Made by a program: the position numbers and the translations under genes
Notes under the pieces: generated by a model
The model's input: only the letters and a program-made list of their open reading frames with translations
Database searches by the model: none
What the model was told of the DNA's origin: nothing
In this document: one piece after another, positions 1-64,000 of the stretch
How the letters are laid out: every line of letters starts with the position of its first letter
Position numbering within the stretch: position 1 is the stretch's first letter
Source: Bacillota bacterium
GTDB lineage: Bacteria; Sysuimicrobiota; Sysuimicrobiia; Sysuimicrobiales; Segetimicrobiaceae
DNA: 64,000 bases
NCBI GenBank assembly: GCA_021324255.1
Contig: JAJPJL010000046.1
Coordinates: 1 to 64,000, forward strand
Direction of reading: 5' to 3'

Positions 1-2
1 CC

Positions 3-198
3 CCGGCGCCGCGCCAGCCGCAGCCGGAAACGCAGCAGCAGCCGGCGACGCACCAGCCCACCACCCCGGCGCCGCGCCAGCCGCAGCCGGAAACGCAGCA
101 GCAGCAGCCGGCGACGCACCAGCCCACCACCCCGGCGCCGCGCCAGCCGCAGCCGGGAGCGCAGCAGCAGCCGGCGACGCACCAGCCCACCTCGCCCC
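3..198 (+). repeat. Three in-frame tandem repeats, 63-66 bp
   Basis: Units begin at about 3, 66 and 132. They are nearly identical at the DNA level; the second has one extra CAG codon and the third has a few substitutions near its end. The repeats encode the Pro/Gln-rich segment of the truncated protein. Confidence 0.8.
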
Positions 199-443
199 AG
201 CGGCCACCGACCCCGGCCGCTCAACCGCGGGCACCTCAGAGGCCGGGCGCGCAACAATGCGGGGGGCCGAATCAGCCCGCGTGTTCTACTGGTGGACCGC
301 CGGCTCCAGCCGCTCAGCCGCCAGCACCTCAGACACCAGGCGCGCAACAGTGCGGGGGGCCGAATCAGCCCGCGTGTTCTACTGGTGGACCGTCGGCTCC
401 AGCCGCTCAGCCGCCAACGCGGCCGGAGGCGCCGGGGAAGTGA
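3..443 (+). CDS. C-terminal tail of a Pro/Gln/Ala-rich repeat protein, 5' end outside window
   Basis: An open frame runs from the window edge (codons starting at position 3) to a TGA at 441-443, giving 146 residues with no start, so only the C-terminus is present. The tail is low complexity. Three near-identical 21-22 residue units rich in P, Q, A and T (period 63 then 66 bp, the extra codon being one Gln) are followed by two 31-residue units (93 bp) that each carry the core CGGPNQPACSTGGP. Each 31-residue unit has two Cys. Such tails are often found on secreted or cell-surface proteins, but the functional part is missing and no family can be named. Divergence between the repeat copies is mostly synonymous, which supports real coding. 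Confidence 0.65.
   Translation, partial: PAPRQPQPETQQQPATHQPTTPAPRQPQPETQQQQPATHQPTTPAPRQPQPGAQQQPATHQPTSPQRPPTPAAQPRAPQRPGAQQCGGPNQPACSTGGPPAPAAQPPAPQTPGAQQCGGPNQPACSTGGPSAPAAQPPTRPEAPGK
232..419 (+). repeat. Two in-frame tandem repeats, 93 bp
   Basis: Two copies start at about 232 and 325. They differ at only a few bases and encode the 31-residue Cys-containing unit at the C-terminus of the partial protein. Confidence 0.8.
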
Positions 444-599
444 TCTTCCCCTCCGCTGGGTGCGCGCGAGAGTAGACGCCAGGAGACGTCACGTTTTCGA
501 AGGGCGTGCAACGCCACACGGCACTATTGCAGCAGATCGGCAAGCCGGCTGGGCGTCCATCGCGGCGGTGATCGGCACGCTGTACCTGCTGTTCTTCGG

Positions 600-1620
600 C
601 GGGCGAGATCGCCGGGACAGGGACGAGCGTCGTGTGCCCGGGCAGCGGGGCGCGATCGAGCCCGCGCTTGAGCATGGCGTCGGCCTGGCGGTAGGAGCGG
701 GCGCCCACCGCCAGAGCCCGCGCGCAAGCGGCCTCAAGCCGCGCGGGGCCGTACCGCTGGCCGAGCCGAAACAGCCCCAGGCAGGACCGATATCCCTGCT
801 CGGGATGCGGCCGGTCTTTCAGAATGGCGTCGACCAGCGCGTGGGTCTGTCCCCCGACGTGCTCCGCCCACTCCAGGATGCGCGACGGCGTCCACTCCGC
901 ATGCGCTTGGTGAGCCTTCGGCATGTGGGTGGCAATCGTCGTATGTCCGCCGCGCACGTCACTCCGCCGGTGTGCGGCGACGCGCTGGCCGCGGTGGAAG
1001 ATCTCGACCGTCGTCGCCGTGAACCGCACGTCGACCGCTTCATGGACGAGCGAAAACGGCACGGAGTAATAGTGGCCGCGCAGGTCCACGTGATAGTCAA
1101 TGGTGACGCGGGCGACTTTCCATTCGCCGTACACGAAGGGGGTCGCCGGCAGCGGCCGCAGGACGGGCTGATCGAGGCGCTCAAAGAGCTCGCGCCGACT
1201 CGCTTGGTACAGGCGCATTATCCGGCGGTTGAGTTCCGCCACGAGTTCGGCGATGCGGGCGTTGAGCGCCTCCAGGGAGAAGAATGTCTCGTGCCGGAGG
1301 CGAGCGAGAATCCATCGTTGGGCCACGAGCACACCGATTTCGATTTTCGCTTTGTCCCGGGGCGCGTGCGGACGCGTCGGCAAAATGACCGCACCGTAGT
1401 GCCGGATGAGGTCCTCGTACGTCCGCTGCAGTCCGGGCTCGTAGCGGCAGGGGATGACAACGCCCGTCTTCAGGCAGTCGCACATCACGGCCTCGGGCAC
1501 CCCGCCCAAGAAGGCGAAGGCCCGCTGGTGACTGGCGATCCAATCCGGACCTTGCTGCGTGCGAGTCGCTTCCGCGTAGGTGTAGTCGGACGCGGATGCT
1601 CCGAAATGGGCGATCACGAT
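600..1620 (-). pseudogene. istA: IS21-family transposase (IstA) fragment, N-terminus missing
   Basis: Reading leftward from about 1617, the frame gives typical IstA sequence: the FGAS..YTYAEAT strand of the rve core, then DWIASHQRAFAFLGGVP, the second catalytic Asp in CDCLKTGV (usually DNLK), the catalytic Glu in RDKAKIE, and the C-terminal part ending with SYRQADAMLKRGLDRAPLP. The N-terminal HTH and the first catalytic Asp are absent; the sequence stops abruptly at about 1620, where a tyrosine-recombinase fragment begins on the other strand. The frame stays open to 379, but beyond about 600 it no longer resembles IstA, and no istB ATPase gene follows. With a half catalytic core and no partner gene this is a dead element; its ends and target duplication cannot be located. 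Confidence 0.8.
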
Positions 1621-2204
1621 GGACCGAAACGCGCATGTATCTCAGCGCCCGGACGATTCAGGCCTTGCACGCATATCTGGCGATCCGAGAGGTCGCCCGC
1701 ACCGATCATCTCTTGGTGCAACGGGGCAGCGCCCTCAGGCCCCGCTGCATCGCCACTCGCCTTGAACGGTGGGGCGCCGCCATCGGCATTCGGCTCAGCC
1801 CGCATCGGTTGCGGCATACGTATGCGACGCGCTTACTCAATGCAGGGATGCCGGTCGGTTCTCTGCAAAAGACCCTCGGGCATCGCTCCTTGGACACGAC
1901 CGTGCTCTACGCACGGATCGCCGACCCTGTCGTCGAGGGCGACTACTACCGCGCGCTCACGGCGCTGGACGCGAAGGGAGCGATGGCGGGAGAAGGACTA
2001 ATGGCAGAGTCCGTGCGTCGGCAGCTCTTGCACCTCGTGGACCAACTGCTCCCGAGCCCGATGCCGGCCGAGGAGCGAGATACCCTCCTGCGCCAGATGC
2101 GGCATCTGCTCGAACCCCCAGCACCCAGCGATCGTGAGGAGGGCCGGCGGAGCCAAAGAAGCAATGACGATCAACATCTCGACCGCTCAGCCAGACGATC
2201 TTAA
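1620..2204 (+). pseudogene. Tyrosine recombinase/integrase, C-terminal fragment
   Basis: The frame carries the C-terminal half of a phage-type integrase: the beta strand TRMYLSARTIQALHAYL, box II with HRLRH, the GH of LGHRSLDTT, and the Tyr nucleophile in TVLYARI. Box I with the first catalytic Arg is missing because homology begins at the junction with the IS21 transposase fragment at about 1620. The region after the Tyr (about 85 residues) is longer than usual and may include read-through. The fragment lies some 370 bp from the 3' end of a tRNA-Leu gene, a classical integrase target, so it may be what remains of an element once integrated there. Not expected to be active. Confidence 0.75.
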
Positions 2205-2257
2205 TGTAAGGTCATAAGGTCAGTTTACCACCGGCGGTGACAATGCGAAGGAGGCAG

Positions 2258-2352
2258 GAAGGCCGGATGCGGGAAACCCGCACGTCCGGTTTGAGGCGGC
2301 GGGGAGTGGAGACAGAGCCTTCGGGCCACCGCGCCACTCCTCGACCCTACCA
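2258..2352 (+). mobile_element. Group II intron 3' end remnant (domains V and VI)
   Basis: Bases 2260-2292 match the highly conserved domain V hairpin of bacterial group II introns: lower strand GGCCGGA, upper stem GCGGG/CCCGC around AAA, and the return strand CGTCCGGTTT. Directly after it a second hairpin (GGAGTGG 2303-2309 with CCACTCC 2334-2340) looks like domain VI, and the sequence then reads TCGACCCTAC, resembling the 3' splice end of class C introns. No reverse transcriptase or domain I is visible upstream; a truncated integrase lies there instead. The identification rests on motif recall. A covariance search with the Rfam group II intron models would settle it. Confidence 0.55.
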
Positions 2353-2467
2353 CTAGGAGGGCTTCTCGGCGTTCTGTGCTACGCCTGCCACTTCGGGCAC
2401 GTTTTCTCGGCGTACCCAGGCTCAGAATGGCGCTTCCAGCCTGGGCAACGGCATGGAATTTTTCAAC

Positions 2468-2500
2468 GAGTGCAGTTTGAGTGCAGCTCGAGTGCGGGCA
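2468..2500 (+). repeat. Three 11-bp direct repeats (iterons) beside tRNA-Leu
   Basis: GAGTGCAGTTT, GAGTGCAGCTC and GAGTGCGGGCA follow each other without gaps at 2468, 2479 and 2490. An 11-bp period is about one helical turn, so the shared GAGTGC cores would face the same side of the helix, as in protein-binding iterons or integrase arm sites. They lie 76 bp from the 3' end of tRNA-Leu and near the integrase fragment. The rest of the gap 2205-2575, apart from the intron remnant, shows nothing I can name. Confidence 0.45.
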
Positions 2501-2575
2501 TGGGCTCGCTATATCCACAAGCGTGTTCGTTACCATTCCGTAACTCACGTCTAGCAAGGTCTGGCGCAGGTTTGA

Positions 2576-2665
2576 TGGTGCGGGCGGAGGGATTTGAACC
2601 CCCATGGACCTCGCGGCCCACCAGGTCCTAAGCCTGGCGCGTCTGCCCGATTCCGCCACGCCCGC
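2576..2665 (-). tRNA. tRNA-Leu (anticodon UAG)
   Basis: On the minus strand the acceptor GCGGGCG (5' end at 2665) pairs with CGCCCGC, followed by discriminator A and an encoded CCA (2576-2578). The anticodon stem CCAGG/CCTGG encloses CTTAGGA, so the anticodon is TAG. A long variable arm (about 15 nt) and a GGTTCAAATCC T-arm fit a class II tRNA-Leu. Its 3' end faces the integrase fragment. Confidence 0.95.
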
Positions 2666-2782
2666 GGTCATCGTGTGCGACGGGGTTTGCGCTTCCGATT
2701 CTACGTGGCGCCGTGTGACGCGTCAAACGCGTCAAACGCGCGCCCTCTTCCTTCCATCTTCCGCGGATGCTAGAATGGCTGC

Positions 2783-2858
2783 GGGCCGTTAGCACAACTG
2801 GCAGTGCAGGGGACTCTTAATCCCAAGGTTGCAGGTTCGAGTCCTGCACGGCCCACCA
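2783..2858 (+). tRNA. tRNA-Lys (anticodon CUU)
   Basis: The acceptor GGGCCGT pairs with ACGGCCC, then A and an encoded CCA. The anticodon loop CTCTTAA gives CTT, and the T-loop GGTTCGAGTCC is canonical. It is divergent from tRNA-Leu with a 117-bp gap. Confidence 0.95.
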
Positions 2859-3154
2859 GGTACCCCGCCGCATCAGACTGCGCGAGATCGCTCGCAACCG
2901 CATCAGGCTTGGGGCATGTAGACCGTGGCTCTACTGGCCGCCGGTTTTGTGCAATGCCAGCAGTCTCCATCCTGTGCCCTGTGAGAGAAACTGTGCCGAA
3001 GTCAGTGCGAAGCCTGCGAGTTGACGGGGTGAGGTGCGATCTCGTACCTGGCGCTGGGCACCCGCGATTTGGTTCTTGCGTCCTGGGCTTCCTTGTCGCG
3101 GCCCTGGTACAATTATCCCGAGGCCACTCATCACCCCTCTGGAGTGATCCAGCC

Positions 3155-3703
3155 ATGGAGCGTGAGAAGGTGATTCTGACCTACGAAGACTACTGCAAGC
3201 TGCCCGACAACGGCACCCGCAAGGAGATACTGGGGGGCGAGCTCTTCGTGACACCGGCACCTACCCCGCAGCACCAGCATGTTGTCGGAACGCTATATGC
3301 CGCCTTGAAAACCTACACCGATGCTCGCCACCTGGGAGAGGCGTTGACCGCGCCCATCGACGTCGTGCTGGCCCCGACGGAGGTCGTACAGCCCGACATC
3401 GTGTTCATCGCTCAACGCCGCCGGGACATCATTGGAGAAACCGCCATCCATGGCGCGCCGGATCTGGTGGTCGAGGTCCTCTCCCCCAGCACCGCCCCCA
3501 TCGACCGCGGCCGAAAGTTGCACCTTTACGCTCGTGCGGCCGTGCCCGAGTACTGGATCGCGGACCCTGACGCTCATGTCATCGAGGTCTACCTCCCCGA
3601 AGGAAGCGCGTACCGTCTCGCCGGACGCGCTGAACACGGCGCGTGGACGCCGGCCCTCTTCCCAGGCTTGGTGGTCACTCTCGATACCCTCTGGACGAAC
3701 TGA
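3155..3703 (+). CDS. Uma2-family (DUF820) putative restriction-like endonuclease
   Basis: This 182-residue protein matches the Uma2/DUF820 family (PF05685), a PD-(D/E)XK fold. Visible marks are the N-terminal LTYEDYCKLPD, EILGGELFVTPAPTPQHQ, the acidic site VVQPDIVFI, PDLVVEVLSPST with the second acidic residue, and KLHLYARAAVPEYWI at the usual place of the basic residue. Length is normal. The start at 3155 has a GGAG about ten bases upstream. The family is abundant in cyanobacteria and GC-rich bacteria and its biological role is unsettled; several members sit in mobile or accessory DNA, which fits the decayed elements nearby. It appears monocistronic. Confidence 0.85.
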   Translation: MEREKVILTYEDYCKLPDNGTRKEILGGELFVTPAPTPQHQHVVGTLYAALKTYTDARHLGEALTAPIDVVLAPTEVVQPDIVFIAQRRRDIIGETAIHGAPDLVVEVLSPSTAPIDRGRKLHLYARAAVPEYWIADPDAHVIEVYLPEGSAYRLAGRAEHGAWTPALFPGLVVTLDTLWTN

Positions 3704-3826
3704 TCCTCGGGTCCCAATCGCCGGCTCTGCCTTAGAGCGGTCATCACGACTCGCGGCACGACTGCGGTCGTGTGCCATCGTCAATACCGTAGATCGGGCA
3801 CTAATAACGCATCTGGAGTTCTGAGA

Positions 3827-3943
3827 CTGATGCTCGACCGCGGGCATCTGCTGGATGGCCTTCCAGGTCATGTAGATTTGCTGCTGGTCGTCGGTCTCGA
3901 GCGTCAGCCGCACGTCGATCTCCAGCACGTCGTCGCGGCGCAT
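3827..3943 (-). pseudogene. DUF3237 protein remnant
   Basis: A 39-codon stretch on the minus strand (RRDDVLEIDVRLTLETDD, then QIYMTWKAIQ) resembles the central signature of DUF3237 proteins, in which G-V-x-x-L-D-V-R-L-T-L-x-T-D-D-G is followed by an I-Y-M strand. No complete gene surrounds it: the frame loses similarity on both sides. The whole gap 3704-4219 is otherwise without a recognisable gene. I read this as the trace of a decayed gene; a protein search of the six frames would confirm or reject it. Confidence 0.4.
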
Positions 3944-4219
3944 CCAAGCACATCGAACACATCACGACGAACATCCCGTCGAGACTCGCCGGATCTGCCA
4001 ACTCACATCGGATGGCGGAGTACGTAGACCCTCTCCGCCGAAATCTCTCTTAGGACCGTCTCAAGAGACATGGGGCGCGATCCTCCCTGAGCTGTCCGCT
4101 ACGCGTCGGACTCTTCGAAGGATTGCGACGTGACCGCGGGTCGCCGAATCGCCGGTGAAGCGTTGCGTGACCGCGGCCACGCGAGAGGTCATGGCCTTCT
4201 CGACAGGGCCTGCGACTGC

Positions 4220-4705
4220 CTACCGGCTCTCCTGGCCCTGTTCGAAGTCGGCCGGCTTTACACGATCGAGAAACTTCCGGAATTCCTCGACCTCATGCTC
4301 GTCGAACGCCTTTTTGAGCGGGATCGCGTGGCCGGCGACCCGCTCCTCGACGTAGATGGGGGCTTCGGTCCGCAGGGCCAGGGCGATCGCGTCGCTTGCG
4401 CGTGAATCGACCACCACGTTGGCGCCATGGTTGTCCACGTGGATCTCGGCGACATACGCCCCGTCTCGCACGGCGGCGACGATAATGCGGCCGACGCTGA
4501 CCGCGAGCTGCGAGAGCATGTTTCGCATGAGATCATGGGTCATGGGCCGCGGCGGCCGCACGCCCTGCAACTGCAGCGCGATCGATTGCGCCTCGGCCGC
4601 GCCGATCCAGATCGGCAGCGCGAGCGTCTCGGCCTGATCCACGAGGAGCACGACCGGGTTCATCTGCTGATCCATCGCGAGGGACCGGACCTTCATCTGA
4701 ATCAT
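4220..4705 (-). CDS. Bifunctional nuclease family protein (DUF151)
   Basis: This 161-residue protein belongs to the DUF151/BFN family (PF02577). It shows the typical strands PVVLLVDQAETLALPIWIG and EAQSIALQLQGVRPPRPMTHDLMRNML, then VAEIHVD and SRASDAIALALRTEAPIYVEE. Some family members degrade DNA and RNA; others are only conserved bacterial proteins, so activity is not certain. The start at 4705 (MIQMKVRSL) follows GGGAGGG. It is monocistronic and divergent from the downstream GAF-GGDEF gene, with 243 bp between them that include an AT-rich TATAAC patch at about 4750. Confidence 0.9.
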   Translation of the reverse strand: MIQMKVRSLAMDQQMNPVVLLVDQAETLALPIWIGAAEAQSIALQLQGVRPPRPMTHDLMRNMLSQLAVSVGRIIVAAVRDGAYVAEIHVDNHGANVVVDSRASDAIALALRTEAPIYVEERVAGHAIPLKKAFDEHEVEEFRKFLDRVKPADFEQGQESR

Positions 4706-4948
4706 GCTGGTAACCCTCCCGTGCGAGCGCAGTCCGTCCTCCGACTGTAGTATAACAAGGCCTGCCCCTCGCCGCCCACGGGCATCCGCACGGACCGTGA
4801 ACGGCGTGTGGATAACTCCGGCCTGCGAAGATCAATCGAAAGAACCGGCGACGGGGCTTGCGGCCGTTGCGGCAGTGCGGCATTGTGTTGGTGGTTGGAC
4901 CGGCCTCGCCCTGCAGCGACGAATCCACGCGTGGCAACACGGGAGACA

Positions 4949-5992
4949 ATGCTGACGCCGCTTCCGCAACGGCGTGACTCCGCGGCTGCGCTCAAGTTCC
5001 TCGCGACGCTGGCGCAGGGGCTCACCGCGGCGCTGGACACCCGCCAGCTCATCGAGTGGACCCTCAAAGCGCTGCGCGAAGACGCAGGCTTCCACTCTCT
5101 CACGATCGCGTTGACGAACGAGGGCGAGCCGGAGGTCTTGATCATCACGGGGGCGTCGGGCCTCGCCGCTCCGTTGCGCGGTCTTCGGATACCCTCCCCC
5201 CTCGGCCTCGGATGGGCCGCCCTCCGGGCCAACCACCCTCTCTACGTTGCCGACGTGCAGCGGGACGAGCGGCGGTACCACCGCTGCCGGGACATTCGCT
5301 CGTCCATCTACGCGCCCCTGATCGCTGATCATGAAGCCATCGGCACGCTCGCGGCACATGCCGCAACCGTCGATGCGTTCGGACCGGAGGACCTGGCGCT
5401 GGTGGCCGTGATCGCGCGGTACGTGGCCAGCCTGTTTGCCATCGCGCGGCTGCAGGACCGCCTTCGCGGGCTTGCCGAGACGGATCCGCTGACCGGGTTG
5501 TCGAATCGGCGGCGCTTTCTCGCGGCGCTCGACCGGGAACTCGACCGTGCGCGCCGGGCGTCGGCCCCCGTCATGATCGCGCTGCTCGACCTCGACGGCT
5601 TCAAAACGCTCAACGACACGCACGGGCACCTGGCGGGGGACGCCGCGCTGCAACAGGTGGGACGGCGCCTGCTCGATCGGCTGCGTGCGTCGGACATGCT
5701 CGCGCGATTCGGCGGAGACGAGTTCGCGGTGCTGCTGCCCGAGACCGGACCAGATGCGCCGGCCGTGCTTCGCCGTCTCGCGCGCCTCACCATCTCGCTC
5801 CCGCCCCACGGCTCGCGCCTGTCGGTGGCGGTCTCATGGGGCGCGGCCTCCAGCCCGGCCGACGGCATGGACGCTCAAGATCTCCTGCGCGCCGCGGACG
5901 CCCGATTGTACACGATGAAGAAGGAGCGCCGGCAGCCGGCGTCCCCGGTGCGCGCGGACAGTGCGGTGCCCCCCCGCGCCGCCCACCGGTGA
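4949..5992 (+). CDS. GAF-GGDEF diguanylate cyclase
   Basis: A 347-residue soluble protein: an N-terminal GAF domain (about residues 15-165, with SSIYAPLIADHEAIGTL) and a C-terminal GGDEF domain (about 175-330). The cyclase motif is intact (RFGGDEFAVLLPE), DLDGF carries the metal-binding Asp, and RASD five residues before the motif is a complete inhibitory I-site, so product feedback is expected. The strand usually written SIG reads VSWG, as in two other proteins here (31496, 38494), which also share the IYAPL signature. It should make c-di-GMP from GTP in response to a signal bound by GAF. ATG 4949 is preferred over upstream in-frame codons because GGGAGA precedes it. Likely its own transcript. 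Confidence 0.9.
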   Translation: MLTPLPQRRDSAAALKFLATLAQGLTAALDTRQLIEWTLKALREDAGFHSLTIALTNEGEPEVLIITGASGLAAPLRGLRIPSPLGLGWAALRANHPLYVADVQRDERRYHRCRDIRSSIYAPLIADHEAIGTLAAHAATVDAFGPEDLALVAVIARYVASLFAIARLQDRLRGLAETDPLTGLSNRRRFLAALDRELDRARRASAPVMIALLDLDGFKTLNDTHGHLAGDAALQQVGRRLLDRLRASDMLARFGGDEFAVLLPETGPDAPAVLRRLARLTISLPPHGSRLSVAVSWGAASSPADGMDAQDLLRAADARLYTMKKERRQPASPVRADSAVPPRAAHR

Positions 5993-6268
5993 GGCGGGTC
6001 CGGGCCCGACACGGTGCGCAACGACGCGGGCGTCCGTCGCGAGCCTGACGCGGCGCGGGCCGATGCCGCGGCAATCCCGACCGATCCGGAACCCACGCAC
6101 GCCGCCGCGCCCGCGGCCCGGGCGGCACCGCGGGACGCGCGCGGCTCGGGCCGCGCGGCGTGCCGCTTCAGGCCGTGGCGGCGCGCATCCGACGCAGGAA
6201 CGATGCACCGCGTCGTGGGATAGTAGACGGCGCTCATCCGCCGGACCCTCTGCGAGGAGTCAACCACC

Positions 6269-7306
6269 GTGGCACCGACTGTCGCGCAGATCACCATGGC
6301 TGCCGGTATGGACGCCCTCGTCAACGTCGAGGTCGGCGGCCGCGGCGTCGTCGGCGCCATGCATGCCGCCGCCCGCGACGCCGAGGGCGGGCCGCTCTGT
6401 TTGGCCGCCGCGGACCGGCTGCTGCGCACGATCCACCGTCGCGATGTCGTGATCCTGGCGACGGGGCTCCCCATCGCGCCGTGGTTCCGGGGCGAGCAGG
6501 ACGGCCCCGTCGGCGCGGCCACGCTCGCGCGAGCGCTCGTCCTGGGCATCGGCGCGCGCCCGGTCATCGTGACCGACCCGGCGAACGTCGCGCTCTGCGC
6601 CGCGGCGGTCGCGGGGGCCGGTCTGCACGTCGGCTCGCTCGAGGAGGCCCGGCGGTTGCCCACGACCGCGGCCGTCCTCGACTTCCCGCTCGAGTGGGCC
6701 GCGGCGGATGCGCGCGCCGCCGAGCTACTGGGTTCGCTCGCCCCGGCGGCGCTCATCGCGATCGAGCGGCCGGGGGCCAACGAACACGGGCACTACCACT
6801 CGGCCGCTGGCCTGCCACTGACCGAACACTGCGCCAAGATCGACGCGCTGTTTCGCGCCGGCCGGGCTCGGGAGGTCCTGAGCATCGGCGTCGGCGACGG
6901 CGGCAACGAGCTCGGGTGCGCCAAGATCCGCGACGCGGTCCTCCGCGCGATTCCCCGCGGCGGGCGTTGCGCGTGCCCCTGCGGCGGCACCGTCGTGCCC
7001 GTGACGGAGACCGATGTGCTCGTCACCGCCGCGATCTCGAACTGGGGCGCGTACGGCATCGAGGCGGCGATGGCCATGCTCCTCGGCCGTCCCGATGTGC
7101 TGCACCCGCGCGAGGTCGACGCGCGCGTGTACGATCGATGCGCCGCGGCAGGCGCTAACGACGCCGACGCCGGGCTGCTGGACCCCGGCGCCGACGGGGT
7201 GCCGGGCCCCCTCCACGGGCACGTGGTCGACTTGCTCGCGTGCATGGTGCGCAACGCGCTCGACTTCGGCAAGATGTACCGCGAACCGCGCTACCCCTGG
7301 TTGTAA
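6269..7306 (+). CDS. DUF4392 / D-glutamate cyclase-like protein
   Basis: This 345-residue protein resembles DUF4392 (PF14336), the C-terminal catalytic region of the mammalian D-glutamate cyclase DGLUCY. Signature stretches are VVILATGLPIAPWFRGEQDGPVG, ERPGANEHGHYHS near residues 170-185, SIGVGDGGNELGCAKI, and CACPCGGTVVPVTETDVL. DGLUCY converts D-glutamate to 5-oxoproline; bacterial stand-alone members are mostly uncharacterised. The GTG start at 6269 has AGGAG eight bases upstream. It converges with cofC and their 3' ends overlap by 16 bp. Location beside F420 genes, whose product carries a glutamate tail, is suggestive only. The preceding gap 5993-6268 shows nothing recognisable. Confidence 0.8.
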   Translation: MAPTVAQITMAAGMDALVNVEVGGRGVVGAMHAAARDAEGGPLCLAAADRLLRTIHRRDVVILATGLPIAPWFRGEQDGPVGAATLARALVLGIGARPVIVTDPANVALCAAAVAGAGLHVGSLEEARRLPTTAAVLDFPLEWAAADARAAELLGSLAPAALIAIERPGANEHGHYHSAAGLPLTEHCAKIDALFRAGRAREVLSIGVGDGGNELGCAKIRDAVLRAIPRGGRCACPCGGTVVPVTETDVLVTAAISNWGAYGIEAAMAMLLGRPDVLHPREVDARVYDRCAAAGANDADAGLLDPGADGVPGPLHGHVVDLLACMVRNALDFGKMYREPRYPWL

Positions 7307-7923
7307 CGCGGCCCCGGCGGCCGGCGCGCCGCGGCGGCCGGCACGGTGCGCGACAGCGCCTGGAGATCGTCCGGGGTATCGACGTCGAACGCGAGCCCCG
7401 GACGGACGACTTCGATGACCTCGAGGCCGCGCAGCGCAGCCTCCCGGCGGTGGGCGACGCGGCTGCCGGCCCCAAACGCCGGCGTGAATTGCCGGCGGCC
7501 CGGGAGCGCAAGCGCGTTCGTGCCCGCGCCGTCCTTCGACGGTGCGAGCACGACGCGCCCTTCCCGGCGCGCGCGGAGCAAGGCGGTCACGTCTGCGGGC
7601 CTGAGCCACGGCAGGTCCGCCGCCATGATCAAGACGTCCTGGCGAGGGTCCCGCGCTCCGCGCGCGTATGCGAGCGCGGCGTTGAGTCCGTACCCGGGAT
7701 CGAGTGTCACCGCGTACCCGTTGCGGTCGCCCCATACGCGGACGGCGGGATCCGGGCTGACCACCGTGAGTCCCGCCACGTCGGGCGTCGCGCGCAGCGC
7801 CGCGCACACTCGGCCGAGCAACCGGAGGGCCAGCGCCGCCCGCGCATCGGGCGCCAGCACCGCCGCAAGACGTGTCTTGGCCGCGCGGAGATGGCTCTGT
7901 GGCACGATCGCCAGGACGCCCAT
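7291..7923 (-). CDS. cofC: 2-phospho-L-lactate / phosphoenolpyruvate guanylyltransferase
   Basis: A 210-residue nucleotidyltransferase of the CofC/FbiD family. It starts MGVLAIVPQSHLRAAKTRLA (CofC proteins begin with a VPVK..KTRL-like nucleotide site), has DVLIMAADLPWLRPADV, the GTNAL region (APSKDGAGTNALALP) and the late DVDTPDDL typical of the family. The enzyme transfers GMP from GTP to 2-phospholactate (archaea) or PEP (many bacteria) in coenzyme F420 synthesis. It is last of three co-directional genes (nitroreductase, cofD, cofC); cofD ends three bases from its start, so they are probably one operon. Its last residues overlap the 3' end of the converging DUF4392 gene. Confidence 0.9.
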   Translation of the reverse strand: MGVLAIVPQSHLRAAKTRLAAVLAPDARAALALRLLGRVCAALRATPDVAGLTVVSPDPAVRVWGDRNGYAVTLDPGYGLNAALAYARGARDPRQDVLIMAADLPWLRPADVTALLRARREGRVVLAPSKDGAGTNALALPGRRQFTPAFGAGSRVAHRREAALRGLEVIEVVRPGLAFDVDTPDDLQALSRTVPAAAARRPPGPRYNQG

Positions 7924-7926
7924 CGA

Positions 7927-8901
7927 TCACGCTGCCGGGCCCGGCACATCGGCGCCGCGGGCGCGGGCGATGCCGAGGACGTCGGACGCGAGCCGGCGCC
8001 GCCCCGCGTCGTCGGCCATAATCGTATCCGTCCAGGCCACGGCGAGCCGCCGGGCGGGGGACGCCGTCGCGGCCACCGCGTCTGCCATCGCGCGGTCCTG
8101 CGTATCGAGGACGAACACATCGAGAAACTCGCGGTACATCCCGGCGACCGCCGCGGGCTCCGCGGATAGACCCACGCCCCGCAGCATCTCGACGGTCGGT
8201 CCTTTGAGCGCCCGGCCGCCCACGAGCGGGCTCACCGCGAGCGTGACGCCGCGGGTCCGGGCAAGCGCCTCGCGCATGCCGGGGACGGCGAGGATGGGAC
8301 CGATGCTGACGAGCGGATTGCTCGGCGCGACCACCACGAGCGCCGCCTGCGCGACCGCCTCCGTCACCTCCGGCGTGACCCGGGCCCGGTGGATGCCGTC
8401 GAATTCCACGCCGACCACGGGGTCGGCGGCCCGCCGGGCCACGAAGTACTCCTGAAACGCCAGCCGCCCGCCCGGCACCCGCACGATGGTCTCGACGCGC
8501 TCGTCGCACATCGGGAGCACGCGCGCGCTCACCCCCAGCAGCCGGCCGAGCCGCTGGACGACGTCCGTGAGACGTTGTCCCTCGCGCAACCACGCCGTCC
8601 GGGCGATGTGGGTGGCGAGGTCCCGGTCGCCGATGCGAAACCACGTCGGCAGCCCGTAGCGGCCGAGCATCTCGAGGGCGTTCCACGTGTCCCCATCGAT
8701 TCCCCAGCCGCGCTCGAGGGACGCGCACCCGGCGAGGGTGTAGAGCACGGTGTCGACATCCGGCGACACGTGCAGCCCGCACCACGTCCAGTCATCGGCG
8801 GTGTTGACGATGACCGAGAGCCGGGTGGGATCCGGAAGGACCGCCGCGAGGCCGGCGACGAGTTTCACGCCGCCGACGCCGCCGCACAGGACGGCGATCA
8901 T
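7927..8901 (-). CDS. cofD: 2-phospho-L-lactate transferase
   Basis: This 324-residue protein is CofD/FbiA. It begins MIAVLCGGVGGVKLVAGLA (the glycine-rich loop), contains VNTADDWTWCGLHVSPDVDTVLYTL with the conserved Asp ligands, then WFRIGDRDLATHI and VVVAPSNPLVSIGPIL. It joins the 2-phospholactyl or enolpyruvyl group from CofC's product to the deazaflavin Fo, giving F420-0 or dehydro-F420-0. The ATG at 8901 overlaps the stop of the upstream nitroreductase gene (ATGA), pointing to translational coupling. Length is usual. No Fo synthase (cofG/cofH) or cofE gene is present in the window. Confidence 0.95.
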   Translation of the reverse strand: MIAVLCGGVGGVKLVAGLAAVLPDPTRLSVIVNTADDWTWCGLHVSPDVDTVLYTLAGCASLERGWGIDGDTWNALEMLGRYGLPTWFRIGDRDLATHIARTAWLREGQRLTDVVQRLGRLLGVSARVLPMCDERVETIVRVPGGRLAFQEYFVARRAADPVVGVEFDGIHRARVTPEVTEAVAQAALVVVAPSNPLVSIGPILAVPGMREALARTRGVTLAVSPLVGGRALKGPTVEMLRGVGLSAEPAAVAGMYREFLDVFVLDTQDRAMADAVAATASPARRLAVAWTDTIMADDAGRRRLASDVLGIARARGADVPGPAA

Positions 8902-9506
8902 CACTCCACGTAGGTCACGACGGCCTCGCGGGGTTTGCGCGGCGGAACCTGGGGCGTGTGGGCCGGGTATCCGATCGTCAGCAGGGCCTGCGGCACAAAC
9001 GTGCGCGGCAGCCGCAGCGTCCGCCGCACGATCGCCGGGCAGAACAGCGGAGCACAGCACCAGCACGCGCCGAGGCCGTGCGCGGCCGCGGCGAGCAGGA
9101 GATTTTGGACCGCCGCGGCGGCGCTCTGCGAGGCCATGGTGGCCTCCGCCGCCCGCCTGGCGCGGTCCGGGTACACGTCCATGTCCTCCAACGTGTATCC
9201 CGCGAGGATCAGCACCGGCGCTTCGCCAAACCGGCGCTGAGAGAACCGCAACTGGACGCGAATGGCGGGCTCGGCCGTGCCGCCGCGCTCGAGGTCGCCC
9301 CGCCACCGCTCCGCCATGCGCGCGGCCAGCCGCCGGCGGATGTCCGCCGACTTGATCACCACGAACCGCGCCGGCTGCGCGTTGTGTGCGGACGGTGCCA
9401 GCCGCGCGGCGTCCAGGAGCGCGTCGACGAGTTCGTCGGCCACCGGCTCGGGCGTATAGAATCGAACCGTTCGCCGGGCGGCGAGCACGCTTAGGTCCAG
9501 GGGCAT
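8901..9506 (-). CDS. Nitroreductase-fold FMN enzyme of the F420 operon (FbiB C-terminal-like)
   Basis: A 201-residue nitroreductase-family protein: VLAARRTVRFYTPEPV at the N-terminus, LAPSAHNAQPARFVVI (FMN contact), AAVQNLLLAAAAHGLGACW, and YPAHTPQVPPRKP near the end. It is first in the cofC-cofD operon and its stop overlaps the cofD start. In actinobacterial FbiB, a similar C-terminal domain fused to the glutamyl ligase reduces dehydro-F420-0 made from PEP. I therefore infer that this stand-alone enzyme does the same job. The start at 9506 has GGAGG upstream; an upstream extension is rejected because it is low-complexity. Confidence 0.75.
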   Translation of the reverse strand: MPLDLSVLAARRTVRFYTPEPVADELVDALLDAARLAPSAHNAQPARFVVIKSADIRRRLAARMAERWRGDLERGGTAEPAIRVQLRFSQRRFGEAPVLILAGYTLEDMDVYPDRARRAAEATMASQSAAAAVQNLLLAAAAHGLGACWCCAPLFCPAIVRRTLRLPRTFVPQALLTIGYPAHTPQVPPRKPREAVVTYVE

Positions 9507-9652
9507 CGATGCCTCCGCGGGATTCCCGGCACCGTGGACTGGTGCGGGATAGAGTTTCGTGCCCCCGCCGGGCCTCCCTGCCCCTGCGGCGCGCGGGCTC
9601 CCCGCCGCCGCGCCCGGGCCCGCTTGTGCGTGCCGGGGGGTGCCCAAACACA

Positions 9653-9682
9653 GGCGGCGCCGGCATCGTTGCCGGCGCCGCC
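9653..9682 (-). terminator. Hairpin terminator after the tetR-ECF operon
   Basis: A perfect 13-bp GC stem (9653-9665 with 9670-9682, loop TCGT) is followed on the minus strand by TGTGTTT. It stands between the stop of the sigma gene and the nitroreductase gene. The weak U-tract makes the call moderate. Confidence 0.6.
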
Positions 9683-9695
9683 CGGGACCGAGGCG

Positions 9696-10328
9696 TCAGT
9701 TGCCTTTTACGTATCCGTGTTCACGGCCATAATCCGCAAGCGCCCGCCGCATCGCCCGCCGGCCGCGGAAGAGGCGGCTCATCACCGTTCCCCTGGGAAT
9801 GCCCAGGATGTCCGCGATCTCTTGATAGGAAAATCCCTCGAGATCGGCCAGGATGAGGCAGGACCGAAACACCTCGGGCAGCGCCATGAGCGCCTGCCTG
9901 ATCTCCGCGTCCATGACGCCGGACAGCACGACCGACTCCGGCGTCTCGTGGACGACGAACGCCGGGTCCTGCCCCTCCATCTCGTCCACCGTCTGCACGG
10001 TCCTCGTCGCCGCGCGGTAGCGGTCGATGTGGGCGTTGTGCAGAATGCGGAACAACCACGCCTTTGGATTCGTGCCCGGCCGGTACGTGTGGAGCGACCG
10101 CCACGCCCGCAGGTATGTTTCCTGAACCAGGTCTTCGGCGTCCTGGGGGCGCCCGGTGAGCCGCAGCGCGGTCCGGTAGAGCGGGTCGAGGTGAGCCGTC
10201 ACCATCTCCTCGAACAGCACCGCCTCCGGCGACCGGACGGCGGCTGGGACCGGTCCGGCCCCGGGCTGCGCCGGCGTGCTCGTCGAAGCCGTCTCCGTAG
10301 CGCGACGCATCACATGCTGCAAGGCCAT
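9696..10328 (-). CDS. ECF-type RNA polymerase sigma factor
   Basis: A 210-residue ECF sigma factor. Region 2 includes HLDPLYRTALRLTGRPQDAEDLVQETYLRAWRSL, and region 4 includes LPEVFRSCLILADLEGFSYQEIADILGIPRGTVMSRLFRGRRAMRRAL. A 35-residue Pro/Ala-rich segment precedes region 2. The ATG at 10328 overlaps the stop of the upstream tetR gene (TGATG); a GTG one codon earlier is also possible. No anti-sigma or zinc-binding partner gene follows; instead a hairpin terminator and then the F420 operon. Coupling to a TetR regulator suggests that the sigma factor is controlled at transcription level by that repressor. Confidence 0.95.
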   Translation of the reverse strand: MALQHVMRRATETASTSTPAQPGAGPVPAAVRSPEAVLFEEMVTAHLDPLYRTALRLTGRPQDAEDLVQETYLRAWRSLHTYRPGTNPKAWLFRILHNAHIDRYRAATRTVQTVDEMEGQDPAFVVHETPESVVLSGVMDAEIRQALMALPEVFRSCLILADLEGFSYQEIADILGIPRGTVMSRLFRGRRAMRRALADYGREHGYVKGN

Positions 10329-10915
10329 CACCTACTTTCGAGGAACTTCAGGACGTTCTGCTTGGCGGCCTCGAGCGGGCCGCCGTGCCCATGCGCCTTC
10401 GCGAGCAGGATTGCTCCCTCGATCTGGCCCACCAGCGTGGTCGCGGTGTTGCGCACGTCGAGATCGTCTCGAAATTGCCGGCGCGCTACGCCGTCCGCCA
10501 AGCAGCGCTCGACCGCCTCTTCCCAACGCTCGAAGAACCCGCTGAGCCGCGCGCGAAACTCCGGATGTCCCGCCATCTCTGCCGCGAGGTTGCCGAACGG
10601 ACACCCGCCCCGGTAGGAGCCCTCGCGAACCGCCGAGCCCACCTCGGTGAACAATCGCTCGATGCGCTCTCTCGGCGTGCGCGTTTCGTCTTGAAGGATG
10701 CCGTGTATGACCTTGGTCACGAAGCGCTCGACGTGGTGCGCCAGCACCTCGAGTCCGAGATCATCCTTGCTCCGGAAATGGTAGTAGAAGTTGCTCCGGC
10801 ACACCCCGCTCTGATCGAGGATCTCATCGAGCGATGTCGGCCGAAAGCCCTGGAGGTGAAACAGGGACGCCGCCGTCTGCAGCAGTTTTTCCCGACTGCT
10901 CTGTTCGCGAGCCAT
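10328..10915 (-). CDS. TetR/AcrR-family transcriptional regulator
   Basis: A 195-residue TetR-family regulator. The HTH is clear at residues 7-55 (REKLLQTAASLFHLQGFRP, TSLDEILDQSGVCRSNFYYHF, RSKDDL). The C-terminal part with YRGGCPFGNLAAEMAGHPEFRARL resembles the LmrA/YxaF-like group, which includes repressors of multidrug and flavonoid-responsive genes; the Cys in GGCPFG is characteristic. It is first in a two-gene operon with the ECF sigma gene. A near-palindrome sits 16 bp before its start and may be its operator. Confidence 0.92.
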   Translation of the reverse strand: MAREQSSREKLLQTAASLFHLQGFRPTSLDEILDQSGVCRSNFYYHFRSKDDLGLEVLAHHVERFVTKVIHGILQDETRTPRERIERLFTEVGSAVREGSYRGGCPFGNLAAEMAGHPEFRARLSGFFERWEEAVERCLADGVARRQFRDDLDVRNTATTLVGQIEGAILLAKAHGHGGPLEAAKQNVLKFLESR

Positions 10916-10930
10916 CTGCGCCGCCGAATT

Positions 10931-10946
10931 AGGACTCGGTAGTCTT
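10931..10946. promoter_or_regulatory. Candidate TetR operator upstream of tetR-ECF
   Basis: AGGACT-CGGT-AGTCTT is an inverted repeat with one mismatch, 16 bp upstream of the tetR start, within an unusually AT-rich stretch (10920-11040) for this genome. Position and symmetry suit autorepression. Inference only. Confidence 0.4.
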
Positions 10947-11115
10947 AGGATCAGTCTGTACTAAATGATAACCATCAAATAGGCTTTTGTCAATGCTATA
11001 TGTTTATGGCCCAGGTCAACTTCTTGCTGTAGTGGATTTTTGAGCGCTGCTGTCGAGCGCGCGGACGTACGAGCATGGGCAAGTGTCGGTGCTCGCGCTA
11101 TTTGGTACGGCGGCC

Positions 11116-11790
11116 TCACCGGGCGGGGTCGGGCCTCCCGCCGGCTAGCAACATCTCCGCGGCGCGACGCCAGGCCGCCGCGCGGATCTCTTCTCCTGGA
11201 AACTTGCCCACGATGCGCCCGTCTGCGCTGATGAAAAACGTCTCGGGCACGCCCGTCGTGCCATAGCGCCGCGCCAGCGTGCCGTCAGGGTCGCGGACGG
11301 CCGGAAACGTGAGGCGGTAGGCCGACATGAACGCCCTGGCCGGCGATATCATGTCCTGTGTGTCGACGCCCACCACGACAAGACCCCGGCTGCGATAGGC
11401 GCGCCACGTGGCTTCCAGCAACGGCGCCTCTTCGCGGCACGGTGCGCACCACGATGCCCAGAAGTTCAAGATCACCGGATGGCCGCGATACGCCGCGACC
11501 GAGAGGGATCCGCCCGAAAACGTCGGCATGGCCACCGCGGGCGCGAGCGGCGTCTCCCCCCGAGCCAGCGCCTCGCCGATCGCGAGCGTACGTGCGTGGC
11601 GCGCCAAGCCGGTCGCGAAGAGCACCAGCAGGACGGCGAGCGGGCCGAGCAGGCCGGCCCAGACGATCCAGGAGCGTCCCCGCGACGGCCGCGCGCCGGC
11701 GCCGGTCCCCTCCGCCGCCTGCCGTGGCGCGGCGGCCGCTCGCGCTCCCGGCGGCGTGCTGCCTGTGTCGGGATCGAGACCACCGGTCAT
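11116..11790 (-). CDS. TlpA/ResA-type membrane-anchored thioredoxin
   Basis: A 224-residue protein with a Pro/Ala-rich cytoplasmic N-terminus, one membrane anchor (about residues 41-62, IVWAGLLGPLAVLLVLFATG) and an exported thioredoxin domain. The active site is WCAPC in NFWASWCAPCREEAPLLE, and the cis-Pro lies in TTGVPETFFISADGRIVGKF. This is typical of TlpA/ResA/DsbE proteins that reduce disulfides outside the membrane, for example in cytochrome c maturation, though no cytochrome gene is near. It probably has its own transcript: 76 bp separate it from the glycosidase gene. Confidence 0.92.
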   Translation of the reverse strand: MTGGLDPDTGSTPPGARAAAAPRQAAEGTGAGARPSRGRSWIVWAGLLGPLAVLLVLFATGLARHARTLAIGEALARGETPLAPAVAMPTFSGGSLSVAAYRGHPVILNFWASWCAPCREEAPLLEATWRAYRSRGLVVVGVDTQDMISPARAFMSAYRLTFPAVRDPDGTLARRYGTTGVPETFFISADGRIVGKFPGEEIRAAAWRRAAEMLLAGGRPDPAR

Positions 11791-11866
11791 GCGTCCATCG
11801 TATCACGGGACGTCATCGCGGGGTGCGCCCGCCGGACCCCGCGGCGGCCGGCCCGGCCTGAGAACG

Positions 11867-13087
11867 CTACCGCGGCGCGAGCCCGAGCATGTTGACGACG
11901 TAGACATAGGTGCCGGCGTTCCAGGCGAAGGGTACCTCCGCCGTGTAGAATCTGCGGGAGAGCGGCCGTCCCTCGGGTGTATAGACCTCGCTCACGGCGT
12001 TCGAGGCCGCGTACCACTCGCCGATCAGCGCGAGGTCCGCGAGCGCGCCGGGCCGGTCGCCGAGCCGCTCTTTGCACGCCGCAAAGAGCGTGCCGAGCCA
12101 CGGCCAGATCAACGCTCGGTGATAGTCGGGGATGCCGGCCAGGTAGTACAGTGGGAACACCCGCCACCAGGGGTAGACGGGGTCGCACGGGCGAAGCGGG
12201 GTGCCTCGTTGGAGTCCCCGGGCCTGGACGAAGCGGATGATCCGCCGTCCCTGGTCGGGCGAGGCGATGCGGAAGAGGACGGCGAGCATGTTGCCGTCCG
12301 ATGAAAACCCGCCCCGCCCCCGCCCATGGATCCAGTCCACGAAGTAGTCGCCGTTCCAAAACGCCGCCTGGATCCGCGCCTGCACCCGCTCCGCACGCCG
12401 GGCGCAGGCATCGGCGGCGTCCGACGCGCCCAGCGCGCGCTTGATCGCCTCGCACGCCCGCAGCGCCGCGCAGTAGTACATGTTCAGGTCGCAGATCTTG
12501 TTGACCTTGAGAATGGAGTCCATCCAGTCGGCGAGAAAGTGGCTCTCGATGAGATCATCGCCGTCGCGGTCCTGCCGCGCGAGCCACGCGATGGCGCGGT
12601 CCATCGCCGGCTCGAACCGCCGCGCGAACGCCACGTCGCCCGTCCGGTCGAGGTACGCGGCCGCGGCGATGACGAACAGAGCCGCTGGATCTACCGGATC
12701 GGTAAAGATGCCGCCGGCCCGCCCGATCACCTTGGGCCGGTTCAACAGGCGGCGGTAGCCGCCCGCGGTCTCCCCCACAAACTCGAGGCGCACCGGGATG
12801 CAGCCGCTGGCGCGCTGAAACTCCATAAAGGTCTCCAGTTGTGCCGCGACCTGGTCGTGGTCACCGAGCGCGAGTGCGCCGAACGACGCCCAGAAACCGT
12901 CGCGCGCCCAGTAGGCGTTGAAATGCAGGCGTCCGGCGACGATGCCGCCGGGATTGTAGCACGCTCGGAGGTCGCGCACGGCGATGTGGTAGGCCCGCCG
13001 TATCGCACCGAGGTGCGCCGGGCCGGATAGAGGGGACGTCGTCACCGGCTCGCCGGCATGCGAGGGCGGCTCCATCATGCTCGACAT
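11867..13087 (-). CDS. Six-hairpin (alpha/alpha)6 glycosidase, debranching/trehalase-like
   Basis: A 406-residue protein of the six-hairpin glycosidase type, with no signal peptide. Marks are FNAYWARDGFWASFGALALGD (the WARD motif common to GH15/GH65/GDE-like enzymes), LARQDRDGDDLIESHFLADWMDSI with acidic residues suited to catalysis, CDPVYPWWRVFPLYYLAG, and YTAEVPFAWNAGTYVYVVNML. It should act on alpha-glucosides, perhaps trehalose or glycogen-type oligomers; substrate is not deducible. ATG 13087 has GGGGGAAG directly upstream and is preferred to a start 37 codons further out. A second glycosidase of a related fold lies at 28599. Confidence 0.7.
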   Translation of the reverse strand: MSSMMEPPSHAGEPVTTSPLSGPAHLGAIRRAYHIAVRDLRACYNPGGIVAGRLHFNAYWARDGFWASFGALALGDHDQVAAQLETFMEFQRASGCIPVRLEFVGETAGGYRRLLNRPKVIGRAGGIFTDPVDPAALFVIAAAAYLDRTGDVAFARRFEPAMDRAIAWLARQDRDGDDLIESHFLADWMDSILKVNKICDLNMYYCAALRACEAIKRALGASDAADACARRAERVQARIQAAFWNGDYFVDWIHGRGRGGFSSDGNMLAVLFRIASPDQGRRIIRFVQARGLQRGTPLRPCDPVYPWWRVFPLYYLAGIPDYHRALIWPWLGTLFAACKERLGDRPGALADLALIGEWYAASNAVSEVYTPEGRPLSRRFYTAEVPFAWNAGTYVYVVNMLGLAPR

Positions 13088-13158
13088 GGCTTCCCCCCGT
13101 TCATTGCCCCAAAGTGACAGGTTGACAGACCCGGGTTGCGCTGCCGCGCTTCGTTTCC

Positions 13159-13188
13159 TTGACAAGTTCGAGCGACGTGTGCTATCTT
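13159..13188 (+). promoter_or_regulatory. Forward sigma70-type promoter with no downstream gene
   Basis: TTGACA (13159-13164), an 18-bp spacer, then TATCTT (13183-13188). It points to the right into an intergenic stretch, while both flanking genes run leftward. It has one of the best -35 boxes in the window. It would start an RNA near 13195. Confidence 0.5.
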
Positions 13189-13194
13189 GGCCTC

Positions 13195-13360
13195 CCATCT
13201 CGATGAGAGCGATCCGCAGCGCCGGGAGACCGGCTCAAGCGGTTCGACGGTATCCGGCACAAGAGCGGGCGATTTCTCCAGGATGGGGCATCGACGGCTG
13301 CGACAGCCGAGAGCGGGTGGTATTCCCGTACTCGGCGGCAGCCGTCGAAGTTTGTCCTCG
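13195..13360 (+). ncRNA. Candidate structured small RNA or leader in a gene-free gap
   Basis: The gap 13088-13432 has no credible protein gene. Downstream of the forward promoter lies a strong nested hairpin: CGACGGCTGC (13292-13301) pairs with GCAGCCGTCG (13338-13347), GCCGAG with CTCGGC, and CGGG with CCCG around loop TGGTATT; then AAGTTTGTCC. GGGTGGTA in the apical part recalls a T-box core, but the ACCGCGG continuation is missing and no tRNA-related gene follows. Function unknown; it might be a trans-acting RNA or a relic leader. Confidence 0.35.
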
Positions 13361-13432
13361 CCGCTCCCTACGCGCCCGGGTGTTTCCACTCATTGCCGCG
13401 GTAGGCAACCCGCCCTCATGCGGCCGCGCCGG

Positions 13433-14155
13433 CTAAGGCTTGCCCATGGGCCGGGCGATGCGAAAGTCATGCCTCGGGGGCGCCGCGGGGAGCCTCAGGA
13501 CATCCGTTCGCCGCAATCTGACCGCCAGACCGACGCCGCGCAGGCCGTCGACCGGACCACCCGGGACGGTCAGCGCCCCCTCGAGGACGACCGGATCGCC
13601 GATCGCGGCGAACCGGTACGGATCACGCGTGGTCCGATCCCCGATCCGGACACCACCCGGCACCGCCGCGATCCCGTCGGTCGCCAGCATGCGGATGCCG
13701 TTTACCGACACCGCCTCCGCGCCGGCGGCCCACAACTCGTTGACGATCCCCCGGACATCCTGTGCCTGGGGTACCGACAGATGGTTGGGATCCGCGCTCA
13801 CAACGACGGTGACGCCGGGCCCCTCGACCGGGGTTTGCCCGAGCTCCAGGTGGTAGGCGTCGCGCTCGCGCCGGAGCGCCTCGACGATGCCCCGCCCCGC
13901 CGCAACCGCGCTCTGGATCTGCCGCTGCTTCGCCTCCAGAGCGCGCACCTCGTCCGTGAGGGCGCGATCGGCTTCCTGCTGGCGCCGTATCAGCACGGCA
14001 AGATCGGCCAGGCGATACGACGGCAGGGCGAGCTCCGCCTGCAGCGCCCGTTCGGCGCGCAGCTGCAGGACCAGCAAGAATCCGGCGAAGAGCAACAGCG
14101 CCGCGACGCCACGCTGCCAAACCGCCAGGGTCGTCCCCCCTCGTCGTGCCTGCAT
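13433..14155 (-). CDS. DUF881 family membrane-anchored protein
   Basis: A 240-residue DUF881 (PF05949) protein: one N-terminal membrane segment (AALLLFAGFLLVLQL), a coiled coil (about residues 35-100), then the DUF881 domain with GQTPVEGPGVTVVVSAD, VRGIVNELWAAGAEAVSVNGIRM and PYRFAAIGDPVVLEGAL. In Gram-positive bacteria such proteins lie near division genes (ylxW/ylxX), but here it stands alone, with glycosidase and groEL as neighbours. Role unknown, likely envelope-associated. Start at 14155 is the first Met of the frame. Confidence 0.9.
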   Translation of the reverse strand: MQARRGGTTLAVWQRGVAALLLFAGFLLVLQLRAERALQAELALPSYRLADLAVLIRRQQEADRALTDEVRALEAKQRQIQSAVAAGRGIVEALRRERDAYHLELGQTPVEGPGVTVVVSADPNHLSVPQAQDVRGIVNELWAAGAEAVSVNGIRMLATDGIAAVPGGVRIGDRTTRDPYRFAAIGDPVVLEGALTVPGGPVDGLRGVGLAVRLRRTDVLRLPAAPPRHDFRIARPMGKP

Positions 14156-14322
14156 GCTTAGACGGACAGGAACCTAACTCCCGCCGAGCCACCCCGCCGG
14201 CTCGAGCACTCGGGCGCGCGGCCTGTGGAAGATCGGTATCGATATCGAGAGAAACCCGGCGCATCACGAAGATAAGTACCGCATTTGTGCGGCAGAATCC
14301 CCTCCACAGCGCTCCATAGCCC

Positions 14323-14351
14323 TTGATCGTGCCGCCGCGAGAATGAACAAT
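14323..14351 (+). promoter_or_regulatory. Likely groEL promoter
   Basis: TTGATC (14323-14328), a 17-bp spacer and AACAAT (14346-14351) end nine bases before the CIRCE element, placing the expected transcription start at or in the operator. The -10 is weak, so the call is tentative. Confidence 0.4.
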
Positions 14352-14359
14352 AAGGGCAG

Positions 14360-14386
14360 TTAGCACTTGACCATTAAGAGTGCTAA
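14360..14386. promoter_or_regulatory. CIRCE element (HrcA operator) of groEL
   Basis: TTAGCACTT-N9-GAGTGCTAA matches the CIRCE consensus TTAGCACTC-N9-GAGTGCTAA except for one base at the end of the first half-site. It lies 28 bp before the groEL start, so heat-shock control by HrcA is expected. Confidence 0.93.
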
Positions 14387-16048
<1,662 letters not shown>

Positions 16049-16077
16049 CGCGCGGTCGCTCCGGGCCGCGAAGCGTG

Positions 16078-16107
16078 AAACCGGCGGGAGAACCTCCCGC
16101 CGGTTTT
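16078..16107 (+). terminator. Rho-independent terminator of groEL
   Basis: CCGGCGGGAG (16081-16090) and CTCCCGCCGG (16094-16103) form a perfect 10-bp stem with an AAC loop, flanked by AAA on the left and TTTT on the right. It lies 29 bp after the groEL stop. Confidence 0.95.
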
Positions 16108-16134
16108 CCTATGCCGCGGGATGGGCCGCCGTTG

Positions 16135-16347
16135 TTACGTGAGCTCGATGTCTTCCGCGTGCACCATCAGCCCCATGTGCTGGTTCGCCCGGCCGGGGAC
16201 GAGGACGACGACCGACCCGTAGCGGGAGTCGAGTTGGTGCACCGGCACGGGGTCCGCGAGGCCGGCCACCTTGACCTTGCTCCCGACCGTGACGGCTCGC
16301 CCGTTGCGGTCCTTGACCTCTTCTGACAACGTCACCGGCACTGCCAT
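16135..16347 (-). CDS. Small conserved hypothetical protein (70 aa)
   Basis: Seventy residues starting MAVPVTLSEEVKDRNGRAV, with alternating beta-type hydrophobics (VTVGSKVKVAG, YGSVVVLVPG) and ending VHAEDIELT. The pattern suggests a small beta-barrel, SH3- or KOW-like, but no family is recognised. GGGGGAGGAG lies six bases before ATG 16347, a very strong SD, which rules out the longer frame. It follows another small gene by 35 bp, on the same strand, so the two probably share a transcript converging on groEL. Confidence 0.6.
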   Translation of the reverse strand: MAVPVTLSEEVKDRNGRAVTVGSKVKVAGLADPVPVHQLDSRYGSVVVLVPGRANQHMGLMVHAEDIELT

Positions 16348-16382
16348 CGCTCCTCCCCCTTCGTCCGCCCGGCCCAGAGCCG

Positions 16383-16592
16383 TCAGCGGTCTTCCTCCTG
16401 TTCCCGATCCAGGTCGTCGATGCGCGCGCGCCACCGCTCGTCGAGCAGGCGCTCGGCGCGCTCCCGCGTTTCCGCGGACACGACGAGCCGGGCTTCCCCC
16501 CCGGGATCGTCGCAGCCGGCCGTCCAGCGGCCGGTGGCCGCGTCAAGCCGCACGTCCACGCCTGTCATGGTCATCCGGCTCTCATCGCGCAT
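16383..16592 (-). CDS. Small hypothetical protein (69 aa)
   Basis: Sixty-nine residues beginning MRDESRMTMTGVDVRLDAATG and ending DREQEEDR. The first part reads as a short beta hairpin (VDVRLDAATGRWTAGC), the second as a charged helix (ETRERAERLLDERWRARIDDLDREQEE). ATG 16592 has GGGAGG six bases upstream. It lies between tRNA-His and the 70-residue gene, same strand. No family recognised. Confidence 0.5.
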   Translation of the reverse strand: MRDESRMTMTGVDVRLDAATGRWTAGCDDPGGEARLVVSAETRERAERLLDERWRARIDDLDREQEEDR

Positions 16593-16615
16593 CGTAGGCC
16601 TCCCGGGACCCGGGA

Positions 16616-16691
16616 TGGGGTGGCCGACGGGACTTGAACCCGCAACCCCCAGAGCCACAGTCTGGTGCTCTGCCCTTGAGCTACGGCCACC
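16616..16691 (-). tRNA. tRNA-His (anticodon GUG)
   Basis: On the minus strand GTGGCCG pairs with CGGCCAC, preceded by an encoded G at -1 (16691) opposite discriminator C, both hallmarks of tRNA-His. The anticodon stem CCAGA/TCTGG encloses CTGTGGC, giving GTG. CCA is encoded. Confidence 0.95.
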
Positions 16692-16800
16692 GCGTGCATA
16701 GAACACGTTACCCGAGAGGCACCGGGCGCGCAAGTGGACGCGCGGCGTGGGGCCGCGCCGCCGCGCCGCTGCGGGCCGTTCGGCCGCGGGCAGGCGGCCG

Positions 16801-18009
16801 TCAGCCGAGCATGATCCGCCGAGGCCGGTCCGGCTCACCCACGGTGTATTCGTGGGCGCCGGCGAGCGGCGCACCCTCGTCGAAGCGGGCCGCGCGGAAC
16901 GGGCGGAGGTCCACGAGCCGCGGGGCGCCGCCGGTGATCCACTCCGCGACCGCGCACCCGACGGCGGGCGCGGTCTTGAACGACGAGCCGTCGTCGCCCG
17001 TGCAGAACCACACGCCCGCGATGCTCGGATGACGGTCGATGACGGGCTTGCCGTCGTCCGTGAGCGTGATCGCGCCGGCCCAGCCGCCGCGCATCGGCGC
17101 GTGGGCCATTCCCGGAATCCGCCGCACCAATCGCTCACGGGCCCGCCACGCGTAGGGCCCGTCCACGCCCTCGCTCCACCCGTCCAGATCGTCGAGTTCC
17201 TGTCGCTGCGAGATGCCGACCAGGGTGGACGCAAAGTGCGGTCCTTCGGGCCGCAGCCACATCTCGTAGTGACTGTCGATGCACACGGGGTGCGCCGCTT
17301 CGACGGCCGGCGGGCGCCGGAACACGGCGACCTGCGTGCGCATCGGGCGCAGCGCGGCCCGCACGCCGAGATCCCGCAGCATCGGCACGGTCCACGCCCC
17401 GCCAGCGAGCACGACGGCGCCGGCGGCGATCGGCCCGCCGCTGGTCTCCACGCCCTGGACGCGGTCGCGCGCCGTCCGCACGGCGCGTACCTCGGTCCCC
17501 AACATGATCTCCACGCCGAGATCCCGCGCCCGGCTGAGGAAGCCGTGGGTCGTGGCAACCGGGTCCGCAAACCCGGAGTCGGGTTCGTATGCGGCGGCCG
17601 CCACGTCGTCCACGTTCCAACACGGCACGATCCGGCGCAATTCGTCGGGCCCGACCAGAAACGTATTGATGCCGATGCCGCGGAGCATGTCGACGTTGGC
17701 GCGGAGCTTCGCCTGATCGGCCGGCGCGACGAAGCGTACCATCCCCGCGGGCACGAATCCCGCGGAGCCCGCTCCTACCTTGTCGCCCCAGTGTTGGAAG
17801 TACGGCAGGCTCGCAAAGGCCAGGCGCGCCTCCGGCTCGTTCGTGTAGTGCATCCGGACGAGCGCGCCGGATTTGCCCGTGGCCCCGGCCGCCGGCCAGC
17901 GCCGCTCGCAGAGCACGATACGCCCGGCGTGCCGGGCCGCGAGATGCATCGCCACGCTCGCGCCGACGACACCGCCTCCAACCACCACGACATCCGCTGC
18001 CGGCTCCAT
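16801..18009 (-). CDS. FAD-dependent amine/glycine oxidase-like (DAO family) oxidoreductase
   Basis: A 402-residue DAO-family flavoprotein (PF01266). The dinucleotide motif VVVVGGGVVGASVAMHLA is at residues 7-24, with the distal Glu/Arg in VLCERRWPAAGATGKSGALV; the late FAD motif reads GVWFCTGDDGSSFKTAPAVG. The layout matches sarcosine oxidase beta / dimethylglycine dehydrogenase-like enzymes, which oxidise secondary amines or glycine. It lies 60 bp after the FAD/FeS oxidase gene and is the last of three same-strand catabolic genes. The substrate is not deducible. Confidence 0.85.
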   Translation of the reverse strand: MEPAADVVVVGGGVVGASVAMHLAARHAGRIVLCERRWPAAGATGKSGALVRMHYTNEPEARLAFASLPYFQHWGDKVGAGSAGFVPAGMVRFVAPADQAKLRANVDMLRGIGINTFLVGPDELRRIVPCWNVDDVAAAAYEPDSGFADPVATTHGFLSRARDLGVEIMLGTEVRAVRTARDRVQGVETSGGPIAAGAVVLAGGAWTVPMLRDLGVRAALRPMRTQVAVFRRPPAVEAAHPVCIDSHYEMWLRPEGPHFASTLVGISQRQELDDLDGWSEGVDGPYAWRARERLVRRIPGMAHAPMRGGWAGAITLTDDGKPVIDRHPSIAGVWFCTGDDGSSFKTAPAVGCAVAEWITGGAPRLVDLRPFRAARFDEGAPLAGAHEYTVGEPDRPRRIMLG

Positions 18010-18069
18010 GTCCGCCTCCCGTGAAACCGTGTGTCGACCGGGTCGAGCCGGCGCCCTCAGGGCCGTCGC

Positions 18070-20994
18070 TCAGGATCGCCCGTCGAGCGCCGCCGCGAGG
18101 GCCTCGGCGGGGTGCCACGCCCGCCGCCCCGTGCCGTGCGCGATCTGCTGGCGGCACGAGGCCCCCGCCGCGACGATCAGCGCGTCCGGCGGCGCCGCCC
18201 GGACGGCCTTGAAGAGCACGCGCTCGCCCATCGCGAGGGATACGTCGTAGTGCTCGCGCTCGAGCCCGAACGACCCGGCCATCCCGCAGCATCCCGAGTC
18301 GACCGGTTCGACGCGCCACCCCGGCACCGCGCCGAGCACGGCGAGGGACGGCCCCATCCCCACCATCGCCTTCTGGTGGCAGTGGCCGTGAACCACGATC
18401 CGCCGCTCCTCGCGCACGTACGGCACCCGCGCGCCCGCGCCGTGAAGCTCGGCGAGAAACTCCTCGAACAAGTAGCTCCGTGCCGCGACGGCGGCCGATA
18501 CGGGACCCGGTACGAGGTCCGGGTACTCGTCCTTGAGCGTCACCGCGCATGACGGCTCCAGCCCGACGATCGGAATCCCCTGCTCGGCGTACGGCCGCAG
18601 GCGCTCAACGTTCGTTTCGGCGAGCGCGCGCGCCTCGCGCAGCATGCCGTTGGAGATCATCGGCCGCCCGCAGCAGCGCGTGGGCGCGAGCTCGACCGCG
18701 CACCCCGCGGCCTCGAGCACGCGCACCGCGGCCTGGCCGATGGCCGGGTAGTAGTACTCGGTGAACGTGTCCACGAGCAGCGCCACGCGGGTCGTGGAGC
18801 CCGCCGCGGCGGACCCGCCCGCGGCGCGCGCCGCCCCGTTCCCGCCGCCCCGATGGCGCCGTCCAAACCAGCGGGTGAAGCGCTCGCGCGCAAACGCCGG
18901 AAAGCGCCGCCGCGCGTCGATCCCGAGCGCGCGGTCCAGGCTCCACCGCACCGCAGGCGCCCCCAGCAGCCAGTTGGACACGGGCGCGGTGGCGCAGCCG
19001 ATGGGACCGAGCGCGGCGATCGTGCCGAACAGGCGCGCGCGGGGCGGCAGCCCGTGCTCGTCGTAGTAGCTCGCGAGCACCTCGTGCTTCAGCTTGGCCA
19101 TGTCCACGTTGCTGGGGCACTCCGCCTTGCACGCCTTGCACGCGATGCAGAGATCCATCACGTCGTACAGGTCGCGGCTGCCGAGCGCGCCGGGCAACCG
19201 GCCCGTGATCGCGGCGCGGAGCGCGTTGGCCCGGCCGCGCGTGCTGTGCGTCTCGTCCAGCGTCACCATGTAGGAGGGGCACATCGTACCCCCGCGCTGC
19301 TTCCGGCACGCGCCCACGCCGCTGCAGAGCTCCACGGCGTTGGCAAACCCGCCGTCACGCGAGAAGTCCTGGACGGTGACCGGCTCGGCCGCGTGGTACG
19401 CGGGGCCGTACCGGAGGGATTGCGTCATCGGGGGCGCGTCCACGATCTTCCCCGGGTTCATGAGGCCCTCGGGATCGAAGACGGCCTTGACCTCGCGAAA
19501 CGCCCCGTAGAGCACCGGCCCGAACATCTTTTCCACGAACTCGCCGCGCGACAGGCCGTCCCCGTGCTCGCCGCTCAACGCCCCGCCGAACTCGAGGACC
19601 AGGTCGCTGATCTCTTCGGCGATCGCGCGCATCTCCCCCACATCCCGGGGCTGCTTGAGATCCAGGATGGGACGCGTATGCAGCAAGCCGACGCTGGCGT
19701 GCCCGGAAAACGATGCCTCGGTCCCATGACGCCGCACGATGTCACGAAACCGCCGCGTGTACTCGGCGATCCGCTCGGGCAGCACCGCGCTGTCCTCGAC
19801 AAACGCCACCGGCTTGCGGGCGGTCTTCATCCCGAGCAGCAGGCCGACGCCGGCCTCGCGCACCGCCCAGAGATTGGCCTGCGCCGCCGGATCGATGATC
19901 CTCCGCATGTCGCCGCGGAACCCCGCGCGCCGCATCCGCGCCTCGAGGGCATCCAGCCGCGCCACCAGCTCCGCGGGGCTGTCCCCCGCGTACTCCACGG
20001 CGAGGATTGCGCCCGGATCGCCGTCGACGAAGGTGAGCTTGTGCCGGTGTTCGCGCGCCTGGCGCGCCATGTCCAGGATGAACTTGTCGGTCAGCTCGAC
20101 CGCGCTGGGCTGTGTCGCCAGCGCGTCGGGCGTGTGTTCCAGGGCCGGCACGATGTCGTCGAACTGAAAGACCGCGAGCACCGTGGCGGCGGGGCGCCGC
20201 GCCAGGCGGATCGTCGCCTCCGTGACCACCGCCAGCGTGCCCTCGGAACCGACAATCAGCTTGGCCAGGTTCACCGGACCCTCGGGCGGAAACTCGTCGA
20301 GGTTGTAGCCGCCGACGCGCCGCTGCACCCTGGGGAAGCGGCGGGCCACCTCGTCGCGCGTCGCCGCGACGATGCGGCCGACTTCGCGGTAGATGCGGCC
20401 TTCGTGATCGTCCCGGCGTGCACGGCCGGCCGCGTCCGCCGCGTCGACCGGCCCAAACACCACGCGCGTGCCGCCGGCGAGCATCGCGCGCACGACGAGG
20501 ACCGTGTCCACCGTCTTGCCGTAGACGATGGACCGGGACCCCGAGGAGTTGTTTCCGATCATGCCCCCGATCGTCGCGCGGTTGCTCGTGGAGGTTTCCG
20601 GGCCGAAGATGTACCCCGTGGGCGCCAGGGTCGCCAGCAACTCGCTCCGCACGATGCCCGGCTCGACCCTCGCCCAGCCAGCCTCGGTGTTCACGTCGAG
20701 GACGCGGTTCATGTACTTTGAAAAGTCGAGCACCACCGCCCGCCCGACCGCCTGCCCGGCCAGGCTCGTTCCCCCGCCGCGGGGTAGGACGGGGACCCCG
20801 GCCGCGCGCGTGATCTCGAGGACCGCCTGCACATCGTCGGCGTCCCGCGGGAGCACCACCCCGAGGGGCACGATCTCGTAGATGCTGGCGTCCGTGCTGT
20901 AGAGGACGCGCGACGCCGCGTCGAACCGGACCTCGCCGCGCACGCGGCGCCCGAGGTCGTGCGCGAGGTCGCGCATGAGCGCCCGACCGGTCAT
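18070..20994 (-). CDS. Fused FAD-linked oxidase, 4Fe-4S and CCG-domain dehydrogenase (D-2-hydroxyacid type)
   Basis: A 974-residue fusion resembling YdiJ-type D-2-hydroxyacid dehydrogenases. N-terminal: a PCMH-type FAD domain (VLPRGGGTSLAGQAVG, FGPETSTSNRATIGGMIGNNSSG) and FAD_oxidase_C (FSGHASVGLLHTRPI, GALSGEHGDGLSRGEF). Middle: two [4Fe-4S] motifs (CSGVGACRKQRGGTMCP and CIACKACKAECPSN). C-terminal: two CCG-type domains (CCGRPMISNG, HCHQKAMVG, SGCCGMAGSFG). It should oxidise a D-2-hydroxyacid and pass electrons through FeS clusters. ATG 20994 overlaps the stop of the VOC gene (ATGA), so the pair is translationally coupled. Confidence 0.9.
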   Translation of the reverse strand: MTGRALMRDLAHDLGRRVRGEVRFDAASRVLYSTDASIYEIVPLGVVLPRDADDVQAVLEITRAAGVPVLPRGGGTSLAGQAVGRAVVLDFSKYMNRVLDVNTEAGWARVEPGIVRSELLATLAPTGYIFGPETSTSNRATIGGMIGNNSSGSRSIVYGKTVDTVLVVRAMLAGGTRVVFGPVDAADAAGRARRDDHEGRIYREVGRIVAATRDEVARRFPRVQRRVGGYNLDEFPPEGPVNLAKLIVGSEGTLAVVTEATIRLARRPAATVLAVFQFDDIVPALEHTPDALATQPSAVELTDKFILDMARQAREHRHKLTFVDGDPGAILAVEYAGDSPAELVARLDALEARMRRAGFRGDMRRIIDPAAQANLWAVREAGVGLLLGMKTARKPVAFVEDSAVLPERIAEYTRRFRDIVRRHGTEASFSGHASVGLLHTRPILDLKQPRDVGEMRAIAEEISDLVLEFGGALSGEHGDGLSRGEFVEKMFGPVLYGAFREVKAVFDPEGLMNPGKIVDAPPMTQSLRYGPAYHAAEPVTVQDFSRDGGFANAVELCSGVGACRKQRGGTMCPSYMVTLDETHSTRGRANALRAAITGRLPGALGSRDLYDVMDLCIACKACKAECPSNVDMAKLKHEVLASYYDEHGLPPRARLFGTIAALGPIGCATAPVSNWLLGAPAVRWSLDRALGIDARRRFPAFARERFTRWFGRRHRGGGNGAARAAGGSAAAGSTTRVALLVDTFTEYYYPAIGQAAVRVLEAAGCAVELAPTRCCGRPMISNGMLREARALAETNVERLRPYAEQGIPIVGLEPSCAVTLKDEYPDLVPGPVSAAVAARSYLFEEFLAELHGAGARVPYVREERRIVVHGHCHQKAMVGMGPSLAVLGAVPGWRVEPVDSGCCGMAGSFGLEREHYDVSLAMGERVLFKAVRAAPPDALIVAAGASCRQQIAHGTGRRAWHPAEALAAALDGRS

Positions 20995-21920
20995 GCGCGG
21001 CGCGGGACGGGGCCCGCGGCGGGCGGCTCCGGCTGACCCGCCGGAGCGGTCTCCGCGACGACCTCGACGCCGATCCCATCCCAATCCCGGAGCAGCACCG
21101 CGCCGCCCCTGGGGGAGCCGGTCTCGATCGCGACGCCCGCCGCCCCGGCGCGCCGCACCACCTCGGCAAGCTCGCGGCCATCCGGCAGCAGGATCGCGAA
21201 CGACTGCAGCCCCGTCGCCGCACCGGGCGGGGGTGACCCGCCGGCGCTGCCCCACACGTTCACGCCGACGTGATGGTGATAGCCGCCCGCGGAGAAGAAC
21301 AGCGCGCCCGGGTAGGCCCGCAGCGTCACGTCGAAGCCCGCGACGCCGTGGTAGAACGCTTCCGCCCGGTCGAGGGCGGCCACCCTGAGGTGGATGTGGC
21401 CGATCCGTGTGCCGGCCGGCGCGCCGCTCCAGGGGCCCTCGGCGCCAGCCGCCGCCAGGGCATCGAGATCCAGGGGTTCCGTGGTCATGACGATCGCGCC
21501 GCCTCGCCGCGGCCAGGTCTCCCGCGGCCGGTCCGCGTACAGCTCGACGCCGTTGCCTTCGGGGTCCCTGAGATACAGCGCCTCGCTGACGAGGTGGTCG
21601 GAGGCGCCGTCGAGCGCGACGCCGCATCGTGCCAGGTGCCGGAGCAGCCGGCCGAGCCACGCCCGGCTCGGCAGGAGGACCGCGCTGTGGTAGAGGCCCG
21701 TCGATCCCCTCGGCGGGCGCGACGCTCCCGCAACGGCCTCCAACTCGAACAGAAACGGCGGGCGCCCGTCCACGGAGAGTCGCGCGATGCGATCATCGTC
21801 GCCCGGTGCGCGGCGGAGACCGAGCACGTCGCAATAAAACCGGGTCATCGCGGTCAGGTCGGCCACGCGGAGCCGGACGCGTCCGATCGATGCGCCGGCG
21901 CCGATGGAGGTCTCGGCCAT
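20991..21920 (-). CDS. VOC-family protein, two-domain dioxygenase-like (CatE-type)
   Basis: A 309-residue protein with two vicinal-oxygen-chelate modules. The first is IGRVRLRVADLTAMTRFYCDVLGL with LYHSAVLLPSR and LYLRDPEGNGVELYADRP; the second is IGHIHLRVAALDRAEAFYHGVAGF with GGYHHHVGVNVW. The His/Glu pattern fits a metal site as in CatE-like catechol 2,3-dioxygenases. ATG 21920 (MAETSIGAG) has GGGGGTGA upstream and is chosen over a longer frame. First gene of the three-gene catabolic operon; its stop overlaps the next start. Confidence 0.85.
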   Translation of the reverse strand: MAETSIGAGASIGRVRLRVADLTAMTRFYCDVLGLRRAPGDDDRIARLSVDGRPPFLFELEAVAGASRPPRGSTGLYHSAVLLPSRAWLGRLLRHLARCGVALDGASDHLVSEALYLRDPEGNGVELYADRPRETWPRRGGAIVMTTEPLDLDALAAAGAEGPWSGAPAGTRIGHIHLRVAALDRAEAFYHGVAGFDVTLRAYPGALFFSAGGYHHHVGVNVWGSAGGSPPPGAATGLQSFAILLPDGRELAEVVRRAGAAGVAIETGSPRGGAVLLRDWDGIGVEVVAETAPAGQPEPPAAGPVPRRA

Positions 21921-22051
21921 CACCGTCACCCCCTGGGTCGCGTTACTCCTCATGCTATCAAACAGCGCGCGGCACCACGATACGACGCGCGGCGAATGGG
22001 GCAAGATAGACAGTGACGATTTGCGGACGAACACATTGTGCGGCAGTCGTT

Positions 22052-22077
22052 ACCCCCGCGGTGCCCGCGGGGGTTTT
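22052..22077 (+). terminator. Forward terminator-like hairpin upstream of a zinc-ribbon gene
   Basis: ACCCCCGCGG (22052-22061) pairs perfectly with CCGCGGGGGT (22065-22074), loop TGC, then TTT. No forward gene lies upstream, so it would end a short RNA begun after 21920, or act as an attenuator 34 bp before the zinc-ribbon gene at 22111. Confidence 0.65.
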
Positions 22078-22110
22078 GCGTTGGGCGGGCGCCTCTGCTA
22101 CGATCGCGGC

Positions 22111-22254
22111 ATGGTCCGGGTTGTGTGCCCGCACTGCGCGTCGCCGATCCTGCTGCTCGTTCCGGCGGACGACGAGGAGCGCGTCACGTGCCCGGCGTGT
22201 CTGCGCTCGTTCGTGCCGGACGAGCAGGAGTGGGTCGACCCCGAGGACGAGTGA
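22111..22254 (+). CDS. Small zinc-ribbon protein (47 aa)
   Basis: Forty-seven residues: MVRVVCPHCASPILLLVPADD, then CPAC, then an acidic tail. Two CxxC pairs spaced 20 residues apart form a zinc ribbon; the rest is too short for another domain. Such proteins often bind nucleic acid or act as small regulators; no role is assigned. It precedes the pterin dehydratase gene by 108 bp on the same strand and sits just after a terminator-like hairpin. Confidence 0.55.
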   Translation: MVRVVCPHCASPILLLVPADDEERVTCPACLRSFVPDEQEWVDPEDE

Positions 22255-22362
22255 CGGGGTCGCGGCTCGGCGGCCTTCGCCCGCACGTCGCACCGTCGTA
22301 TAGTCGTATAATGAATGCGAGACGAGCCTGCGCCACACCCTGACCGGACGGAGGGATTCGCC

Positions 22363-22725
22363 ATGAGCGCCGAGCTTGCCGACCGCAAGTGTGTCCCATG
22401 CCGGGGAGGCACGCCGCCGCTCAGCCGCGAGGAATTCGCGCCGCTGCTCGCGCAACTGAGCGGCTGGCGCGTCGAGGACGAGAAAAAGATCGTGAAGTCG
22501 TACCGGTTCCACAACTTCGTGGAGGCCGTCAACTTCGTGAACGCGATCACGCCGGTCGCGGAGCAAGAAGGCCACCATCCGGACCTGTACGTCCGGTGGG
22601 GCGAGGTCCGCGTGGACCTCTGGACGCACAAGATCGGCGGCCTGGCCGAGGCGGACTTCGTGATGGCCGCCAAGATCGACCGCGTCGCCGGCGCCGCAGG
22701 CGTGCGCCCGTCAAGCATGCCGTAG
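22363..22725 (+). CDS. phhB: Pterin-4a-carbinolamine dehydratase
   Basis: A 120-residue PCD/DCoH protein (PF01329). The active-site signature reads EQEGHHPDLYVRWGEVRVDLWTHKIGGLAEADFVMAAKID, including the HHPD with catalytic His residues. The start region LSREEFAPLLAQLSGWRV is typical. It recycles 4a-hydroxytetrahydropterin; here no pterin hydroxylase is nearby, and in some bacteria the protein has roles in molybdopterin metabolism. ATG 22363 has GGAGGG upstream. Confidence 0.95.
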   Translation: MSAELADRKCVPCRGGTPPLSREEFAPLLAQLSGWRVEDEKKIVKSYRFHNFVEAVNFVNAITPVAEQEGHHPDLYVRWGEVRVDLWTHKIGGLAEADFVMAAKIDRVAGAAGVRPSSMP

Positions 22726-22995
22726 ACGCAACGCCGGCACCGCATCCAACGACCGCTCCCCGGCGAGCCGCCGGGAGCCGCAGCCCGGCCTGTGACGGGT
22801 TGCGTTCGGGCCCACCCCCTACCGAGCCCATCGATAGACGCACGACCGCAGCGCCGACGATCCGAGGCCGGCGCGTTCGATCCCGCTATGCATTCCGTCG
22901 AGACTGCGTAATCATCCTGACGGACGGCTGAACGTCCTGGGCAAACACGGCACGCTAGAGGCGGTGTCAAACGGCGCATTGCGAGAGGACCGCAC

Positions 22996-23328
22996 ATGAC
23001 GTGTCCGGCCTGTGGCTCGACCGCGAAGCCGATCATCACCGTAGCGATCGCGCGTTCGACGAGCGCCAAGCCGCTGTGGTGCACGGCCTGCCACAACTAC
23101 TTCGATTACCGCCGCTGGCTGGCCCAGGAGATCGGCCGCGGCACGACGCTCGCCATCGTCGTCGGCACCGAGGCGAGCAGCCGCGAACCTCGGCGCGACG
23201 TCACCGTGACCATCGCGCTGACGCACCACGACCCGTGCGGCCGCCGCGTCGACCTCGCCGTGACGAACGTCGATCTCATCGGCGTCAGGCGTACGGGCTG
23301 GTGGAAACGCGATAAGCAAACGGCCTGA
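22996..23328 (+). CDS. Zinc-ribbon hypothetical protein (110 aa)
   Basis: A 110-residue protein starting MTCPACGSTAKPIITVAIAR with a second pair CTAC at residues 29-32, so a zinc ribbon of four Cys. The remainder is a predicted beta sheet (LAIVVGTEASS, DVTVTIALTHHD, VDLAVTNVDLI) ending in WWKR. No family recognised. An AGAGGAC SD precedes ATG 22996. The 270-bp gap before it contains no recognisable feature. Confidence 0.6.
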   Translation: MTCPACGSTAKPIITVAIARSTSAKPLWCTACHNYFDYRRWLAQEIGRGTTLAIVVGTEASSREPRRDVTVTIALTHHDPCGRRVDLAVTNVDLIGVRRTGWWKRDKQTA

Positions 23329-23417
23329 GCGGCACCCGCCGCGGTCTCGGCCGCGCGCGGGCCGGACGCCCACCGCCGACTAGCCCGGCCGCTCCCCCGA
23401 CGTGCCCGGCGAGCGCG

Positions 23418-23846
23418 CTATCGCCGGCGCTCGTACGGGACGATGTGTTCCCACTCCGAGGCGTCGGATCTCGCCACCACCGCGACCACCGGTTCGGTCT
23501 CGCTGAGGTTGATCACCTCGTGCGGAATCCCGGGCTCGATAAAGATGAAGTCGCCCGCCGCGTTGTCCAGGCTGAGCGCGCAGCCCGGGCCGTATTCGTG
23601 CCGGACACGGCCCTGCAGGATGTACAGCATGACCTCGAAGCCGACGTGGACGTGCGCGTGCGCGACGCCGCCGGGCGGGATGACGGCCACGTTCATGGAC
23701 AGCTGCTTCGCGCCGACGTTGTTCGCGGAGAGCCCCGTCTTGTACCGGATATTGTTCCACGTCCGGTGCACATCGCTGCCCCGGACCGTGAGGATGCCGT
23801 GTCCCCCGTCGACGCCGCCGCTGAGATCGCCGTCTCCACCCGGCAT
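23418..23846 (-). CDS. Cupin-domain protein
   Basis: A 142-residue single-domain cupin. Motif 1 is PPGGVAHAHVHVGFEVMLYILQG (two His and a Glu ligand), and motif 2 is AGDFIFIEPGIPHEVIN (Pro-His ligand), giving the usual 3-His/1-Glu metal site. It resembles small stress- or polyketide-type cupins. ATG 23846 has GGAGGAGGG upstream and is preferred to a GTG at 23885 that would overlap the preceding GGDEF gene's stop. It follows that gene on the same strand. Confidence 0.85.
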   Translation of the reverse strand: MPGGDGDLSGGVDGGHGILTVRGSDVHRTWNNIRYKTGLSANNVGAKQLSMNVAVIPPGGVAHAHVHVGFEVMLYILQGRVRHEYGPGCALSLDNAAGDFIFIEPGIPHEVINLSETEPVVAVVARSDASEWEHIVPYERRR

Positions 23847-23881
23847 GCCGTCCCTCCTCCCGCCCGGCCCGGTCGCTTCGG

Positions 23882-24883
23882 TCACGCGGGTACGTCCCTG
23901 GCCGAGACCACCATGTTCTTTCCGGCCCGCTTAGCGTGCGCCTGGGCGGCCTCGGCGCGCAGGAACAGCTCGCCCGCGGTGCTGGCGTGTTCGGGGAGGC
24001 CCGCGACACCCACGGAAATCGTCGCGCGCCGATCGAGCCTGACGTCGCCCACGGACAGCGTCCAATCTTGGACGGCCAACCGCAACCGCTCGGCCACGCC
24101 GGCCGCGGCGCCCGCGGGGATATGCGACAGGATGACGCCGAAGGTGTCGTGGCCCAGGCGGCACACGAGATCGACCTCGCGCACCGCGGACACGAGCTGC
24201 CCGGCCAGGCCTCGCACGACCTCGTCTCTCTCCTCGGTGCCCAGCCCCACGGTCAGCGCATCGAAGTCGTCCACGTCGATGACCAGCAGCGACAGCGGAT
24301 ACGCGTAGCGGTGCGCGAGCCGCGCTTCCCGGTCGAGGACGTCGAGACAATACGCGCGCGTGTAGAGATCGGTGGCCGCGTCGCGGACCTGCGTGCGCTC
24401 CAGGCGTAACGCGAGCCGCTCCTGCTCTTCCCGCTGGAGCGCGAGCCGGCTCGCCGTAGCGCGCTGGTATTCTGATGCGACCGCGAGGACCGTGACGCCG
24501 AGGCCGGCGCTCAGCCGTTTGGCCGCCGCCATCGACCTGACCGGGCCGGCCGTCTCCCGCTCCAGTTCGTCCCACAACAGGTCGTCGAGCGTCACGTAGC
24601 TGCGCACCGCATCCGCGAGCGCCAGCCCGGTTTGCATGCACGCCTGCGTCTGCGCGATGACGGCGCGCCGGAGATCGTCGTCGGCGGCGGAGCCGAGCCA
24701 CCGGGCCAGCGCGTGCAGGTGCGCCGCACACGCTGCCTCCAACGATGCGCCGTCACGGGTCGCAAACGCCGGCATGGCCGCGAGGCGCGCGGCCCACTCC
24801 GTCGCGATCCTCCCGGCAGCGCTGTTGAGCGTGCGGGCGAATGCCTGGGGATCCTCCACAGCCGTGGAGGTTCGCAGCCCCAC
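23882..24883 (-). CDS. Degenerate GGDEF protein with RsbRD-like N-terminal domain
   Basis: A 333-residue protein. The N-terminal half (about 15-150) is all-helical and resembles RsbR-type sensory domains (ALADAVRSYVTLDDLLWDELE). The C-terminal half (165-325) has a GGDEF fold: ATDLYTRAYCLDVLDREARLAHR, LLVIDVDDFDALT, and late ISVGVA. The catalytic motif reads CRLGHDTFGVI instead of R-Y-G-G-D/E-E-F, so the two glycines and one acid are lost and cyclase activity is unlikely. RxxD before it is VREVD, not a clear I-site. It may be a c-di-GMP receptor or a scaffold. Upstream of the cupin gene, same strand. Confidence 0.8.
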   Translation of the reverse strand: MGLRTSTAVEDPQAFARTLNSAAGRIATEWAARLAAMPAFATRDGASLEAACAAHLHALARWLGSAADDDLRRAVIAQTQACMQTGLALADAVRSYVTLDDLLWDELERETAGPVRSMAAAKRLSAGLGVTVLAVASEYQRATASRLALQREEQERLALRLERTQVRDAATDLYTRAYCLDVLDREARLAHRYAYPLSLLVIDVDDFDALTVGLGTEERDEVVRGLAGQLVSAVREVDLVCRLGHDTFGVILSHIPAGAAAGVAERLRLAVQDWTLSVGDVRLDRRATISVGVAGLPEHASTAGELFLRAEAAQAHAKRAGKNMVVSARDVPA

Positions 24884-24963
24884 GGTGCCGGCTCCTGCTG
24901 CTCGGGATCACGCCTACCGCCGGCGCCACGCGATCGGGTCCCGGCCGTCCCGCCGGTGGGCGC

Positions 24964-26112
24964 TCAGGGGCGCGCGCCGGCGACGCACCAGTCACGGTGC
25001 GCGTCGCCGATGGCCTCGCACCCCGTCGCGGTCACCACCACCGTGTCCTCGAGCTTGATGTGGCCCGTCTCGGGATCGAGCACGTCGGTCTCGATGGACA
25101 CGACCATGCCGGGTTCGAGGATCCCGTCCGCGTCTGCCGTGACTTCCGGAGGCTCGTGGCTCACGAGCCCCAAGCCGTGGGCTTGAAACTTCCCGAGGCG
25201 GCCCCAAGGCCCGGCGCTGACCGCGTCGGCGCCGATCCGCCACAATTCGCTGCAGGGCAGCCCCGCCGAGATGCTCCGCCGGATCCGTGCCTGTGCCGCC
25301 ACGCAGCCGTCGAACATCTCCCGCGCCGGAGACGGAGCGGGTCCGATGGAGCCCATGCGGGCGACGTCCGAGCGATAGCCGTCCAGCTCCGCGCCCGCGT
25401 CCACGTGTAGCGGGCGTCCCCGGCCCCACGGCTCGGAGGTCGCCGCCCGCACCAGTCCCGGCCCCACGTTCGTCAAGGCGTACAGGTACGCGACGTCCCG
25501 CCTCTCGAGTTGGCGCCGCACCGCCGCGGCGACATCGCGCATCGTGAGGTCGGGGCGGCCGTCACTGAGCACCGCTCGAATCGCCTCCGCGGTGATCCGG
25601 TGGACCGCCTCGAGCCGCTCGATCTCCGCCGGGCGCTTCACGGCCCGCAGCTCCGCCAGGACCGGACTCGCGTCCGCGAGGGTCGCGCCGGGCAGATCAC
25701 GGCGCAGCACCTCGAACGCATCCGCGGGGAGAAACGGCAACTCGACGCCGACGGTGCCGTGGGCGTGGCCGCGGCGCCGCAGCGCCTCCGCGGCCGTGGC
25801 GGCAACCTCGACCGTCATGTTCGGCCGGCGCGGCGCCCAATACACGTCGCCGATCCAGAGCGGGCCGAACGCCTGCAAAAAGTCGAGCTCATTGTCCCGG
25901 CCGACGTAGAACGCGGATTCCAGGCGGCCGGCCGGCACCGCCACCGCCGCCAGGTACTGGCCGCGGCCAAACGGCGATTCCCGGCCGAAGAATGGATTGT
26001 AGTACCCGCCCGTCAGGTACGTCACGTTATGCCGGCTCGTCGCCAGCACCACGTCCAGGCCCCTCGCACGCATCGCGCGCTGGAGCCGCTCGCCGTCAAA
26101 GGGAACCACCAC
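24964..26112 (-). CDS. M24-family Xaa-Pro aminopeptidase-like protein
   Basis: About 382 residues. The N-terminal creatinase domain has the usual start (LQRAMRARGLDVVLATSRHNVTYLTG). The C-terminal pita-bread domain shows the five metal ligands: Asp in VDAGAELDGYRSD (two), His in AHGLGLVSHEPPEV, Glu in MVVSIETD and Glu in IKLEDTVVVT. It should cleave Xaa-Pro dipeptides or be a creatinase-like hydrolase. GTG at 26112 or 26109 behind GGAGG are the likely starts; an Arg-rich extension to 26148 is rejected. 80 bp separate it from the GGDEF gene. Confidence 0.88.
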   Translation of the reverse strand: MVVPFDGERLQRAMRARGLDVVLATSRHNVTYLTGGYYNPFFGRESPFGRGQYLAAVAVPAGRLESAFYVGRDNELDFLQAFGPLWIGDVYWAPRRPNMTVEVAATAAEALRRRGHAHGTVGVELPFLPADAFEVLRRDLPGATLADASPVLAELRAVKRPAEIERLEAVHRITAEAIRAVLSDGRPDLTMRDVAAAVRRQLERRDVAYLYALTNVGPGLVRAATSEPWGRGRPLHVDAGAELDGYRSDVARMGSIGPAPSPAREMFDGCVAAQARIRRSISAGLPCSELWRIGADAVSAGPWGRLGKFQAHGLGLVSHEPPEVTADADGILEPGMVVSIETDVLDPETGHIKLEDTVVVTATGCEAIGDAHRDWCVAGARP

Positions 26113-26309
26113 CGGCCTCCGCCTCCGACGCCGCCCTGCGCGGCGCACACCGCGCCACGCGACAGTTCAATGGACCGGTGCCGATCCCCTCGCCGGGATC
26201 ACCGTGCACCCGCGGCGACCCCGTATCCGTCATGGCCTGTCCCGTTCACGGCGGTCCTCGCCGCGCGCCGGATACCGCGGCCGGCGGCGTCCGCTGTGCC
26301 CGTGCGCGG

Positions 26310-26738
26310 TTAGCGCGAACCGGCCGGGGACCGGCCGCGCCGGAATCGCGCATCGAGGGAGTAGCCGCCGGCGCCGGTCACGAGCAACGCGAGGCTCATC
26401 CACAGGGCAAGCCACTCCACCCCGATGAACGTCGCGGGTGTGTGAATCTTGACGAGGAGCAGCGCGCCGACCATGTCCACCGCCAGCAGGAACGCCGTGA
26501 CGCGCGTCAGGCCCCCGGCCAGGAGCAAGATCGCGCCGCCGAACTCGACGACCGCGTGAACCGGCCCGAAGACGTGCGGCGCCGGAAGATGCAACCGCTG
26601 CCACAGTCCGATGATGCCGGCAAGCGACGACACCTTGGCCCAGCCGGCGCGGAGAAACAGGATGCCGAGCCCGAACCGGAGGCAGAGAAGCGCGAGGTCT
26701 CGAGGCGATCTGGCCGTCGTAACGGGTCCGTCGGTCAC
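26310..26738 (-). CDS. DoxX-family membrane protein
   Basis: A 142-residue protein with four membrane segments and the DoxX signature LRFGLGILFLRAGWAKVSSL at the start, followed by PHVFGPVHAVVEFGGAILLLAGG. DoxX proteins occur as a terminal-oxidase subunit, in thiol stress complexes, or alone; the role here is open. GTG start at 26738 behind GGGGGAGGAG. 197 bp separate it from the M24 gene. Confidence 0.9.
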   Translation of the reverse strand: MTDGPVTTARSPRDLALLCLRFGLGILFLRAGWAKVSSLAGIIGLWQRLHLPAPHVFGPVHAVVEFGGAILLLAGGLTRVTAFLLAVDMVGALLLVKIHTPATFIGVEWLALWMSLALLVTGAGGYSLDARFRRGRSPAGSR

Positions 26739-27019
26739 TGGGCTCCTCCCCCTTTTTGCGACCGTCTTTTCCGCAGCCGGGACCGGTCCTCCCGTCGCGC
26801 GGGTAACGGTTGAGCAACGACGCTCCCCGCCGCGTCCCGCGCGCGGCGCCGGCCCGGCCCCGGAAGATATCTGACGTTTTTCTACCCAATCCGGCCCGCC
26901 CGCCGGCCGTGGAGCAGGACCCGGCGCACGCGCATCAAATTATCGCCGTCCCTACGCGGCCGGTCCGCGAATGGAGCGGCCGGGCGCGGGGGGAACGCCA
27001 ACGGAGGTGAGTCGTCGGC

Positions 27020-28003
27020 ATGAGCGCATCCTCTCGTGACCGCTATCGCCTGGCAGTCGTCCTCATCGTCGTCGTCTGCGCGATCGCGACGGCGGGATCG
27101 ACCGGGGCTGGGGCGGCGACCCCGGCGGTCGTCACCAGGATCACGGCGGCAGAAACGGCGACGAACGTGCAGCTCTCCGTCGTCGCCTCGGCGCCGGTCA
27201 CGTACCGGTTCGTGAACGTGCAGCCCAACTGGATCGTGTTTCAACTCTCCCCGGCGGAGTTGCAGGGCCGCGCTGGCACCCTGCCGTTCGCGGGCGGCGC
27301 CGTGACCCGGATCCGGGTCGGTCAGTTTCAGCCGCAGGTTGTGCGCATCGTCGTTGAACTCAAGCGTCCCATGCCGTTTCGCGTCGTGCCCGCCCATGAC
27401 GAGCTGGTCCTGCTCGTTGGCGCCGCGGGAGACGCGCCGTCGGCGTCCACGGTGGGGCGCATGCTGCCGGATTCCGCGCCGGCGCACGGCGGCCGTGGCG
27501 TGGCGCTCCCGAGCGCCGCTCCGGTGACGCCGAGCCGGCCGCAACCGGTCGCGCGCCCGCTGCGCGCGGTCGTGCCCGGCCAGGCGGTTGGCCCGGTCCG
27601 GCTCGGCATGCGCGTCCAGGATGCCGTCGCCGCGCTCGGCCCGGCCAAGACCACGCAGCCGTTGCCGGACGGAAATATGCTCTATGAGTGGTTTGGTCCA
27701 CCGTCCAATCGGGGGGTCGGCGCCCGCGTGTCACCCTCGGGCACGATCTACCGCGTCTGGGTGCTGAACGACAGCGAGTACGGGATCGCGGAGGGCGTGC
27801 ACGTCGGGAGCACCGAGGCCGAGGTTCGCGCGGCGCTCGGCGCACCGGCGCAAGAGCTCGTGGATACGGCGCGCGCGATCAAGACCATGACCTATCCCTC
27901 CCTCGGGCTGTGGGTGTCGATCCAGATGGACCGGCGCTACTCGTTCTATGATCAGGTGTTCGAAATCGGCGTGACCAAACCGGAGCCCGGCGCGGGTCGC
28001 TAG
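27020..28003 (+). CDS. Secreted AMIN-domain protein with SmpA/OmlA-like C-terminus
   Basis: A 327-residue exported protein. Signal peptide at 1-33 (YRLAVVLIVVVCAIATAGSTGAGA); an AMIN-like beta domain at about 35-140 (WIVFQLSPAELQG, RIRVGQFQPQVVRIVVEL), a Pro/Ala linker, and a domain with two beta-beta-alpha repeats (VGPVRLGMRVQDAVAALGPAK and VHVGSTEAEVRAALGAPAQE) like those of SmpA/OmlA-type proteins. AMIN domains target peptidoglycan or secretion proteins to the envelope. Length and order are unusual. GGAGGTGA precedes the start. Confidence 0.75.
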   Translation: MSASSRDRYRLAVVLIVVVCAIATAGSTGAGAATPAVVTRITAAETATNVQLSVVASAPVTYRFVNVQPNWIVFQLSPAELQGRAGTLPFAGGAVTRIRVGQFQPQVVRIVVELKRPMPFRVVPAHDELVLLVGAAGDAPSASTVGRMLPDSAPAHGGRGVALPSAAPVTPSRPQPVARPLRAVVPGQAVGPVRLGMRVQDAVAALGPAKTTQPLPDGNMLYEWFGPPSNRGVGARVSPSGTIYRVWVLNDSEYGIAEGVHVGSTEAEVRAALGAPAQELVDTARAIKTMTYPSLGLWVSIQMDRRYSFYDQVFEIGVTKPEPGAGR

Positions 28004-28198
28004 TTGGTCGCCGCCAACCGCCGGCAACGGAGTGGGCCCGCGGGCCCACCCGACCCGTCCGACTATCGGAGACGGCACTGACGCGCAGGTGGGAAAACTC
28101 CGGCAGAACGCAGAATAGCGCGATCGTCGATCGCCCGCCGTGCACACGGCGCATCGACGGTGCGCGATCTCGGGCCAGAGCAACGCCGCGGTGACGTC

Positions 28199-28408
28199 AT
28201 GACAGGTCTCTGGTTGTGGTACGTGCTTGCGGGCGCGGCCGGCGCGTGGACCGGATGGCTCGCCTGGGTCCTCCTTGGGCTCGTGGCCCGGCCGTTCGCC
28301 CGCTACGGCTGGTTACTGCTGTTCGCCGCCGCGGGCGTCCTCGCCGGCCTCGGGGCGGCCGGACTCACCGCGGTCGCGGCCCACGTCTCGGGGCTGACTC
28401 CGTCGTGA
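28199..28408 (+). CDS. Small membrane protein (69 aa)
   Basis: Sixty-nine residues with two hydrophobic segments ([24 protein letters not shown] and [20 protein letters not shown]) joined by the basic loop RPFARYG. No family recognised. The start at 28199 has only a weak SD. It follows the AMIN gene by 195 bp and precedes a terminator, so it may be the end of that transcript. Confidence 0.5.
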
Positions 28409-28465
28409 TCGCGGTGCCGATGCGGCTTCGCGTGGTCTAAGGTCAAGATCGTCCGGATCGGCAGT

Positions 28466-28507
28466 GGGGCCGTCCCGCGGGCGCGGGTCTGGGACGGCCC
28501 CTTCGTT
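28466..28507 (+). terminator. Rho-independent terminator after the small membrane gene
   Basis: GGGGCCGTCCC (28466-28476) pairs with GGGACGGCCCC (28491-28501), 11 bp with a 14-nt loop, followed by TTCGTTT. Confidence 0.75.
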
Positions 28508-28598
28508 TGCGTCCGGGGGCGGCTCGAAGCGGGCATGGTATGATGGGAACCCGGGGCGCGGCCTGCCGCCCGTGACCGGAAGGAAGGAGGGACGGCTG

Positions 28599-31265
28599 TT
28601 GCCGCCTGCCGCCGACCCCGAACGGCGCAGATTGGCCGAGGCGCATCAGAAGGTGGCGCCGTGGTACCGCTGGGGCCCGTACTTGTCCGAGCGGCAGTGG
28701 GGCACGGTCCGTGAGGACTACTCGGCCGACGGCTCGGCATGGGCGTACTTTCCCCACGACCATGCACGATCGCGCGCGTATCGCTGGGGCGAGGACGGGC
28801 TGCTCGGCATCTGCGACGACCGGGGACTGCTGTGCTTCGCCCTCGCGTTGTGGAACGGAGCCGATCCGATCCTGAAGGAACGGCTGTTCGGGTTGAGCGA
28901 ACCCGAGGGCAACCACGGCGAGGACGTCAAAGAGTACTACTTCTTTCTCGACAACACGCCGACGCACTCCTACATGCGCGCCCTCTACAAGTACCCACAG
29001 CGCGCGTTTCCGTATAACGACCTCGTGGCGGAGAATCGCCGGCGCAGCCGTGAGCAGCCCGAGTACGAGCTCGTCGACACCGGCGTGTTTGCCGGACATC
29101 GATACTTCGACGTCACCGTGGAATATGCCAAGGCGTCCCCGGACGACATCGTCATCCGCCTGGCCGCCGCGAACCGCGGTCCCGAGGCCGCGCCCATCCA
29201 CCTCCTCCCCACGCTCTGGTTTCGCAACACGTGGTCGTGGGGTTGGGACGACCGGCGCCCCGGGCTGCGCGCGGTTCACGACGGCCCGCCCGCGGGCGCC
29301 GGGGCGCGCTCGATCCAGGCCACGCACCACGAGCTTGGAGAGTACTGGCTCGCGTGTGACGGCGGGCCGGCGCTGCTCTTCACCGATAACGACACGAACT
29401 TCAGCCGTCTGTGGAACGTCCCCAACCGGACTCCCTACGTCAAGGACGGCATCAACAACGCGGTCGTGTCCGGCCAGCGCGGGGCGGTCAACCCGGACGG
29501 CACCGGCACCAAGGCGGCCGCCCACCACACCTGGGTCGTGCCCCCGGGGGAAACGCGCGCGGTGCTCCTTCGGCTCTCCAGGCAGCGCCTCGTGGCTCCG
29601 TTTCGGGACGCCACGGACGTGCTGGCCGAACGGCAGGCCGAGGCCGACGCGTTCTATCGCGCCGGCGGCACGGAGACGATGCCCGAGGATGCCCGGCTGG
29701 TCCGGCGCCAGGCGCTCGCCGGATTGCTCTGGAGCAAGCAGTTCTATTACTACGACGTCCAGCAGTGGCTGACCGGCGATCCCGCGGGTCCCGTGCCCCC
29801 GGCATCGCGGCTGACGGGGCGGAACGCCGGGTGGCGCCATCTCACGAACGCCGACGTCATCTCGATGCCGGACACTTGGGAGTACCCGTGGTACGCGGCC
29901 TGGGACCTCGCGTTCCACTGCGTCACGCTCGCCACCGTGGATCCGGAGTTTGCGAAGCGCCAGCTCATCCTGCTCATGCGCGAGTGGTACATGCATCCGA
30001 ACGGACAGCTCCCCGCCTACGAGTGGGCCCTGGACGACGTCAATCCGCCCGTGCACGCCTGGGCGGCGTGGCGCGTCTACAAGATCGAGCGGCGGGTGAC
30101 GGGCCGGGCCGACCGCGCGTTTTTGGAGCGCGTATTCCACAAGTTGCTGCTGAACTTCACGTGGTGGGTGAACCGCGAAGACGCCGAAGGTCGCAACGTC
30201 TTTCAAGGGGGCTTCCTCGGGCTCGATAACATCGGCGTGTTCGACCGGAGCCGGCCGTTGCCGACCGGCGGACACATCGACCAGGCCGACGGCACCGCGT
30301 GGATGGGCATGTTCAGCCTGACGATGCTGGCGATCGCCCTCGAGCTGGCCCGCGACGACCTAGCGTACGAGGACGTCGCCACCAAGTTCTTCGAGCACTT
30401 CCTGTACATCGCGGGCGCGCTGAACGACCTCGGCGGGCGAGGCATCCCGCTGTGGAACGACGAGGACGAGTTCTTCTACGATGTCCTGCGTCTCCCGGAC
30501 AACACGGAGCGGACCCTACGTGTCCGCTCCGCTGTGGGGCTCGTGCCGCTCTTCGCGGTCGAGACGATCGAGCCGGATCGCCTCGCCGCCTTGCCGGCGT
30601 TTCGCGCGCGGATGGAGTGGTTTCTGGCGCACCGGCCGGGGCTCGCCAGTCTCGTCTCGCGGTGGCAGGAGCCCGGCGTGGGCGAGCGGCGCCTCCTCGC
30701 GCTCGCGCGCGGCCACCGGATGAAGCGGGTGCTCAGCCGCATGCTGGACCCGGCGGAGTTTCTCAGCGACCACGGGGTGCGCGCGGTCAGCAAATACCAC
30801 GCCGAGCATCCGTTTGTCATGACCGCCAACGGGCAGACCTACGTGGTGGGCTACGAGCCCGGCAATTCGCGCAGCAACCTGTTCGGCGGCAACTCCAACT
30901 GGCGGGGCCCGATCTGGTTTCCGATCAACTTCTTGCTCATCGAGGCGTTGCAGAAGTTCCACTATTATTACGGCGATGACTTTCTCGTGGAGTGCCCGAC
31001 CGGCTCCGGCACCCGCCGGACGCTCTGGGAGATCGCGGACGATCTCTCCCGGCGTCTCACCCGCATCTTCCTGCGTGATGCGTCCGGACGGCGGCCGGTC
31101 TTCGGCGACAACACGCTGTTCCAGACGGATCCATATTGGCGCGACCTCGTCCCGTTCTACGAGTACTTCCACGGCGACACCGGAGCCGGCCTCGGGGCGA
31201 GCCACCAGACCGGCTGGACGGCGGTCGTGGCCAAGCTGCTGGAGCAGATCCACACGCAGCGCTAG
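28599..31265 (+). CDS. GH63/MGH1-like glucosidase
   Basis: An 888-residue cytoplasmic protein resembling the bacterial GH63-type mannosyl-oligosaccharide glucosidase family. An N-terminal beta domain contains [24 protein letters not shown]; the catalytic (alpha/alpha)6 barrel contains [37 protein letters not shown] and the conserved end [20 protein letters not shown]. Substrates of bacterial relatives include mannosylglycerate or glucosylglycerate-type compounds and alpha-glucobioses. The TTG start at 28599 lies behind a GGAGG; upstream in-frame codons run into the terminator. Monocistronic. Confidence 0.85.
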
Positions 31266-31495
31266 CCTGTCGTCGGCGCCGGCGCCGGACGCACTCGCCC
31301 TCCGCGCCCGCGCGGCCTCGGGCGCCGTCTCCGTGCCGAGGGGACGCCGCCGAGCCGCCGCGCGTCTATGCCGGCGTGCCTCGGGGCAGATATCCAACGG
31401 AGTGACACGCATGGGCCCGCTCCCGCGCCCGCCGGCACGCCCTGCGGCCGCGGCGGCCCGGCTCGACGTGAACGCGCAGGACGCGGAGGCGCCGG

Positions 31496-32470
31496 ATGCG
31501 GTCTCGAGACGGGACCGACAAAGCATTGGAGTTTCTCGCGCGCCTGGCCAGGGAGTTTGTCGCGGTGCTGAGCATGACGCATCTCGTGGCGCGCGTCCTG
31601 GAGGCGCTGCGGGAGGCGGTCGGGTTCGACTCGGCCGCCATCGCGCTCATCGACGAGCGCACTCCCGACCACCTCACGATCGTCGGCGCCACGGGGATCT
31701 GCGCGCACCTGCGCGACGCGACGATTCCCCGCGACGCGAGCATGTGGTGGGCCGCCGTCGAGGCCGCGGCGGCGCCGGCCATCGCGGACGTACGCCAGGA
31801 TCCGCGCGTGTGGAGCCGGCGCGACGACAGGGGCACCGGGATCTACGCGCCGCTCCTCGCGCACGGCCGCGCGATCGGGGCGGTGAGCGCGCAGCGCTCG
31901 GGCGCGGCCCCGTTCACGGGCGACGATCTCGACCTCCTGTCCCTGCTCGCGACCTACCTCGGCGGCGTATTCGAGGCTGCGCGGACCCACGAGCGCGTGG
32001 CCGAGCTCGCGTTCGCCGACCCGCTGACCGAGCTGCCCAACCGCCGTGCCTTCCTCGATCGGGTCGGCGTGGAAGTACTTCGCAGCGCGCGCACGGGCCA
32101 GCCGTTCAGCATCGCGCTCGTGGATGTCGACCGGTTCAAGCGCGTCAACGACAAGTACGGACACGGGACCGGCGACGCCGCCCTCCGCAGCGTCGGGCAG
32201 ACCATGCGCCGGCAGACCCGGAGCTACGACCTGGTGGCCCGCTACGGCGGCGACGAGTTTGCGCTGTTGTTCCCGAATACGCCCGGCAAGATCGCGCAGA
32301 TGATCCCAACGCGGTTTTGGCAGATTCCGATCGCCGGCGGGGCGGCGCCCGCCGACAGCTACGTCACCCTCTCCTGGGGGATCGCGGCCCACCCGGACGA
32401 CGGCGATTCGGCCGACGGGCTCCTCAACACCGCCGACGCCCGATTGTACGCGATGAAGGGCACCCGGTAA
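31496..32470 (+). CDS. GAF-GGDEF diguanylate cyclase
   Basis: A 324-residue soluble protein: GAF (about 20-160, GIYAPLLAHGRAIGAV) then GGDEF (170-320). RYGGDEFALLFPN is intact and RSYD five residues before it forms an I-site. As in its relatives at 4949 and 38494, SIG is replaced by LSWG, and IYAPL is present in GAF. Predicted to make c-di-GMP with product inhibition. The 230 bp upstream (31266-31495) show nothing else; start Met 31496 has no strong SD, so the exact start is uncertain. Confidence 0.88.
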   Translation: MRSRDGTDKALEFLARLAREFVAVLSMTHLVARVLEALREAVGFDSAAIALIDERTPDHLTIVGATGICAHLRDATIPRDASMWWAAVEAAAAPAIADVRQDPRVWSRRDDRGTGIYAPLLAHGRAIGAVSAQRSGAAPFTGDDLDLLSLLATYLGGVFEAARTHERVAELAFADPLTELPNRRAFLDRVGVEVLRSARTGQPFSIALVDVDRFKRVNDKYGHGTGDAALRSVGQTMRRQTRSYDLVARYGGDEFALLFPNTPGKIAQMIPTRFWQIPIAGGAAPADSYVTLSWGIAAHPDDGDSADGLLNTADARLYAMKGTR

Positions 32471-32587
32471 GGCTGCCCGCACGCTCGACGCGCTGATCAG
32501 CGGGACCGCCCGCGCGGGCGCCGCGGCCGCGGTCCGGCGTCCGCGCCAGGACCCCCGCCGGCCGGACCGAAGTGTTCGCTCGCGACG

Positions 32588-33859
32588 ATGGTGCCCACCG
32601 AATCCGCCGTCCGTCCGGGAGCGACCACGCCGGAGTCCGCGCCGCGGGGCCGCTGGATCGCCCTTGCGTTGATTTCCGCGGCCGAGATCGGTGCGATGAG
32701 CACGTGGTTCAGCGCGGCCGCGGTCGCGCCCGCGCTGGCGCGCGAGTGGCACCTCGCCCCCGCGCATCTTGCGCTGCTCACCGTGGCCGTGCAACTCGGA
32801 TTCGTGGCCGGCGCGCTGGCCCTTGCGATCAGCGGCGTGGCGGATGTCCTCTCCACCCGCGGGGTCTTCATGGCCAGCGCGGCGTTGGCGGCGGGTGCGA
32901 ACGGCCTGCTCACCGTGACCAATGGGGACCTCCGCGCCGCGGTCCCGCTGCGTTTCGCGCTCGGCTGCTGTCTGGCCGGCGTGTACCCCCCCGGCATGAA
33001 GCTCGTCACCGGCTGGTTCCGCCGGGACCTCGGCATCGCCATTGGGACGCTCGTTGGGGCGCTCACGCTCGGAACGGCGCTCCCACATCTGGTCGCGGGT
33101 CTGGGCGCCGTGGTGGCGTGGCGGACGGTGATCCTCACCACGACGGCCGGCGCGCTGTGCTCCGCGGGCATTGTGGCCGGGTTCGTGCGTCCGGGCCCGT
33201 TCGAGGCGCCCGCCGCGCGTATCGATCTGCGGTGGGCGTTGCGCGCGCTCCGCGATCCCGCCGTCCGCCTGGCCAACTTCGGCTACTTCGGACACATGTG
33301 GGAACTCTACGCGATGTGGACGTGGTTGCCCGTGTTCCTCGCCGCCAGCTTCCGGGCCAGCGGCATGGACCCGAGCGGCGGCGCCGGCCGGCTGGCAAGC
33401 CTGACCGCCGCCCTGGCGATCAGCGCCGGCGCGCTCGGGTGCATCGCCGCGGGCGTCACCGCGGACCGCGTGGGGCGCACCGCAACGACCGCCGCGGCGA
33501 TGGCGCTGAGTGGGGCGAGCGCCATCACGTGCGGGCTCCTCTTCGGCCGCGCGCCCGTGCTCGTCGCGCTCGTGGCGGTCGTCTGGGGCATCGCCGTGAT
33601 CGCCGACTCCGCGCAGTTCTCGGCGAGCGTCAGCGAGCTGGCCGAGCGCGGCCGCGTCGGCAGCGCGCTGGCGCTGCAGACCGCGCTCGGGTTTCTGCTC
33701 ACGGCGGTCAGCATCCAGCTCCTTCCGGTCCTTCAGCGGGAGCTCACGTGGACCGGCGCGCTGGCCACGCTCAGCCTCGGGCCGGCATTCGGCGTGGGCG
33801 CGATGCTGCGATTGCGGCGACGGCCCGAGGCGGTTCGTCTGGCCGCCGGCCACCGGTAG
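32588..33859 (+). CDS. MFS transporter
   Basis: A 423-residue Major Facilitator protein with about twelve hydrophobic segments. The first half carries WIALALISAAEIGAMSTWFSAA and GLVADVLSTR-like loop (SGVADVLSTRGVF), the second half the loop VTADRVGRTAT. The motif AEIGAMSTWF is typical of nitrate/nitrite-porter or CynX-like branches but not decisive. Substrate unknown. It follows the GGDEF gene by 117 bp, same strand. Confidence 0.88.
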   Translation: MVPTESAVRPGATTPESAPRGRWIALALISAAEIGAMSTWFSAAAVAPALAREWHLAPAHLALLTVAVQLGFVAGALALAISGVADVLSTRGVFMASAALAAGANGLLTVTNGDLRAAVPLRFALGCCLAGVYPPGMKLVTGWFRRDLGIAIGTLVGALTLGTALPHLVAGLGAVVAWRTVILTTTAGALCSAGIVAGFVRPGPFEAPAARIDLRWALRALRDPAVRLANFGYFGHMWELYAMWTWLPVFLAASFRASGMDPSGGAGRLASLTAALAISAGALGCIAAGVTADRVGRTATTAAAMALSGASAITCGLLFGRAPVLVALVAVVWGIAVIADSAQFSASVSELAERGRVGSALALQTALGFLLTAVSIQLLPVLQRELTWTGALATLSLGPAFGVGAMLRLRRRPEAVRLAAGHR

Positions 33860-33929
33860 CCCGCCACCCCGCAGTCCTCGCAGTCGGGCCGGCCCGAGCG
33901 CCGGGCCGCGCGGCGAACGTCAGGTGCCT

Positions 33930-34877
33930 TCATCGCACCGCGGCGCGGCGGCGCGGGCCCACGGTGCCCAGCCCCCGTCGCAGGTGCTCATGGAGCCGGC
34001 CCCAGTGAAACCACAGGTGGAAGGAGTCGGTGAATGCCTTGGAGGCATCCACGGAACCCGGCAGGGCCAGCGCCTTGACAAGGTTCTTGGCGATGCGCGT
34101 GCTCCACCAGGACACCGGCTCCGCAGAGACGGGCGCCGGATGCTCCGGATAGATCACCGAGGTCCGGCCGAGCCAGTAGACGAGGTCGCGATAGTACTGC
34201 TTCGTCAGCCGCGACGGCGGAATCCGGTGGATGACCTCGGCCGCCCCGGTATAGTAGACCTCCCCGCCGAGTCGTTGAATGCGCCAGCAGTACTCGGTCT
34301 CCTCACCGAGCAGCCGCTGCCTGCCGATCGGGCCGAGCCATTCGAGAAAGGGGCCCGCCGCGCGCACCGCCTCGCGGGACACGGACCAATTGGCGCCCCA
34401 CACGCTGTCCGGATACGGCACGCGCCGCACCCCCGCACCGAGGTCGAGCGCGCTGAGCGCGGCCGTGAAGTCGCGCCGGCGCGGGTCGAACCACGACGGG
34501 ATGGACTCGGGCAGCTGCAACGAGATCTTCCCGCCGACGCACCATGCGTCTGGACGGTCGCGGTACACTTGGACCAGCGCGGCCAGCCACCCGGGTCGCG
34601 GTGTGGCGTCGTCGTCCACGAACGCGATGAGATCGCCCGTCGCGTGCCGGAGGGCGGCGTTCCGGGCCCGGGCGAGCCCCTGGCGCGGCTCGCGCACGTA
34701 ACGCACGGGAAACCGGCGAGCGACCTCAGGCGTGCCGTCCGTGGACGCGTTGTCGACCAGCAAGACCTCCACCGGGACGTCGACGTCCTGCGCGAGCGCC
34801 GCGCTGAGCGTCTCCGGTAAGGCCGCCGCACGATTGTAGGTGCAGATCGAAACCGAGCACGAGCCGATGGATGTCAT
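33930..34877 (-). CDS. Family 2 glycosyltransferase
   Basis: A 315-residue GT2 enzyme. The GT-A fold shows VSICTYNRAAALPETLSAAL, VEVLLVDNASTDGTPEVARRF, the DxD-type motif IAFVDDDATPRPGWL, and the acceptor-side ED-like GEETEYCWRIQRLGG. The C-terminal 60 residues form an amphipathic part. It should transfer a sugar onto a surface polymer or lipid. ATG 34877 is used because the longer frame covers AT-rich promoter-like DNA (TATTAAT near 34940). Convergent with the MFS gene. Confidence 0.9.
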   Translation of the reverse strand: MTSIGSCSVSICTYNRAAALPETLSAALAQDVDVPVEVLLVDNASTDGTPEVARRFPVRYVREPRQGLARARNAALRHATGDLIAFVDDDATPRPGWLAALVQVYRDRPDAWCVGGKISLQLPESIPSWFDPRRRDFTAALSALDLGAGVRRVPYPDSVWGANWSVSREAVRAAGPFLEWLGPIGRQRLLGEETEYCWRIQRLGGEVYYTGAAEVIHRIPPSRLTKQYYRDLVYWLGRTSVIYPEHPAPVSAEPVSWWSTRIAKNLVKALALPGSVDASKAFTDSFHLWFHWGRLHEHLRRGLGTVGPRRRAAVR

Positions 34878-35106
34878 CCCTGATCCCGATGCCAGCGCGG
34901 GGGCCTTGCCGGAGCGTCGAGCGCATCCGTGCCCCCTATTATTAATATCTCTTTCCGCTGCCTCGGGAACGCTATCAGCCGGCCGCCCGGGTGGGCCGCC
35001 GGCGCGGCAGCCCACCCGGGGGCGAGACCGCGCGGCACCCCGATCGCATGCTCCCGCGCGGCGCTTCCCGCACGGCCGATGCGCGGCGGGCGGCCCGCGA
35101 CGCGGG

Positions 35107-35406
35107 CTAGGGTTGCGCGCCGCCTCCGCGCGCCAGCGCGGCGACGCGCTCCGGCCAGCGCGCCCTGGGGCCGATGGCCGTGCGGATGCGGTGTGCGAGC
35201 TCCGCGCTCGGGCGGACGTGACCGAGGATGATCTGGTTGAGGTGGGAGGCGCTCACACCGACGCGCATGGCCAGCGTCGATTGACTCACGTGCTGTTCGA
35301 GGCACCAGCGTCTCATCGACTCCGGCAGCCCTCGGAACAACCCCTCATCCGCCGTGACGCCGATGGCGCACGAGATGCGCTGCGGACCGCGAGCGGCCGC
35401 GTCCAT
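35107..35406 (-). CDS. XRE-type HTH regulator (99 aa)
   Basis: A 99-residue protein with a Cro/C1-type HTH: FRGLPESMRRWCLEQHVSQSTLAMRVGVSASHLNQIILGHVRPSAELAHRIRTAIG at about residues 24-80. The start at 35406 follows GGAGGTGG. It is divergent from the iron-type binding protein gene (298 bp apart), so it may control that transporter, though this is inference from position. Confidence 0.75.
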   Translation of the reverse strand: MDAAARGPQRISCAIGVTADEGLFRGLPESMRRWCLEQHVSQSTLAMRVGVSASHLNQIILGHVRPSAELAHRIRTAIGPRARWPERVAALARGGGAQP

Positions 35407-35581
35407 GGCGAACCACCTCCATGCCGCTTCACGGGCGTGACCTCCCACGCCCGCAACCGCCCCGATGCCGGGACGCGATAGTTTGACGTCCCGTTGCAAG
35501 GTCCTGCCGCAATCGGCCGCGCGGGCGCAACTGGGTAGGGAAATTGCCGATTGCCTTTGCGCCACCGCCGATGCGACGCGC

Positions 35582-35610
35582 TTGTGACGGCATGCGCTCT
35601 CGGATACGAT
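35582..35610 (+). promoter_or_regulatory. Likely promoter of the binding-protein/permease operon
   Basis: TTGTGA (35582-35587), 17-bp spacer, TACGAT (35605-35610), 94 bp before the start of the binding-protein gene. Confidence 0.4.
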
Positions 35611-35704
35611 GGGGTCGAATGCCGGGCCCGTCATCTCGTCGGGCGCGGCCGCCGGCGAGCGACCCGGGGCGAGCTGGGATCGGTCACCGGCAACGGGGGG
35701 CGAG

Positions 35705-36748
35705 ATGAAACGGCGGGTGGCGCAACAGCGACGGCTCCGAAGCGGCGTGGCGTTCCTGGGCCTGGCCTGCGCCGCGTGGCTCATGTCATGGTACGTGGGC
35801 GGTGGGCGCGTGGCGGCCGCGGCCGCGCCGTCCGGCACGATCACCCTGTACACGTCCGAATCGGAGGATGACGTCAACGCCATCGCCGGGGACTTCATGA
35901 AGCGCACCCCGGGCGTCACGGTGAAGATCTTCCGCGCCGGCACGGTCCCGGTGGAGGCCAAGCTTCAAGCCGAGGAGCAGGCCGGCGGCATCCAAGCGGA
36001 CGTCGTCTGGTTCGCCGACCCCGCGTTCTTGCACAACCTCGTCACGCACGGCCAACTGGCGGCCTACGCACCCCCGGCCGCGCGCGGGGTGCCCCGCGCC
36101 TTCCACTATGACGGCAACCGATACCACGAGGTCCGCCTGATCTTCAATGTCCTGGGCTACAACACCCTGGCCGTCCACTTGAAGCCGGCGAGTTGGTGGG
36201 ACATGGCGCTGCCGCGGTACCGGGGGCGCGGCGGCATGCCGAACCCGTTCGTCTCCGGCGCCGCGTTCGCCAGCGTCGGCACGTTCGCCAGCATGAAAGG
36301 ATTCGGGTGGGGGTACTACCGCGCCCTCAGGCAGAACGATATCCAGGTCATTCAGGCCAACGGGGACGTGCTGCAAAAGCTCGCGTCCGGCGAGATCGTG
36401 GTCGCGCAGATCGTGGACTTCTTCGTGCGGCATGCGAAGGCGCAGGGCTCGCCGGTGGACTACGTGGTGCCGGCCGAAGGCGCGGTCCTCATTCCCACGC
36501 CGGTGGCGATCGTGAAAACGACGGCGAACCTCGCGGCGGCGCAGGCCTTTGTCAACTACCTGTACACGCCCGACGCCCAGCGCCTGTTCGTCCAGCGGGC
36601 GTACATCCCGGTGCTCCCCGGGATCCCGCTGCCCCCCGGCGTCCCGGCCCTCTCCTCGATCAAGATCATCCAGCCAAACCTTGCCTACATCGCCGAGCGC
36701 CGGGCGGAGATCAGGCAGAACGTCGCCCAGATCTTCGGCATCCAGTAG
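35705..36748 (+). CDS. Extracellular iron(III)-type ABC binding protein
   Basis: A 347-residue secreted protein with signal peptide (about 1-40, GVAFLGLACAAWLMSWYVGGG). It belongs to the FbpA/polyamine-type solute-binding group: GTITLYTSESEDDVNAIAGDFMKRTPGVTVKIFRAGT, then WFADPAFL, YNTLAV, and the C-terminal ALSSIKIIQPNLAYIAERRAEIRQNVAQIF. These bind Fe3+, thiamine or phosphonates. ATG 35705 is preceded by GGGGGG. It is followed, 18 bp later, by the fused permease. Confidence 0.85.
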   Translation: MKRRVAQQRRLRSGVAFLGLACAAWLMSWYVGGGRVAAAAAPSGTITLYTSESEDDVNAIAGDFMKRTPGVTVKIFRAGTVPVEAKLQAEEQAGGIQADVVWFADPAFLHNLVTHGQLAAYAPPAARGVPRAFHYDGNRYHEVRLIFNVLGYNTLAVHLKPASWWDMALPRYRGRGGMPNPFVSGAAFASVGTFASMKGFGWGYYRALRQNDIQVIQANGDVLQKLASGEIVVAQIVDFFVRHAKAQGSPVDYVVPAEGAVLIPTPVAIVKTTANLAAAQAFVNYLYTPDAQRLFVQRAYIPVLPGIPLPPGVPALSSIKIIQPNLAYIAERRAEIRQNVAQIFGIQ

Positions 36749-36766
36749 GCGCAGGGCCGGCCGTCA

Positions 36767-38482
36767 TTGGCGCGAGCGGCCCGCGGAGGCTGGCGAACCG
36801 CTTGGCGCGCCACGGCGGTAGCGGCCGCCGGGGTCGCGGCCGCGCTGCTCGGCGTTGCCCTCGTCTCCCCCGCGCTCGTGCTGATCGCGCACTCGTTCCT
36901 CGCCGGCGGCCGGGTGTCCGTCGCGCACTATGCGGCGATCGCCACGGACCCGCAGGTATACGAGGCGCTCTGGCACAGCCTGGCCGTATCGGTCGCCGCG
37001 ACGGCGGGGGGGACGGTGCTCGGCGCCGCGCTGGCGTGGCTGGTCAGCCGGACCGACGTGCCACTGCGGGAGTTCTGGCGCACGGCGCTGCTCCTGCCGT
37101 ACATGATCCCGCCGTTTGTCGGCGCCATCGCGTGGGTCTACCTCTTGAGCCCGGTCGGCTACCTCAACCGGGTCTGGATGGCGCTCACGGGTGCTGCCGG
37201 GCCGCTGGTCGTCGTCTACGGAGCCGGGGGCATCATCGCGGTCATGATGCTGTACGGCTACCCGATCGTGTTTCTCGCCACGCTCGGCGTGCTGGAGCGC
37301 ATGAACCCGGCGCTGGAGGAAGCGGCGCGGATGGGGCGCGCGGGGCCCGGCGCGGTCTTCCGCGAGATCACCATCCCGCTCGCGTTCCCCGGGGTGCTCG
37401 CCGGCGCGCTCTTGCTCTTGATGTCGTCGCTCGGAGACTTCGGCATTCCGGCCGTGATCGGGTTCCCGGCGCGCTACCTCGTGCTCACTACCAAGATCTA
37501 CTCGATGATCCTCAACTTCGACCGGCCGGATAACCTCAACGTGGCCGCGGCGCTGTCGATGTGGCTCGTGCTCGTCGCCGGCGGTCTGCTGGCGCTCCAG
37601 CGCCGGCTCCGGGACCGCGTTCGGTTCGCCGTGATCGGCGGGCCGTCCGGCGGGCGATCGCTCGTCGCGTTGGGTCGATGGCGGTATCCGGCCGCCGCCG
37701 CGCTCGGCCTCCTCATGGTGACGGCCGTGGCGCTCCCGCTCGCGGCCATTCTGCTGACGTCGTTGGTTCGGGCGTACGGATTGCCGCCGGGTCCGGGGAA
37801 TCTCACCCTCGCGCACTACGTGGAGGCCCTCACGGGGGTGCCCAAGGTGCAGCGCGCCCTGGCGAACAGCTTGGGGCTCGCCGCGGGCGCCGCGACGCTG
37901 ATCGTGGCCCTATCGGTGGGGCTCGGCTATGTGCTGACGCGCACGCGCGTGCGCGCCGGCGCCGCCGTCGAACTGCTCGTCACGATCCCCTACGCGCTTC
38001 CCGGCACGGTCGTCGCCCTCGGTATGATCCTCACCTGGTTGCGGCCGGTGCCGCTGCTGGGGCTGCGGCTCTACGACACCGCCTGGATCATCCTGCTGGC
38101 CTACGTCACCCGCTTCATGGCCATGGGGCTGCGGACCGTCCTCGCGGGCCTGACCCAGGTGCACGGCACGCTGGAAGAGGCCGCGCGCCTCGGCGGAGCC
38201 GGTCCCCTGCGGGCCTTTCTCAGCATCGTGGTCCCGATCATCCGGCCCAGCCTGGCGGCCGGCTGGTTCCTGGTCTTCATCCCCGCCGTCGCGGAGTTGA
38301 CGCTCTCGATCCTGCTGTTCTCGGTGGGGCACGAGACGCTGGGGGTCGTGATCTTCGGGCTCAACGACGAGGGAAACGTGTCGCTCACGGCCGCCTTGGC
38401 CTTCGTCGTCACGGTGGTGCTCCTCGCCGTCAATCTGCTCTCGCGGTCGGTCTGGCGGGATCCGGCGGCGACCCGCGGTTGA
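36767..38482 (+). CDS. ABC permease with two fused transmembrane domains (FbpB/ThiP-like)
   Basis: A 571-residue protein made of two permease halves, each with about six membrane segments and an EAA loop: EEAARMGRAGPGAVFREITIPL and EEAARLGGAGPLRAFLSIVVPI. This fused form is typical of iron(III) and thiamine importers (FbpB, ThiP). TTG start at 36767, 18 bp after the binding-protein gene. No ATPase gene follows; the next gene is on the other strand. The ATPase must come from elsewhere. Confidence 0.9.
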   Translation: MARAARGGWRTAWRATAVAAAGVAAALLGVALVSPALVLIAHSFLAGGRVSVAHYAAIATDPQVYEALWHSLAVSVAATAGGTVLGAALAWLVSRTDVPLREFWRTALLLPYMIPPFVGAIAWVYLLSPVGYLNRVWMALTGAAGPLVVVYGAGGIIAVMMLYGYPIVFLATLGVLERMNPALEEAARMGRAGPGAVFREITIPLAFPGVLAGALLLLMSSLGDFGIPAVIGFPARYLVLTTKIYSMILNFDRPDNLNVAAALSMWLVLVAGGLLALQRRLRDRVRFAVIGGPSGGRSLVALGRWRYPAAAALGLLMVTAVALPLAAILLTSLVRAYGLPPGPGNLTLAHYVEALTGVPKVQRALANSLGLAAGAATLIVALSVGLGYVLTRTRVRAGAAVELLVTIPYALPGTVVALGMILTWLRPVPLLGLRLYDTAWIILLAYVTRFMAMGLRTVLAGLTQVHGTLEEAARLGGAGPLRAFLSIVVPIIRPSLAAGWFLVFIPAVAELTLSILLFSVGHETLGVVIFGLNDEGNVSLTAALAFVVTVVLLAVNLLSRSVWRDPAATRG

Positions 38483-38493
38483 GGAGCGACGAG

Positions 38494-39567
38494 TCAGCGA
38501 CCGACCGCGCGGGAATGACCGTGATGTGCCGGGTCTGGAAGCCGCCCGTGCTGGGCCTTCATCGCGTACAGGCGCAAGTCCGCGGCCAGCAACAACTGGT
38601 CCACGGTCGTGCCGTCAGCCGGCCACGTGGCGCTTCCCCACGAGACGTCCAACCCGCCGTGCGGCCTGACGGAGTCGGGGAGCGGGATGCCGGCCGCGAC
38701 GGCGTGGTCAATCACCACCCTCGCCCCGGCTTCATCCGTTTCGGGCAGCAGCAGGACGAACTCGTCCCCGCCGTACCGCGCGGCCAGGTCGCACGCCCGC
38801 CGGTCCGCGCTGAGCGCCCGCCCGACCGCCACGAGGACCTCGTCGCCGGCGCCGTGACCGCACGTATCGTTGATCTGCTTGAACCCGTCCAGGTCGACGA
38901 GCACGATGGTGACCGGACGCCGTGTCCGCTCCGACCGCGCGACCTCTTGCTGGAACCGCTCCATGAAGGTCCGGCGGTTGGCGATGCCCGTCAAGCTATC
39001 CGTCGCGGCCGCGTTCTTCAGCGCGTCGTGCAGCTGGCTCACCTCGACCGCGCTGGCGATGTACCGTGCCACCACGGTGAGCAGGTGAAGATCCGGCTCG
39101 CAAAAGGCGTCGACCTCGGCACGGTACGCGCTCAACACCCCGATCGACCGGGTGCGGCAGACGAGCGGCGCGTAGATGCCCGAGCGGACGCCGGGGTCCT
39201 TGCGCAGCACGCGGGCGTCCGCGTGGAGATCCGGCACGATCAGCGGGGTCTGGCGCTGCATGACTTCCCATATCAAGCCGCGCCCGCGGGCGAACCGCAA
39301 TCCGGTCGCACCCGCCCGCAGGCCGGATCCGGCCTTGACGACCAGCATGTCCTCGCCCCCGCCGGTCTCCAGGAGCGCCACGGCGCACGATTCGAACCCG
39401 ATGGAGTCGTGCACGGCGCGAATGATGTGCTGCAGGAGCACGTGAAGGTCGAGCACGGCGGACATTTCGGTCGCCAGCCCTGCCAGAAACGCGAGCAATC
39501 GATCCGACTCGGCGCGCCGAGGTCGAGCCGTGGCCCGCGACCGATCGCTCAAGTCCTCCCGTGCCAT
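38494..39567 (-). CDS. GAF-GGDEF diguanylate cyclase
   Basis: A 357-residue soluble protein with GAF (about 25-185, GIYAPLVCRTRSIGVL) and GGDEF (195-345) domains. RYGGDEFVLLLPE is complete and RACD five residues before it forms an I-site. VSWG replaces SIG, as in the relatives at 4949 and 31496. ATG 39567 has GAGGAGG upstream. Convergent with the permease gene (12 bp apart). Predicted c-di-GMP synthase with feedback control. Confidence 0.9.
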   Translation of the reverse strand: MAREDLSDRSRATARPRRAESDRLLAFLAGLATEMSAVLDLHVLLQHIIRAVHDSIGFESCAVALLETGGGEDMLVVKAGSGLRAGATGLRFARGRGLIWEVMQRQTPLIVPDLHADARVLRKDPGVRSGIYAPLVCRTRSIGVLSAYRAEVDAFCEPDLHLLTVVARYIASAVEVSQLHDALKNAAATDSLTGIANRRTFMERFQQEVARSERTRRPVTIVLVDLDGFKQINDTCGHGAGDEVLVAVGRALSADRRACDLAARYGGDEFVLLLPETDEAGARVVIDHAVAAGIPLPDSVRPHGGLDVSWGSATWPADGTTVDQLLLAADLRLYAMKAQHGRLPDPAHHGHSRAVGR

Positions 39568-39826
39568 GGACGCCTCCTCGCGCCGCCACATGCAAGCCGG
39601 CGCGGTGTGGTAGCCTTGAGGCCCTCCCCGCCCCGTCATAGTCATGCCCCACGAGCGGCCGCATGAGACCGGGAACGGCCGTGGGCTCGTCCGCTCCGCC
39701 GCTCGCGATGTGCCCGCCGGCCCGCGAATGACGGTGCAGGCGCGCGCGCCGGGACGCCCGGCGAAGGGACCGCGGCCGCGCGCCCGAACACAACGGCAAC
39801 CAAGCGCGACGCCGGAGGGAACCCCT

Positions 39827-40336
39827 ATGGAGGTCTTCGAAGCGATCCGCACGCTGTTGGCCGTCCGCAGATACCGGGACGCGCCGGTGCCGCCGCCGGT
39901 CGTGCGACGAATCGTGGAGGCGGGCCGGCTCACCGGCAGCAGCAAGAACGGGCAGCCGTGGCACTTCATCGTGGTCCAGGACCGCGACATGCTCTCGCGG
40001 CTCGGCAGCGTGGCCCGCACCGGGCCGTACATCTCCGAGGCACCGCTCGCGATCGCCGTCGCCGTCGACAAGGCGTCCAGGTTCGGCGTCTCCGACGGCA
40101 GCCGGGCGATCCAGTCGATGTTGCTGGCCGCGTGGTCGGAGGGCGTTGGATCGAATTGGGTGGGCTTTCTTGGGATGCCGGAGGCAAAGTCGCTGCTCGG
40201 CATTCCCGAGACCATGGAGTTGCTGGCGATTGTGCCGTTCGGATATCCGGCGGATCCGGCCGGCCGGGGGAAAAAAGCCCGCAAGCCGCTCGGCGAAATC
40301 GCCTCCCGCGAACGGTACGGGCGGCCTTTGGACTGA
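39827..40336 (+). CDS. Nitroreductase-family protein
   Basis: A 169-residue nitroreductase: MEVFEAIRTLLAVRRYRDAPV, GRLTGSSKNGQPWHFIVVQD (FMN contacts), and AIQSMLLAAWSEGVGSNWVGFL. It is shorter than the F420-operon paralogue at 8901 and differs in sequence, so a different substrate is likely. ATG 39827 has GGAGGG upstream. Alone between divergent and vapBC genes. Confidence 0.9.
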   Translation: MEVFEAIRTLLAVRRYRDAPVPPPVVRRIVEAGRLTGSSKNGQPWHFIVVQDRDMLSRLGSVARTGPYISEAPLAIAVAVDKASRFGVSDGSRAIQSMLLAAWSEGVGSNWVGFLGMPEAKSLLGIPETMELLAIVPFGYPADPAGRGKKARKPLGEIASRERYGRPLD

Positions 40337-40381
40337 TCCACCCGCCCCGTGTGCGCCCATCTTGTGGTCGCGTGCGATCGC

Positions 40382-40410
40382 TTGACGCCGCGGCGAGCGT
40401 AAGGTATCTT
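40382..40410 (+). promoter_or_regulatory. vapBC promoter
   Basis: TTGACG (40382-40387), exactly 17 bp, TATCTT (40405-40410). It ends 32 bp before the antitoxin start. Confidence 0.75.
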
Positions 40411-40412
40411 GG

Positions 40413-40427
40413 TACCACGTCATGGTA
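40413..40427. promoter_or_regulatory. Candidate VapBC operator
   Basis: TACCA-CGTCA-TGGTA, a perfect inverted repeat lying three bases after the -10 box, at the expected transcription start, as is usual for toxin-antitoxin autorepression. Confidence 0.6.
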
Positions 40428-40442
40428 GAAGGATAGACTGCT

Positions 40443-40694
40443 ATGGGGTTCAACGTGAAAAATGAGGAAACGCACCGGCTCGCTCGGGAGCTCGCCGCCC
40501 TCACGGGCGAGAGCATGACGGCGGCGATCACGCTCGCGATCCGGGAACGTCTCGAGCGGGTTCGCGGCGCAACCCGCGGAAGTCTCGCAGAACGCCTGCG
40601 GTCGATCGGCAAGAGGACTGCGCCGCGGCTGAAGGGCATCCGCTCGACCGATCACGATACGCTCCTCTACGACGAGCGCGGGTTGCCGCGGTGA
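40443..40694 (+). CDS. vapB: VapB-type antitoxin (PSK/Rv0623-like)
   Basis: An 83-residue antitoxin with an N-terminal RHH-like segment: MGFNVKNEETHRLARELAALTGESMTAAITLAIRERLERVRG. The C-terminal part (LLYDERGLPR) is the typical toxin-neutralising tail. It overlaps the toxin gene: TGA at 40692-40694 shares two bases with the GTG at 40691. Together they should form an autoregulated type II module. Confidence 0.9.
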   Translation: MGFNVKNEETHRLARELAALTGESMTAAITLAIRERLERVRGATRGSLAERLRSIGKRTAPRLKGIRSTDHDTLLYDERGLPR

Positions 40695-41086
40695 TCATCG
40701 ACGCCTCTGCCCTGCTCGCCATTCTGCTCGACGAACCGGAGGCCGCTGCGTACGCCGATGCGATCGAACGCGCATCCAGCAGGCGTGTGTCGGCCGTGAA
40801 CTTCGTTGAGGCGGCGGCGGTTGTCGACCGCAAGCGCGACCCGGTGGCGAGCCGGGGGTTCGACGACATGGTACGTGAGGCGCGCATCACGGTCGACCCG
40901 GTCACCGAAGAACAAGCGCGCATCGCGCGGGAGGCGTACCGTGACTTCGGTCGAGGGAGCGGACACCCGGCCCGGTTGAATCTTGGTCACTGCTTCGCCT
41001 ACGCGCTGGCTAAGGCGACCGGTGAACCCTTGCTGTTCAAGGGGCGCGACTTCTCACAGACGGACGTGACGCGGGCGCTTCCGTAG
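40691..41086 (+). CDS. vapC: VapC PIN-domain toxin
   Basis: A 131-residue PIN RNase: MIIDASALLAILLDEPEAA with the first Asp, AVNFVEAAAVVD with the Glu, and LNLGHCFAYALAKATGEPLLFKGRDFSQTDV with the later acid residues. GTG start overlapping the antitoxin stop. VapC toxins cleave tRNA or rRNA when not held by VapB. Confidence 0.92.
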   Translation: MIIDASALLAILLDEPEAAAYADAIERASSRRVSAVNFVEAAAVVDRKRDPVASRGFDDMVREARITVDPVTEEQARIAREAYRDFGRGSGHPARLNLGHCFAYALAKATGEPLLFKGRDFSQTDVTRALP

Positions 41087-41173
41087 CCGCGTGTCCGCGC
41101 GGGCTGCGATTCCGCCGCTCCGGCGCCGTCGGGACGGCCCGGCGCCGTTGCCGGTCACCCCACGCGACGGCGA

Positions 41174-41728
41174 TCACAGCACCCGAAACGTGCTGAGGAT
41201 CTGCACAATCAGCGGCATGTCGCGGCGAACGGAATCGGGGTCGTTCGTCGTGGACCCCGTGAGCACGAACCCCAGCCGGGCGGACGTGAAGTACACCTGC
41301 AGCTGATACAACGGCGGCAGGTTGTTCGGTTCCCACGTAAAGTAGCGGTAGTACGCCGGACGCCCCGCAATGGTGGCGTCCCCCTGCTGGACCACCGTGT
41401 ATCCGTGAAACGCAACCGCCACCAAGCGCTCTGCCTGCGCCGCGTACGCGCCGGGCGCCATGGGTTCGGGGAGCGGCTCGACGACGACGTTGACCCGCGG
41501 GCCATGGCCGCCGCCCTCGGCGGGGCCGGCCGCCAGCAGCGCGACCATGCCCTCGGGCTTCGTGGCAATCTGCCATGAAGCGGGAAAGGCCATGGCAAAC
41601 CGCCCGTGCGGGTCCGTCACGATCTGCGCGAGCGGCGACTGCGCCCACCCGCGTCCCATGCCGGTGCCGGCCGCTACGAGGCAAACCACCGCGACAAGCG
41701 CATAATGGACTCGCACGAGCGGTCGCAT
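41174..41728 (-). CDS. Secreted PsbP/DcrB-like protein
   Basis: A 184-residue exported protein with signal peptide (MRPLVRVHYALVAVVCLVAAGTGMGRGWA). The mature part has the PsbP/DUF1795-like pattern: DPHGRFAMAFPASWQIATKPEG, then VNVVVEPLPEP, VVQQGDATIAGRPAYYRYF, and YFTSARLGFVLTGST. Such alpha-beta-alpha sandwiches are common in small extracytoplasmic proteins; function unknown. ATG 41728 has GGGGGAGGA upstream. Confidence 0.7.
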   Translation of the reverse strand: MRPLVRVHYALVAVVCLVAAGTGMGRGWAQSPLAQIVTDPHGRFAMAFPASWQIATKPEGMVALLAAGPAEGGGHGPRVNVVVEPLPEPMAPGAYAAQAERLVAVAFHGYTVVQQGDATIAGRPAYYRYFTWEPNNLPPLYQLQVYFTSARLGFVLTGSTTNDPDSVRRDMPLIVQILSTFRVL

Positions 41729-42010
41729 GCGTCCTCCCCCGCCCCCGTCGAGATCGAGGGGCCATCGATCCACGTCGCGCCGCGGCCCGAAGGCCTGCGG
41801 CCGACACCCACAAGCATGCCCAAATTGGGGGCGTTCGCGACACGCGGCCGGGCGTGATTCGCGCCGACACGCCACCGTCGATCGACCGGTCCGCGGTGTC
41901 GATTCTCCGGGGAGCTGTTCGGAGCCTCAGTTCCTCACCGCACTCGCACGTGCATTTTGCCGGCGACACGGGTTCCCTGGCGACCGGGCGAGCCGCTCTG
42001 ACGGCGTAGG

Positions 42011-44323
42011 CTAGTCCTCGTGGACCCGGGGTCGGACGGATGGTTCGGCGCGCGGCGGGGTCTCGTGATGCAGGCGCTCCGCGGCGCGCACGCCGGCCTC
42101 CGAAGCGATCGCGACGGCGTCGCCGCCCGCGGCTTTGACCGTGTACATCGCACGGTCCGCGGCTCTGATGAGCGTCTCGATGGTCCGGCCGTCCTCGGGA
42201 AAACTCGCCACGCCCAGGCTGACCGTGATCAGGGGGCCCGGGACCGCGCCTGTGTCGGCCGGCGAGCGCTTCGACGACGCGCCGCCGACCAGACGTCTGA
42301 TCCGCTCGGCCAGCGCGGTCGCCCCCGCCTTCGGCGTCCCGGGTAAGAGCGCGACAAATTCATCGCCGCCGTAGCGCGCCACGACGTCCACGTGGGCCCG
42401 GTGCTCCTGATTGAGGACGCGCGCGACCTGCTGCAGAGCGAAGTCCCCCAGCAGGTGCCCGTACGTGTCGTTGAAGTGCTTGAATCGATCGACCTCGAGC
42501 ATGACCACCGACAGCGGCGCGCCCGTCCGGTTCGCCCGCGCGAGTTCCCGCTCCAAGGCTTCCCAGAGCATCCGGCGGTTGGCCAGCCCGGTCAACCCGT
42601 CGGTCATCGCCAGGGTGCGCGCTTCCTCGTAGTGCCGCGCGTTGTCGATGGCGACGGCGGCGTAGCCGGCGAGCGTGGTCAGCAACTCGAGGTCCGTGGT
42701 GCCCAATACCGGCTCGATGGTCTCCACGGTGATCACGCCGACCACGACGCCCCGATGCATGATCGGTACACTGACCTGCTGCGTCACCCGCGCGTCGGAG
42801 GCGACGTAGTCGGGATCGGAGTGGACATCCAACACGAGCGCGCACTGCCCCGTGCGGGCGACACGGCCGATAATGCCGCGCGAGATCGGGAAGAGGTCCT
42901 CCCTGCCTTCGTAGCCGCGCCTCGTCACCAGGCGGAGGACGTCGCCCTCCAGCAACTGGAGCGACACGAACGGATAGCCAAGCGTGTCATGCAATTCGTC
43001 CACCAGCGCGCCGAAGACTTCGTCCGTGGCCAGCGAGGTCGAGACGCGCGTAAAGGAGCGGTTCAGGAGCGTGAGCTGGTGTGCCCTCCGCTCGGACTCC
43101 CGCAGCAGGTCCGCGTTTCGCGCCTGGAGTGCTTCGGCGCGCGCGAGGTTGCGCTGCGATTCCCCGTAGAGGCGCAGGTAGTTGACGACGAACGCGGCCT
43201 GCGACGCGAGCATCGCGACCGCTCGCTCCTGCGCCGGGATGAAGTAGTCCGGGATCGAGTGCACCATCCCGAGCGATCCCATCAAGTGCGTTCCGGTCAC
43301 CAGGGGCACCAGCATGACGCTCCGGACCGGCTGACCGGCCGCCTTGAGGGGAAGGCGATGCGTGCGCATCCTGTCGGTCTCCCGCGCGAGATGCACCGAA
43401 GCGTCCGGCTGCCGCCCCCACATCTCGGCGGTGACGGTGTCGGCAAGACCCTGCGCCGTCTCTGGATCGAGCCCGCGCGACACGGCCACGTCGAAGGCGC
43501 CGTCGGCGTTCCGCAGGCTGACCCACAGGGCGGACGGCGTGGCCACCCGCGCGACGAGCCCGGCGAGCCGGTCCAACAACTGCGCGAGGTCGGCCGCTTG
43601 TACGAGATCCGTGACCGCGGCGTAGAGGCGACGGAGGTGGCGGTTCTGCTGCCCGTGGGAATCGTAAGCGAGGAAGACGAGCCCGCCCACGATCGGAATA
43701 ACGAGCACGAACTGCAGATTGGGCGGCATGGTGCGGATCCGGAGCAACTCGATCGTCGCCAGCACCCCAAACGAGCCGAGCACCCACGTCGTCGCGAGCC
43801 GGATTGATGCGTTTCCCAGCAGCACGGTCGTTACCGGGACCTCGCGCCGCATGGCGGAATAGAAGCTCACAACCACGTGGGTCGTCACGGCGTAGACGGC
43901 CACGCTACCGAGCGCCGCGGGCAGCACCCGGTCGGGTTGCCAGAATGTGTGCTCGAGGGCAAGAGAAAGGCGCCCCGACTGGATCAGGTTCCAGATCGCC
44001 CCGGCCAGGGCGACGCTCAACGCCCGCTGGCTGGAGTTGAAGACGATCGTGGCGACGGGACGCCGGCGCTGCATGTTGACCGCGAGCTGCGCGACCCCGG
44101 CGCAAAGTCCGGCATACCCGGACCCCAGCACGAGCGCGGCGGGCAGCGAGGCTGCGGGCCCGAACGCGACGGTACCTGCTTGCGGGAGGGTAATGATAAG
44201 ATACTCAGCGCCCAAACAGAGCAGAAGGAAGCCCCCGAGCAAGGGCAGCGGCGGGAGAGGCTCCAGTACCAGGGCAGCGCAGATCAGGAGTCCCCCGGCG
44301 ACCAGCGGTCCCCACGCGATCAC
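42011..44323 (-). CDS. Membrane GAF-GAF-GGDEF protein
   Basis: A 770-residue protein: seven or eight membrane segments in the first 230 residues, two GAF domains (about 245-395 and 425-575, with FVSLQLLEGDVLRLVTRRGYEG and QQVSVPIMHRGVVVGVITVE), and GGDEF (590-740). RYGGDEFVALLPG is complete, but the residue expected as R of the RxxD I-site is A (AHVD), so feedback inhibition may be absent. It keeps SLG, unlike the SWG family nearby. Predicted membrane-bound diguanylate cyclase sensing by GAF. Confidence 0.9.
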   Translation of the reverse strand: MIAWGPLVAGGLLICAALVLEPLPPLPLLGGFLLLCLGAEYLIITLPQAGTVAFGPAASLPAALVLGSGYAGLCAGVAQLAVNMQRRRPVATIVFNSSQRALSVALAGAIWNLIQSGRLSLALEHTFWQPDRVLPAALGSVAVYAVTTHVVVSFYSAMRREVPVTTVLLGNASIRLATTWVLGSFGVLATIELLRIRTMPPNLQFVLVIPIVGGLVFLAYDSHGQQNRHLRRLYAAVTDLVQAADLAQLLDRLAGLVARVATPSALWVSLRNADGAFDVAVSRGLDPETAQGLADTVTAEMWGRQPDASVHLARETDRMRTHRLPLKAAGQPVRSVMLVPLVTGTHLMGSLGMVHSIPDYFIPAQERAVAMLASQAAFVVNYLRLYGESQRNLARAEALQARNADLLRESERRAHQLTLLNRSFTRVSTSLATDEVFGALVDELHDTLGYPFVSLQLLEGDVLRLVTRRGYEGREDLFPISRGIIGRVARTGQCALVLDVHSDPDYVASDARVTQQVSVPIMHRGVVVGVITVETIEPVLGTTDLELLTTLAGYAAVAIDNARHYEEARTLAMTDGLTGLANRRMLWEALERELARANRTGAPLSVVMLEVDRFKHFNDTYGHLLGDFALQQVARVLNQEHRAHVDVVARYGGDEFVALLPGTPKAGATALAERIRRLVGGASSKRSPADTGAVPGPLITVSLGVASFPEDGRTIETLIRAADRAMYTVKAAGGDAVAIASEAGVRAAERLHHETPPRAEPSVRPRVHED

Positions 44324-44519
44324 CCAAGATGCCCATGAGCGACGCCGGTCCCGCAGGGGGCAGCGCCTCCTCTCCGAAACGCCGCAATCGGGAGCTTTTT
44401 ACGCATCGTGCCCCGATCGAGAGAACGTTAGACCGCCCGTATCGGCAAGGAGCACAACGATCGATGCCGCCGGGTCGAGGACGCATGGCGGCACGACGAC
44501 CGTTTTCGGGAATGCGGGC

Positions 44520-44882
44520 TCAGACGTGAAACACAACGCCTAGAGTAGACGCCGCCTTTGCGAGCCGCCCATCAAATGTCCAAAGGGCAGCAGCCGACAG
44601 ACGCGCGGATGCTAACAAATGCGCATCGATCCACCCAATCCCTCGGCCGAACAAGTGCTCCCCCTCGACGAGTCGCATCACTTCCTCATGCTCGGCTGCC
44701 TCAGCGTACGGCAACGCCTGAAGTAAGGTCATGATCGCCCGGCGATTGCGCAAAGTTCCGCACGCTACCTCGCCTACCACGAACGGATGTGCCAAGACCT
44801 CGCCGTTTTCCAGAAGGGACCGCATTGTACGGTTCCCGACGCGCAAGTGGTCCACCCAGACCGACGTGTCCACCAAGATCAT
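44520..44882 (-). CDS. vapC: VapC PIN-domain toxin
   Basis: A 120-residue PIN protein starting MILVDTSVWVDHLRVGN with the first Asp, GEVACGTLRN with the Glu, and GIGWIDAHLLASARLSAAALWTFDGRL with the later acids. Its ATG overlaps the stop of the antitoxin gene (ATGA). A VapC of the MvpA/FitB-like type; unrelated in sequence detail to the one at 40691. Confidence 0.93.
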   Translation of the reverse strand: MILVDTSVWVDHLRVGNRTMRSLLENGEVLAHPFVVGEVACGTLRNRRAIMTLLQALPYAEAAEHEEVMRLVEGEHLFGRGIGWIDAHLLASARLSAAALWTFDGRLAKAASTLGVVFHV

Positions 44883-45079
44883 GTGAGCCGGTGTGACCGA
44901 CGCCGGCGAACGGTCCTCAAAGAAGGTTCCGTACCCCCGAGCCGGGCGAGTCGCCGGGCGCTTTCCCTCGCGATCAAGGCCTCGAGGCCCATCCTCACCA
45001 ATACAGTTTTCTTGGATGTTCCGGTGAGTTGAGCCGCCCGGCGGACAAGGGAAGGGTCGATGTTGAGTGTCGTCCTCAT
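44879..45079 (-). CDS. vapB: VapB-type antitoxin (DUF2191-like)
   Basis: About 66 residues: MRTTLNIDPSLVRRAAQLTGTSKKTVLVRMGLEALI is the typical antitoxin strand-helix-helix start, then a basic tail. Two ATGs are possible, 45091 and 45079, because a 12-bp tandem duplication (ATGAGGACGACT/A) repeats MRTT. 45079 is preferred: GAGG lies six bases upstream of it, while 45091 would be only a few bases from the predicted transcription start. Confidence 0.9.
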   Translation of the reverse strand: MRTTLNIDPSLVRRAAQLTGTSKKTVLVRMGLEALIARESARRLARLGGTEPSLRTVRRRRSHRLT

Positions 45080-45091
45080 AGTCGTCCTCAT
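45068..45091 (-). repeat. 12-bp tandem duplication at the vapB start
   Basis: On the minus strand the start region reads ATGAGGACGACT then ATGAGGACGACA, two copies differing at the last base, giving two in-frame ATGs. The first copy supplies the Shine-Dalgarno (GAGG) for the second ATG. Confidence 0.8.
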
Positions 45092-45106
45092 AATAGATGC
45101 ATTATG
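45089..45106. promoter_or_regulatory. Candidate VapBC operator over the -10 box
   Basis: CATAAT-AGATGC-ATTATG is a perfect inverted repeat with 6-bp arms. It covers the predicted -10 element of the minus-strand promoter, so a bound VapBC complex would block RNA polymerase. Confidence 0.65.
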
Positions 45107-45130
45107 ATGTCGAATTTAGGCATATGTCAA
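45101..45130 (-). promoter_or_regulatory. vapBC promoter
   Basis: On the minus strand TTGACA (45130-45125), an 18-bp spacer, and CATAAT (45106-45101). Consensus -35 and a -10 with five of six bases. Confidence 0.75.
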
Positions 45131-45258
45131 ACAGGGGGAGCACGGAGGAACGGCTTCGCCCACCCTGGTTGCCCCGTTGTCGCATCCCGCCCACGACCGA
45201 GGACGACCTGCGGGCTCTCGTCGATCTGGCTCGCTACCTCGCCAGGAAGAGCAAGTAG
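45124..45258 (+). CDS. Possible 44-residue small ORF
   Basis: ATG 45124 to TAG 45258 encodes 44 residues ending RIPPTTEDDLRALVDLARYLARKSK, whose C-terminal helix looks protein-like. It is divergent from vapB. There is no convincing SD (AGG only three bases upstream) and no family is recognised; it could be a remnant of a larger gene. The rest of the gap to tRNA-Arg (45259-45488) shows nothing else. Confidence 0.25.
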   Translation: MSNRGSTEERLRPPWLPRCRIPPTTEDDLRALVDLARYLARKSK

Positions 45259-45488
45259 CCAGCGAGATGCATGTCGCGATACTCGCCAGTGAACCAGCCA
45301 AGCGCGTAGTGCAGGTCCTGAACGGGACCGGACCGCCAGGGCGGCCCCACCGCGATCTCGGGACGTTGCGATGCCTGGGAAAGTTCCTCGCAGTCTCCGC
45401 CGCGAGCGTCCCGGATGGGGGTGAGCGCCTGCCGTTCTGCGCGTTTCGACGAGGGGTGATCGCTCGCTACGCCTTGATTATTAAGGCT

Positions 45489-45564
45489 TGGCGCGCCCGG
45501 AGGGATTCGAACCCCCGACCCGCTGCTTAGAAGGCAGCCGCTCTATCCCCTGAGCTACGGGCGC
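45489..45564 (-). tRNA. tRNA-Arg (anticodon UCU)
   Basis: On the minus strand GCGCCCG pairs with CGGGCGC, discriminator G, encoded CCA (45489-45491). The anticodon stem GCTGC/GCAGC encloses CTTCTAA, so TCT. T-arm GGTTCGAATCC. Confidence 0.95.
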
Positions 45565-45766
45565 AGCAACCAAGGAGTTTTCGAAAGCCGCGTCGCTGCT
45601 TTCTTTATACCCTCCGTCATTCTCGCACCTCCCGTGCGGCGTGTCCAGCCGGCGGCAGACGGTACGAGCGGGAGCGTCCGCGTTGAAAGTTATGTCAGTG
45701 CGCCACGCTCCGCAAGGCTGATCAAACCGTGGCCGCGGCGGCATCGTCCGGTCGCGCCGAGCCGGG

Positions 45767-46939
45767 TCACCGGAGAATGCCGGTGTGGCCGAGCGAGTAG
45801 CGGCCCGGCTGAGGCCACACGGTCAGGCCGTGCGGCTCCGCTCCCACCGGGATCTTGCGCACCCGGCCGGTCTCGGTATCGATCGCATAGACCACGTCGT
45901 CGAACCGGCCCGACAACCACAGGTAGCGCCCGTCGGCGCTGACATTGCCCATGTCCGGGCTTCCGCCGCCGGGGATCGGCCAGCGCGCGACGACCCGGCG
46001 CGTCGCGAAGTCGATCACGGACACGCTCCCGGCCGGGCTCGCGCGCGGACCGTGCAGCTCATGTGAGCCGCGGTTTGCGACGTAGAGCTTCGTGCCGTCG
46101 CGGCTGGGATAGAGGCCGTGGGCGCCGACGCCGGTCGGAATGAAGCCGATACGCTTGAAGGCGTCCCCGTCGATCACGAAGACGCCGTCGGCCTGCATGT
46201 CGGCGACGAAGAAGGTCCGGCCGTCCGGCCCGGCCCGCACGTCCTGCGGCATGCTGTACGGCAGCAGCCGCATGTATCCGAGGATCCGGCGACGCACGGT
46301 GTCGATCTTCGCGATGTGCCCGTTGAATTCGCACGTGAAGATCGCGTAGCGCCCGTCGATGGAATAGTCGGCGTGGTTGATGCCGGCGCATCCCGGCACG
46401 CGCAACGAGGCCTGGAGCGCCATCGAATGCGGGTCGCGGAAGTCCAGCCGCGCCCGCGCTTCCGCCACGACGATCGCAGACCTGCCGTCGGGCGTGAAGT
46501 ACATGTTGTAGGGATCGTCCACCGCGATCGGGCGCCCGGGCTTGCCCGTGCGCGGGTCGATCGGGGTCACGCTGCCGTCGGTGCGGCCCTCGGCGTTGTT
46601 GGTCACCCACAAGGTGCGGAGGTCCCAGGACGGCACCACGTGCTGCGGGCTGCGCCCTACGGGGAAGCGGTCCACGACCGTGAACGTCGTGGGATCGATC
46701 ACGTAGACGTCGTCCGATCGGAGGTTCGGGACGTAGACGCGCGGCAGGTCGTGCGCGACCTTTGGCGACAGATCGTCCGGTCCGGCCTCGCTGTAGATGT
46801 TCCGCGGGTCGGCGACGGGCGGCATGCCCGGCACCGTGCGGACGGACGTACGTGCGACCCCCGCGAGGGGAGCCGCCGCCAGCGTGCACATCAAGGCTGC
46901 CGCGAGCATCGCGATGCGGCGCGGTAGAGCTTCGATCAC
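45767..46939 (-). CDS. Secreted YVTN-type beta-propeller protein
   Basis: A 390-residue exported protein with a signal peptide (about 1-30, RRIAMLAAALMCTLAAAPLAGVA). It has the repeated blades of the YVTN / cytochrome D1-like heme-domain superfamily: VYVPNLRSDDVYVIDPTTFTVVDRFPVG, LYVANRG..SVSVIDFATRRVVARWPIPG, and LWLSGRFDDVVYAIDTETGRVRKIPVG. Such proteins often bind heme or act as scaffolds in nitrite reductase maturation (NirF), but the site residues cannot be judged here. GTG 46939 with GGGAGG upstream is chosen. Confidence 0.8.
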   Translation of the reverse strand: MIEALPRRIAMLAAALMCTLAAAPLAGVARTSVRTVPGMPPVADPRNIYSEAGPDDLSPKVAHDLPRVYVPNLRSDDVYVIDPTTFTVVDRFPVGRSPQHVVPSWDLRTLWVTNNAEGRTDGSVTPIDPRTGKPGRPIAVDDPYNMYFTPDGRSAIVVAEARARLDFRDPHSMALQASLRVPGCAGINHADYSIDGRYAIFTCEFNGHIAKIDTVRRRILGYMRLLPYSMPQDVRAGPDGRTFFVADMQADGVFVIDGDAFKRIGFIPTGVGAHGLYPSRDGTKLYVANRGSHELHGPRASPAGSVSVIDFATRRVVARWPIPGGGSPDMGNVSADGRYLWLSGRFDDVVYAIDTETGRVRKIPVGAEPHGLTVWPQPGRYSLGHTGILR

Positions 46940-47115
46940 TTGCCACCTCCCGTCTGGACGTCGCGAGCCCGAGGCGCGCCGCCGCGGCGCACGCACGCGC
47001 GTCCGCCCCCCTCTACTTCCGCAGCGACCGAACTCCTGCGCGAACGAGGCGAAAAAGCTCGGGACACCGTGCATTGGTCGAGGGACCCGTGACGTGTGCG
47101 AGGAACTATAGGCGT

Positions 47116-47919
47116 ATGGGTACGCCCGGCATATCTGCCCCGGGCGCCGCCGCCCCGGGCCGGTGGCGGCGCCTCACGATGGTCCGTCTCGCGCTGATCG
47201 CCGCCCTGTGCGCCGGCCTGCTCGTCCCGCGACCCTCGTCCGGGACTGTGCACGCGCGCGTGGCGCTCATCTTCGATCATGCGGGTGCGAGCCTCGCGGA
47301 GCTCGCCCCCATCTACGCGATGCACGAACCATTCGGCCTGGGCATCTTCCCCAACATGCGGTACTCCGCGGAGATCGCGCGCACGGCGGCCGCCCACGGT
47401 CTGACGCCCATCCTCCATCTGCCGCTGGAGCCGAACCACCCGGCGGACCTGGGCCCGGTGACGGGCACGGTCTGGGTGCGCATGGCCGATGCGGAGATCG
47501 CGCGCACGGTCGAGCGCGATCTGGACAGCGTCCCGGGGGTGGCCGGCGTCAACAACCACGCCGGTTCCCGGGCCACGGCGGACCGCCGGGTCATGACCGC
47601 GGTGCTGCGCACCGTGAAGGCGCGCGGGCTGTGGTTCAACGAGAATCCCGAGACGCCGCAGTCGGTTGTGCCCGAGGTCGCGCGGCAGCTTGACGTACCG
47701 CTCGTGGTGACCGGGACGTATCTCGATATCCCGCCCGAGCACATCGCGCGGAACGTCCGCGCGCTCATCGCCGAGGCCGAGCGGCGCGGGTCCGTGGTGG
47801 CGGCGGCCCACATCGCGACGGGGGCGCCGGCCGTGATCCAAAAGATGCTGCCGGAGTTCCGCAGGGCCGGCGTCGTCTTTGTGCCGGTGACGGCGTTCCT
47901 CGAGCGCCGGGCGCCGTGA
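47116..47919 (+). CDS. Divergent polysaccharide deacetylase (YibQ-like)
   Basis: A 267-residue exported protein of the DUF610/YibQ group (PF04748) with a signal peptide at MVRLALIAALCAGLLVPRPSSG. It shows VALIFDHAGASLAELAPIYAMHEPFGLGIFPNM, LHLPLEPNHPADLGPVT, GVNNHAGSRATADRRVM and WFNENPETPQS. The family lacks some catalytic metal ligands of true deacetylases. Starts at 47116 or 47179 are both possible. Divergent from the beta-propeller gene. Confidence 0.85.
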   Translation: MGTPGISAPGAAAPGRWRRLTMVRLALIAALCAGLLVPRPSSGTVHARVALIFDHAGASLAELAPIYAMHEPFGLGIFPNMRYSAEIARTAAAHGLTPILHLPLEPNHPADLGPVTGTVWVRMADAEIARTVERDLDSVPGVAGVNNHAGSRATADRRVMTAVLRTVKARGLWFNENPETPQSVVPEVARQLDVPLVVTGTYLDIPPEHIARNVRALIAEAERRGSVVAAAHIATGAPAVIQKMLPEFRRAGVVFVPVTAFLERRAP

Positions 47920-47938
47920 CCTCGCCGCCCTGAGCCTC

Positions 47939-48517
47939 ATGTCCGTCGACCGCGACCCCGAAGCATCCACGCCGGACGGCCCCGCAAGCCTCGTCGAGCG
48001 GCTGCCGGGGAACCTGGGCAGGGGACTGCGGGACAACGTCTGCGAGGACGAGATCGTCGACGCGGCGGTCCGCACGTCGGCCGGCGAGGCCATCGTCGTG
48101 ACCGACCGGCGCGTGCTCATCATCCGCGCCGGCTTCGTCACGGGCGCCGGCGTGTTCGGCGTGCGCGCCCGCTCGATCCCCTATTCCCGCATCGCCGCCG
48201 TGGATCTCAGGCTGGGCCCGCTCGGCGGCCACGTGAAGCTCGTCACCGTGGGGACGCCGAAACCCCCGGATCTGACCTCCTTCAAGCTCAACAACGATGA
48301 CAATGCCGTGACCTTCGGCGCGCGGCGCAAGGACCACATGAAGCGGGTCGTAACGATCGTAGCCGGCCGGGTGCAGGCGGTTCGCGCGGTCGGCGACCCG
48401 GATGCGCCCGAGGACCTCGCGGGCCGGCTGGTCGAGCTCGTACGCGCCAGAGACGCCGGCGCGCTGACCGAGGCCGAGTTCGCCCAGGTCAAGAGCCGGC
48501 TGCTGCGGGGCGCCTGA
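47939..48517 (+). CDS. PH-like domain protein with C-terminal SHOCT motif
   Basis: A 192-residue protein. The middle (50-145) has the bacterial PH pattern: AIVVTDRRVLIIRAGFVTGAGVFGVRARSIPYSRIAAVDLRLG. The C-terminal LVELVRARDAGALTEAEFAQVKSRLL is a SHOCT motif. Such proteins are common and unassigned. It starts 19 bp after the deacetylase-like gene, same strand. Confidence 0.8.
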   Translation: MSVDRDPEASTPDGPASLVERLPGNLGRGLRDNVCEDEIVDAAVRTSAGEAIVVTDRRVLIIRAGFVTGAGVFGVRARSIPYSRIAAVDLRLGPLGGHVKLVTVGTPKPPDLTSFKLNNDDNAVTFGARRKDHMKRVVTIVAGRVQAVRAVGDPDAPEDLAGRLVELVRARDAGALTEAEFAQVKSRLLRGA

Positions 48518-48726
48518 GCTGGCCACCCCTGCGGTCCCGGGACGACGCGGTTCACGGCCCGGCCCGTCGCCGCGACGCCGACGCCGCGTGATCGGCCGGC
48601 GCTCCCGGCGTGGGGCCGTAACGAAATGCGCACGAGATCCCGCCGGTGCAGGAGGCGTCGAACGGCCGCACGAATACGCGGCCACGCATCCACACCCGGC
48701 CTTCGGGCTCCCCCAGGAGACGCTAG

Positions 48727-50313
48727 ATGAGTCGGATCGTGCGGTGGTGTGTGCTCGCGCTCGTGGTCCTCGCGGTCGCCCTCCCCCGGCTCGTGCTCGG
48801 CGCCCCCGCGGCGAACGCGACGTTCACGTTTGCGCGGCCGGAGGAGACGGAAACGCTCGACCCCGAGAAGACCACGGCCGTGTCGTCGGCGGAAGTGGAC
48901 TACCTGCTCTACGATACGCTGCTCTCGCTCGACTACACGAACGACGTCAAACCGGGACTCGCGGAGAAGTGGACCGTCTCCCCGGACGGCAAGACTTACA
49001 CGTTCACGCTACGCCAAGGCGTGCGGTTCGCGTCGGGCAAGCCCCTCACGTCGGCCGACGTCAAGTACACGATGGATCGCTGGCGCGCCTTGAAGGGATC
49101 GCCGACGGCGTTCAACATCAGCCCGCTGGAGAGCGTTGACGCGCCGAACCCCGCGACCGTGGTCATGCACCTCAAGGAACCGCTGTCGATCCTCCTCGTC
49201 AACCTCGCCGGGTACTCGGCCAGCATCCTCAATCCCGACGCGGTCAACCGCGCCGGCGACGACTACGGGACCGGGGCCGGCAAGGTGGACGGGACCGGCC
49301 CCTACGTCCTCAAGGAATGGGTGCGGAACGACCGTTTGGTGGTGACCCGCAACCCCGCGTACACGTGGGGACCGCCGCTGTACAAGAACCACGGACCGGG
49401 CCCGTTCGGTACCGTGGTGTTCCACACGATCGTCGAGGACACGCCCCGGGTCGCGTCGGTGCAGGTGGGAGACGCCCAGTTCGCCGAGTCGATTCCGGGG
49501 GAACAGGTGCCGGCGCTCGACAGGGACAGCCGCGTGCGCGTGATCCGGTACGCGGATCTCAACACCGCGTTCATCGGCTTCAAGCTGGGGCATAAGCCCC
49601 TCGACGACCTCAAGGTCCGTCAGGCGATCAACTACGGCATCAACCGCCAGGAGATCATCCAGGGGGCCTACTACGGGCTCGCCACGGAGGCGTTGGGCCC
49701 GCTCGCGCCGGGCACGCCCGGGTGGTGGCCGGGCGTGGAGAAGGCCGGCTACCGGTACGACCCGAGCAAGGCGAAGCACATCCTGGACGAAGACGGCTGG
49801 ACGCAGTCCGCGCCGGGACAGCCCCGGCAGAAAGGCGGGCAGCCCCTGTCGCTCCTGTTTCTCTATTCGCCCGGTCCCGGCGTGGAGCAACTCGTGAACC
49901 TCGTGCAGTCCGAGCTTCGCGGCGTGGGCGTGGCCGTCCGGCCGCAGCGCATGGAGTGGACCGCGTTTCTCGCCGCGCTCCGCGCGGGCCAGCACGATAT
50001 GTTTTTCATCAACGTGCGCTACGTGACGCCGGACGTCCTGTACTTCTACTTCCACAGCAAGCAGCGGCCGGCGCCGAACCGGTTCGATTGGGCCGACGCG
50101 GAGACGGACCGCCTGCTCGAGCTCAGCCGGTCGAGCACGAACGACCGGGAACGGATGGACGCCTATCAAAAGCTGCAGCAGATTATCGTGCAGAACGCGA
50201 TCTGGGTGCCGCTCGTGCACGAAAAGCGGGTCGTGATCGCGTCGCCGAACCTGACCGTGCCGCAGATGCACGCGAACGTCCTGTACAAGATGCTCGACCT
50301 GACGTTGAAGTAG
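48727..50313 (+). CDS. Dipeptide/oligopeptide ABC binding protein (SBP_bac_5)
   Basis: A 528-residue secreted binding protein with a signal peptide (IVRWCVLALVVLAVALPRLVLGAPAANA). The family pattern is clear: RPEETETLDPEKTTAVSSAEVDYLLYDTLLSLD, WTVSPDGKTYTFTLRQGVRFASGKPLTSADVKYTMDR, and VRQAINYGINRQEIIQGAYYG. It should capture peptides, or similar ligands, for the permeases encoded 12 and 15 bp downstream. Confidence 0.95.
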   Translation: MSRIVRWCVLALVVLAVALPRLVLGAPAANATFTFARPEETETLDPEKTTAVSSAEVDYLLYDTLLSLDYTNDVKPGLAEKWTVSPDGKTYTFTLRQGVRFASGKPLTSADVKYTMDRWRALKGSPTAFNISPLESVDAPNPATVVMHLKEPLSILLVNLAGYSASILNPDAVNRAGDDYGTGAGKVDGTGPYVLKEWVRNDRLVVTRNPAYTWGPPLYKNHGPGPFGTVVFHTIVEDTPRVASVQVGDAQFAESIPGEQVPALDRDSRVRVIRYADLNTAFIGFKLGHKPLDDLKVRQAINYGINRQEIIQGAYYGLATEALGPLAPGTPGWWPGVEKAGYRYDPSKAKHILDEDGWTQSAPGQPRQKGGQPLSLLFLYSPGPGVEQLVNLVQSELRGVGVAVRPQRMEWTAFLAALRAGQHDMFFINVRYVTPDVLYFYFHSKQRPAPNRFDWADAETDRLLELSRSSTNDRERMDAYQKLQQIIVQNAIWVPLVHEKRVVIASPNLTVPQMHANVLYKMLDLTLK

Positions 50314-50325
50314 CGTCGCCGAGGC

Positions 50326-51264
50326 ATGGCCTCGTACATCACGGGACGGCTGCTGCTCACGGTGCCGGTCTTGGTCGGCGTGTCGGTGCTCGTGTTTCTC
50401 ATCCTGCACCTCACGCCCGGCAACCCGGCGCTGGTGGTGGCCGGCCCCGATGCGCCGCCCGACGTGGTGCGCGAGGTCGAGCACACGCTCGGACTGGATC
50501 AGCCGCTCTACGTCCAGTACGGCAAGTACGTGCTGCGCCTGATCCACGGAGACCTGGGACGGTCCGTGCGGTCGCACGAGCCCGTGTTGCGCCAGTTGTT
50601 GACGACGCTCCCCGTCACGATCACCCTCGCGCTCGTGGGGGTCGCGCTCACCGTCGCGGTGAGCGTGCCGGTCGGGATCGTCGCGGCCTACAACCGCAAC
50701 TCCCCGCTCGACCTGGCCACGATCTGCGCCGTCCTGGCCGCGTCGGCCATGCCGGTCTTCGCGGTCGGGCTCATCCTGCTGTGGATCTTTGCCATTACGC
50801 TGCGGTGGTTTCCGCTGAGCGGCTACGCGCCGCTGACGACCGTCGACGGATGGCGGCACATCGCGCTGCCGGCCGTGACGGTCAGCAGCGGGGCGGTCGC
50901 CCTCCTCGCCCGGCTGACGCGCTCCTCGATGCTGGAGACGCTCCACCAGGACTACGTGCGCACCGCCCGCGCCAAGGGGCTCTGGGAACCGGGGGTGGTC
51001 GTCCGGCACGCCTTCCGGAACGCCCTGCTCCCCGTCATCACGATCGTGGGGCTGCAGTTTGGATTTCTCCTCAGCGGCGCGGTCGTGACCGAGAGCATCT
51101 TTTCCCTGCCGGGCATGGGGCGCTTGCTCGTGGACGCGATCCTCGGCCGCGATTTCCCGGTCGTCCAGGGCGCCGTCCTGATGCTGGCCCTCACCTTCGT
51201 CCTCACCAACCTGCTCGTCGACATCGCCTACGCCGCGGTGGATCCACGGGTGCGGTATGCGTAG
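50326..51264 (+). CDS. Dipeptide-type ABC permease, DppB-like
   Basis: A 312-residue permease, six membrane segments, with the DppB N-terminus VSVLVFLILHLTPGNPALVVAG, LGLDQPLYVQYGKYVLRLIHGDLGRS, and the EAA loop ARAKGLWEPGVVVRHAFRNALLPV. Same operon as the binding protein. Confidence 0.95.
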   Translation: MASYITGRLLLTVPVLVGVSVLVFLILHLTPGNPALVVAGPDAPPDVVREVEHTLGLDQPLYVQYGKYVLRLIHGDLGRSVRSHEPVLRQLLTTLPVTITLALVGVALTVAVSVPVGIVAAYNRNSPLDLATICAVLAASAMPVFAVGLILLWIFAITLRWFPLSGYAPLTTVDGWRHIALPAVTVSSGAVALLARLTRSSMLETLHQDYVRTARAKGLWEPGVVVRHAFRNALLPVITIVGLQFGFLLSGAVVTESIFSLPGMGRLLVDAILGRDFPVVQGAVLMLALTFVLTNLLVDIAYAAVDPRVRYA

Positions 51265-51279
51265 CCGGTCGGGCCTCCC

Positions 51280-52155
51280 GTGAGCGAGGCGCTGGCGAGA
51301 TCCATCGCGGCGCCGGGGTACCGGGCGCCCACCTTGTGGCGCCGGCTCGGCCGATCCTGGCAAGTGCGGATCGGCGCCGCCGTCGTGGCGGCGCTCGGCC
51401 TCGTCGTGCTCGTGACGCCGGCCGTGGCGCCGTACGATCCGGCGCAGCCCAACGTCCAGGACCGGTTTCAGGGGCCGTCCCGCGCGCATCCCCTGGGCAC
51501 GGACGACCTGGGCCGCGACCTGCTCAGCCGCATTCTCTACGGCAGCCGGATTTCGCTCGCGATCGGCGTGATCGCGGTGGGGATCGCGTTTACGGGCGGC
51601 GTGGCGTTCGGACTGTTCGCGGGGTTTTATCCGCGGCTCGACAACCTCATCATGCGCAGCATGGACGTGCTGCTGGCCTTTCCCGGCCTGCTGCTCGCCA
51701 TCGCCATCCTGGGGGCGCTCGGCCCGAGCCTCACGAACGCGATGATCGCGGTCGGGATCGCCTCGATTCCGTCGTTTGTGCGCATCACGCGTAGCGCCGT
51801 CCTCGCCGTGCGCTCGCAAGAGTACGTGGAGGCGAGCCGTGCCCTCGGCGTCCGGGACGCGCACATCCTCGTCCGGCACGTGCTGCCGAACATCTCGCCC
51901 GCGGTCATTGTCACCACGACGCTCAGCATGGCGAACGCGATCCTGGCCGCCTCCGTCCTCTCGTTTCTCGGGCTCGGGGCTCAGCCGCCGACGCCGGAGT
52001 GGGGCGCCATGGTCTTCGTCGCCAAGAACTACCTGGGCTTCGCGCCGCACATCGCGCTCTTCCCCATCCTGGCCATCTTCGTGACCGTGCTGGGTTTCAA
52101 CTTTCTCGGCGACGGGTTGCGGGACGCGCTCGACCCCCGCCTCTCGCGGCTCTAG
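51280..52155 (+). CDS. Dipeptide-type ABC permease, DppC-like
   Basis: A 291-residue permease with the DppC pattern: HPLGTDDLGRDLLSRILYGSRISLAIG and the EAA loop EASRALGVRDAHILVRHVLPNISP, then PTPEWGAMVFVAKNYL. GTG start, 15 bp after dppB. No ATPase genes (DppD/DppF) follow. Confidence 0.95.
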   Translation: MSEALARSIAAPGYRAPTLWRRLGRSWQVRIGAAVVAALGLVVLVTPAVAPYDPAQPNVQDRFQGPSRAHPLGTDDLGRDLLSRILYGSRISLAIGVIAVGIAFTGGVAFGLFAGFYPRLDNLIMRSMDVLLAFPGLLLAIAILGALGPSLTNAMIAVGIASIPSFVRITRSAVLAVRSQEYVEASRALGVRDAHILVRHVLPNISPAVIVTTTLSMANAILAASVLSFLGLGAQPPTPEWGAMVFVAKNYLGFAPHIALFPILAIFVTVLGFNFLGDGLRDALDPRLSRL

Positions 52156-52239
52156 CGGGCGGCACCCGACGCCGGCCGCGCGCCGCACAGACCGGTCCCG
52201 GCCGCCCCGAACCGCCCACGGCGCCTGGGGGGGCCACGG

Positions 52240-53025
52240 CTAACGGGCGGTCCAGCCCCCGTCGATCGGGATCGCCGCGCCGGTGACCGCCGACGCCGGT
52301 TCCGAGCACAAGTAGACCGCCAGCGCGGCGATCTCCCCGGGTTCCAGGAGGCGCTTCACCGCCTGCGGCTCGAGCATGATGCGGCCGACGACGTCCGACT
52401 CCGGAATGCCGTGCACGCGCGCCTGGTCGGCAATCTGGCGCTCCACAAGCGGGGTCCTCACGTACCCGGGGCAGATCGCGTTCACCGTGATCCCGTGGGC
52501 GGCCGCCTCCCACGCGGCCACCTTCGTGAACCCGACGACCCCGTGCTTGGCCGCGACGTAGGCGGCCTTGAACGGAGACGCAACCAGCCCGTGCGCCGAG
52601 GCGATGTTGATCACGCGACCCCATCCGCCGCGGATCATATGCGGCAGCGCGTACTTGGTGCAGAGAAACGTGCCCGTCAAGAGCACGGCGAGGAGATAGT
52701 TCCAGCGCTCCTCGGGGAACTCCACGACCGGCGAGATATGCTGGAGCCCGGCGTTGTTCACCAGCACGTCAAGCCGCCCGAATGCCTTGACCGCGGTCTC
52801 GATCATCGCCCGGGCCGAGCCCGGGTCCGTGACGTCGACCCGCGTGAACGCCGCCGTTCTCCCCTCCCGCCGGAGCCCCTCGACGACGCTCTGTCCGCCC
52901 GCTTCGTTGAGGTCGGCCACACACACCGCGGCGCCCTCGGCCGCGAACGCGGTGGCCATCGCAAGCCCCAGCCCGGAGGCGGCGCCGGTGACCACGGCCG
53001 TCCGGCCCTCGAGTATTCCGGCCAT
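52240..53025 (-). CDS. 3-hydroxybutyrate dehydrogenase-like short-chain dehydrogenase
   Basis: A 261-residue SDR. Cofactor motif TGAASGLG, NNAG, catalytic Ser in INIASAHGLVASPFKAAYVAAKHG with Tyr and Lys (Y-x-x-x-K), then ITVNAICPGYVRTPLVERQI. The HGLVASPFKAAY and PGYVRTPLVE stretches match D-3-hydroxybutyrate dehydrogenases of the PHB type. It should interconvert 3-hydroxybutyrate and acetoacetate with NAD. Convergent with the dipeptide operon. Confidence 0.88.
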   Translation of the reverse strand: MAGILEGRTAVVTGAASGLGLAMATAFAAEGAAVCVADLNEAGGQSVVEGLRREGRTAAFTRVDVTDPGSARAMIETAVKAFGRLDVLVNNAGLQHISPVVEFPEERWNYLLAVLLTGTFLCTKYALPHMIRGGWGRVINIASAHGLVASPFKAAYVAAKHGVVGFTKVAAWEAAAHGITVNAICPGYVRTPLVERQIADQARVHGIPESDVVGRIMLEPQAVKRLLEPGEIAALAVYLCSEPASAVTGAAIPIDGGWTAR

Positions 53026-53390
53026 ACCCGCTCCTTTCCGCTCCTCGCCGTACCCGCCCGAGCCGTACGCCCCCGGCCGTCGCGCGGGCCCTTTTTCAGC
53101 GCACCCAAACGAAGGGCTTCGACGGCGCCGGCCCGACTACTTGCCCTGCGCCGGTCTTGTGCGTGAGGCCCGGTGGCTGTGGACATTTAACGGCCGCCGC
53201 CACCGCCGTTAACACCGGTCGCCGGCTCGCTGCGACGTGTACGCCGCCCGGCACCCGGGGGCGTCGCTGGAGGGATCGCCCGAGCCCGCCCGGAAGGCTC
53301 GGCACGGTCCAGGCCGTGCCGGGCCGGCGCGCAGCCGCGGCCCACCCGCGAATGTCGCGATCGCACACCCGTACCTGAAGGAGGCCGCCA

Positions 53391-54161
53391 ATGGTGGAAA
53401 ACCGCTATGCGCTCGCGGGCCGCGTGGCGCTCGTCACGGGCGGAAGCCGCAGCATCGGACGCGCGATCGCCGTCCGGCTCGGGGGCGCCGGCGCTTCGGT
53501 GGCGGTCAACTATTGCCGCGCGGAGGGGCAGGCCAGGAGCGCGGTCGAGGAGATCGAGGCCGCGGGGGCGAGGGCCCTGGCCGTCCAGGCGGACGTATCG
53601 GACCCGCGCGCGGTCGAGCGCATGCTCGAGCAGGCACAGGCCGCGCTCGGTCCCGTCGACATCCTCGTCAACAACGCGGGCGTGCTGCGCCGCACGCCGT
53701 TTCTCGACATCCCGCTCGAGGAGCGGGAGTGGATCATGCACACGAACCTGCGCGGCTACTTCCTCGTGGCGCAGGCGGTCGCGCGCCGCATGGTGGCGGG
53801 GGACATCAAGGGCTGTATCGTCAACGTCTCATCGTCCAGCGCGCGGATCGCCACGCCGAACCTCGCGCACTACGCGGCGAGCAAGGGCGGCATCACGATG
53901 CTGACCCGGGCCATGGCGTTCGAGCTGGCGCGGTACGGCATCCGCGTGAACGAGGTCAATCCCGGTCTGATCGAGACCGACCTCAACCGCGCGGACGTGC
54001 AAAACCCCGACTGGCTGGCCGGCCGCCTGCGCGGCATCCCGCTGGGACGCGTCGGCAGACCCGAGGATGTGGCCGGCGCGGTGCTGTTCTTGGCGTCGCA
54101 CGACGCCGGCCTGATGACGGGGGCGAGCGTCGCCATCGACGGCGGCTCGACGATTACCTGA
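53391..54161 (+). CDS. Short-chain dehydrogenase/reductase (FabG-like)
   Basis: A 256-residue SDR: VTGGSRSIGRAIAVRL, VNNAGVLRRTPFLD, catalytic Ser in VNVSSSSARIATPNLAHYAASKGG with Y-x-x-x-K, and IRVNEVNPGLIETDL. Close in type to 3-oxoacyl-ACP reductase or glucose dehydrogenase-like enzymes; substrate open. GAAGGAGG precedes the start. Confidence 0.92.
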   Translation: MVENRYALAGRVALVTGGSRSIGRAIAVRLGGAGASVAVNYCRAEGQARSAVEEIEAAGARALAVQADVSDPRAVERMLEQAQAALGPVDILVNNAGVLRRTPFLDIPLEEREWIMHTNLRGYFLVAQAVARRMVAGDIKGCIVNVSSSSARIATPNLAHYAASKGGITMLTRAMAFELARYGIRVNEVNPGLIETDLNRADVQNPDWLAGRLRGIPLGRVGRPEDVAGAVLFLASHDAGLMTGASVAIDGGSTIT

Positions 54162-54170
54162 GGGTGCCGG

Positions 54171-55193
54171 TCAGCCGAGGCGGTGCATCCAGAGCAGCGA
54201 CACGGCAAACGTGCTCACGAAGAGCCCCGCGACGCCCACCGCCGCGATCCCGCTCACCTCGATGGGACGGCGCTCCCAGCCGATGATCCGGCCGAGATGC
54301 GTGTACACGCGCCGGAGGTCCATCGCGGTCGTCACGCGCTGGTAGGTCCCGCCCGTCATCTGGGCGATGGCCTTGAGCGTCTCTTCGTCCAGCCGGACGA
54401 AGATGCTGTGGCCGCCGAGCTCCAGGAACGTCCCCTCCGGCGCCCCGAGGCCGATGGTGTACACCTTGACCTTGAGCTGCTTGGCGACGATGGCCGCCTG
54501 CTCCGGCGGCACGCCCCGGTTGCTCTGGCCGTCGCTCATGAGGACGACGGTCGCGGGCGGCAACCGGTCGAGCTGCTCCGGGGTCAGATTTGGCGCCGGG
54601 ACACTCTCGTAGGGGCTGTAGAAGCCCGGATTGTTCGGCGCGCCGGCGGGCCGCTCCCGGCCGGGGAGCGCGTAGACGGCTTCCAACAGCCCGTCGCCGA
54701 TCGCGGTCGCAAACTCGAGATCCAGGTTGTTGATGGCCTGGATGACGCGGTCGTGGTCCGCGGTCGGCGGCGTCACGAGCGTCGCGTAGCTGCTGAACGA
54801 CACCACCCCGACCCGGGTGCCCTGCGGCAGCGCGCGCACGAACTCCACGGCCGCCGCCTTCGCCGCGTCGAGCCGGGTCGGATTGACATCCGTGGCCATC
54901 ATGCTGCGGCTCACGTCGATGCTCATCATGACCACGGTGCGGTTGTCCGGGACCGGAACCGGCGTCATGGGGCGCGCCACCGTAAAGATGGCCGCGCACA
55001 GGGTCGCGAGGTAGAGTGCAGCCGGCACGTGCCGGCGCCAGCGCCCGCCGGCGGCGGCGGCGCGGGCGACCAGGTCGAGGCTGGAATAGACCACGCGCTC
55101 GCGCGCCGGACGCCGGAGCATCCACACATAGGCTCCGACGAAACACGGCACCAGCAGGTACAGCCAGAGCGCGGCCGGCCAGAGAAAGCTCAC
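54171..55193 (-). CDS. Membrane VWA-domain protein (second copy)
   Basis: A 340-residue protein: two membrane segments at the N-terminus, a VWA domain (about 85-295) with MIDAS residues in DVSRSMMATDVNP and T/D further on, and a C-terminal membrane segment. It resembles BatA/BatB-like proteins. GTG 55193 overlaps the stop of the previous VWA gene (GTGA). Last gene of the moxR operon. Confidence 0.9.
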   Translation of the reverse strand: MSFLWPAALWLYLLVPCFVGAYVWMLRRPARERVVYSSLDLVARAAAAGGRWRRHVPAALYLATLCAAIFTVARPMTPVPVPDNRTVVMMSIDVSRSMMATDVNPTRLDAAKAAAVEFVRALPQGTRVGVVSFSSYATLVTPPTADHDRVIQAINNLDLEFATAIGDGLLEAVYALPGRERPAGAPNNPGFYSPYESVPAPNLTPEQLDRLPPATVVLMSDGQSNRGVPPEQAAIVAKQLKVKVYTIGLGAPEGTFLELGGHSIFVRLDEETLKAIAQMTGGTYQRVTTAMDLRRVYTHLGRIIGWERRPIEVSGIAAVGVAGLFVSTFAVSLLWMHRLG

Positions 55194-56218
55194 GGCAGGC
55201 GCCCCATCCACAACATCGACACGAGCCCTCCGCCGAGCATCAGCACGCCGGCGCCGCCAACCGCGAGCGCGGACACCTCGGTCTTGCGCTTTTCCCAGCC
55301 AATCGTTCGGCCCAGATCACGGTACACCTGCTTGAGGTCGTTCGCGGACGGGCCGTAGAAGAATTTCCCGTCGGTGATCGCGGCGAGCTGCTGCAGCAGC
55401 GTGGGATTGAATGGCACGAGCACCATCTGGCCCTGGTAGTTGAAGACCCCGCCCCCCGGCGTGCCGAGACCGATCGTGTAGATCTTGACCTTCTCCTGCT
55501 TGGCGAGGAGCGCCATCTTCAGGGGATCGTTACGGCTGGAGTTGTCGCCGCCGTCGCTCGCCAGGATGATCGCCGCCGGCGGCAGGTTGCCTGATGGCGC
55601 GGGCGGCGACGGTTGCGCCGCCGCGGGCGGCTGCGCCTGCCCGAACGGCGCCGGCTGCGGGTTCGTTGCCGGCGCGGTCCGGCCCGGAATCGCCTTGATC
55701 GCCGCCGCGAGCGCGTCGCCGATCGCGGTCGATTCCTGCGGCTTCAGCGCGTCGATGGCGTCCTTGACCGCCTGCCGGTCGGTCGTCGGAGGCACGTTGA
55801 GCGTCGCGTACGTGCTGAACGTCACGAGCCCCACCCGGGGTCCGGGCGGGAAGTTGTCGAGGAACGTCTTGGCCGCCGCCTTGGCCGCCTCCAACCGCGT
55901 GGGCTGGACGTCCGGCGCCTCCATGCTGCCGCTCGTGTCGATGAGCAGCACCACGACGGCCTTGTCCACCGGCATCGGGATCGCCATCACGGGTCTCGCC
56001 GCGGCAAGCAGCAGGAGGCCGAGGGCCACGAAGTACAAGCCCATCGCGACGTGGCGCCGCAGCAGGGGCAGGCGGACCGCCAGCTGGGCGAACAGCGGCG
56101 CCTCCGCAAACCGCCCCGCCGCGCGGGCGCGAATGCGGCGCACGCCGAACACGTACCAGGCGATGAACGCCGGCAGCAGCAGGAGCCCCCAGAGCATCAG
56201 CGGCCAGGTAAATTCCAC
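55190..56218 (-). CDS. Membrane VWA-domain protein (first copy)
   Basis: A 342-residue VWA protein with N-terminal membrane segments (PLMLWGLLLLPAFIAWYVFG), MIDAS in DTSGSMEAPDVQP, a Pro/Ala/Gln-rich insert (about 195-235: PQPAPFGQAQPPAAA) absent from the second copy, and a C-terminal membrane segment. GTG 56218 overlaps the DUF58 gene by 22 bp. Paralogue of the following gene. Confidence 0.9.
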   Translation of the reverse strand: MEFTWPLMLWGLLLLPAFIAWYVFGVRRIRARAAGRFAEAPLFAQLAVRLPLLRRHVAMGLYFVALGLLLLAAARPVMAIPMPVDKAVVVLLIDTSGSMEAPDVQPTRLEAAKAAAKTFLDNFPPGPRVGLVTFSTYATLNVPPTTDRQAVKDAIDALKPQESTAIGDALAAAIKAIPGRTAPATNPQPAPFGQAQPPAAAQPSPPAPSGNLPPAAIILASDGGDNSSRNDPLKMALLAKQEKVKIYTIGLGTPGGGVFNYQGQMVLVPFNPTLLQQLAAITDGKFFYGPSANDLKQVYRDLGRTIGWEKRKTEVSALAVGGAGVLMLGGGLVSMLWMGRLP

Positions 56219-57096
56219 CGGCGGCGCCTCCGGAACAGGACGAACTTCAAGAGCGGCTCGACCAGCGACGCGCCGGTCGAGAGCGTCAGCATATCGACGC
56301 CGGCGCGCCGCGTGATCGCCTCCAGGCGCGCCTCCCGGGCGCGCACGAGCTCGCGATAGGTCTCCCGCACGCGCCGGTCCGACGTGTCGACCCACAGTTG
56401 CTGGTTGGTCTCGGGGGCGTGCAGGTACACGCCCCCGACGTCCGGAAGCTCGCGCTCACGCGGGTCCTCGATGCGGACCGCAATCACCTCGTGCCGCCGT
56501 TGCATCTCCGTGAGCGCGGTCTCCCACCCTTCCGGCGTGTGGAAGTCGGAGATGAGAAACACGAGGGAGCGGCGCCGGACGACCCGGCCCAGCTGGCGCA
56601 GGAGCGCCGCGAGGTCTGTCCGCCCGCCCCCGGTCGCCTCCGGCAGGACGCCGAGATCGTGGATGATCCGGAGCGCCTGCGCGCGGCCGGCGCGGGGCGG
56701 GATGAACGCGTATCCCCGCCCGGCCGGGAACGCGATCGCGCCCGCCTTGTCGCCGTGCCTCGTCACGATGTAGGCCGCGACCCCGGCGAACTCGAGGGCG
56801 AGCTGGCGCTTGAACTGCCGGATCGTCCCGAACGACATCGACGGCGAGAGGTCCACGAGCAGCCACGCCGTGAGTTCCTTCTCCTCGAGGTACTGCCGTA
56901 CGAACAGCCGGTTCATCCGCGCCGTGACGTTCCAGTCGATCCGGCGCACCTCGTCACCCGGCTGGTACTCGCGCACCTCCGCCAGGTCCAGGCTGGGTCC
57001 GTAAAAGACCCCGCGATAGTCGCCGAACAGGTAGCCGTCGAGCCGGCGGACGACCTTAAACTCGAGGCGCCTCAACACCCGCTCGGGTGTCTCCAT
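56197..57096 (-). CDS. DUF58-domain protein
   Basis: A 299-residue DUF58 protein with the signature GPSLDLAEVREYQPGDEVRRIDWNVTARMNRLFVRQYLEEKEL and a VWA-like part (LLVDLSPSMSFG, VFLISDFHTPEGWETAL). Such proteins work with MoxR ATPases and VWA proteins. It overlaps the moxR gene by 41 bp and the first VWA gene by 22 bp. Confidence 0.93.
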   Translation of the reverse strand: METPERVLRRLEFKVVRRLDGYLFGDYRGVFYGPSLDLAEVREYQPGDEVRRIDWNVTARMNRLFVRQYLEEKELTAWLLVDLSPSMSFGTIRQFKRQLALEFAGVAAYIVTRHGDKAGAIAFPAGRGYAFIPPRAGRAQALRIIHDLGVLPEATGGGRTDLAALLRQLGRVVRRRSLVFLISDFHTPEGWETALTEMQRRHEVIAVRIEDPRERELPDVGGVYLHAPETNQQLWVDTSDRRVRETYRELVRAREARLEAITRRAGVDMLTLSTGASLVEPLLKFVLFRRRRRWNLPGR

Positions 57097-58129
57097 AGGG
57101 GTCTCCGATGTGGACTCGGGGCGCCGGCACGGCCTCCAGGACGCGCTGCAGGAGATGCTCCGCGGTGACGTCCTGAGCGAGCGCCTCGTAGGACAGCAGG
57201 ATCCGGTGTCGCAAGACCTCCGGCGCGAGATCGCGGATGTCGTCGGGCATCGCGTACTCGCGGCCGCGGAGGAGCGCGAGCGCCTTGGCGCCGATGACCA
57301 AATTCAGGGAGCCCCGCGGGCTCGCGCCGTACTGGACGAACCGCGCAAGATCGTTGAGGCCGTACTCCTGCGGCTGGCGCGTTGCCGTCACCAGGCTCAC
57401 GGCATACTCGTGCAGCTTGGGGTCGACGTACACGGCCTCCGCGACCTTTTGCAGCTCGAGCAGCTGCGCTCCCGTCATGACGCGGTCGACCGACGGGGTC
57501 CGCTCGGTCACCCGGTCCACCACCGTCATCTCCTCGTGAAACGACGGATACGAGATGACCACCTTGAACATGAACCGGTCGACCTGGGCCTCAGGGAGCG
57601 GATAGGTGCCCTCGCTCTCGATGGGGTTTTGCGTGGCCAGCACCAGAAACGGGTCCGGCAGCGCGAACGTCTGCTTGCCGATCGTCACCTGGCGTTCCTG
57701 CATCGACTCGAGCAGAGCCGACTGGACCTTCGCCGGCGCGCGGTTGATCTCGTCCGCCAGCACGAGGTTAGCAAAGACGGGGCCCAATTCGACCTCGAAC
57801 GCCCCGGTCTGCTGGTTGTAGATGCGCGTGCCGACGAGGTCGGCCGGGACGAGGTCCGGCGTAAACTGGATCCGCCGGAACTGGCAGTCGAGCACCTGCG
57901 CCGCGGTCTTGATCGCGAGGGTCTTGGCGAGGCCCGGCACGCCTTCGATCAGGATGTGGCCGCGCGAGAGCAGCGCGACGAGCATCCGCTCCAGCATCAG
58001 GTCCTGGCCCACGATGACTTTCTTGACCTCGTAGAGGACCTTGCGCATGGTGCTGGCCGCCTGCCCAAACGTCTCGAGAGGGTAGCGCAGAACCCGCATG
58101 CGGGCCGGGGTGGCTTGCTCGGTGGACAC
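57056..58129 (-). CDS. moxR: MoxR-family AAA+ ATPase
   Basis: A 357-residue MoxR ATPase: Walker A GVPGLAKT, Walker B LVLADEINRAPAKVQSALLESMQE, sensor 1 LVLATQNPIESEGTYPLPEAQVDRFMF, then the C-terminal lid. With DUF58 and VWA proteins it forms a chaperone-like system that matures or assembles other envelope proteins. GTG 58129 has GAGGTGA six bases upstream and is preferred over 58138. Confidence 0.93.
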   Translation of the reverse strand: MSTEQATPARMRVLRYPLETFGQAASTMRKVLYEVKKVIVGQDLMLERMLVALLSRGHILIEGVPGLAKTLAIKTAAQVLDCQFRRIQFTPDLVPADLVGTRIYNQQTGAFEVELGPVFANLVLADEINRAPAKVQSALLESMQERQVTIGKQTFALPDPFLVLATQNPIESEGTYPLPEAQVDRFMFKVVISYPSFHEEMTVVDRVTERTPSVDRVMTGAQLLELQKVAEAVYVDPKLHEYAVSLVTATRQPQEYGLNDLARFVQYGASPRGSLNLVIGAKALALLRGREYAMPDDIRDLAPEVLRHRILLSYEALAQDVTAEHLLQRVLEAVPAPRVHIGDPYGDTRAGVEAPRV

Positions 58130-58389
58130 TGCAATCACCTCGTGGCGTGGGCGTAGCGTCTAGTTATGGCCGGGGTCATCGGACCCCTGCCGGCGGTGTC
58201 GGCCTGGACGCCCCCTCTCCTGCGTAGTTACTCAATCCGAGGGCGTTAGCGCCGGACGCGCGGTCCCGGCCGGTTAATCCCGCAGAACGTCGGGATCCTC
58301 ACAATAATGTCCAGAAGAATGTCACGAAACAGCCACCGGGGGGACGACCTTCGCGGCCGTCCGGAGGCTGGTCCGGCGGGATGATGCGG

Positions 58390-58851
58390 CTACGGGGCGG
58401 CGTGCGCGGCGATGTCCACTAGCCGGACCGTCGTCCACGGCGTTCGCTCGATCGTCACGGGCAGCGGCCCGCCGCGCGTGACCTCGAGATACACGCTCAC
58501 CGGATCCCCGAGCGCGGCGAGCGGCAGCGAAACCTCGAGACGCGTCCCCTCGCTGCGCGCGACCGCCGCCTGGGGGAGCGCAAGGTCCTCCGGCCATCGG
58601 CGGACGGCGTCGAGACGGCTCGGCGGGCGCACGTCCAGCACCAGCCGGTTCCACGTTCCGCCGGGATGAAATAGCCGCAGCTCGATGCGGAACGCGTCGG
58701 CCGGGGCCGGCGGCCGCCGGAGCCGGATGCCGAGGTACAGCGACGAGCGGCTCCGCGCCACCGCCACGGCCTGGAGCACGCGGGCGACCAACCCGGCGGC
58801 GGCCGGCCGGCGAACCGTCGCACGCACGTCCGGTGATCTTCGACGACACAC
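58390..58851 (-). pseudogene. Possible remnant of a glycosidase C-terminal beta domain
   Basis: About 150 residues with beta-sandwich character: SSLYLGIRLRRPPAPADAFRIELRLF and RLEVSLPLAALGDPVSVYLEVTRGG, ending VTIERTPWTTVRLV. This recalls the C-terminal domain of GH57-type amylases, where L-E-V-A-I-P-F-x-x-L-G appears. No catalytic part precedes it and no SD is visible, so it may be a truncated gene. Low certainty. Confidence 0.4.
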
Positions 58852-58974
58852 TTACGAACGGAACGGGAGTTTTGTTTCACCGGTGTGACCGAGCGGCGCC
58901 GAGCGCGGGGTGTCCGCCATGGTACGATGCGGGGAGAGGTCCGGAGCCGGGAACGCACCGCGAAAGGAGCCGCG

Positions 58975-59862
58975 ATGCCGAAGGTCACGCGCTCGAACAC
59001 GCCGCCACGACGGACACGGCGAGCGGGCGGCGGCCCGCCCAGGCAGGCCCCCGCCCTATGGTGGCTGCTCGCGGCGCTCGCCGCGGCGCTCGTCGTGGTG
59101 GTGGTCGTCGCGAGCGTGCAGCAGCGGCAACGCGAGCGCGCGTCGCGGTCCGCCGCGGCGTTGAGCGGCCGGCCTGTGCCGCAGGACGTCGCGCGTGACC
59201 TGGGCAGCATCCCCGACACCACGTGGAACCGCGTCGGCGCGGGTAGCGGCGGTGCGCTCAAGACCGTGGCCGCGCCGGCGGCCGGCGGAGCGACGCCGGT
59301 CGTGCTCTACATCGGTGCCGAGTGGTGCCCGTACTGCGCCGTGCTCCGGTGGCCGCTCGTCGCGACGCTGGAGCGGTTCGGCACCCTCACGGGCTTGGAG
59401 CTCTCCACGTCCTCAACCACGGATGTCTTTCCGGCGACCCCGACGTTCACGCTGGTGCACGCGCGCTACCAGAGCCCGTACCTGCGGCTCGAAACCGTGG
59501 AACTCGAGGGCAACACCCAGAACGCCGCGGGGCGGTATCCGCCGCTGCAGCAGCCCACGGCCTCGCAGGAAGCGCTCATGCGCGCCGACGATCCATCGGG
59601 TGACATCCCGTTTCTGCTCATCGGCGGCGCGTACATGGCCGCGGGCGCCCCGTTTTCCCCGGGGACGCTCGCGGGCATGAGCTGGCAAACCATCGCCGCG
59701 GGGCTCCCCGGCGGGACGACGGCGGCCGCGCAGGCCATCCTGGCCGCGGCCAATCAATTCAGCGCCGCGATCTGCGCCGTGGACGGGCGCCGGCCGGCGC
59801 GCGTGTGTGACAGCCCCGGCGTGCGCGACGCCGCGCGGACGCTCACGCCACCCCAAAAGTAG
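58975..59862 (+). CDS. DUF929 membrane-anchored thioredoxin-fold protein
   Basis: A 295-residue protein: basic N-terminus, a membrane anchor (ALWWLLAALAAALVVVVVVASV), then a DUF929 domain (PF06053) with the redox site GAEWCPYCAVLRWPLV. The active pair is Cys-Pro-Tyr-Cys, as in DsbA/glutaredoxin-like oxidants. VKOR follows after two bases, so the two likely form a disulfide-generating pair. ATG 58975 with AAAGGAG upstream. Confidence 0.9.
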   Translation: MPKVTRSNTPPRRTRRAGGGPPRQAPALWWLLAALAAALVVVVVVASVQQRQRERASRSAAALSGRPVPQDVARDLGSIPDTTWNRVGAGSGGALKTVAAPAAGGATPVVLYIGAEWCPYCAVLRWPLVATLERFGTLTGLELSTSSTTDVFPATPTFTLVHARYQSPYLRLETVELEGNTQNAAGRYPPLQQPTASQEALMRADDPSGDIPFLLIGGAYMAAGAPFSPGTLAGMSWQTIAAGLPGGTTAAAQAILAAANQFSAAICAVDGRRPARVCDSPGVRDAARTLTPPQK

Positions 59863-59864
59863 CG

Positions 59865-60317
59865 GTGGCGGTTCGAGGATGGGATCGCGTCCGGGTGGCG
59901 GTCGGCGTCACCGGCCTGGGTGTCGCCGCGTACCTCGCCGCAGAGCACTACAATGCCGGGGTGCCGTTGATCTGCCCGAGATCCGGGCTCATCAACTGCG
60001 AGCGCGTGCTCACCCGCCCCGAGGCCCTCTGGGCCGGGATTCCCGTGGCGGTATGGGGCATCGCCTGGTTCATCGTGGCGATTGGGCTCGCGGTCCGCTC
60101 CCTCGCGTGCGGGGACGCGCCCGAACCCGCGTGGCTTCGGTCGACGGCCCTCGTGTGGGTCACGGCGGGGGCCGCGGCCGTCGTCTGGCTCATCTACACG
60201 GAACTCGCGGTCATCGGCGCGGTTTGCGTGTGGTGTACGGCCGCGCACGCCTTGATCGTGGCCCTCTTCGTCATCCAAGTCCTGACCGACCCGCAGCGGG
60301 CGTCCCCGCGCGCGTAG
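59865..60317 (+). CDS. VKOR-family membrane thiol oxidase
   Basis: A 150-residue vitamin K epoxide reductase homologue: loop cysteines in PLICPRSGLINCERVL, four membrane segments, and active site CVWCTAAHALIVAL. It oxidises the partner thioredoxin with quinone as electron acceptor. GTG start two bases after the DUF929 stop, so one operon. Confidence 0.93.
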   Translation: MAVRGWDRVRVAVGVTGLGVAAYLAAEHYNAGVPLICPRSGLINCERVLTRPEALWAGIPVAVWGIAWFIVAIGLAVRSLACGDAPEPAWLRSTALVWVTAGAAAVVWLIYTELAVIGAVCVWCTAAHALIVALFVIQVLTDPQRASPRA

Positions 60318-60354
60318 CGTATCCGGCGCGCGGCGGGGGGGTTGCTGCCGGCCT

Positions 60355-61407
60355 TCACTCGATGGCGGCGTCCTGGACGACGAGCCGCGCGGCGCCGTCA
60401 GGAATGTCCACCCCGACGAGGTCGCCGACAGCCGGCGGCCGTCCCCGCACGGCCGCCTCCAGCGTGAGCTCGCCGACGGAGAGCACGACGCTCGTCGCGC
60501 CGTCGCGCGGCAGGACGCGGGTCACCGTGCCGATCGGCCGGCCGTTCGTCGGCGCCCCGAGCCGCACATCCGCCGGCCGCACGCAGAACGTCGCGGGCCC
60601 GCCGCCGCCCGGCGGATCTCCACGCGCCCGCACGCGCAGCGGCCCCGCCCGCACCACCGTGGCGGTACCGGCGAGCCCGGCGACCGTCCCCGCGATGATG
60701 TTGGACGCCCCGACGAGTTGCGCGACGAGCGCCGTCCGCGGCCGCGCCGCCACGTCCGCGGGCGTCCCCGCCTGGATGACGCGGCCGCCGGCGAGCACCA
60801 CGAGCGTTTCCGCAAGCAGGTAGGCTTCGCCGAAGTCGTGGGTCACGAACACCAGGGGCACCTGAAACGCGTCGACGAGCGCGAGGAGGTCCCGGCGCAG
60901 GCGCTCGCGCACGGGCGCGTCCACCGCCGAAAACGGCTCATCCAGGAGCAGGAGCCTGGGATCGCTGGCCAGCGCCTGGGCCAGCGCCACCCGCTGCCGT
61001 TGTCCGCCTGACAGCCCGCCGGGCGAGCGCTCCGCGTACCCGCTGAGCCCCACGGCCGCCAGCAGCGTTTCCACGCGCACGCGCTCGCGGCCCCGCCACA
61101 CCCGCGCGAGGCCGTAGGCAACGTTGCCGCCGACAGACAGGTGCGGCAGCAGGGTGTACGACTGCAGCACGAGCCCCACGCGCCGCCGCCACGGGGGCAG
61201 GTTGATGCGACGGCGATCGTCGTAGAGCACGGTCTCCCCGACCGCGACCCGTCCCCGCTCCGGCGTGTGGAATCCCGCCAGGCACATCAGCGTCATGGTC
61301 TTGCCCGCCCCCGACGGTCCGACGAGCACGAGCCGGCGCCGCTCCGTCGCAAACGCCACCTCCAGGCGAAAACTGCCCCGGCGCGCGCGCAGGTCCACGG
61401 CCAGCAT
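60355..61407 (-). CDS. ABC importer ATPase, molybdate/tungstate-type (ModC-like)
   Basis: A 350-residue ABC ATPase: Walker A GPSGAGKT, signature LSGGQRQRVALAQALA, Walker B LLLLDEPFSAVD, H-loop VTHDFGEAY, and a C-terminal TOBE/Mop-like domain (from about 255). Start ATG 61407 overlaps the permease stop by one base (TGATG). Same operon as the permease and the HTH-PBP regulator. Confidence 0.9.
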   Translation of the reverse strand: MLAVDLRARRGSFRLEVAFATERRRLVLVGPSGAGKTMTLMCLAGFHTPERGRVAVGETVLYDDRRRINLPPWRRRVGLVLQSYTLLPHLSVGGNVAYGLARVWRGRERVRVETLLAAVGLSGYAERSPGGLSGGQRQRVALAQALASDPRLLLLDEPFSAVDAPVRERLRRDLLALVDAFQVPLVFVTHDFGEAYLLAETLVVLAGGRVIQAGTPADVAARPRTALVAQLVGASNIIAGTVAGLAGTATVVRAGPLRVRARGDPPGGGGPATFCVRPADVRLGAPTNGRPIGTVTRVLPRDGATSVVLSVGELTLEAAVRGRPPAVGDLVGVDIPDGAARLVVQDAAIE

Positions 61408-62234
61408 CAGGACACTCCCGGGCGGTGCCCGCCCAGGCCCGCGGCCTGCGCCACGGCCACCACGGCCGCGCCCAGCACGACGAGCACGAGGGCGACCGGG
61501 AGCGCTTCGCGGAGCCCCTGAGCGCCGAACTGCACGAAGAGGTAGACGGGCAAGGTTGTGGGGTGGTAGGCTACCATGATCGTCGCGCCGAACTCGCCGA
61601 GCGCGCGCAGCCACGCCAGCGGCACGCCGGCGAGAATGCCCGGCCAGGCCAGCGGCAGGGAGACGCGCAGAAACGTCACGAGCGGCGGCCTCCCCAGCGC
61701 GTACGATACCTGCTCGAACGACGGCTCGACGGCCTCAAACGCGACGCGCGACGCCACGACGAGGTACGGCGCCGCGACAAAAACCTGCGCGAGCACGATG
61801 CCCGCGGGCGCGTCGGTGATCGTCACGCCGCGAGCGCCGAGCCAGGCGCCCAGCGGCGTGTATGGCCCGAAGGTGTCGAGCAACAACACGCCGCCGACCA
61901 GCGGCGGAATGACCAGCGGCAGATAGACGAGCGCGTTGACGATGGGCTTTCCCACGAACTCGGCGCGCGCCAGCACGTACGCCAGCGGCACACCGAGGAC
62001 GACGACGATCAGGGTCGCCGCGGTTGCGGTCATCACGGAGACGCCGACGGCGCCGGCCGCCGCTGCGCCGCGGATGGCGCCCGCGATCGCCGTCGGATCG
62101 AGCGACGCGAGGCCGAACACGAACGGGACGACAAGATAGGCGACGAGCAGCACGCCCGCGAGCGAGAGCGGCCACGGGGCGCCGGGACGGCGGCGCACGC
62201 CCGGGGCGCCGGACTGCCACCCGCGTTCGCTCAC
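61407..62234 (-). CDS. ABC importer permease, ModB-like
   Basis: A 275-residue permease with about five membrane segments after a 25-residue cytosolic start; EAA loop EQVSYALGRPPLVTFLRVSLPLAWPG, then LRALGEFGATIMVAYHPTTLPVYLF, which is typical of molybdate/tungstate permeases. GTG 62234 overlaps the upstream regulator's stop (GTGA). Confidence 0.9.
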   Translation of the reverse strand: MSERGWQSGAPGVRRRPGAPWPLSLAGVLLVAYLVVPFVFGLASLDPTAIAGAIRGAAAAGAVGVSVMTATAATLIVVVLGVPLAYVLARAEFVGKPIVNALVYLPLVIPPLVGGVLLLDTFGPYTPLGAWLGARGVTITDAPAGIVLAQVFVAAPYLVVASRVAFEAVEPSFEQVSYALGRPPLVTFLRVSLPLAWPGILAGVPLAWLRALGEFGATIMVAYHPTTLPVYLFVQFGAQGLREALPVALVLVVLGAAVVAVAQAAGLGGHRPGVS

Positions 62235-63361
62235 GGCAGGACGGCCAGCGTCGTCCCCAGCCGTGCCGTGTCGTACTCGCCGACCGCGGCAAGCTCGGCG
62301 CGCACGCCCCGGCGCCGGAGAATGTCGAGAAAGGCATGCACGGCGGGGCCCGAGGCCACGGCGGCCGGCATCACGAGATCGTACCGCTCCTGCTGCAGCG
62401 GGATGAAGCCGAGCCCAAACGCCCGGGCGGCCGCGCGCACCCCAATGCCGGCATCGACCAAGCCGAGCGCCACCGCCTGCGCCACGGCGAGATGCGACGG
62501 CGCGAGGCGCGCGTACCCCCGGATCGTCTCGGGCGCGATGCCGCGCGCCGAGAGCGCGGCGTCGAGCACGGCGCGGGCGCCGCTCCCGCGCTCGCGGTTG
62601 ATGATGGTCACCCCCGCGCGCGCGAGATCGGCGACGTCGCGCACGCCGCGCGGGTTGCCGGGCGCCACGATCAATCCCTGCTCCCAGCTCACAAACGCCA
62701 TCACCACAACGCGCCGCTCCCCGAGCGTCCGTCGCACGAGCGGGATGTTGTCCTGCCCGGTCCTGGCATCGCGGAGGTGCACGCCGGCGATCTGGGCGGT
62801 TCCGTCCCGCAACCACTCCAGCGCGCGGTGGCTGCCGGCCGGGAGCCACGCCACGCGGTACTGTGGATGCGCCCGCTCGAAGTGTCGCGCGACCAACGGC
62901 AGGGTCGGATCGCACCCGGCGACGACCAGCGTTTCGGCGAGCGGCGACGCGGGTTCGAACAACCGCACGCGAACCCGGCGGCCCCGCCGCGAGCACACCA
63001 CGCCGTCCGCACCCTGCAACCACGCCCCCGGCGCCTGCGCTCCGGCCAGCGGCAGCGCGGTCAGCCGTCCGTTGTGGGCCGCGAGCGTGACCCGCAACGG
63101 CCCTGGGCCGTGCACGCGCGGACCCGCCAGCCGCGCGGGCACCTCGACCGCGCGGCCCGGCACCTGGAACAGATCTTCAACGCGGGCCCCGAGCGCGCCG
63201 GCCAGGCGAAGCGCAAGCGCCGTCCCGGGCACGGTCCGCCCCGCCTCGATGGCGTTGAGCGTCTGGCGCGACGTGCCCACGTGCGCCGCCAGCTCGCGTT
63301 GAGACAAGCCGGCCCGTCTCCGCCACCGCTGCACCTCGTTGTGGAGCCCCGTGCGCGCCAT
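62231..63361 (-). CDS. HTH regulator fused to a periplasmic-binding-protein domain
   Basis: A 376-residue protein: XRE-type HTH (residues 6-60: RWRRRAGLSQRELAAHVGTSRQTLNAIEAGRTVPG) joined to a PBP-like domain (about 140-370: VVAGCDPTLPLVARHFERAHPQY, TIINRERGSGARAVLDAALS, VAQAVALGLVDAGIGVRAAARAFGLGFIPL). The domain resembles ModA/TupA-type oxyanion binders and PBP-like effector domains. No signal peptide, so it should work inside the cell. First gene of the operon with the ATPase and permease; a metal-oxyanion sensing regulator is inferred. Confidence 0.85.
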   Translation of the reverse strand: MARTGLHNEVQRWRRRAGLSQRELAAHVGTSRQTLNAIEAGRTVPGTALALRLAGALGARVEDLFQVPGRAVEVPARLAGPRVHGPGPLRVTLAAHNGRLTALPLAGAQAPGAWLQGADGVVCSRRGRRVRVRLFEPASPLAETLVVAGCDPTLPLVARHFERAHPQYRVAWLPAGSHRALEWLRDGTAQIAGVHLRDARTGQDNIPLVRRTLGERRVVVMAFVSWEQGLIVAPGNPRGVRDVADLARAGVTIINRERGSGARAVLDAALSARGIAPETIRGYARLAPSHLAVAQAVALGLVDAGIGVRAAARAFGLGFIPLQQERYDLVMPAAVASGPAVHAFLDILRRRGVRAELAAVGEYDTARLGTTLAVLP

Positions 63362-63451
63362 GTGTCAAGTATTCTTTCCATATCCTGACTTCCCTGGCGC
63401 CGGCCCCGGGCGGTGTCTCACCGGCGGACGCGCGCGGCCCGCGCCGCCGAC

Positions 63452-63482
63452 AAAACAACGGGGAGGGCTTGCGCCCTCCCCG
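63452..63482 (-). terminator. Rho-independent terminator of the small secreted gene
   Basis: On the minus strand a perfect 10-bp stem (63482-63473 with 63468-63459, loop GCAA) is followed by TTGTTTTG. It is 26 bp after the stop of the 76-residue gene. Confidence 0.85.
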
Positions 63483-63507
63483 TGCCGCTCCCGGTCGCGT
63501 ACGCGCG

Positions 63508-63738
63508 CTACTGGCCCTTTTGCTGCTGAACGACCCGGCTGGCCTCCTGGTAGGTGAGCCACTGGCCCGACTGCTGGTTCACGAGGTAGCGGAGGTACCC
63601 GGGCAACGACATGTAGTTGGTCTGAGCGCTGAACGCCTGGAGATTCGCCACGCTCGGATACTGCTGAGCGGACGCGACCCCGGTCAATACCGCCGACGCT
63701 AGCAACGCGCCTACCGCGACGATTGCAACCTTGCGCAT
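63508..63738 (-). CDS. Small secreted protein (76 aa)
   Basis: Seventy-six residues with a signal peptide (MRKVAIVAVGALLASAVLTGVASA, cleavage after ASA). The mature 52 residues are rich in Q, S, Y and L (QYPSVANLQAFSAQTNYM, SLPGYLRYLVNQQSGQW) with no Cys. No family recognised. SD GGGAGGAGAG precedes the start, and a strong terminator follows, so it is an independent, perhaps highly expressed transcript. The remaining 260 bp to the window end show no other gene. Confidence 0.75.
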   Translation of the reverse strand: MRKVAIVAVGALLASAVLTGVASAQQYPSVANLQAFSAQTNYMSLPGYLRYLVNQQSGQWLTYQEASRVVQQQKGQ

Positions 63739-64000
63739 GCTGCTCTCCTCCCTTCCCGATTGTTCCTCTCGGCCTGAGAACCCCCCGAGAACTCCTCCAG
63801 TTTATGCCCAAGCGCGGTGAGTTTCAAACCGTCCCGTGTGCCCGCGTGTGCCCGTGTGCACCGGCGCGCAACGCCCGGGACGGCAGGAAGCGCCGCCGGA
63901 ACCGCCGAAAACGCGCCGTGCAGGGTGTGCACGGTCGGTGATACCAACGAGCGGGTGGTGCGCCCATGGAACGTCCCGCACGAGCCGAGCATCCCGGGAT

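Follow-up and report, generated by a model that had tools for sequence, protein, structure and literature searches.

What is transcribed from a promoter that points into a gap without genes? The question is raised by the 64,000-nucleotide stretch of DNA analysed here (the window), in which the initial annotation had proposed that one such gap encodes an undescribed small RNA. Our comparison of related genomes argues for this proposal, which is supported by covarying homologues and by the lack of an Rfam match. Judged by such comparison, the locus is almost certainly a real stand-alone structured RNA gene. The gap and its surroundings are organized as follows:

11867-13090, minus strand: left neighbour, a glycoside hydrolase gene of the 6-hairpin glycosidase type (domain typing)
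13159-13188, plus strand: sigma-70-type promoter, TTGACA-18-TATCTT (promoter-like pair at the same place in 31/31 orthologues)
13194-13358, plus strand: structured small RNA (covariance models R1-R3)
13433-14155, minus strand: right neighbour, a DUF881 gene convergent with the RNA (domain typing)
14360-14386, plus strand: CIRCE operator, 27 bp before groEL
14414-16048, plus strand: groEL, the constant syntenic neighbour (neighbourhood comparison)

The gap lies between the glycosidase gene and the DUF881 gene, and both run opposite to the promoter, as had been claimed. The start of the glycosidase gene at 13090 was taken from related genes; an alternative in-frame ATG lies further upstream at 13198 and would make the reading frame overlap the RNA. 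The promoter, described earlier as a consensus -35, an 18-bp spacer and a -10, is indeed near-consensus. It comprises TTGACA (13159-13164), the spacer of 18 bp, a TG at 13180-13181 and TATCTT (13183-13188), and is the single promoter-like site on either strand between 12700 and 13900, where shuffled sequences predict 0.1 ± 0.3. A promoter-like hexamer pair ends just 5' of helix P1 in all 31 orthologues, with best scores of 9.0-12.5 (maximum 13) and p values, from 200 shuffles of the sequence upstream of each copy, that are at most 0.05 in each orthologue and at most 0.02 in 30. From the position of the -10 element, the RNA would begin near 13194-13196; its 3' end would lie at 13358.

Homologues were collected stepwise. 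Of 100 genomes searched at the DNA level (the window's own and its relatives), 12 had a match, and one of these matches was set aside as chance. The covariance model R1, built on ten of the first homologues, matched 30 of the 43 genomes of the window's phylum, which is probably Candidatus Sysuimicrobiota. In the early MAFFT alignments (A1 and A2) the 3' strand of P1 was one base off in several rows; the model was rebuilt as R2 from six cleanly aligned rows (A6), and 33 copies were realigned to it to give alignment A7. The copy of G026 fell below the cut-off of R2 and is not in A7, and is matched by R1 and R3. The final model, R3, was made from the 33 copies; that R1-R3 match the rows on which they were trained is true by construction. 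R3 places the RNA in 31 of the 43 phylum genomes and in none of the 343 other genomes of the 386-genome sample, under strict filters that can lose weak matches. Before counting, we dropped six wrong-strand matches to the palindrome and a match on contig C113 of G037 that has neither body nor promoter by eye, the true copy of this genome being on C124. The remaining 34 copies in 31 genomes comprise 31 orthologues and three paralogues, and covariation is present in all five scored helices, which answers the earlier call for covarying homologues.

The predicted RNA is about 165 nt long: a rod of about 95 nt comes first, followed by the 58-nt hairpin P4 and then by a short tail rich in U. Its parts, all on the plus strand, are:

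13194-13287, plus strand: rod domain (covariation of P1, P2 and P3; duplex energies of P1b; folding)
13194-13200 with 13281-13287, plus strand: P1 (covariation)
13205-13208 with 13275-13278, plus strand: P1b (duplex-energy test)
13214-13217 with 13265-13268, plus strand: P2 (covariation)
13221-13226 with 13253-13258, plus strand: P3 (covariation)
13260-13263, plus strand: CAAG (longer strand of the internal loop between P2 and P3), all four positions identical in 30/30 orthologue rows
13291-13348, plus strand: 3' hairpin P4 (covariation, folding)
13291-13301 with 13338-13348, 13306-13311 with 13331-13336, and 13313-13317 with 13325-13329, plus strand: stems of P4
13302-13305 (GACA) opposite 13337 (G), plus strand: 4x1 internal loop of P4
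13349-13358, plus strand: U-rich tail (homologue tails)

The nested hairpin had been recognized before with stems of 10, 6 and 4 bp; the same stems have 11, 6 and 5 pairs here, at 13291-13348. This hairpin is predicted at -40.9 kcal/mol with a z score of -5.98, a stability equalled in 0/200 shuffles. The rod, a second structured domain that lies 5' of the hairpin and is additional to the earlier description, is predicted at -38.9 kcal/mol with a z score of -2.03, and 6/200 shuffles fold equally well. For the full stretch (13195-13375) the z score is -2.82 and 1/200 shuffles is equally good. The fold of the rod alone is unconvincing, and becomes convincing because the homologues support it.

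In A7, 26 of the 33 base pairs have pair-keeping changes on both sides, and 128 cells carry pair-keeping double changes compared with 36.7 in shuffles. The covariation score of 0.425 stands against 0.194 in shuffles, none of which (0/500) was as high. A7 was fitted to a model structure, which biases the alignment in favour of that structure; the main check is the set of six controls in which the partners were slid by 1-3 columns: 95.6% of cells are paired in the alignment and 37.4-44.8% in the controls, a large margin over all six. Folded one by one and without the model, most rows again show a rod followed by a hairpin, by eye. Helix P1b (GAGR/YCUC) lies outside the model; its native strand pairs average -7.2 kcal/mol compared with -6.4 kcal/mol for exchanged pairs, with a permutation p of 0.002 that is uncorrected for the relatedness of the rows.

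Two internal loops are near-invariant, AA/CAAGN between P2 and P3 and G-N-C-R/G in P4. In the latter, neither the C nor the lone G on the opposite side differs in any of the 30 orthologue rows, and the first G is identical in 97% of them. Neither the length nor the sequence of the P3 apical loop is constant. This combination of invariant internal loops and a variable apical loop suggests that recognition of a folded shape fits better than a base-pairing seed. A kink-turn requires a 3-nt bulge followed by tandem G-A and A-G pairs. The P2/P3 loop has suitable dimensions for one and was rejected on its sequence: its short strand reads GA in only 5/33 rows and AA in 16, and its long strand varies at the fifth base. 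The two copies of AGAGCGGG and the T-box-like stretch GGGTGGTA that had attracted attention are present in the window, at 13262 and 13310 and at 13315, respectively; neither is kept among the homologues in the alignment, by eye, and their occurrence is a coincidence.

The 3' end is less sure than the 5' end because a four-T run follows P4 in only 18/31 orthologue tails (counted by eye) and the window copy has three T. Taken by itself, a terminator-like site is found at chance level (one found compared with 0.5 ± 0.9 expected). P4 with its U-rich tail may be an intrinsic terminator, weak in the window genome; termination is uncertain, since 13 of the 31 orthologues, namely the window copy and 12 others, have no four-T run.

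The genomic address of the RNA is constant, in that groEL lies within about 3.5 kb in 31/31 orthologues. The relative orientation is not: RNA and groEL are on the same strand in 22 genomes and on opposite strands in nine. In families f1, f5 and f6 (22 genomes), the RNA lies upstream of groEL and on its strand, usually with an opposite-strand DUF881 gene between them, the exception being genus g2; in the genus that contains G003, G006 and G008, groEL is the next downstream gene and on the same strand. In f2 (nine genomes) the RNA is directed away from groEL and faces a gene for a DUF5666 protein, a CsoR-type repressor or a metal-transporting ATPase. Neighbour domains were typed in one member each and some reading frames were left untyped; among the typed neighbours, no constant same-strand downstream gene was found. 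In 30 of the 31 genomes, the 200 bp upstream of groEL contain a CIRCE operator with at most two mismatches to the consensus; in G030 only one half is clear. This suggests that groEL is controlled separately. The RNA is probably an independent unit, because its strand relative to groEL flips while promoter and fold persist.

In the window's genus, three genomes contain an additional copy at another locus. These paralogues keep the fold; they have no recognizable promoter (p 0.31-0.56), and CAAG is missing from two of the three. In the window genome the second copy, with fold kept and promoter not recognizable, is on the minus strand of contig C32 of G000 (L002:1491-1635). An Hsp20 gene (L002:1968-2471) adjoins it, 5' to 5'.

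Beyond the phylum, a pattern search of genome contigs returned 15 matches, of which eight are copies already found within the phylum and seven, outside it, have the hairpin alone or a chance-like model score. The best match outside the phylum is in Pseudomonas guryensis (L094; R3 E 0.0036), where the hairpin is present and the rod absent. Three viral contigs of IMG/VR (L135, L136 and L137) share an exact P4-like hairpin pattern; their RNA model scores are chance-like (best E 0.12).

Twelve of the 43 phylum genomes have no convincing match, even with laxer filters, which gave weak short matches in four of them (E 0.04-0.5) that were left uncounted. These negatives are all seven genomes of f4, one of f3 and four less complete assemblies (G011, G017, G024 and G042; completeness 68-86%). 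Six of the seven f4 genomes are 94-100% complete. As the RNA is missing from the whole of f4, it is either dispensable there or changed beyond recognition. In four f3/f4 genomes (G013, G014, G019 and G022), the expected site of the RNA next to DUF881 is occupied by tRNA-Leu(tag) and tRNA-Lys(ctt), in the following regions:

L126, 3285-3637: tRNA-Leu(tag) and tRNA-Lys(ctt)
L127, 3337-3570: tRNA-Leu(tag) and tRNA-Lys(ctt)
L131, 3475-3710: tRNA-Leu(tag) and tRNA-Lys(ctt)
L132, 3649-3971: tRNA-Leu(tag) and tRNA-Lys(ctt)

In the window, tRNAs of the same anticodons are at 2576-2858, 10 kb from the RNA locus. In the four f3/f4 genomes, the RNA could have been lost through local deletion or rearrangement.

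The sequence comparison thus establishes a conserved covarying fold, a conserved promoter-like site and linkage to groEL, and the locus combines a promoter of its own with a covarying structure, as a stand-alone RNA would. We consider it rather probable that the product is a stand-alone non-coding RNA of about 165 nt, restricted to this phylum so far, which has its own promoter, acts in trans and is bound by protein. More tentatively, with slightly less than even confidence, the RNA may be stable and constitutive and act in trans within a ribonucleoprotein. A trans-acting ribonucleoprotein is the best fit because the helices are rigid and conserved, the loops near-invariant, the promoter strong, and the main copy single in each genome. 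In such a scheme, a housekeeping-type promoter of the RNA's own would drive transcription, and P4 with its U-rich tail would probably end the transcript; P1-P3 and P4 would form rigid rods, on which the P2/P3 loop and the P4 loop would be the recognition sites. We infer that the RNA is transcribed, has the ends given above and binds protein.

The same layout of promoter and probable terminator hairpin is also usual for small regulatory RNAs, which would here pair with mRNAs through the apical loop and a pyrimidine-rich segment. The P3 apical loop does contain a semi-conserved AAG (by eye), with two A positions at 83-87%. We nevertheless regard base-pairing regulation as unlikely: the strongest conservation is mostly in paired positions or internal loops, the apical loop as the natural seed is the most variable part in length and letters, and the YCUC segment, the other possible seed, is probably paired in P1b. 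Much less likely still is a role in cis, as the leader of a downstream gene (groEL or another) in the form of a riboswitch, attenuator or thermosensor. Such a leader would explain the attenuator-like P4 with its U-rich tail, as well as the single genus in which groEL follows directly. However, DUF881 intervenes in f5, f6 and the rest of f1, and the RNA points away from groEL in f2. The 22/9 split in orientation and groEL's own CIRCE in 30/31 genomes indicate that the RNA is not a groEL leader, and groEL's own control together with the lack of a constant downstream gene argues against leaders and riboswitches.

Two further explanations appear extremely unlikely. A feature of the DNA itself, either a palindromic terminator of converging genes or a repeat element, would account for P4 lying close to where the converging DUF881 gene ends in f5, f6 and most f1 genomes, and for the second copy in three genomes; but the rod shows RNA covariation and has a promoter-like site ahead of it in 31/31 orthologues, there is one main copy per genome, and the neighbours differ in f2. 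Equally unlikely is that the RNA is a diverged T-box, 6S, SRP or Y RNA; GGGTGGTA resembles a T-box core, and in size and in its housekeeping-type promoter the RNA is reminiscent of 6S RNA. Searches of Rfam 15 at E values up to 1, which the initial annotation had recommended, gave no match to the RNA at the window locus or at 20 homologous loci. At the former there was one sub-threshold match, on the other strand and about 230 bases away, and over the whole window only four tRNAs reached gathering scores. The earlier doubt about a T-box leader (RF00230) was justified: no T-box match appeared at E up to 1, the letters of the P4 loop differ between copies, no UGGN bulge is conserved, and no aminoacyl-tRNA synthetase or amino-acid gene was identified downstream, where DUF881, groEL, DUF5666, CsoR-type or metal ATPase genes stand instead, although not every reading frame was typed. 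A Y RNA was rejected as no Ro/TROVE (Ro60/Rsr) gene occurs in the 43 phylum genomes; among 14 control genomes, Deinobacterium chartae alone was positive. The only SRP match of the window genome is elsewhere (G000:C3:2-101). 6S RNA, which has no match in the window genome, is a separate gene found in 28 of the 43 genomes (27 above cut-off), with the best match elsewhere in each. Both RNAs occur in 25 genomes, the new RNA alone in six, 6S alone in three and neither in nine. An Rfam-detectable 6S RNA was not found in G000-G002 (the window's genus), the seven f4 genomes, G013 and four less complete genomes; the f3/f4 negatives lack both RNAs.

The preferred trans-acting, protein-bound RNA belongs to a new family, previously unlisted in Rfam and in the open-licence literature, where no title or abstract among the matches listed for the phylum, the genus or candidate structured RNAs describes it. 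The main text of PMC11604079 has no mention of noncoding RNA, small RNA, sRNA or riboswitch, and describes transcriptomic reads as mapped to predicted protein-coding genes, so that study probably passed over this locus. We infer that earlier comparative surveys had covered little sequence of Sysuimicrobiota, a poorly studied phylum common in soils, in which this RNA family covaries strongly. Most sampled members of this uncultured soil and hot-spring phylum keep the RNA near groEL. Reading the raw sequence of one gap has led to a whole RNA family that now has a covariance model, a promoter and a constant location in the genome; metatranscriptome reads of a Sysuimicrobiota enrichment are public (SRR27732999, as given in PMC11604079). 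The two near-invariant internal loops provide a direct handle on the partner of the RNA. It is an improbable idea that this is a phylum-specific housekeeping ribonucleoprotein RNA, as central to Sysuimicrobiota as 6S or SRP RNA are to other bacteria, whose linkage to groEL reflects a role in protein quality control or stress; if so, it could bind, for example, a chaperone or stress regulator. The second copy beside the Hsp20 gene would fit such a role, and may be due to chance.

Like the orphan structured RNAs obtained by comparative genomics, such as the candidates of PMC2864571, the RNA was found via covariation and is itself an orphan. It differs from them in having no match in Rfam 15. The likeness to T-box leaders consists of the GGGTGGTA stretch of the window copy, and this TGGT loop is not kept in the homologues. 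Bacterial Y RNAs are small stand-alone RNAs with a closing stem, and the new RNA is alike in these respects; unlike them, it has no Ro/TROVE partner gene here. With 6S RNA (RF00013) it shares a similar length, a stand-alone gene, a housekeeping-type promoter and an irregular rod. 6S RNA forms a single long hairpin, paired at its ends and open in a large bubble at the centre, whereas the new RNA consists of a rod of about 95 nt followed by a separate 3' hairpin.
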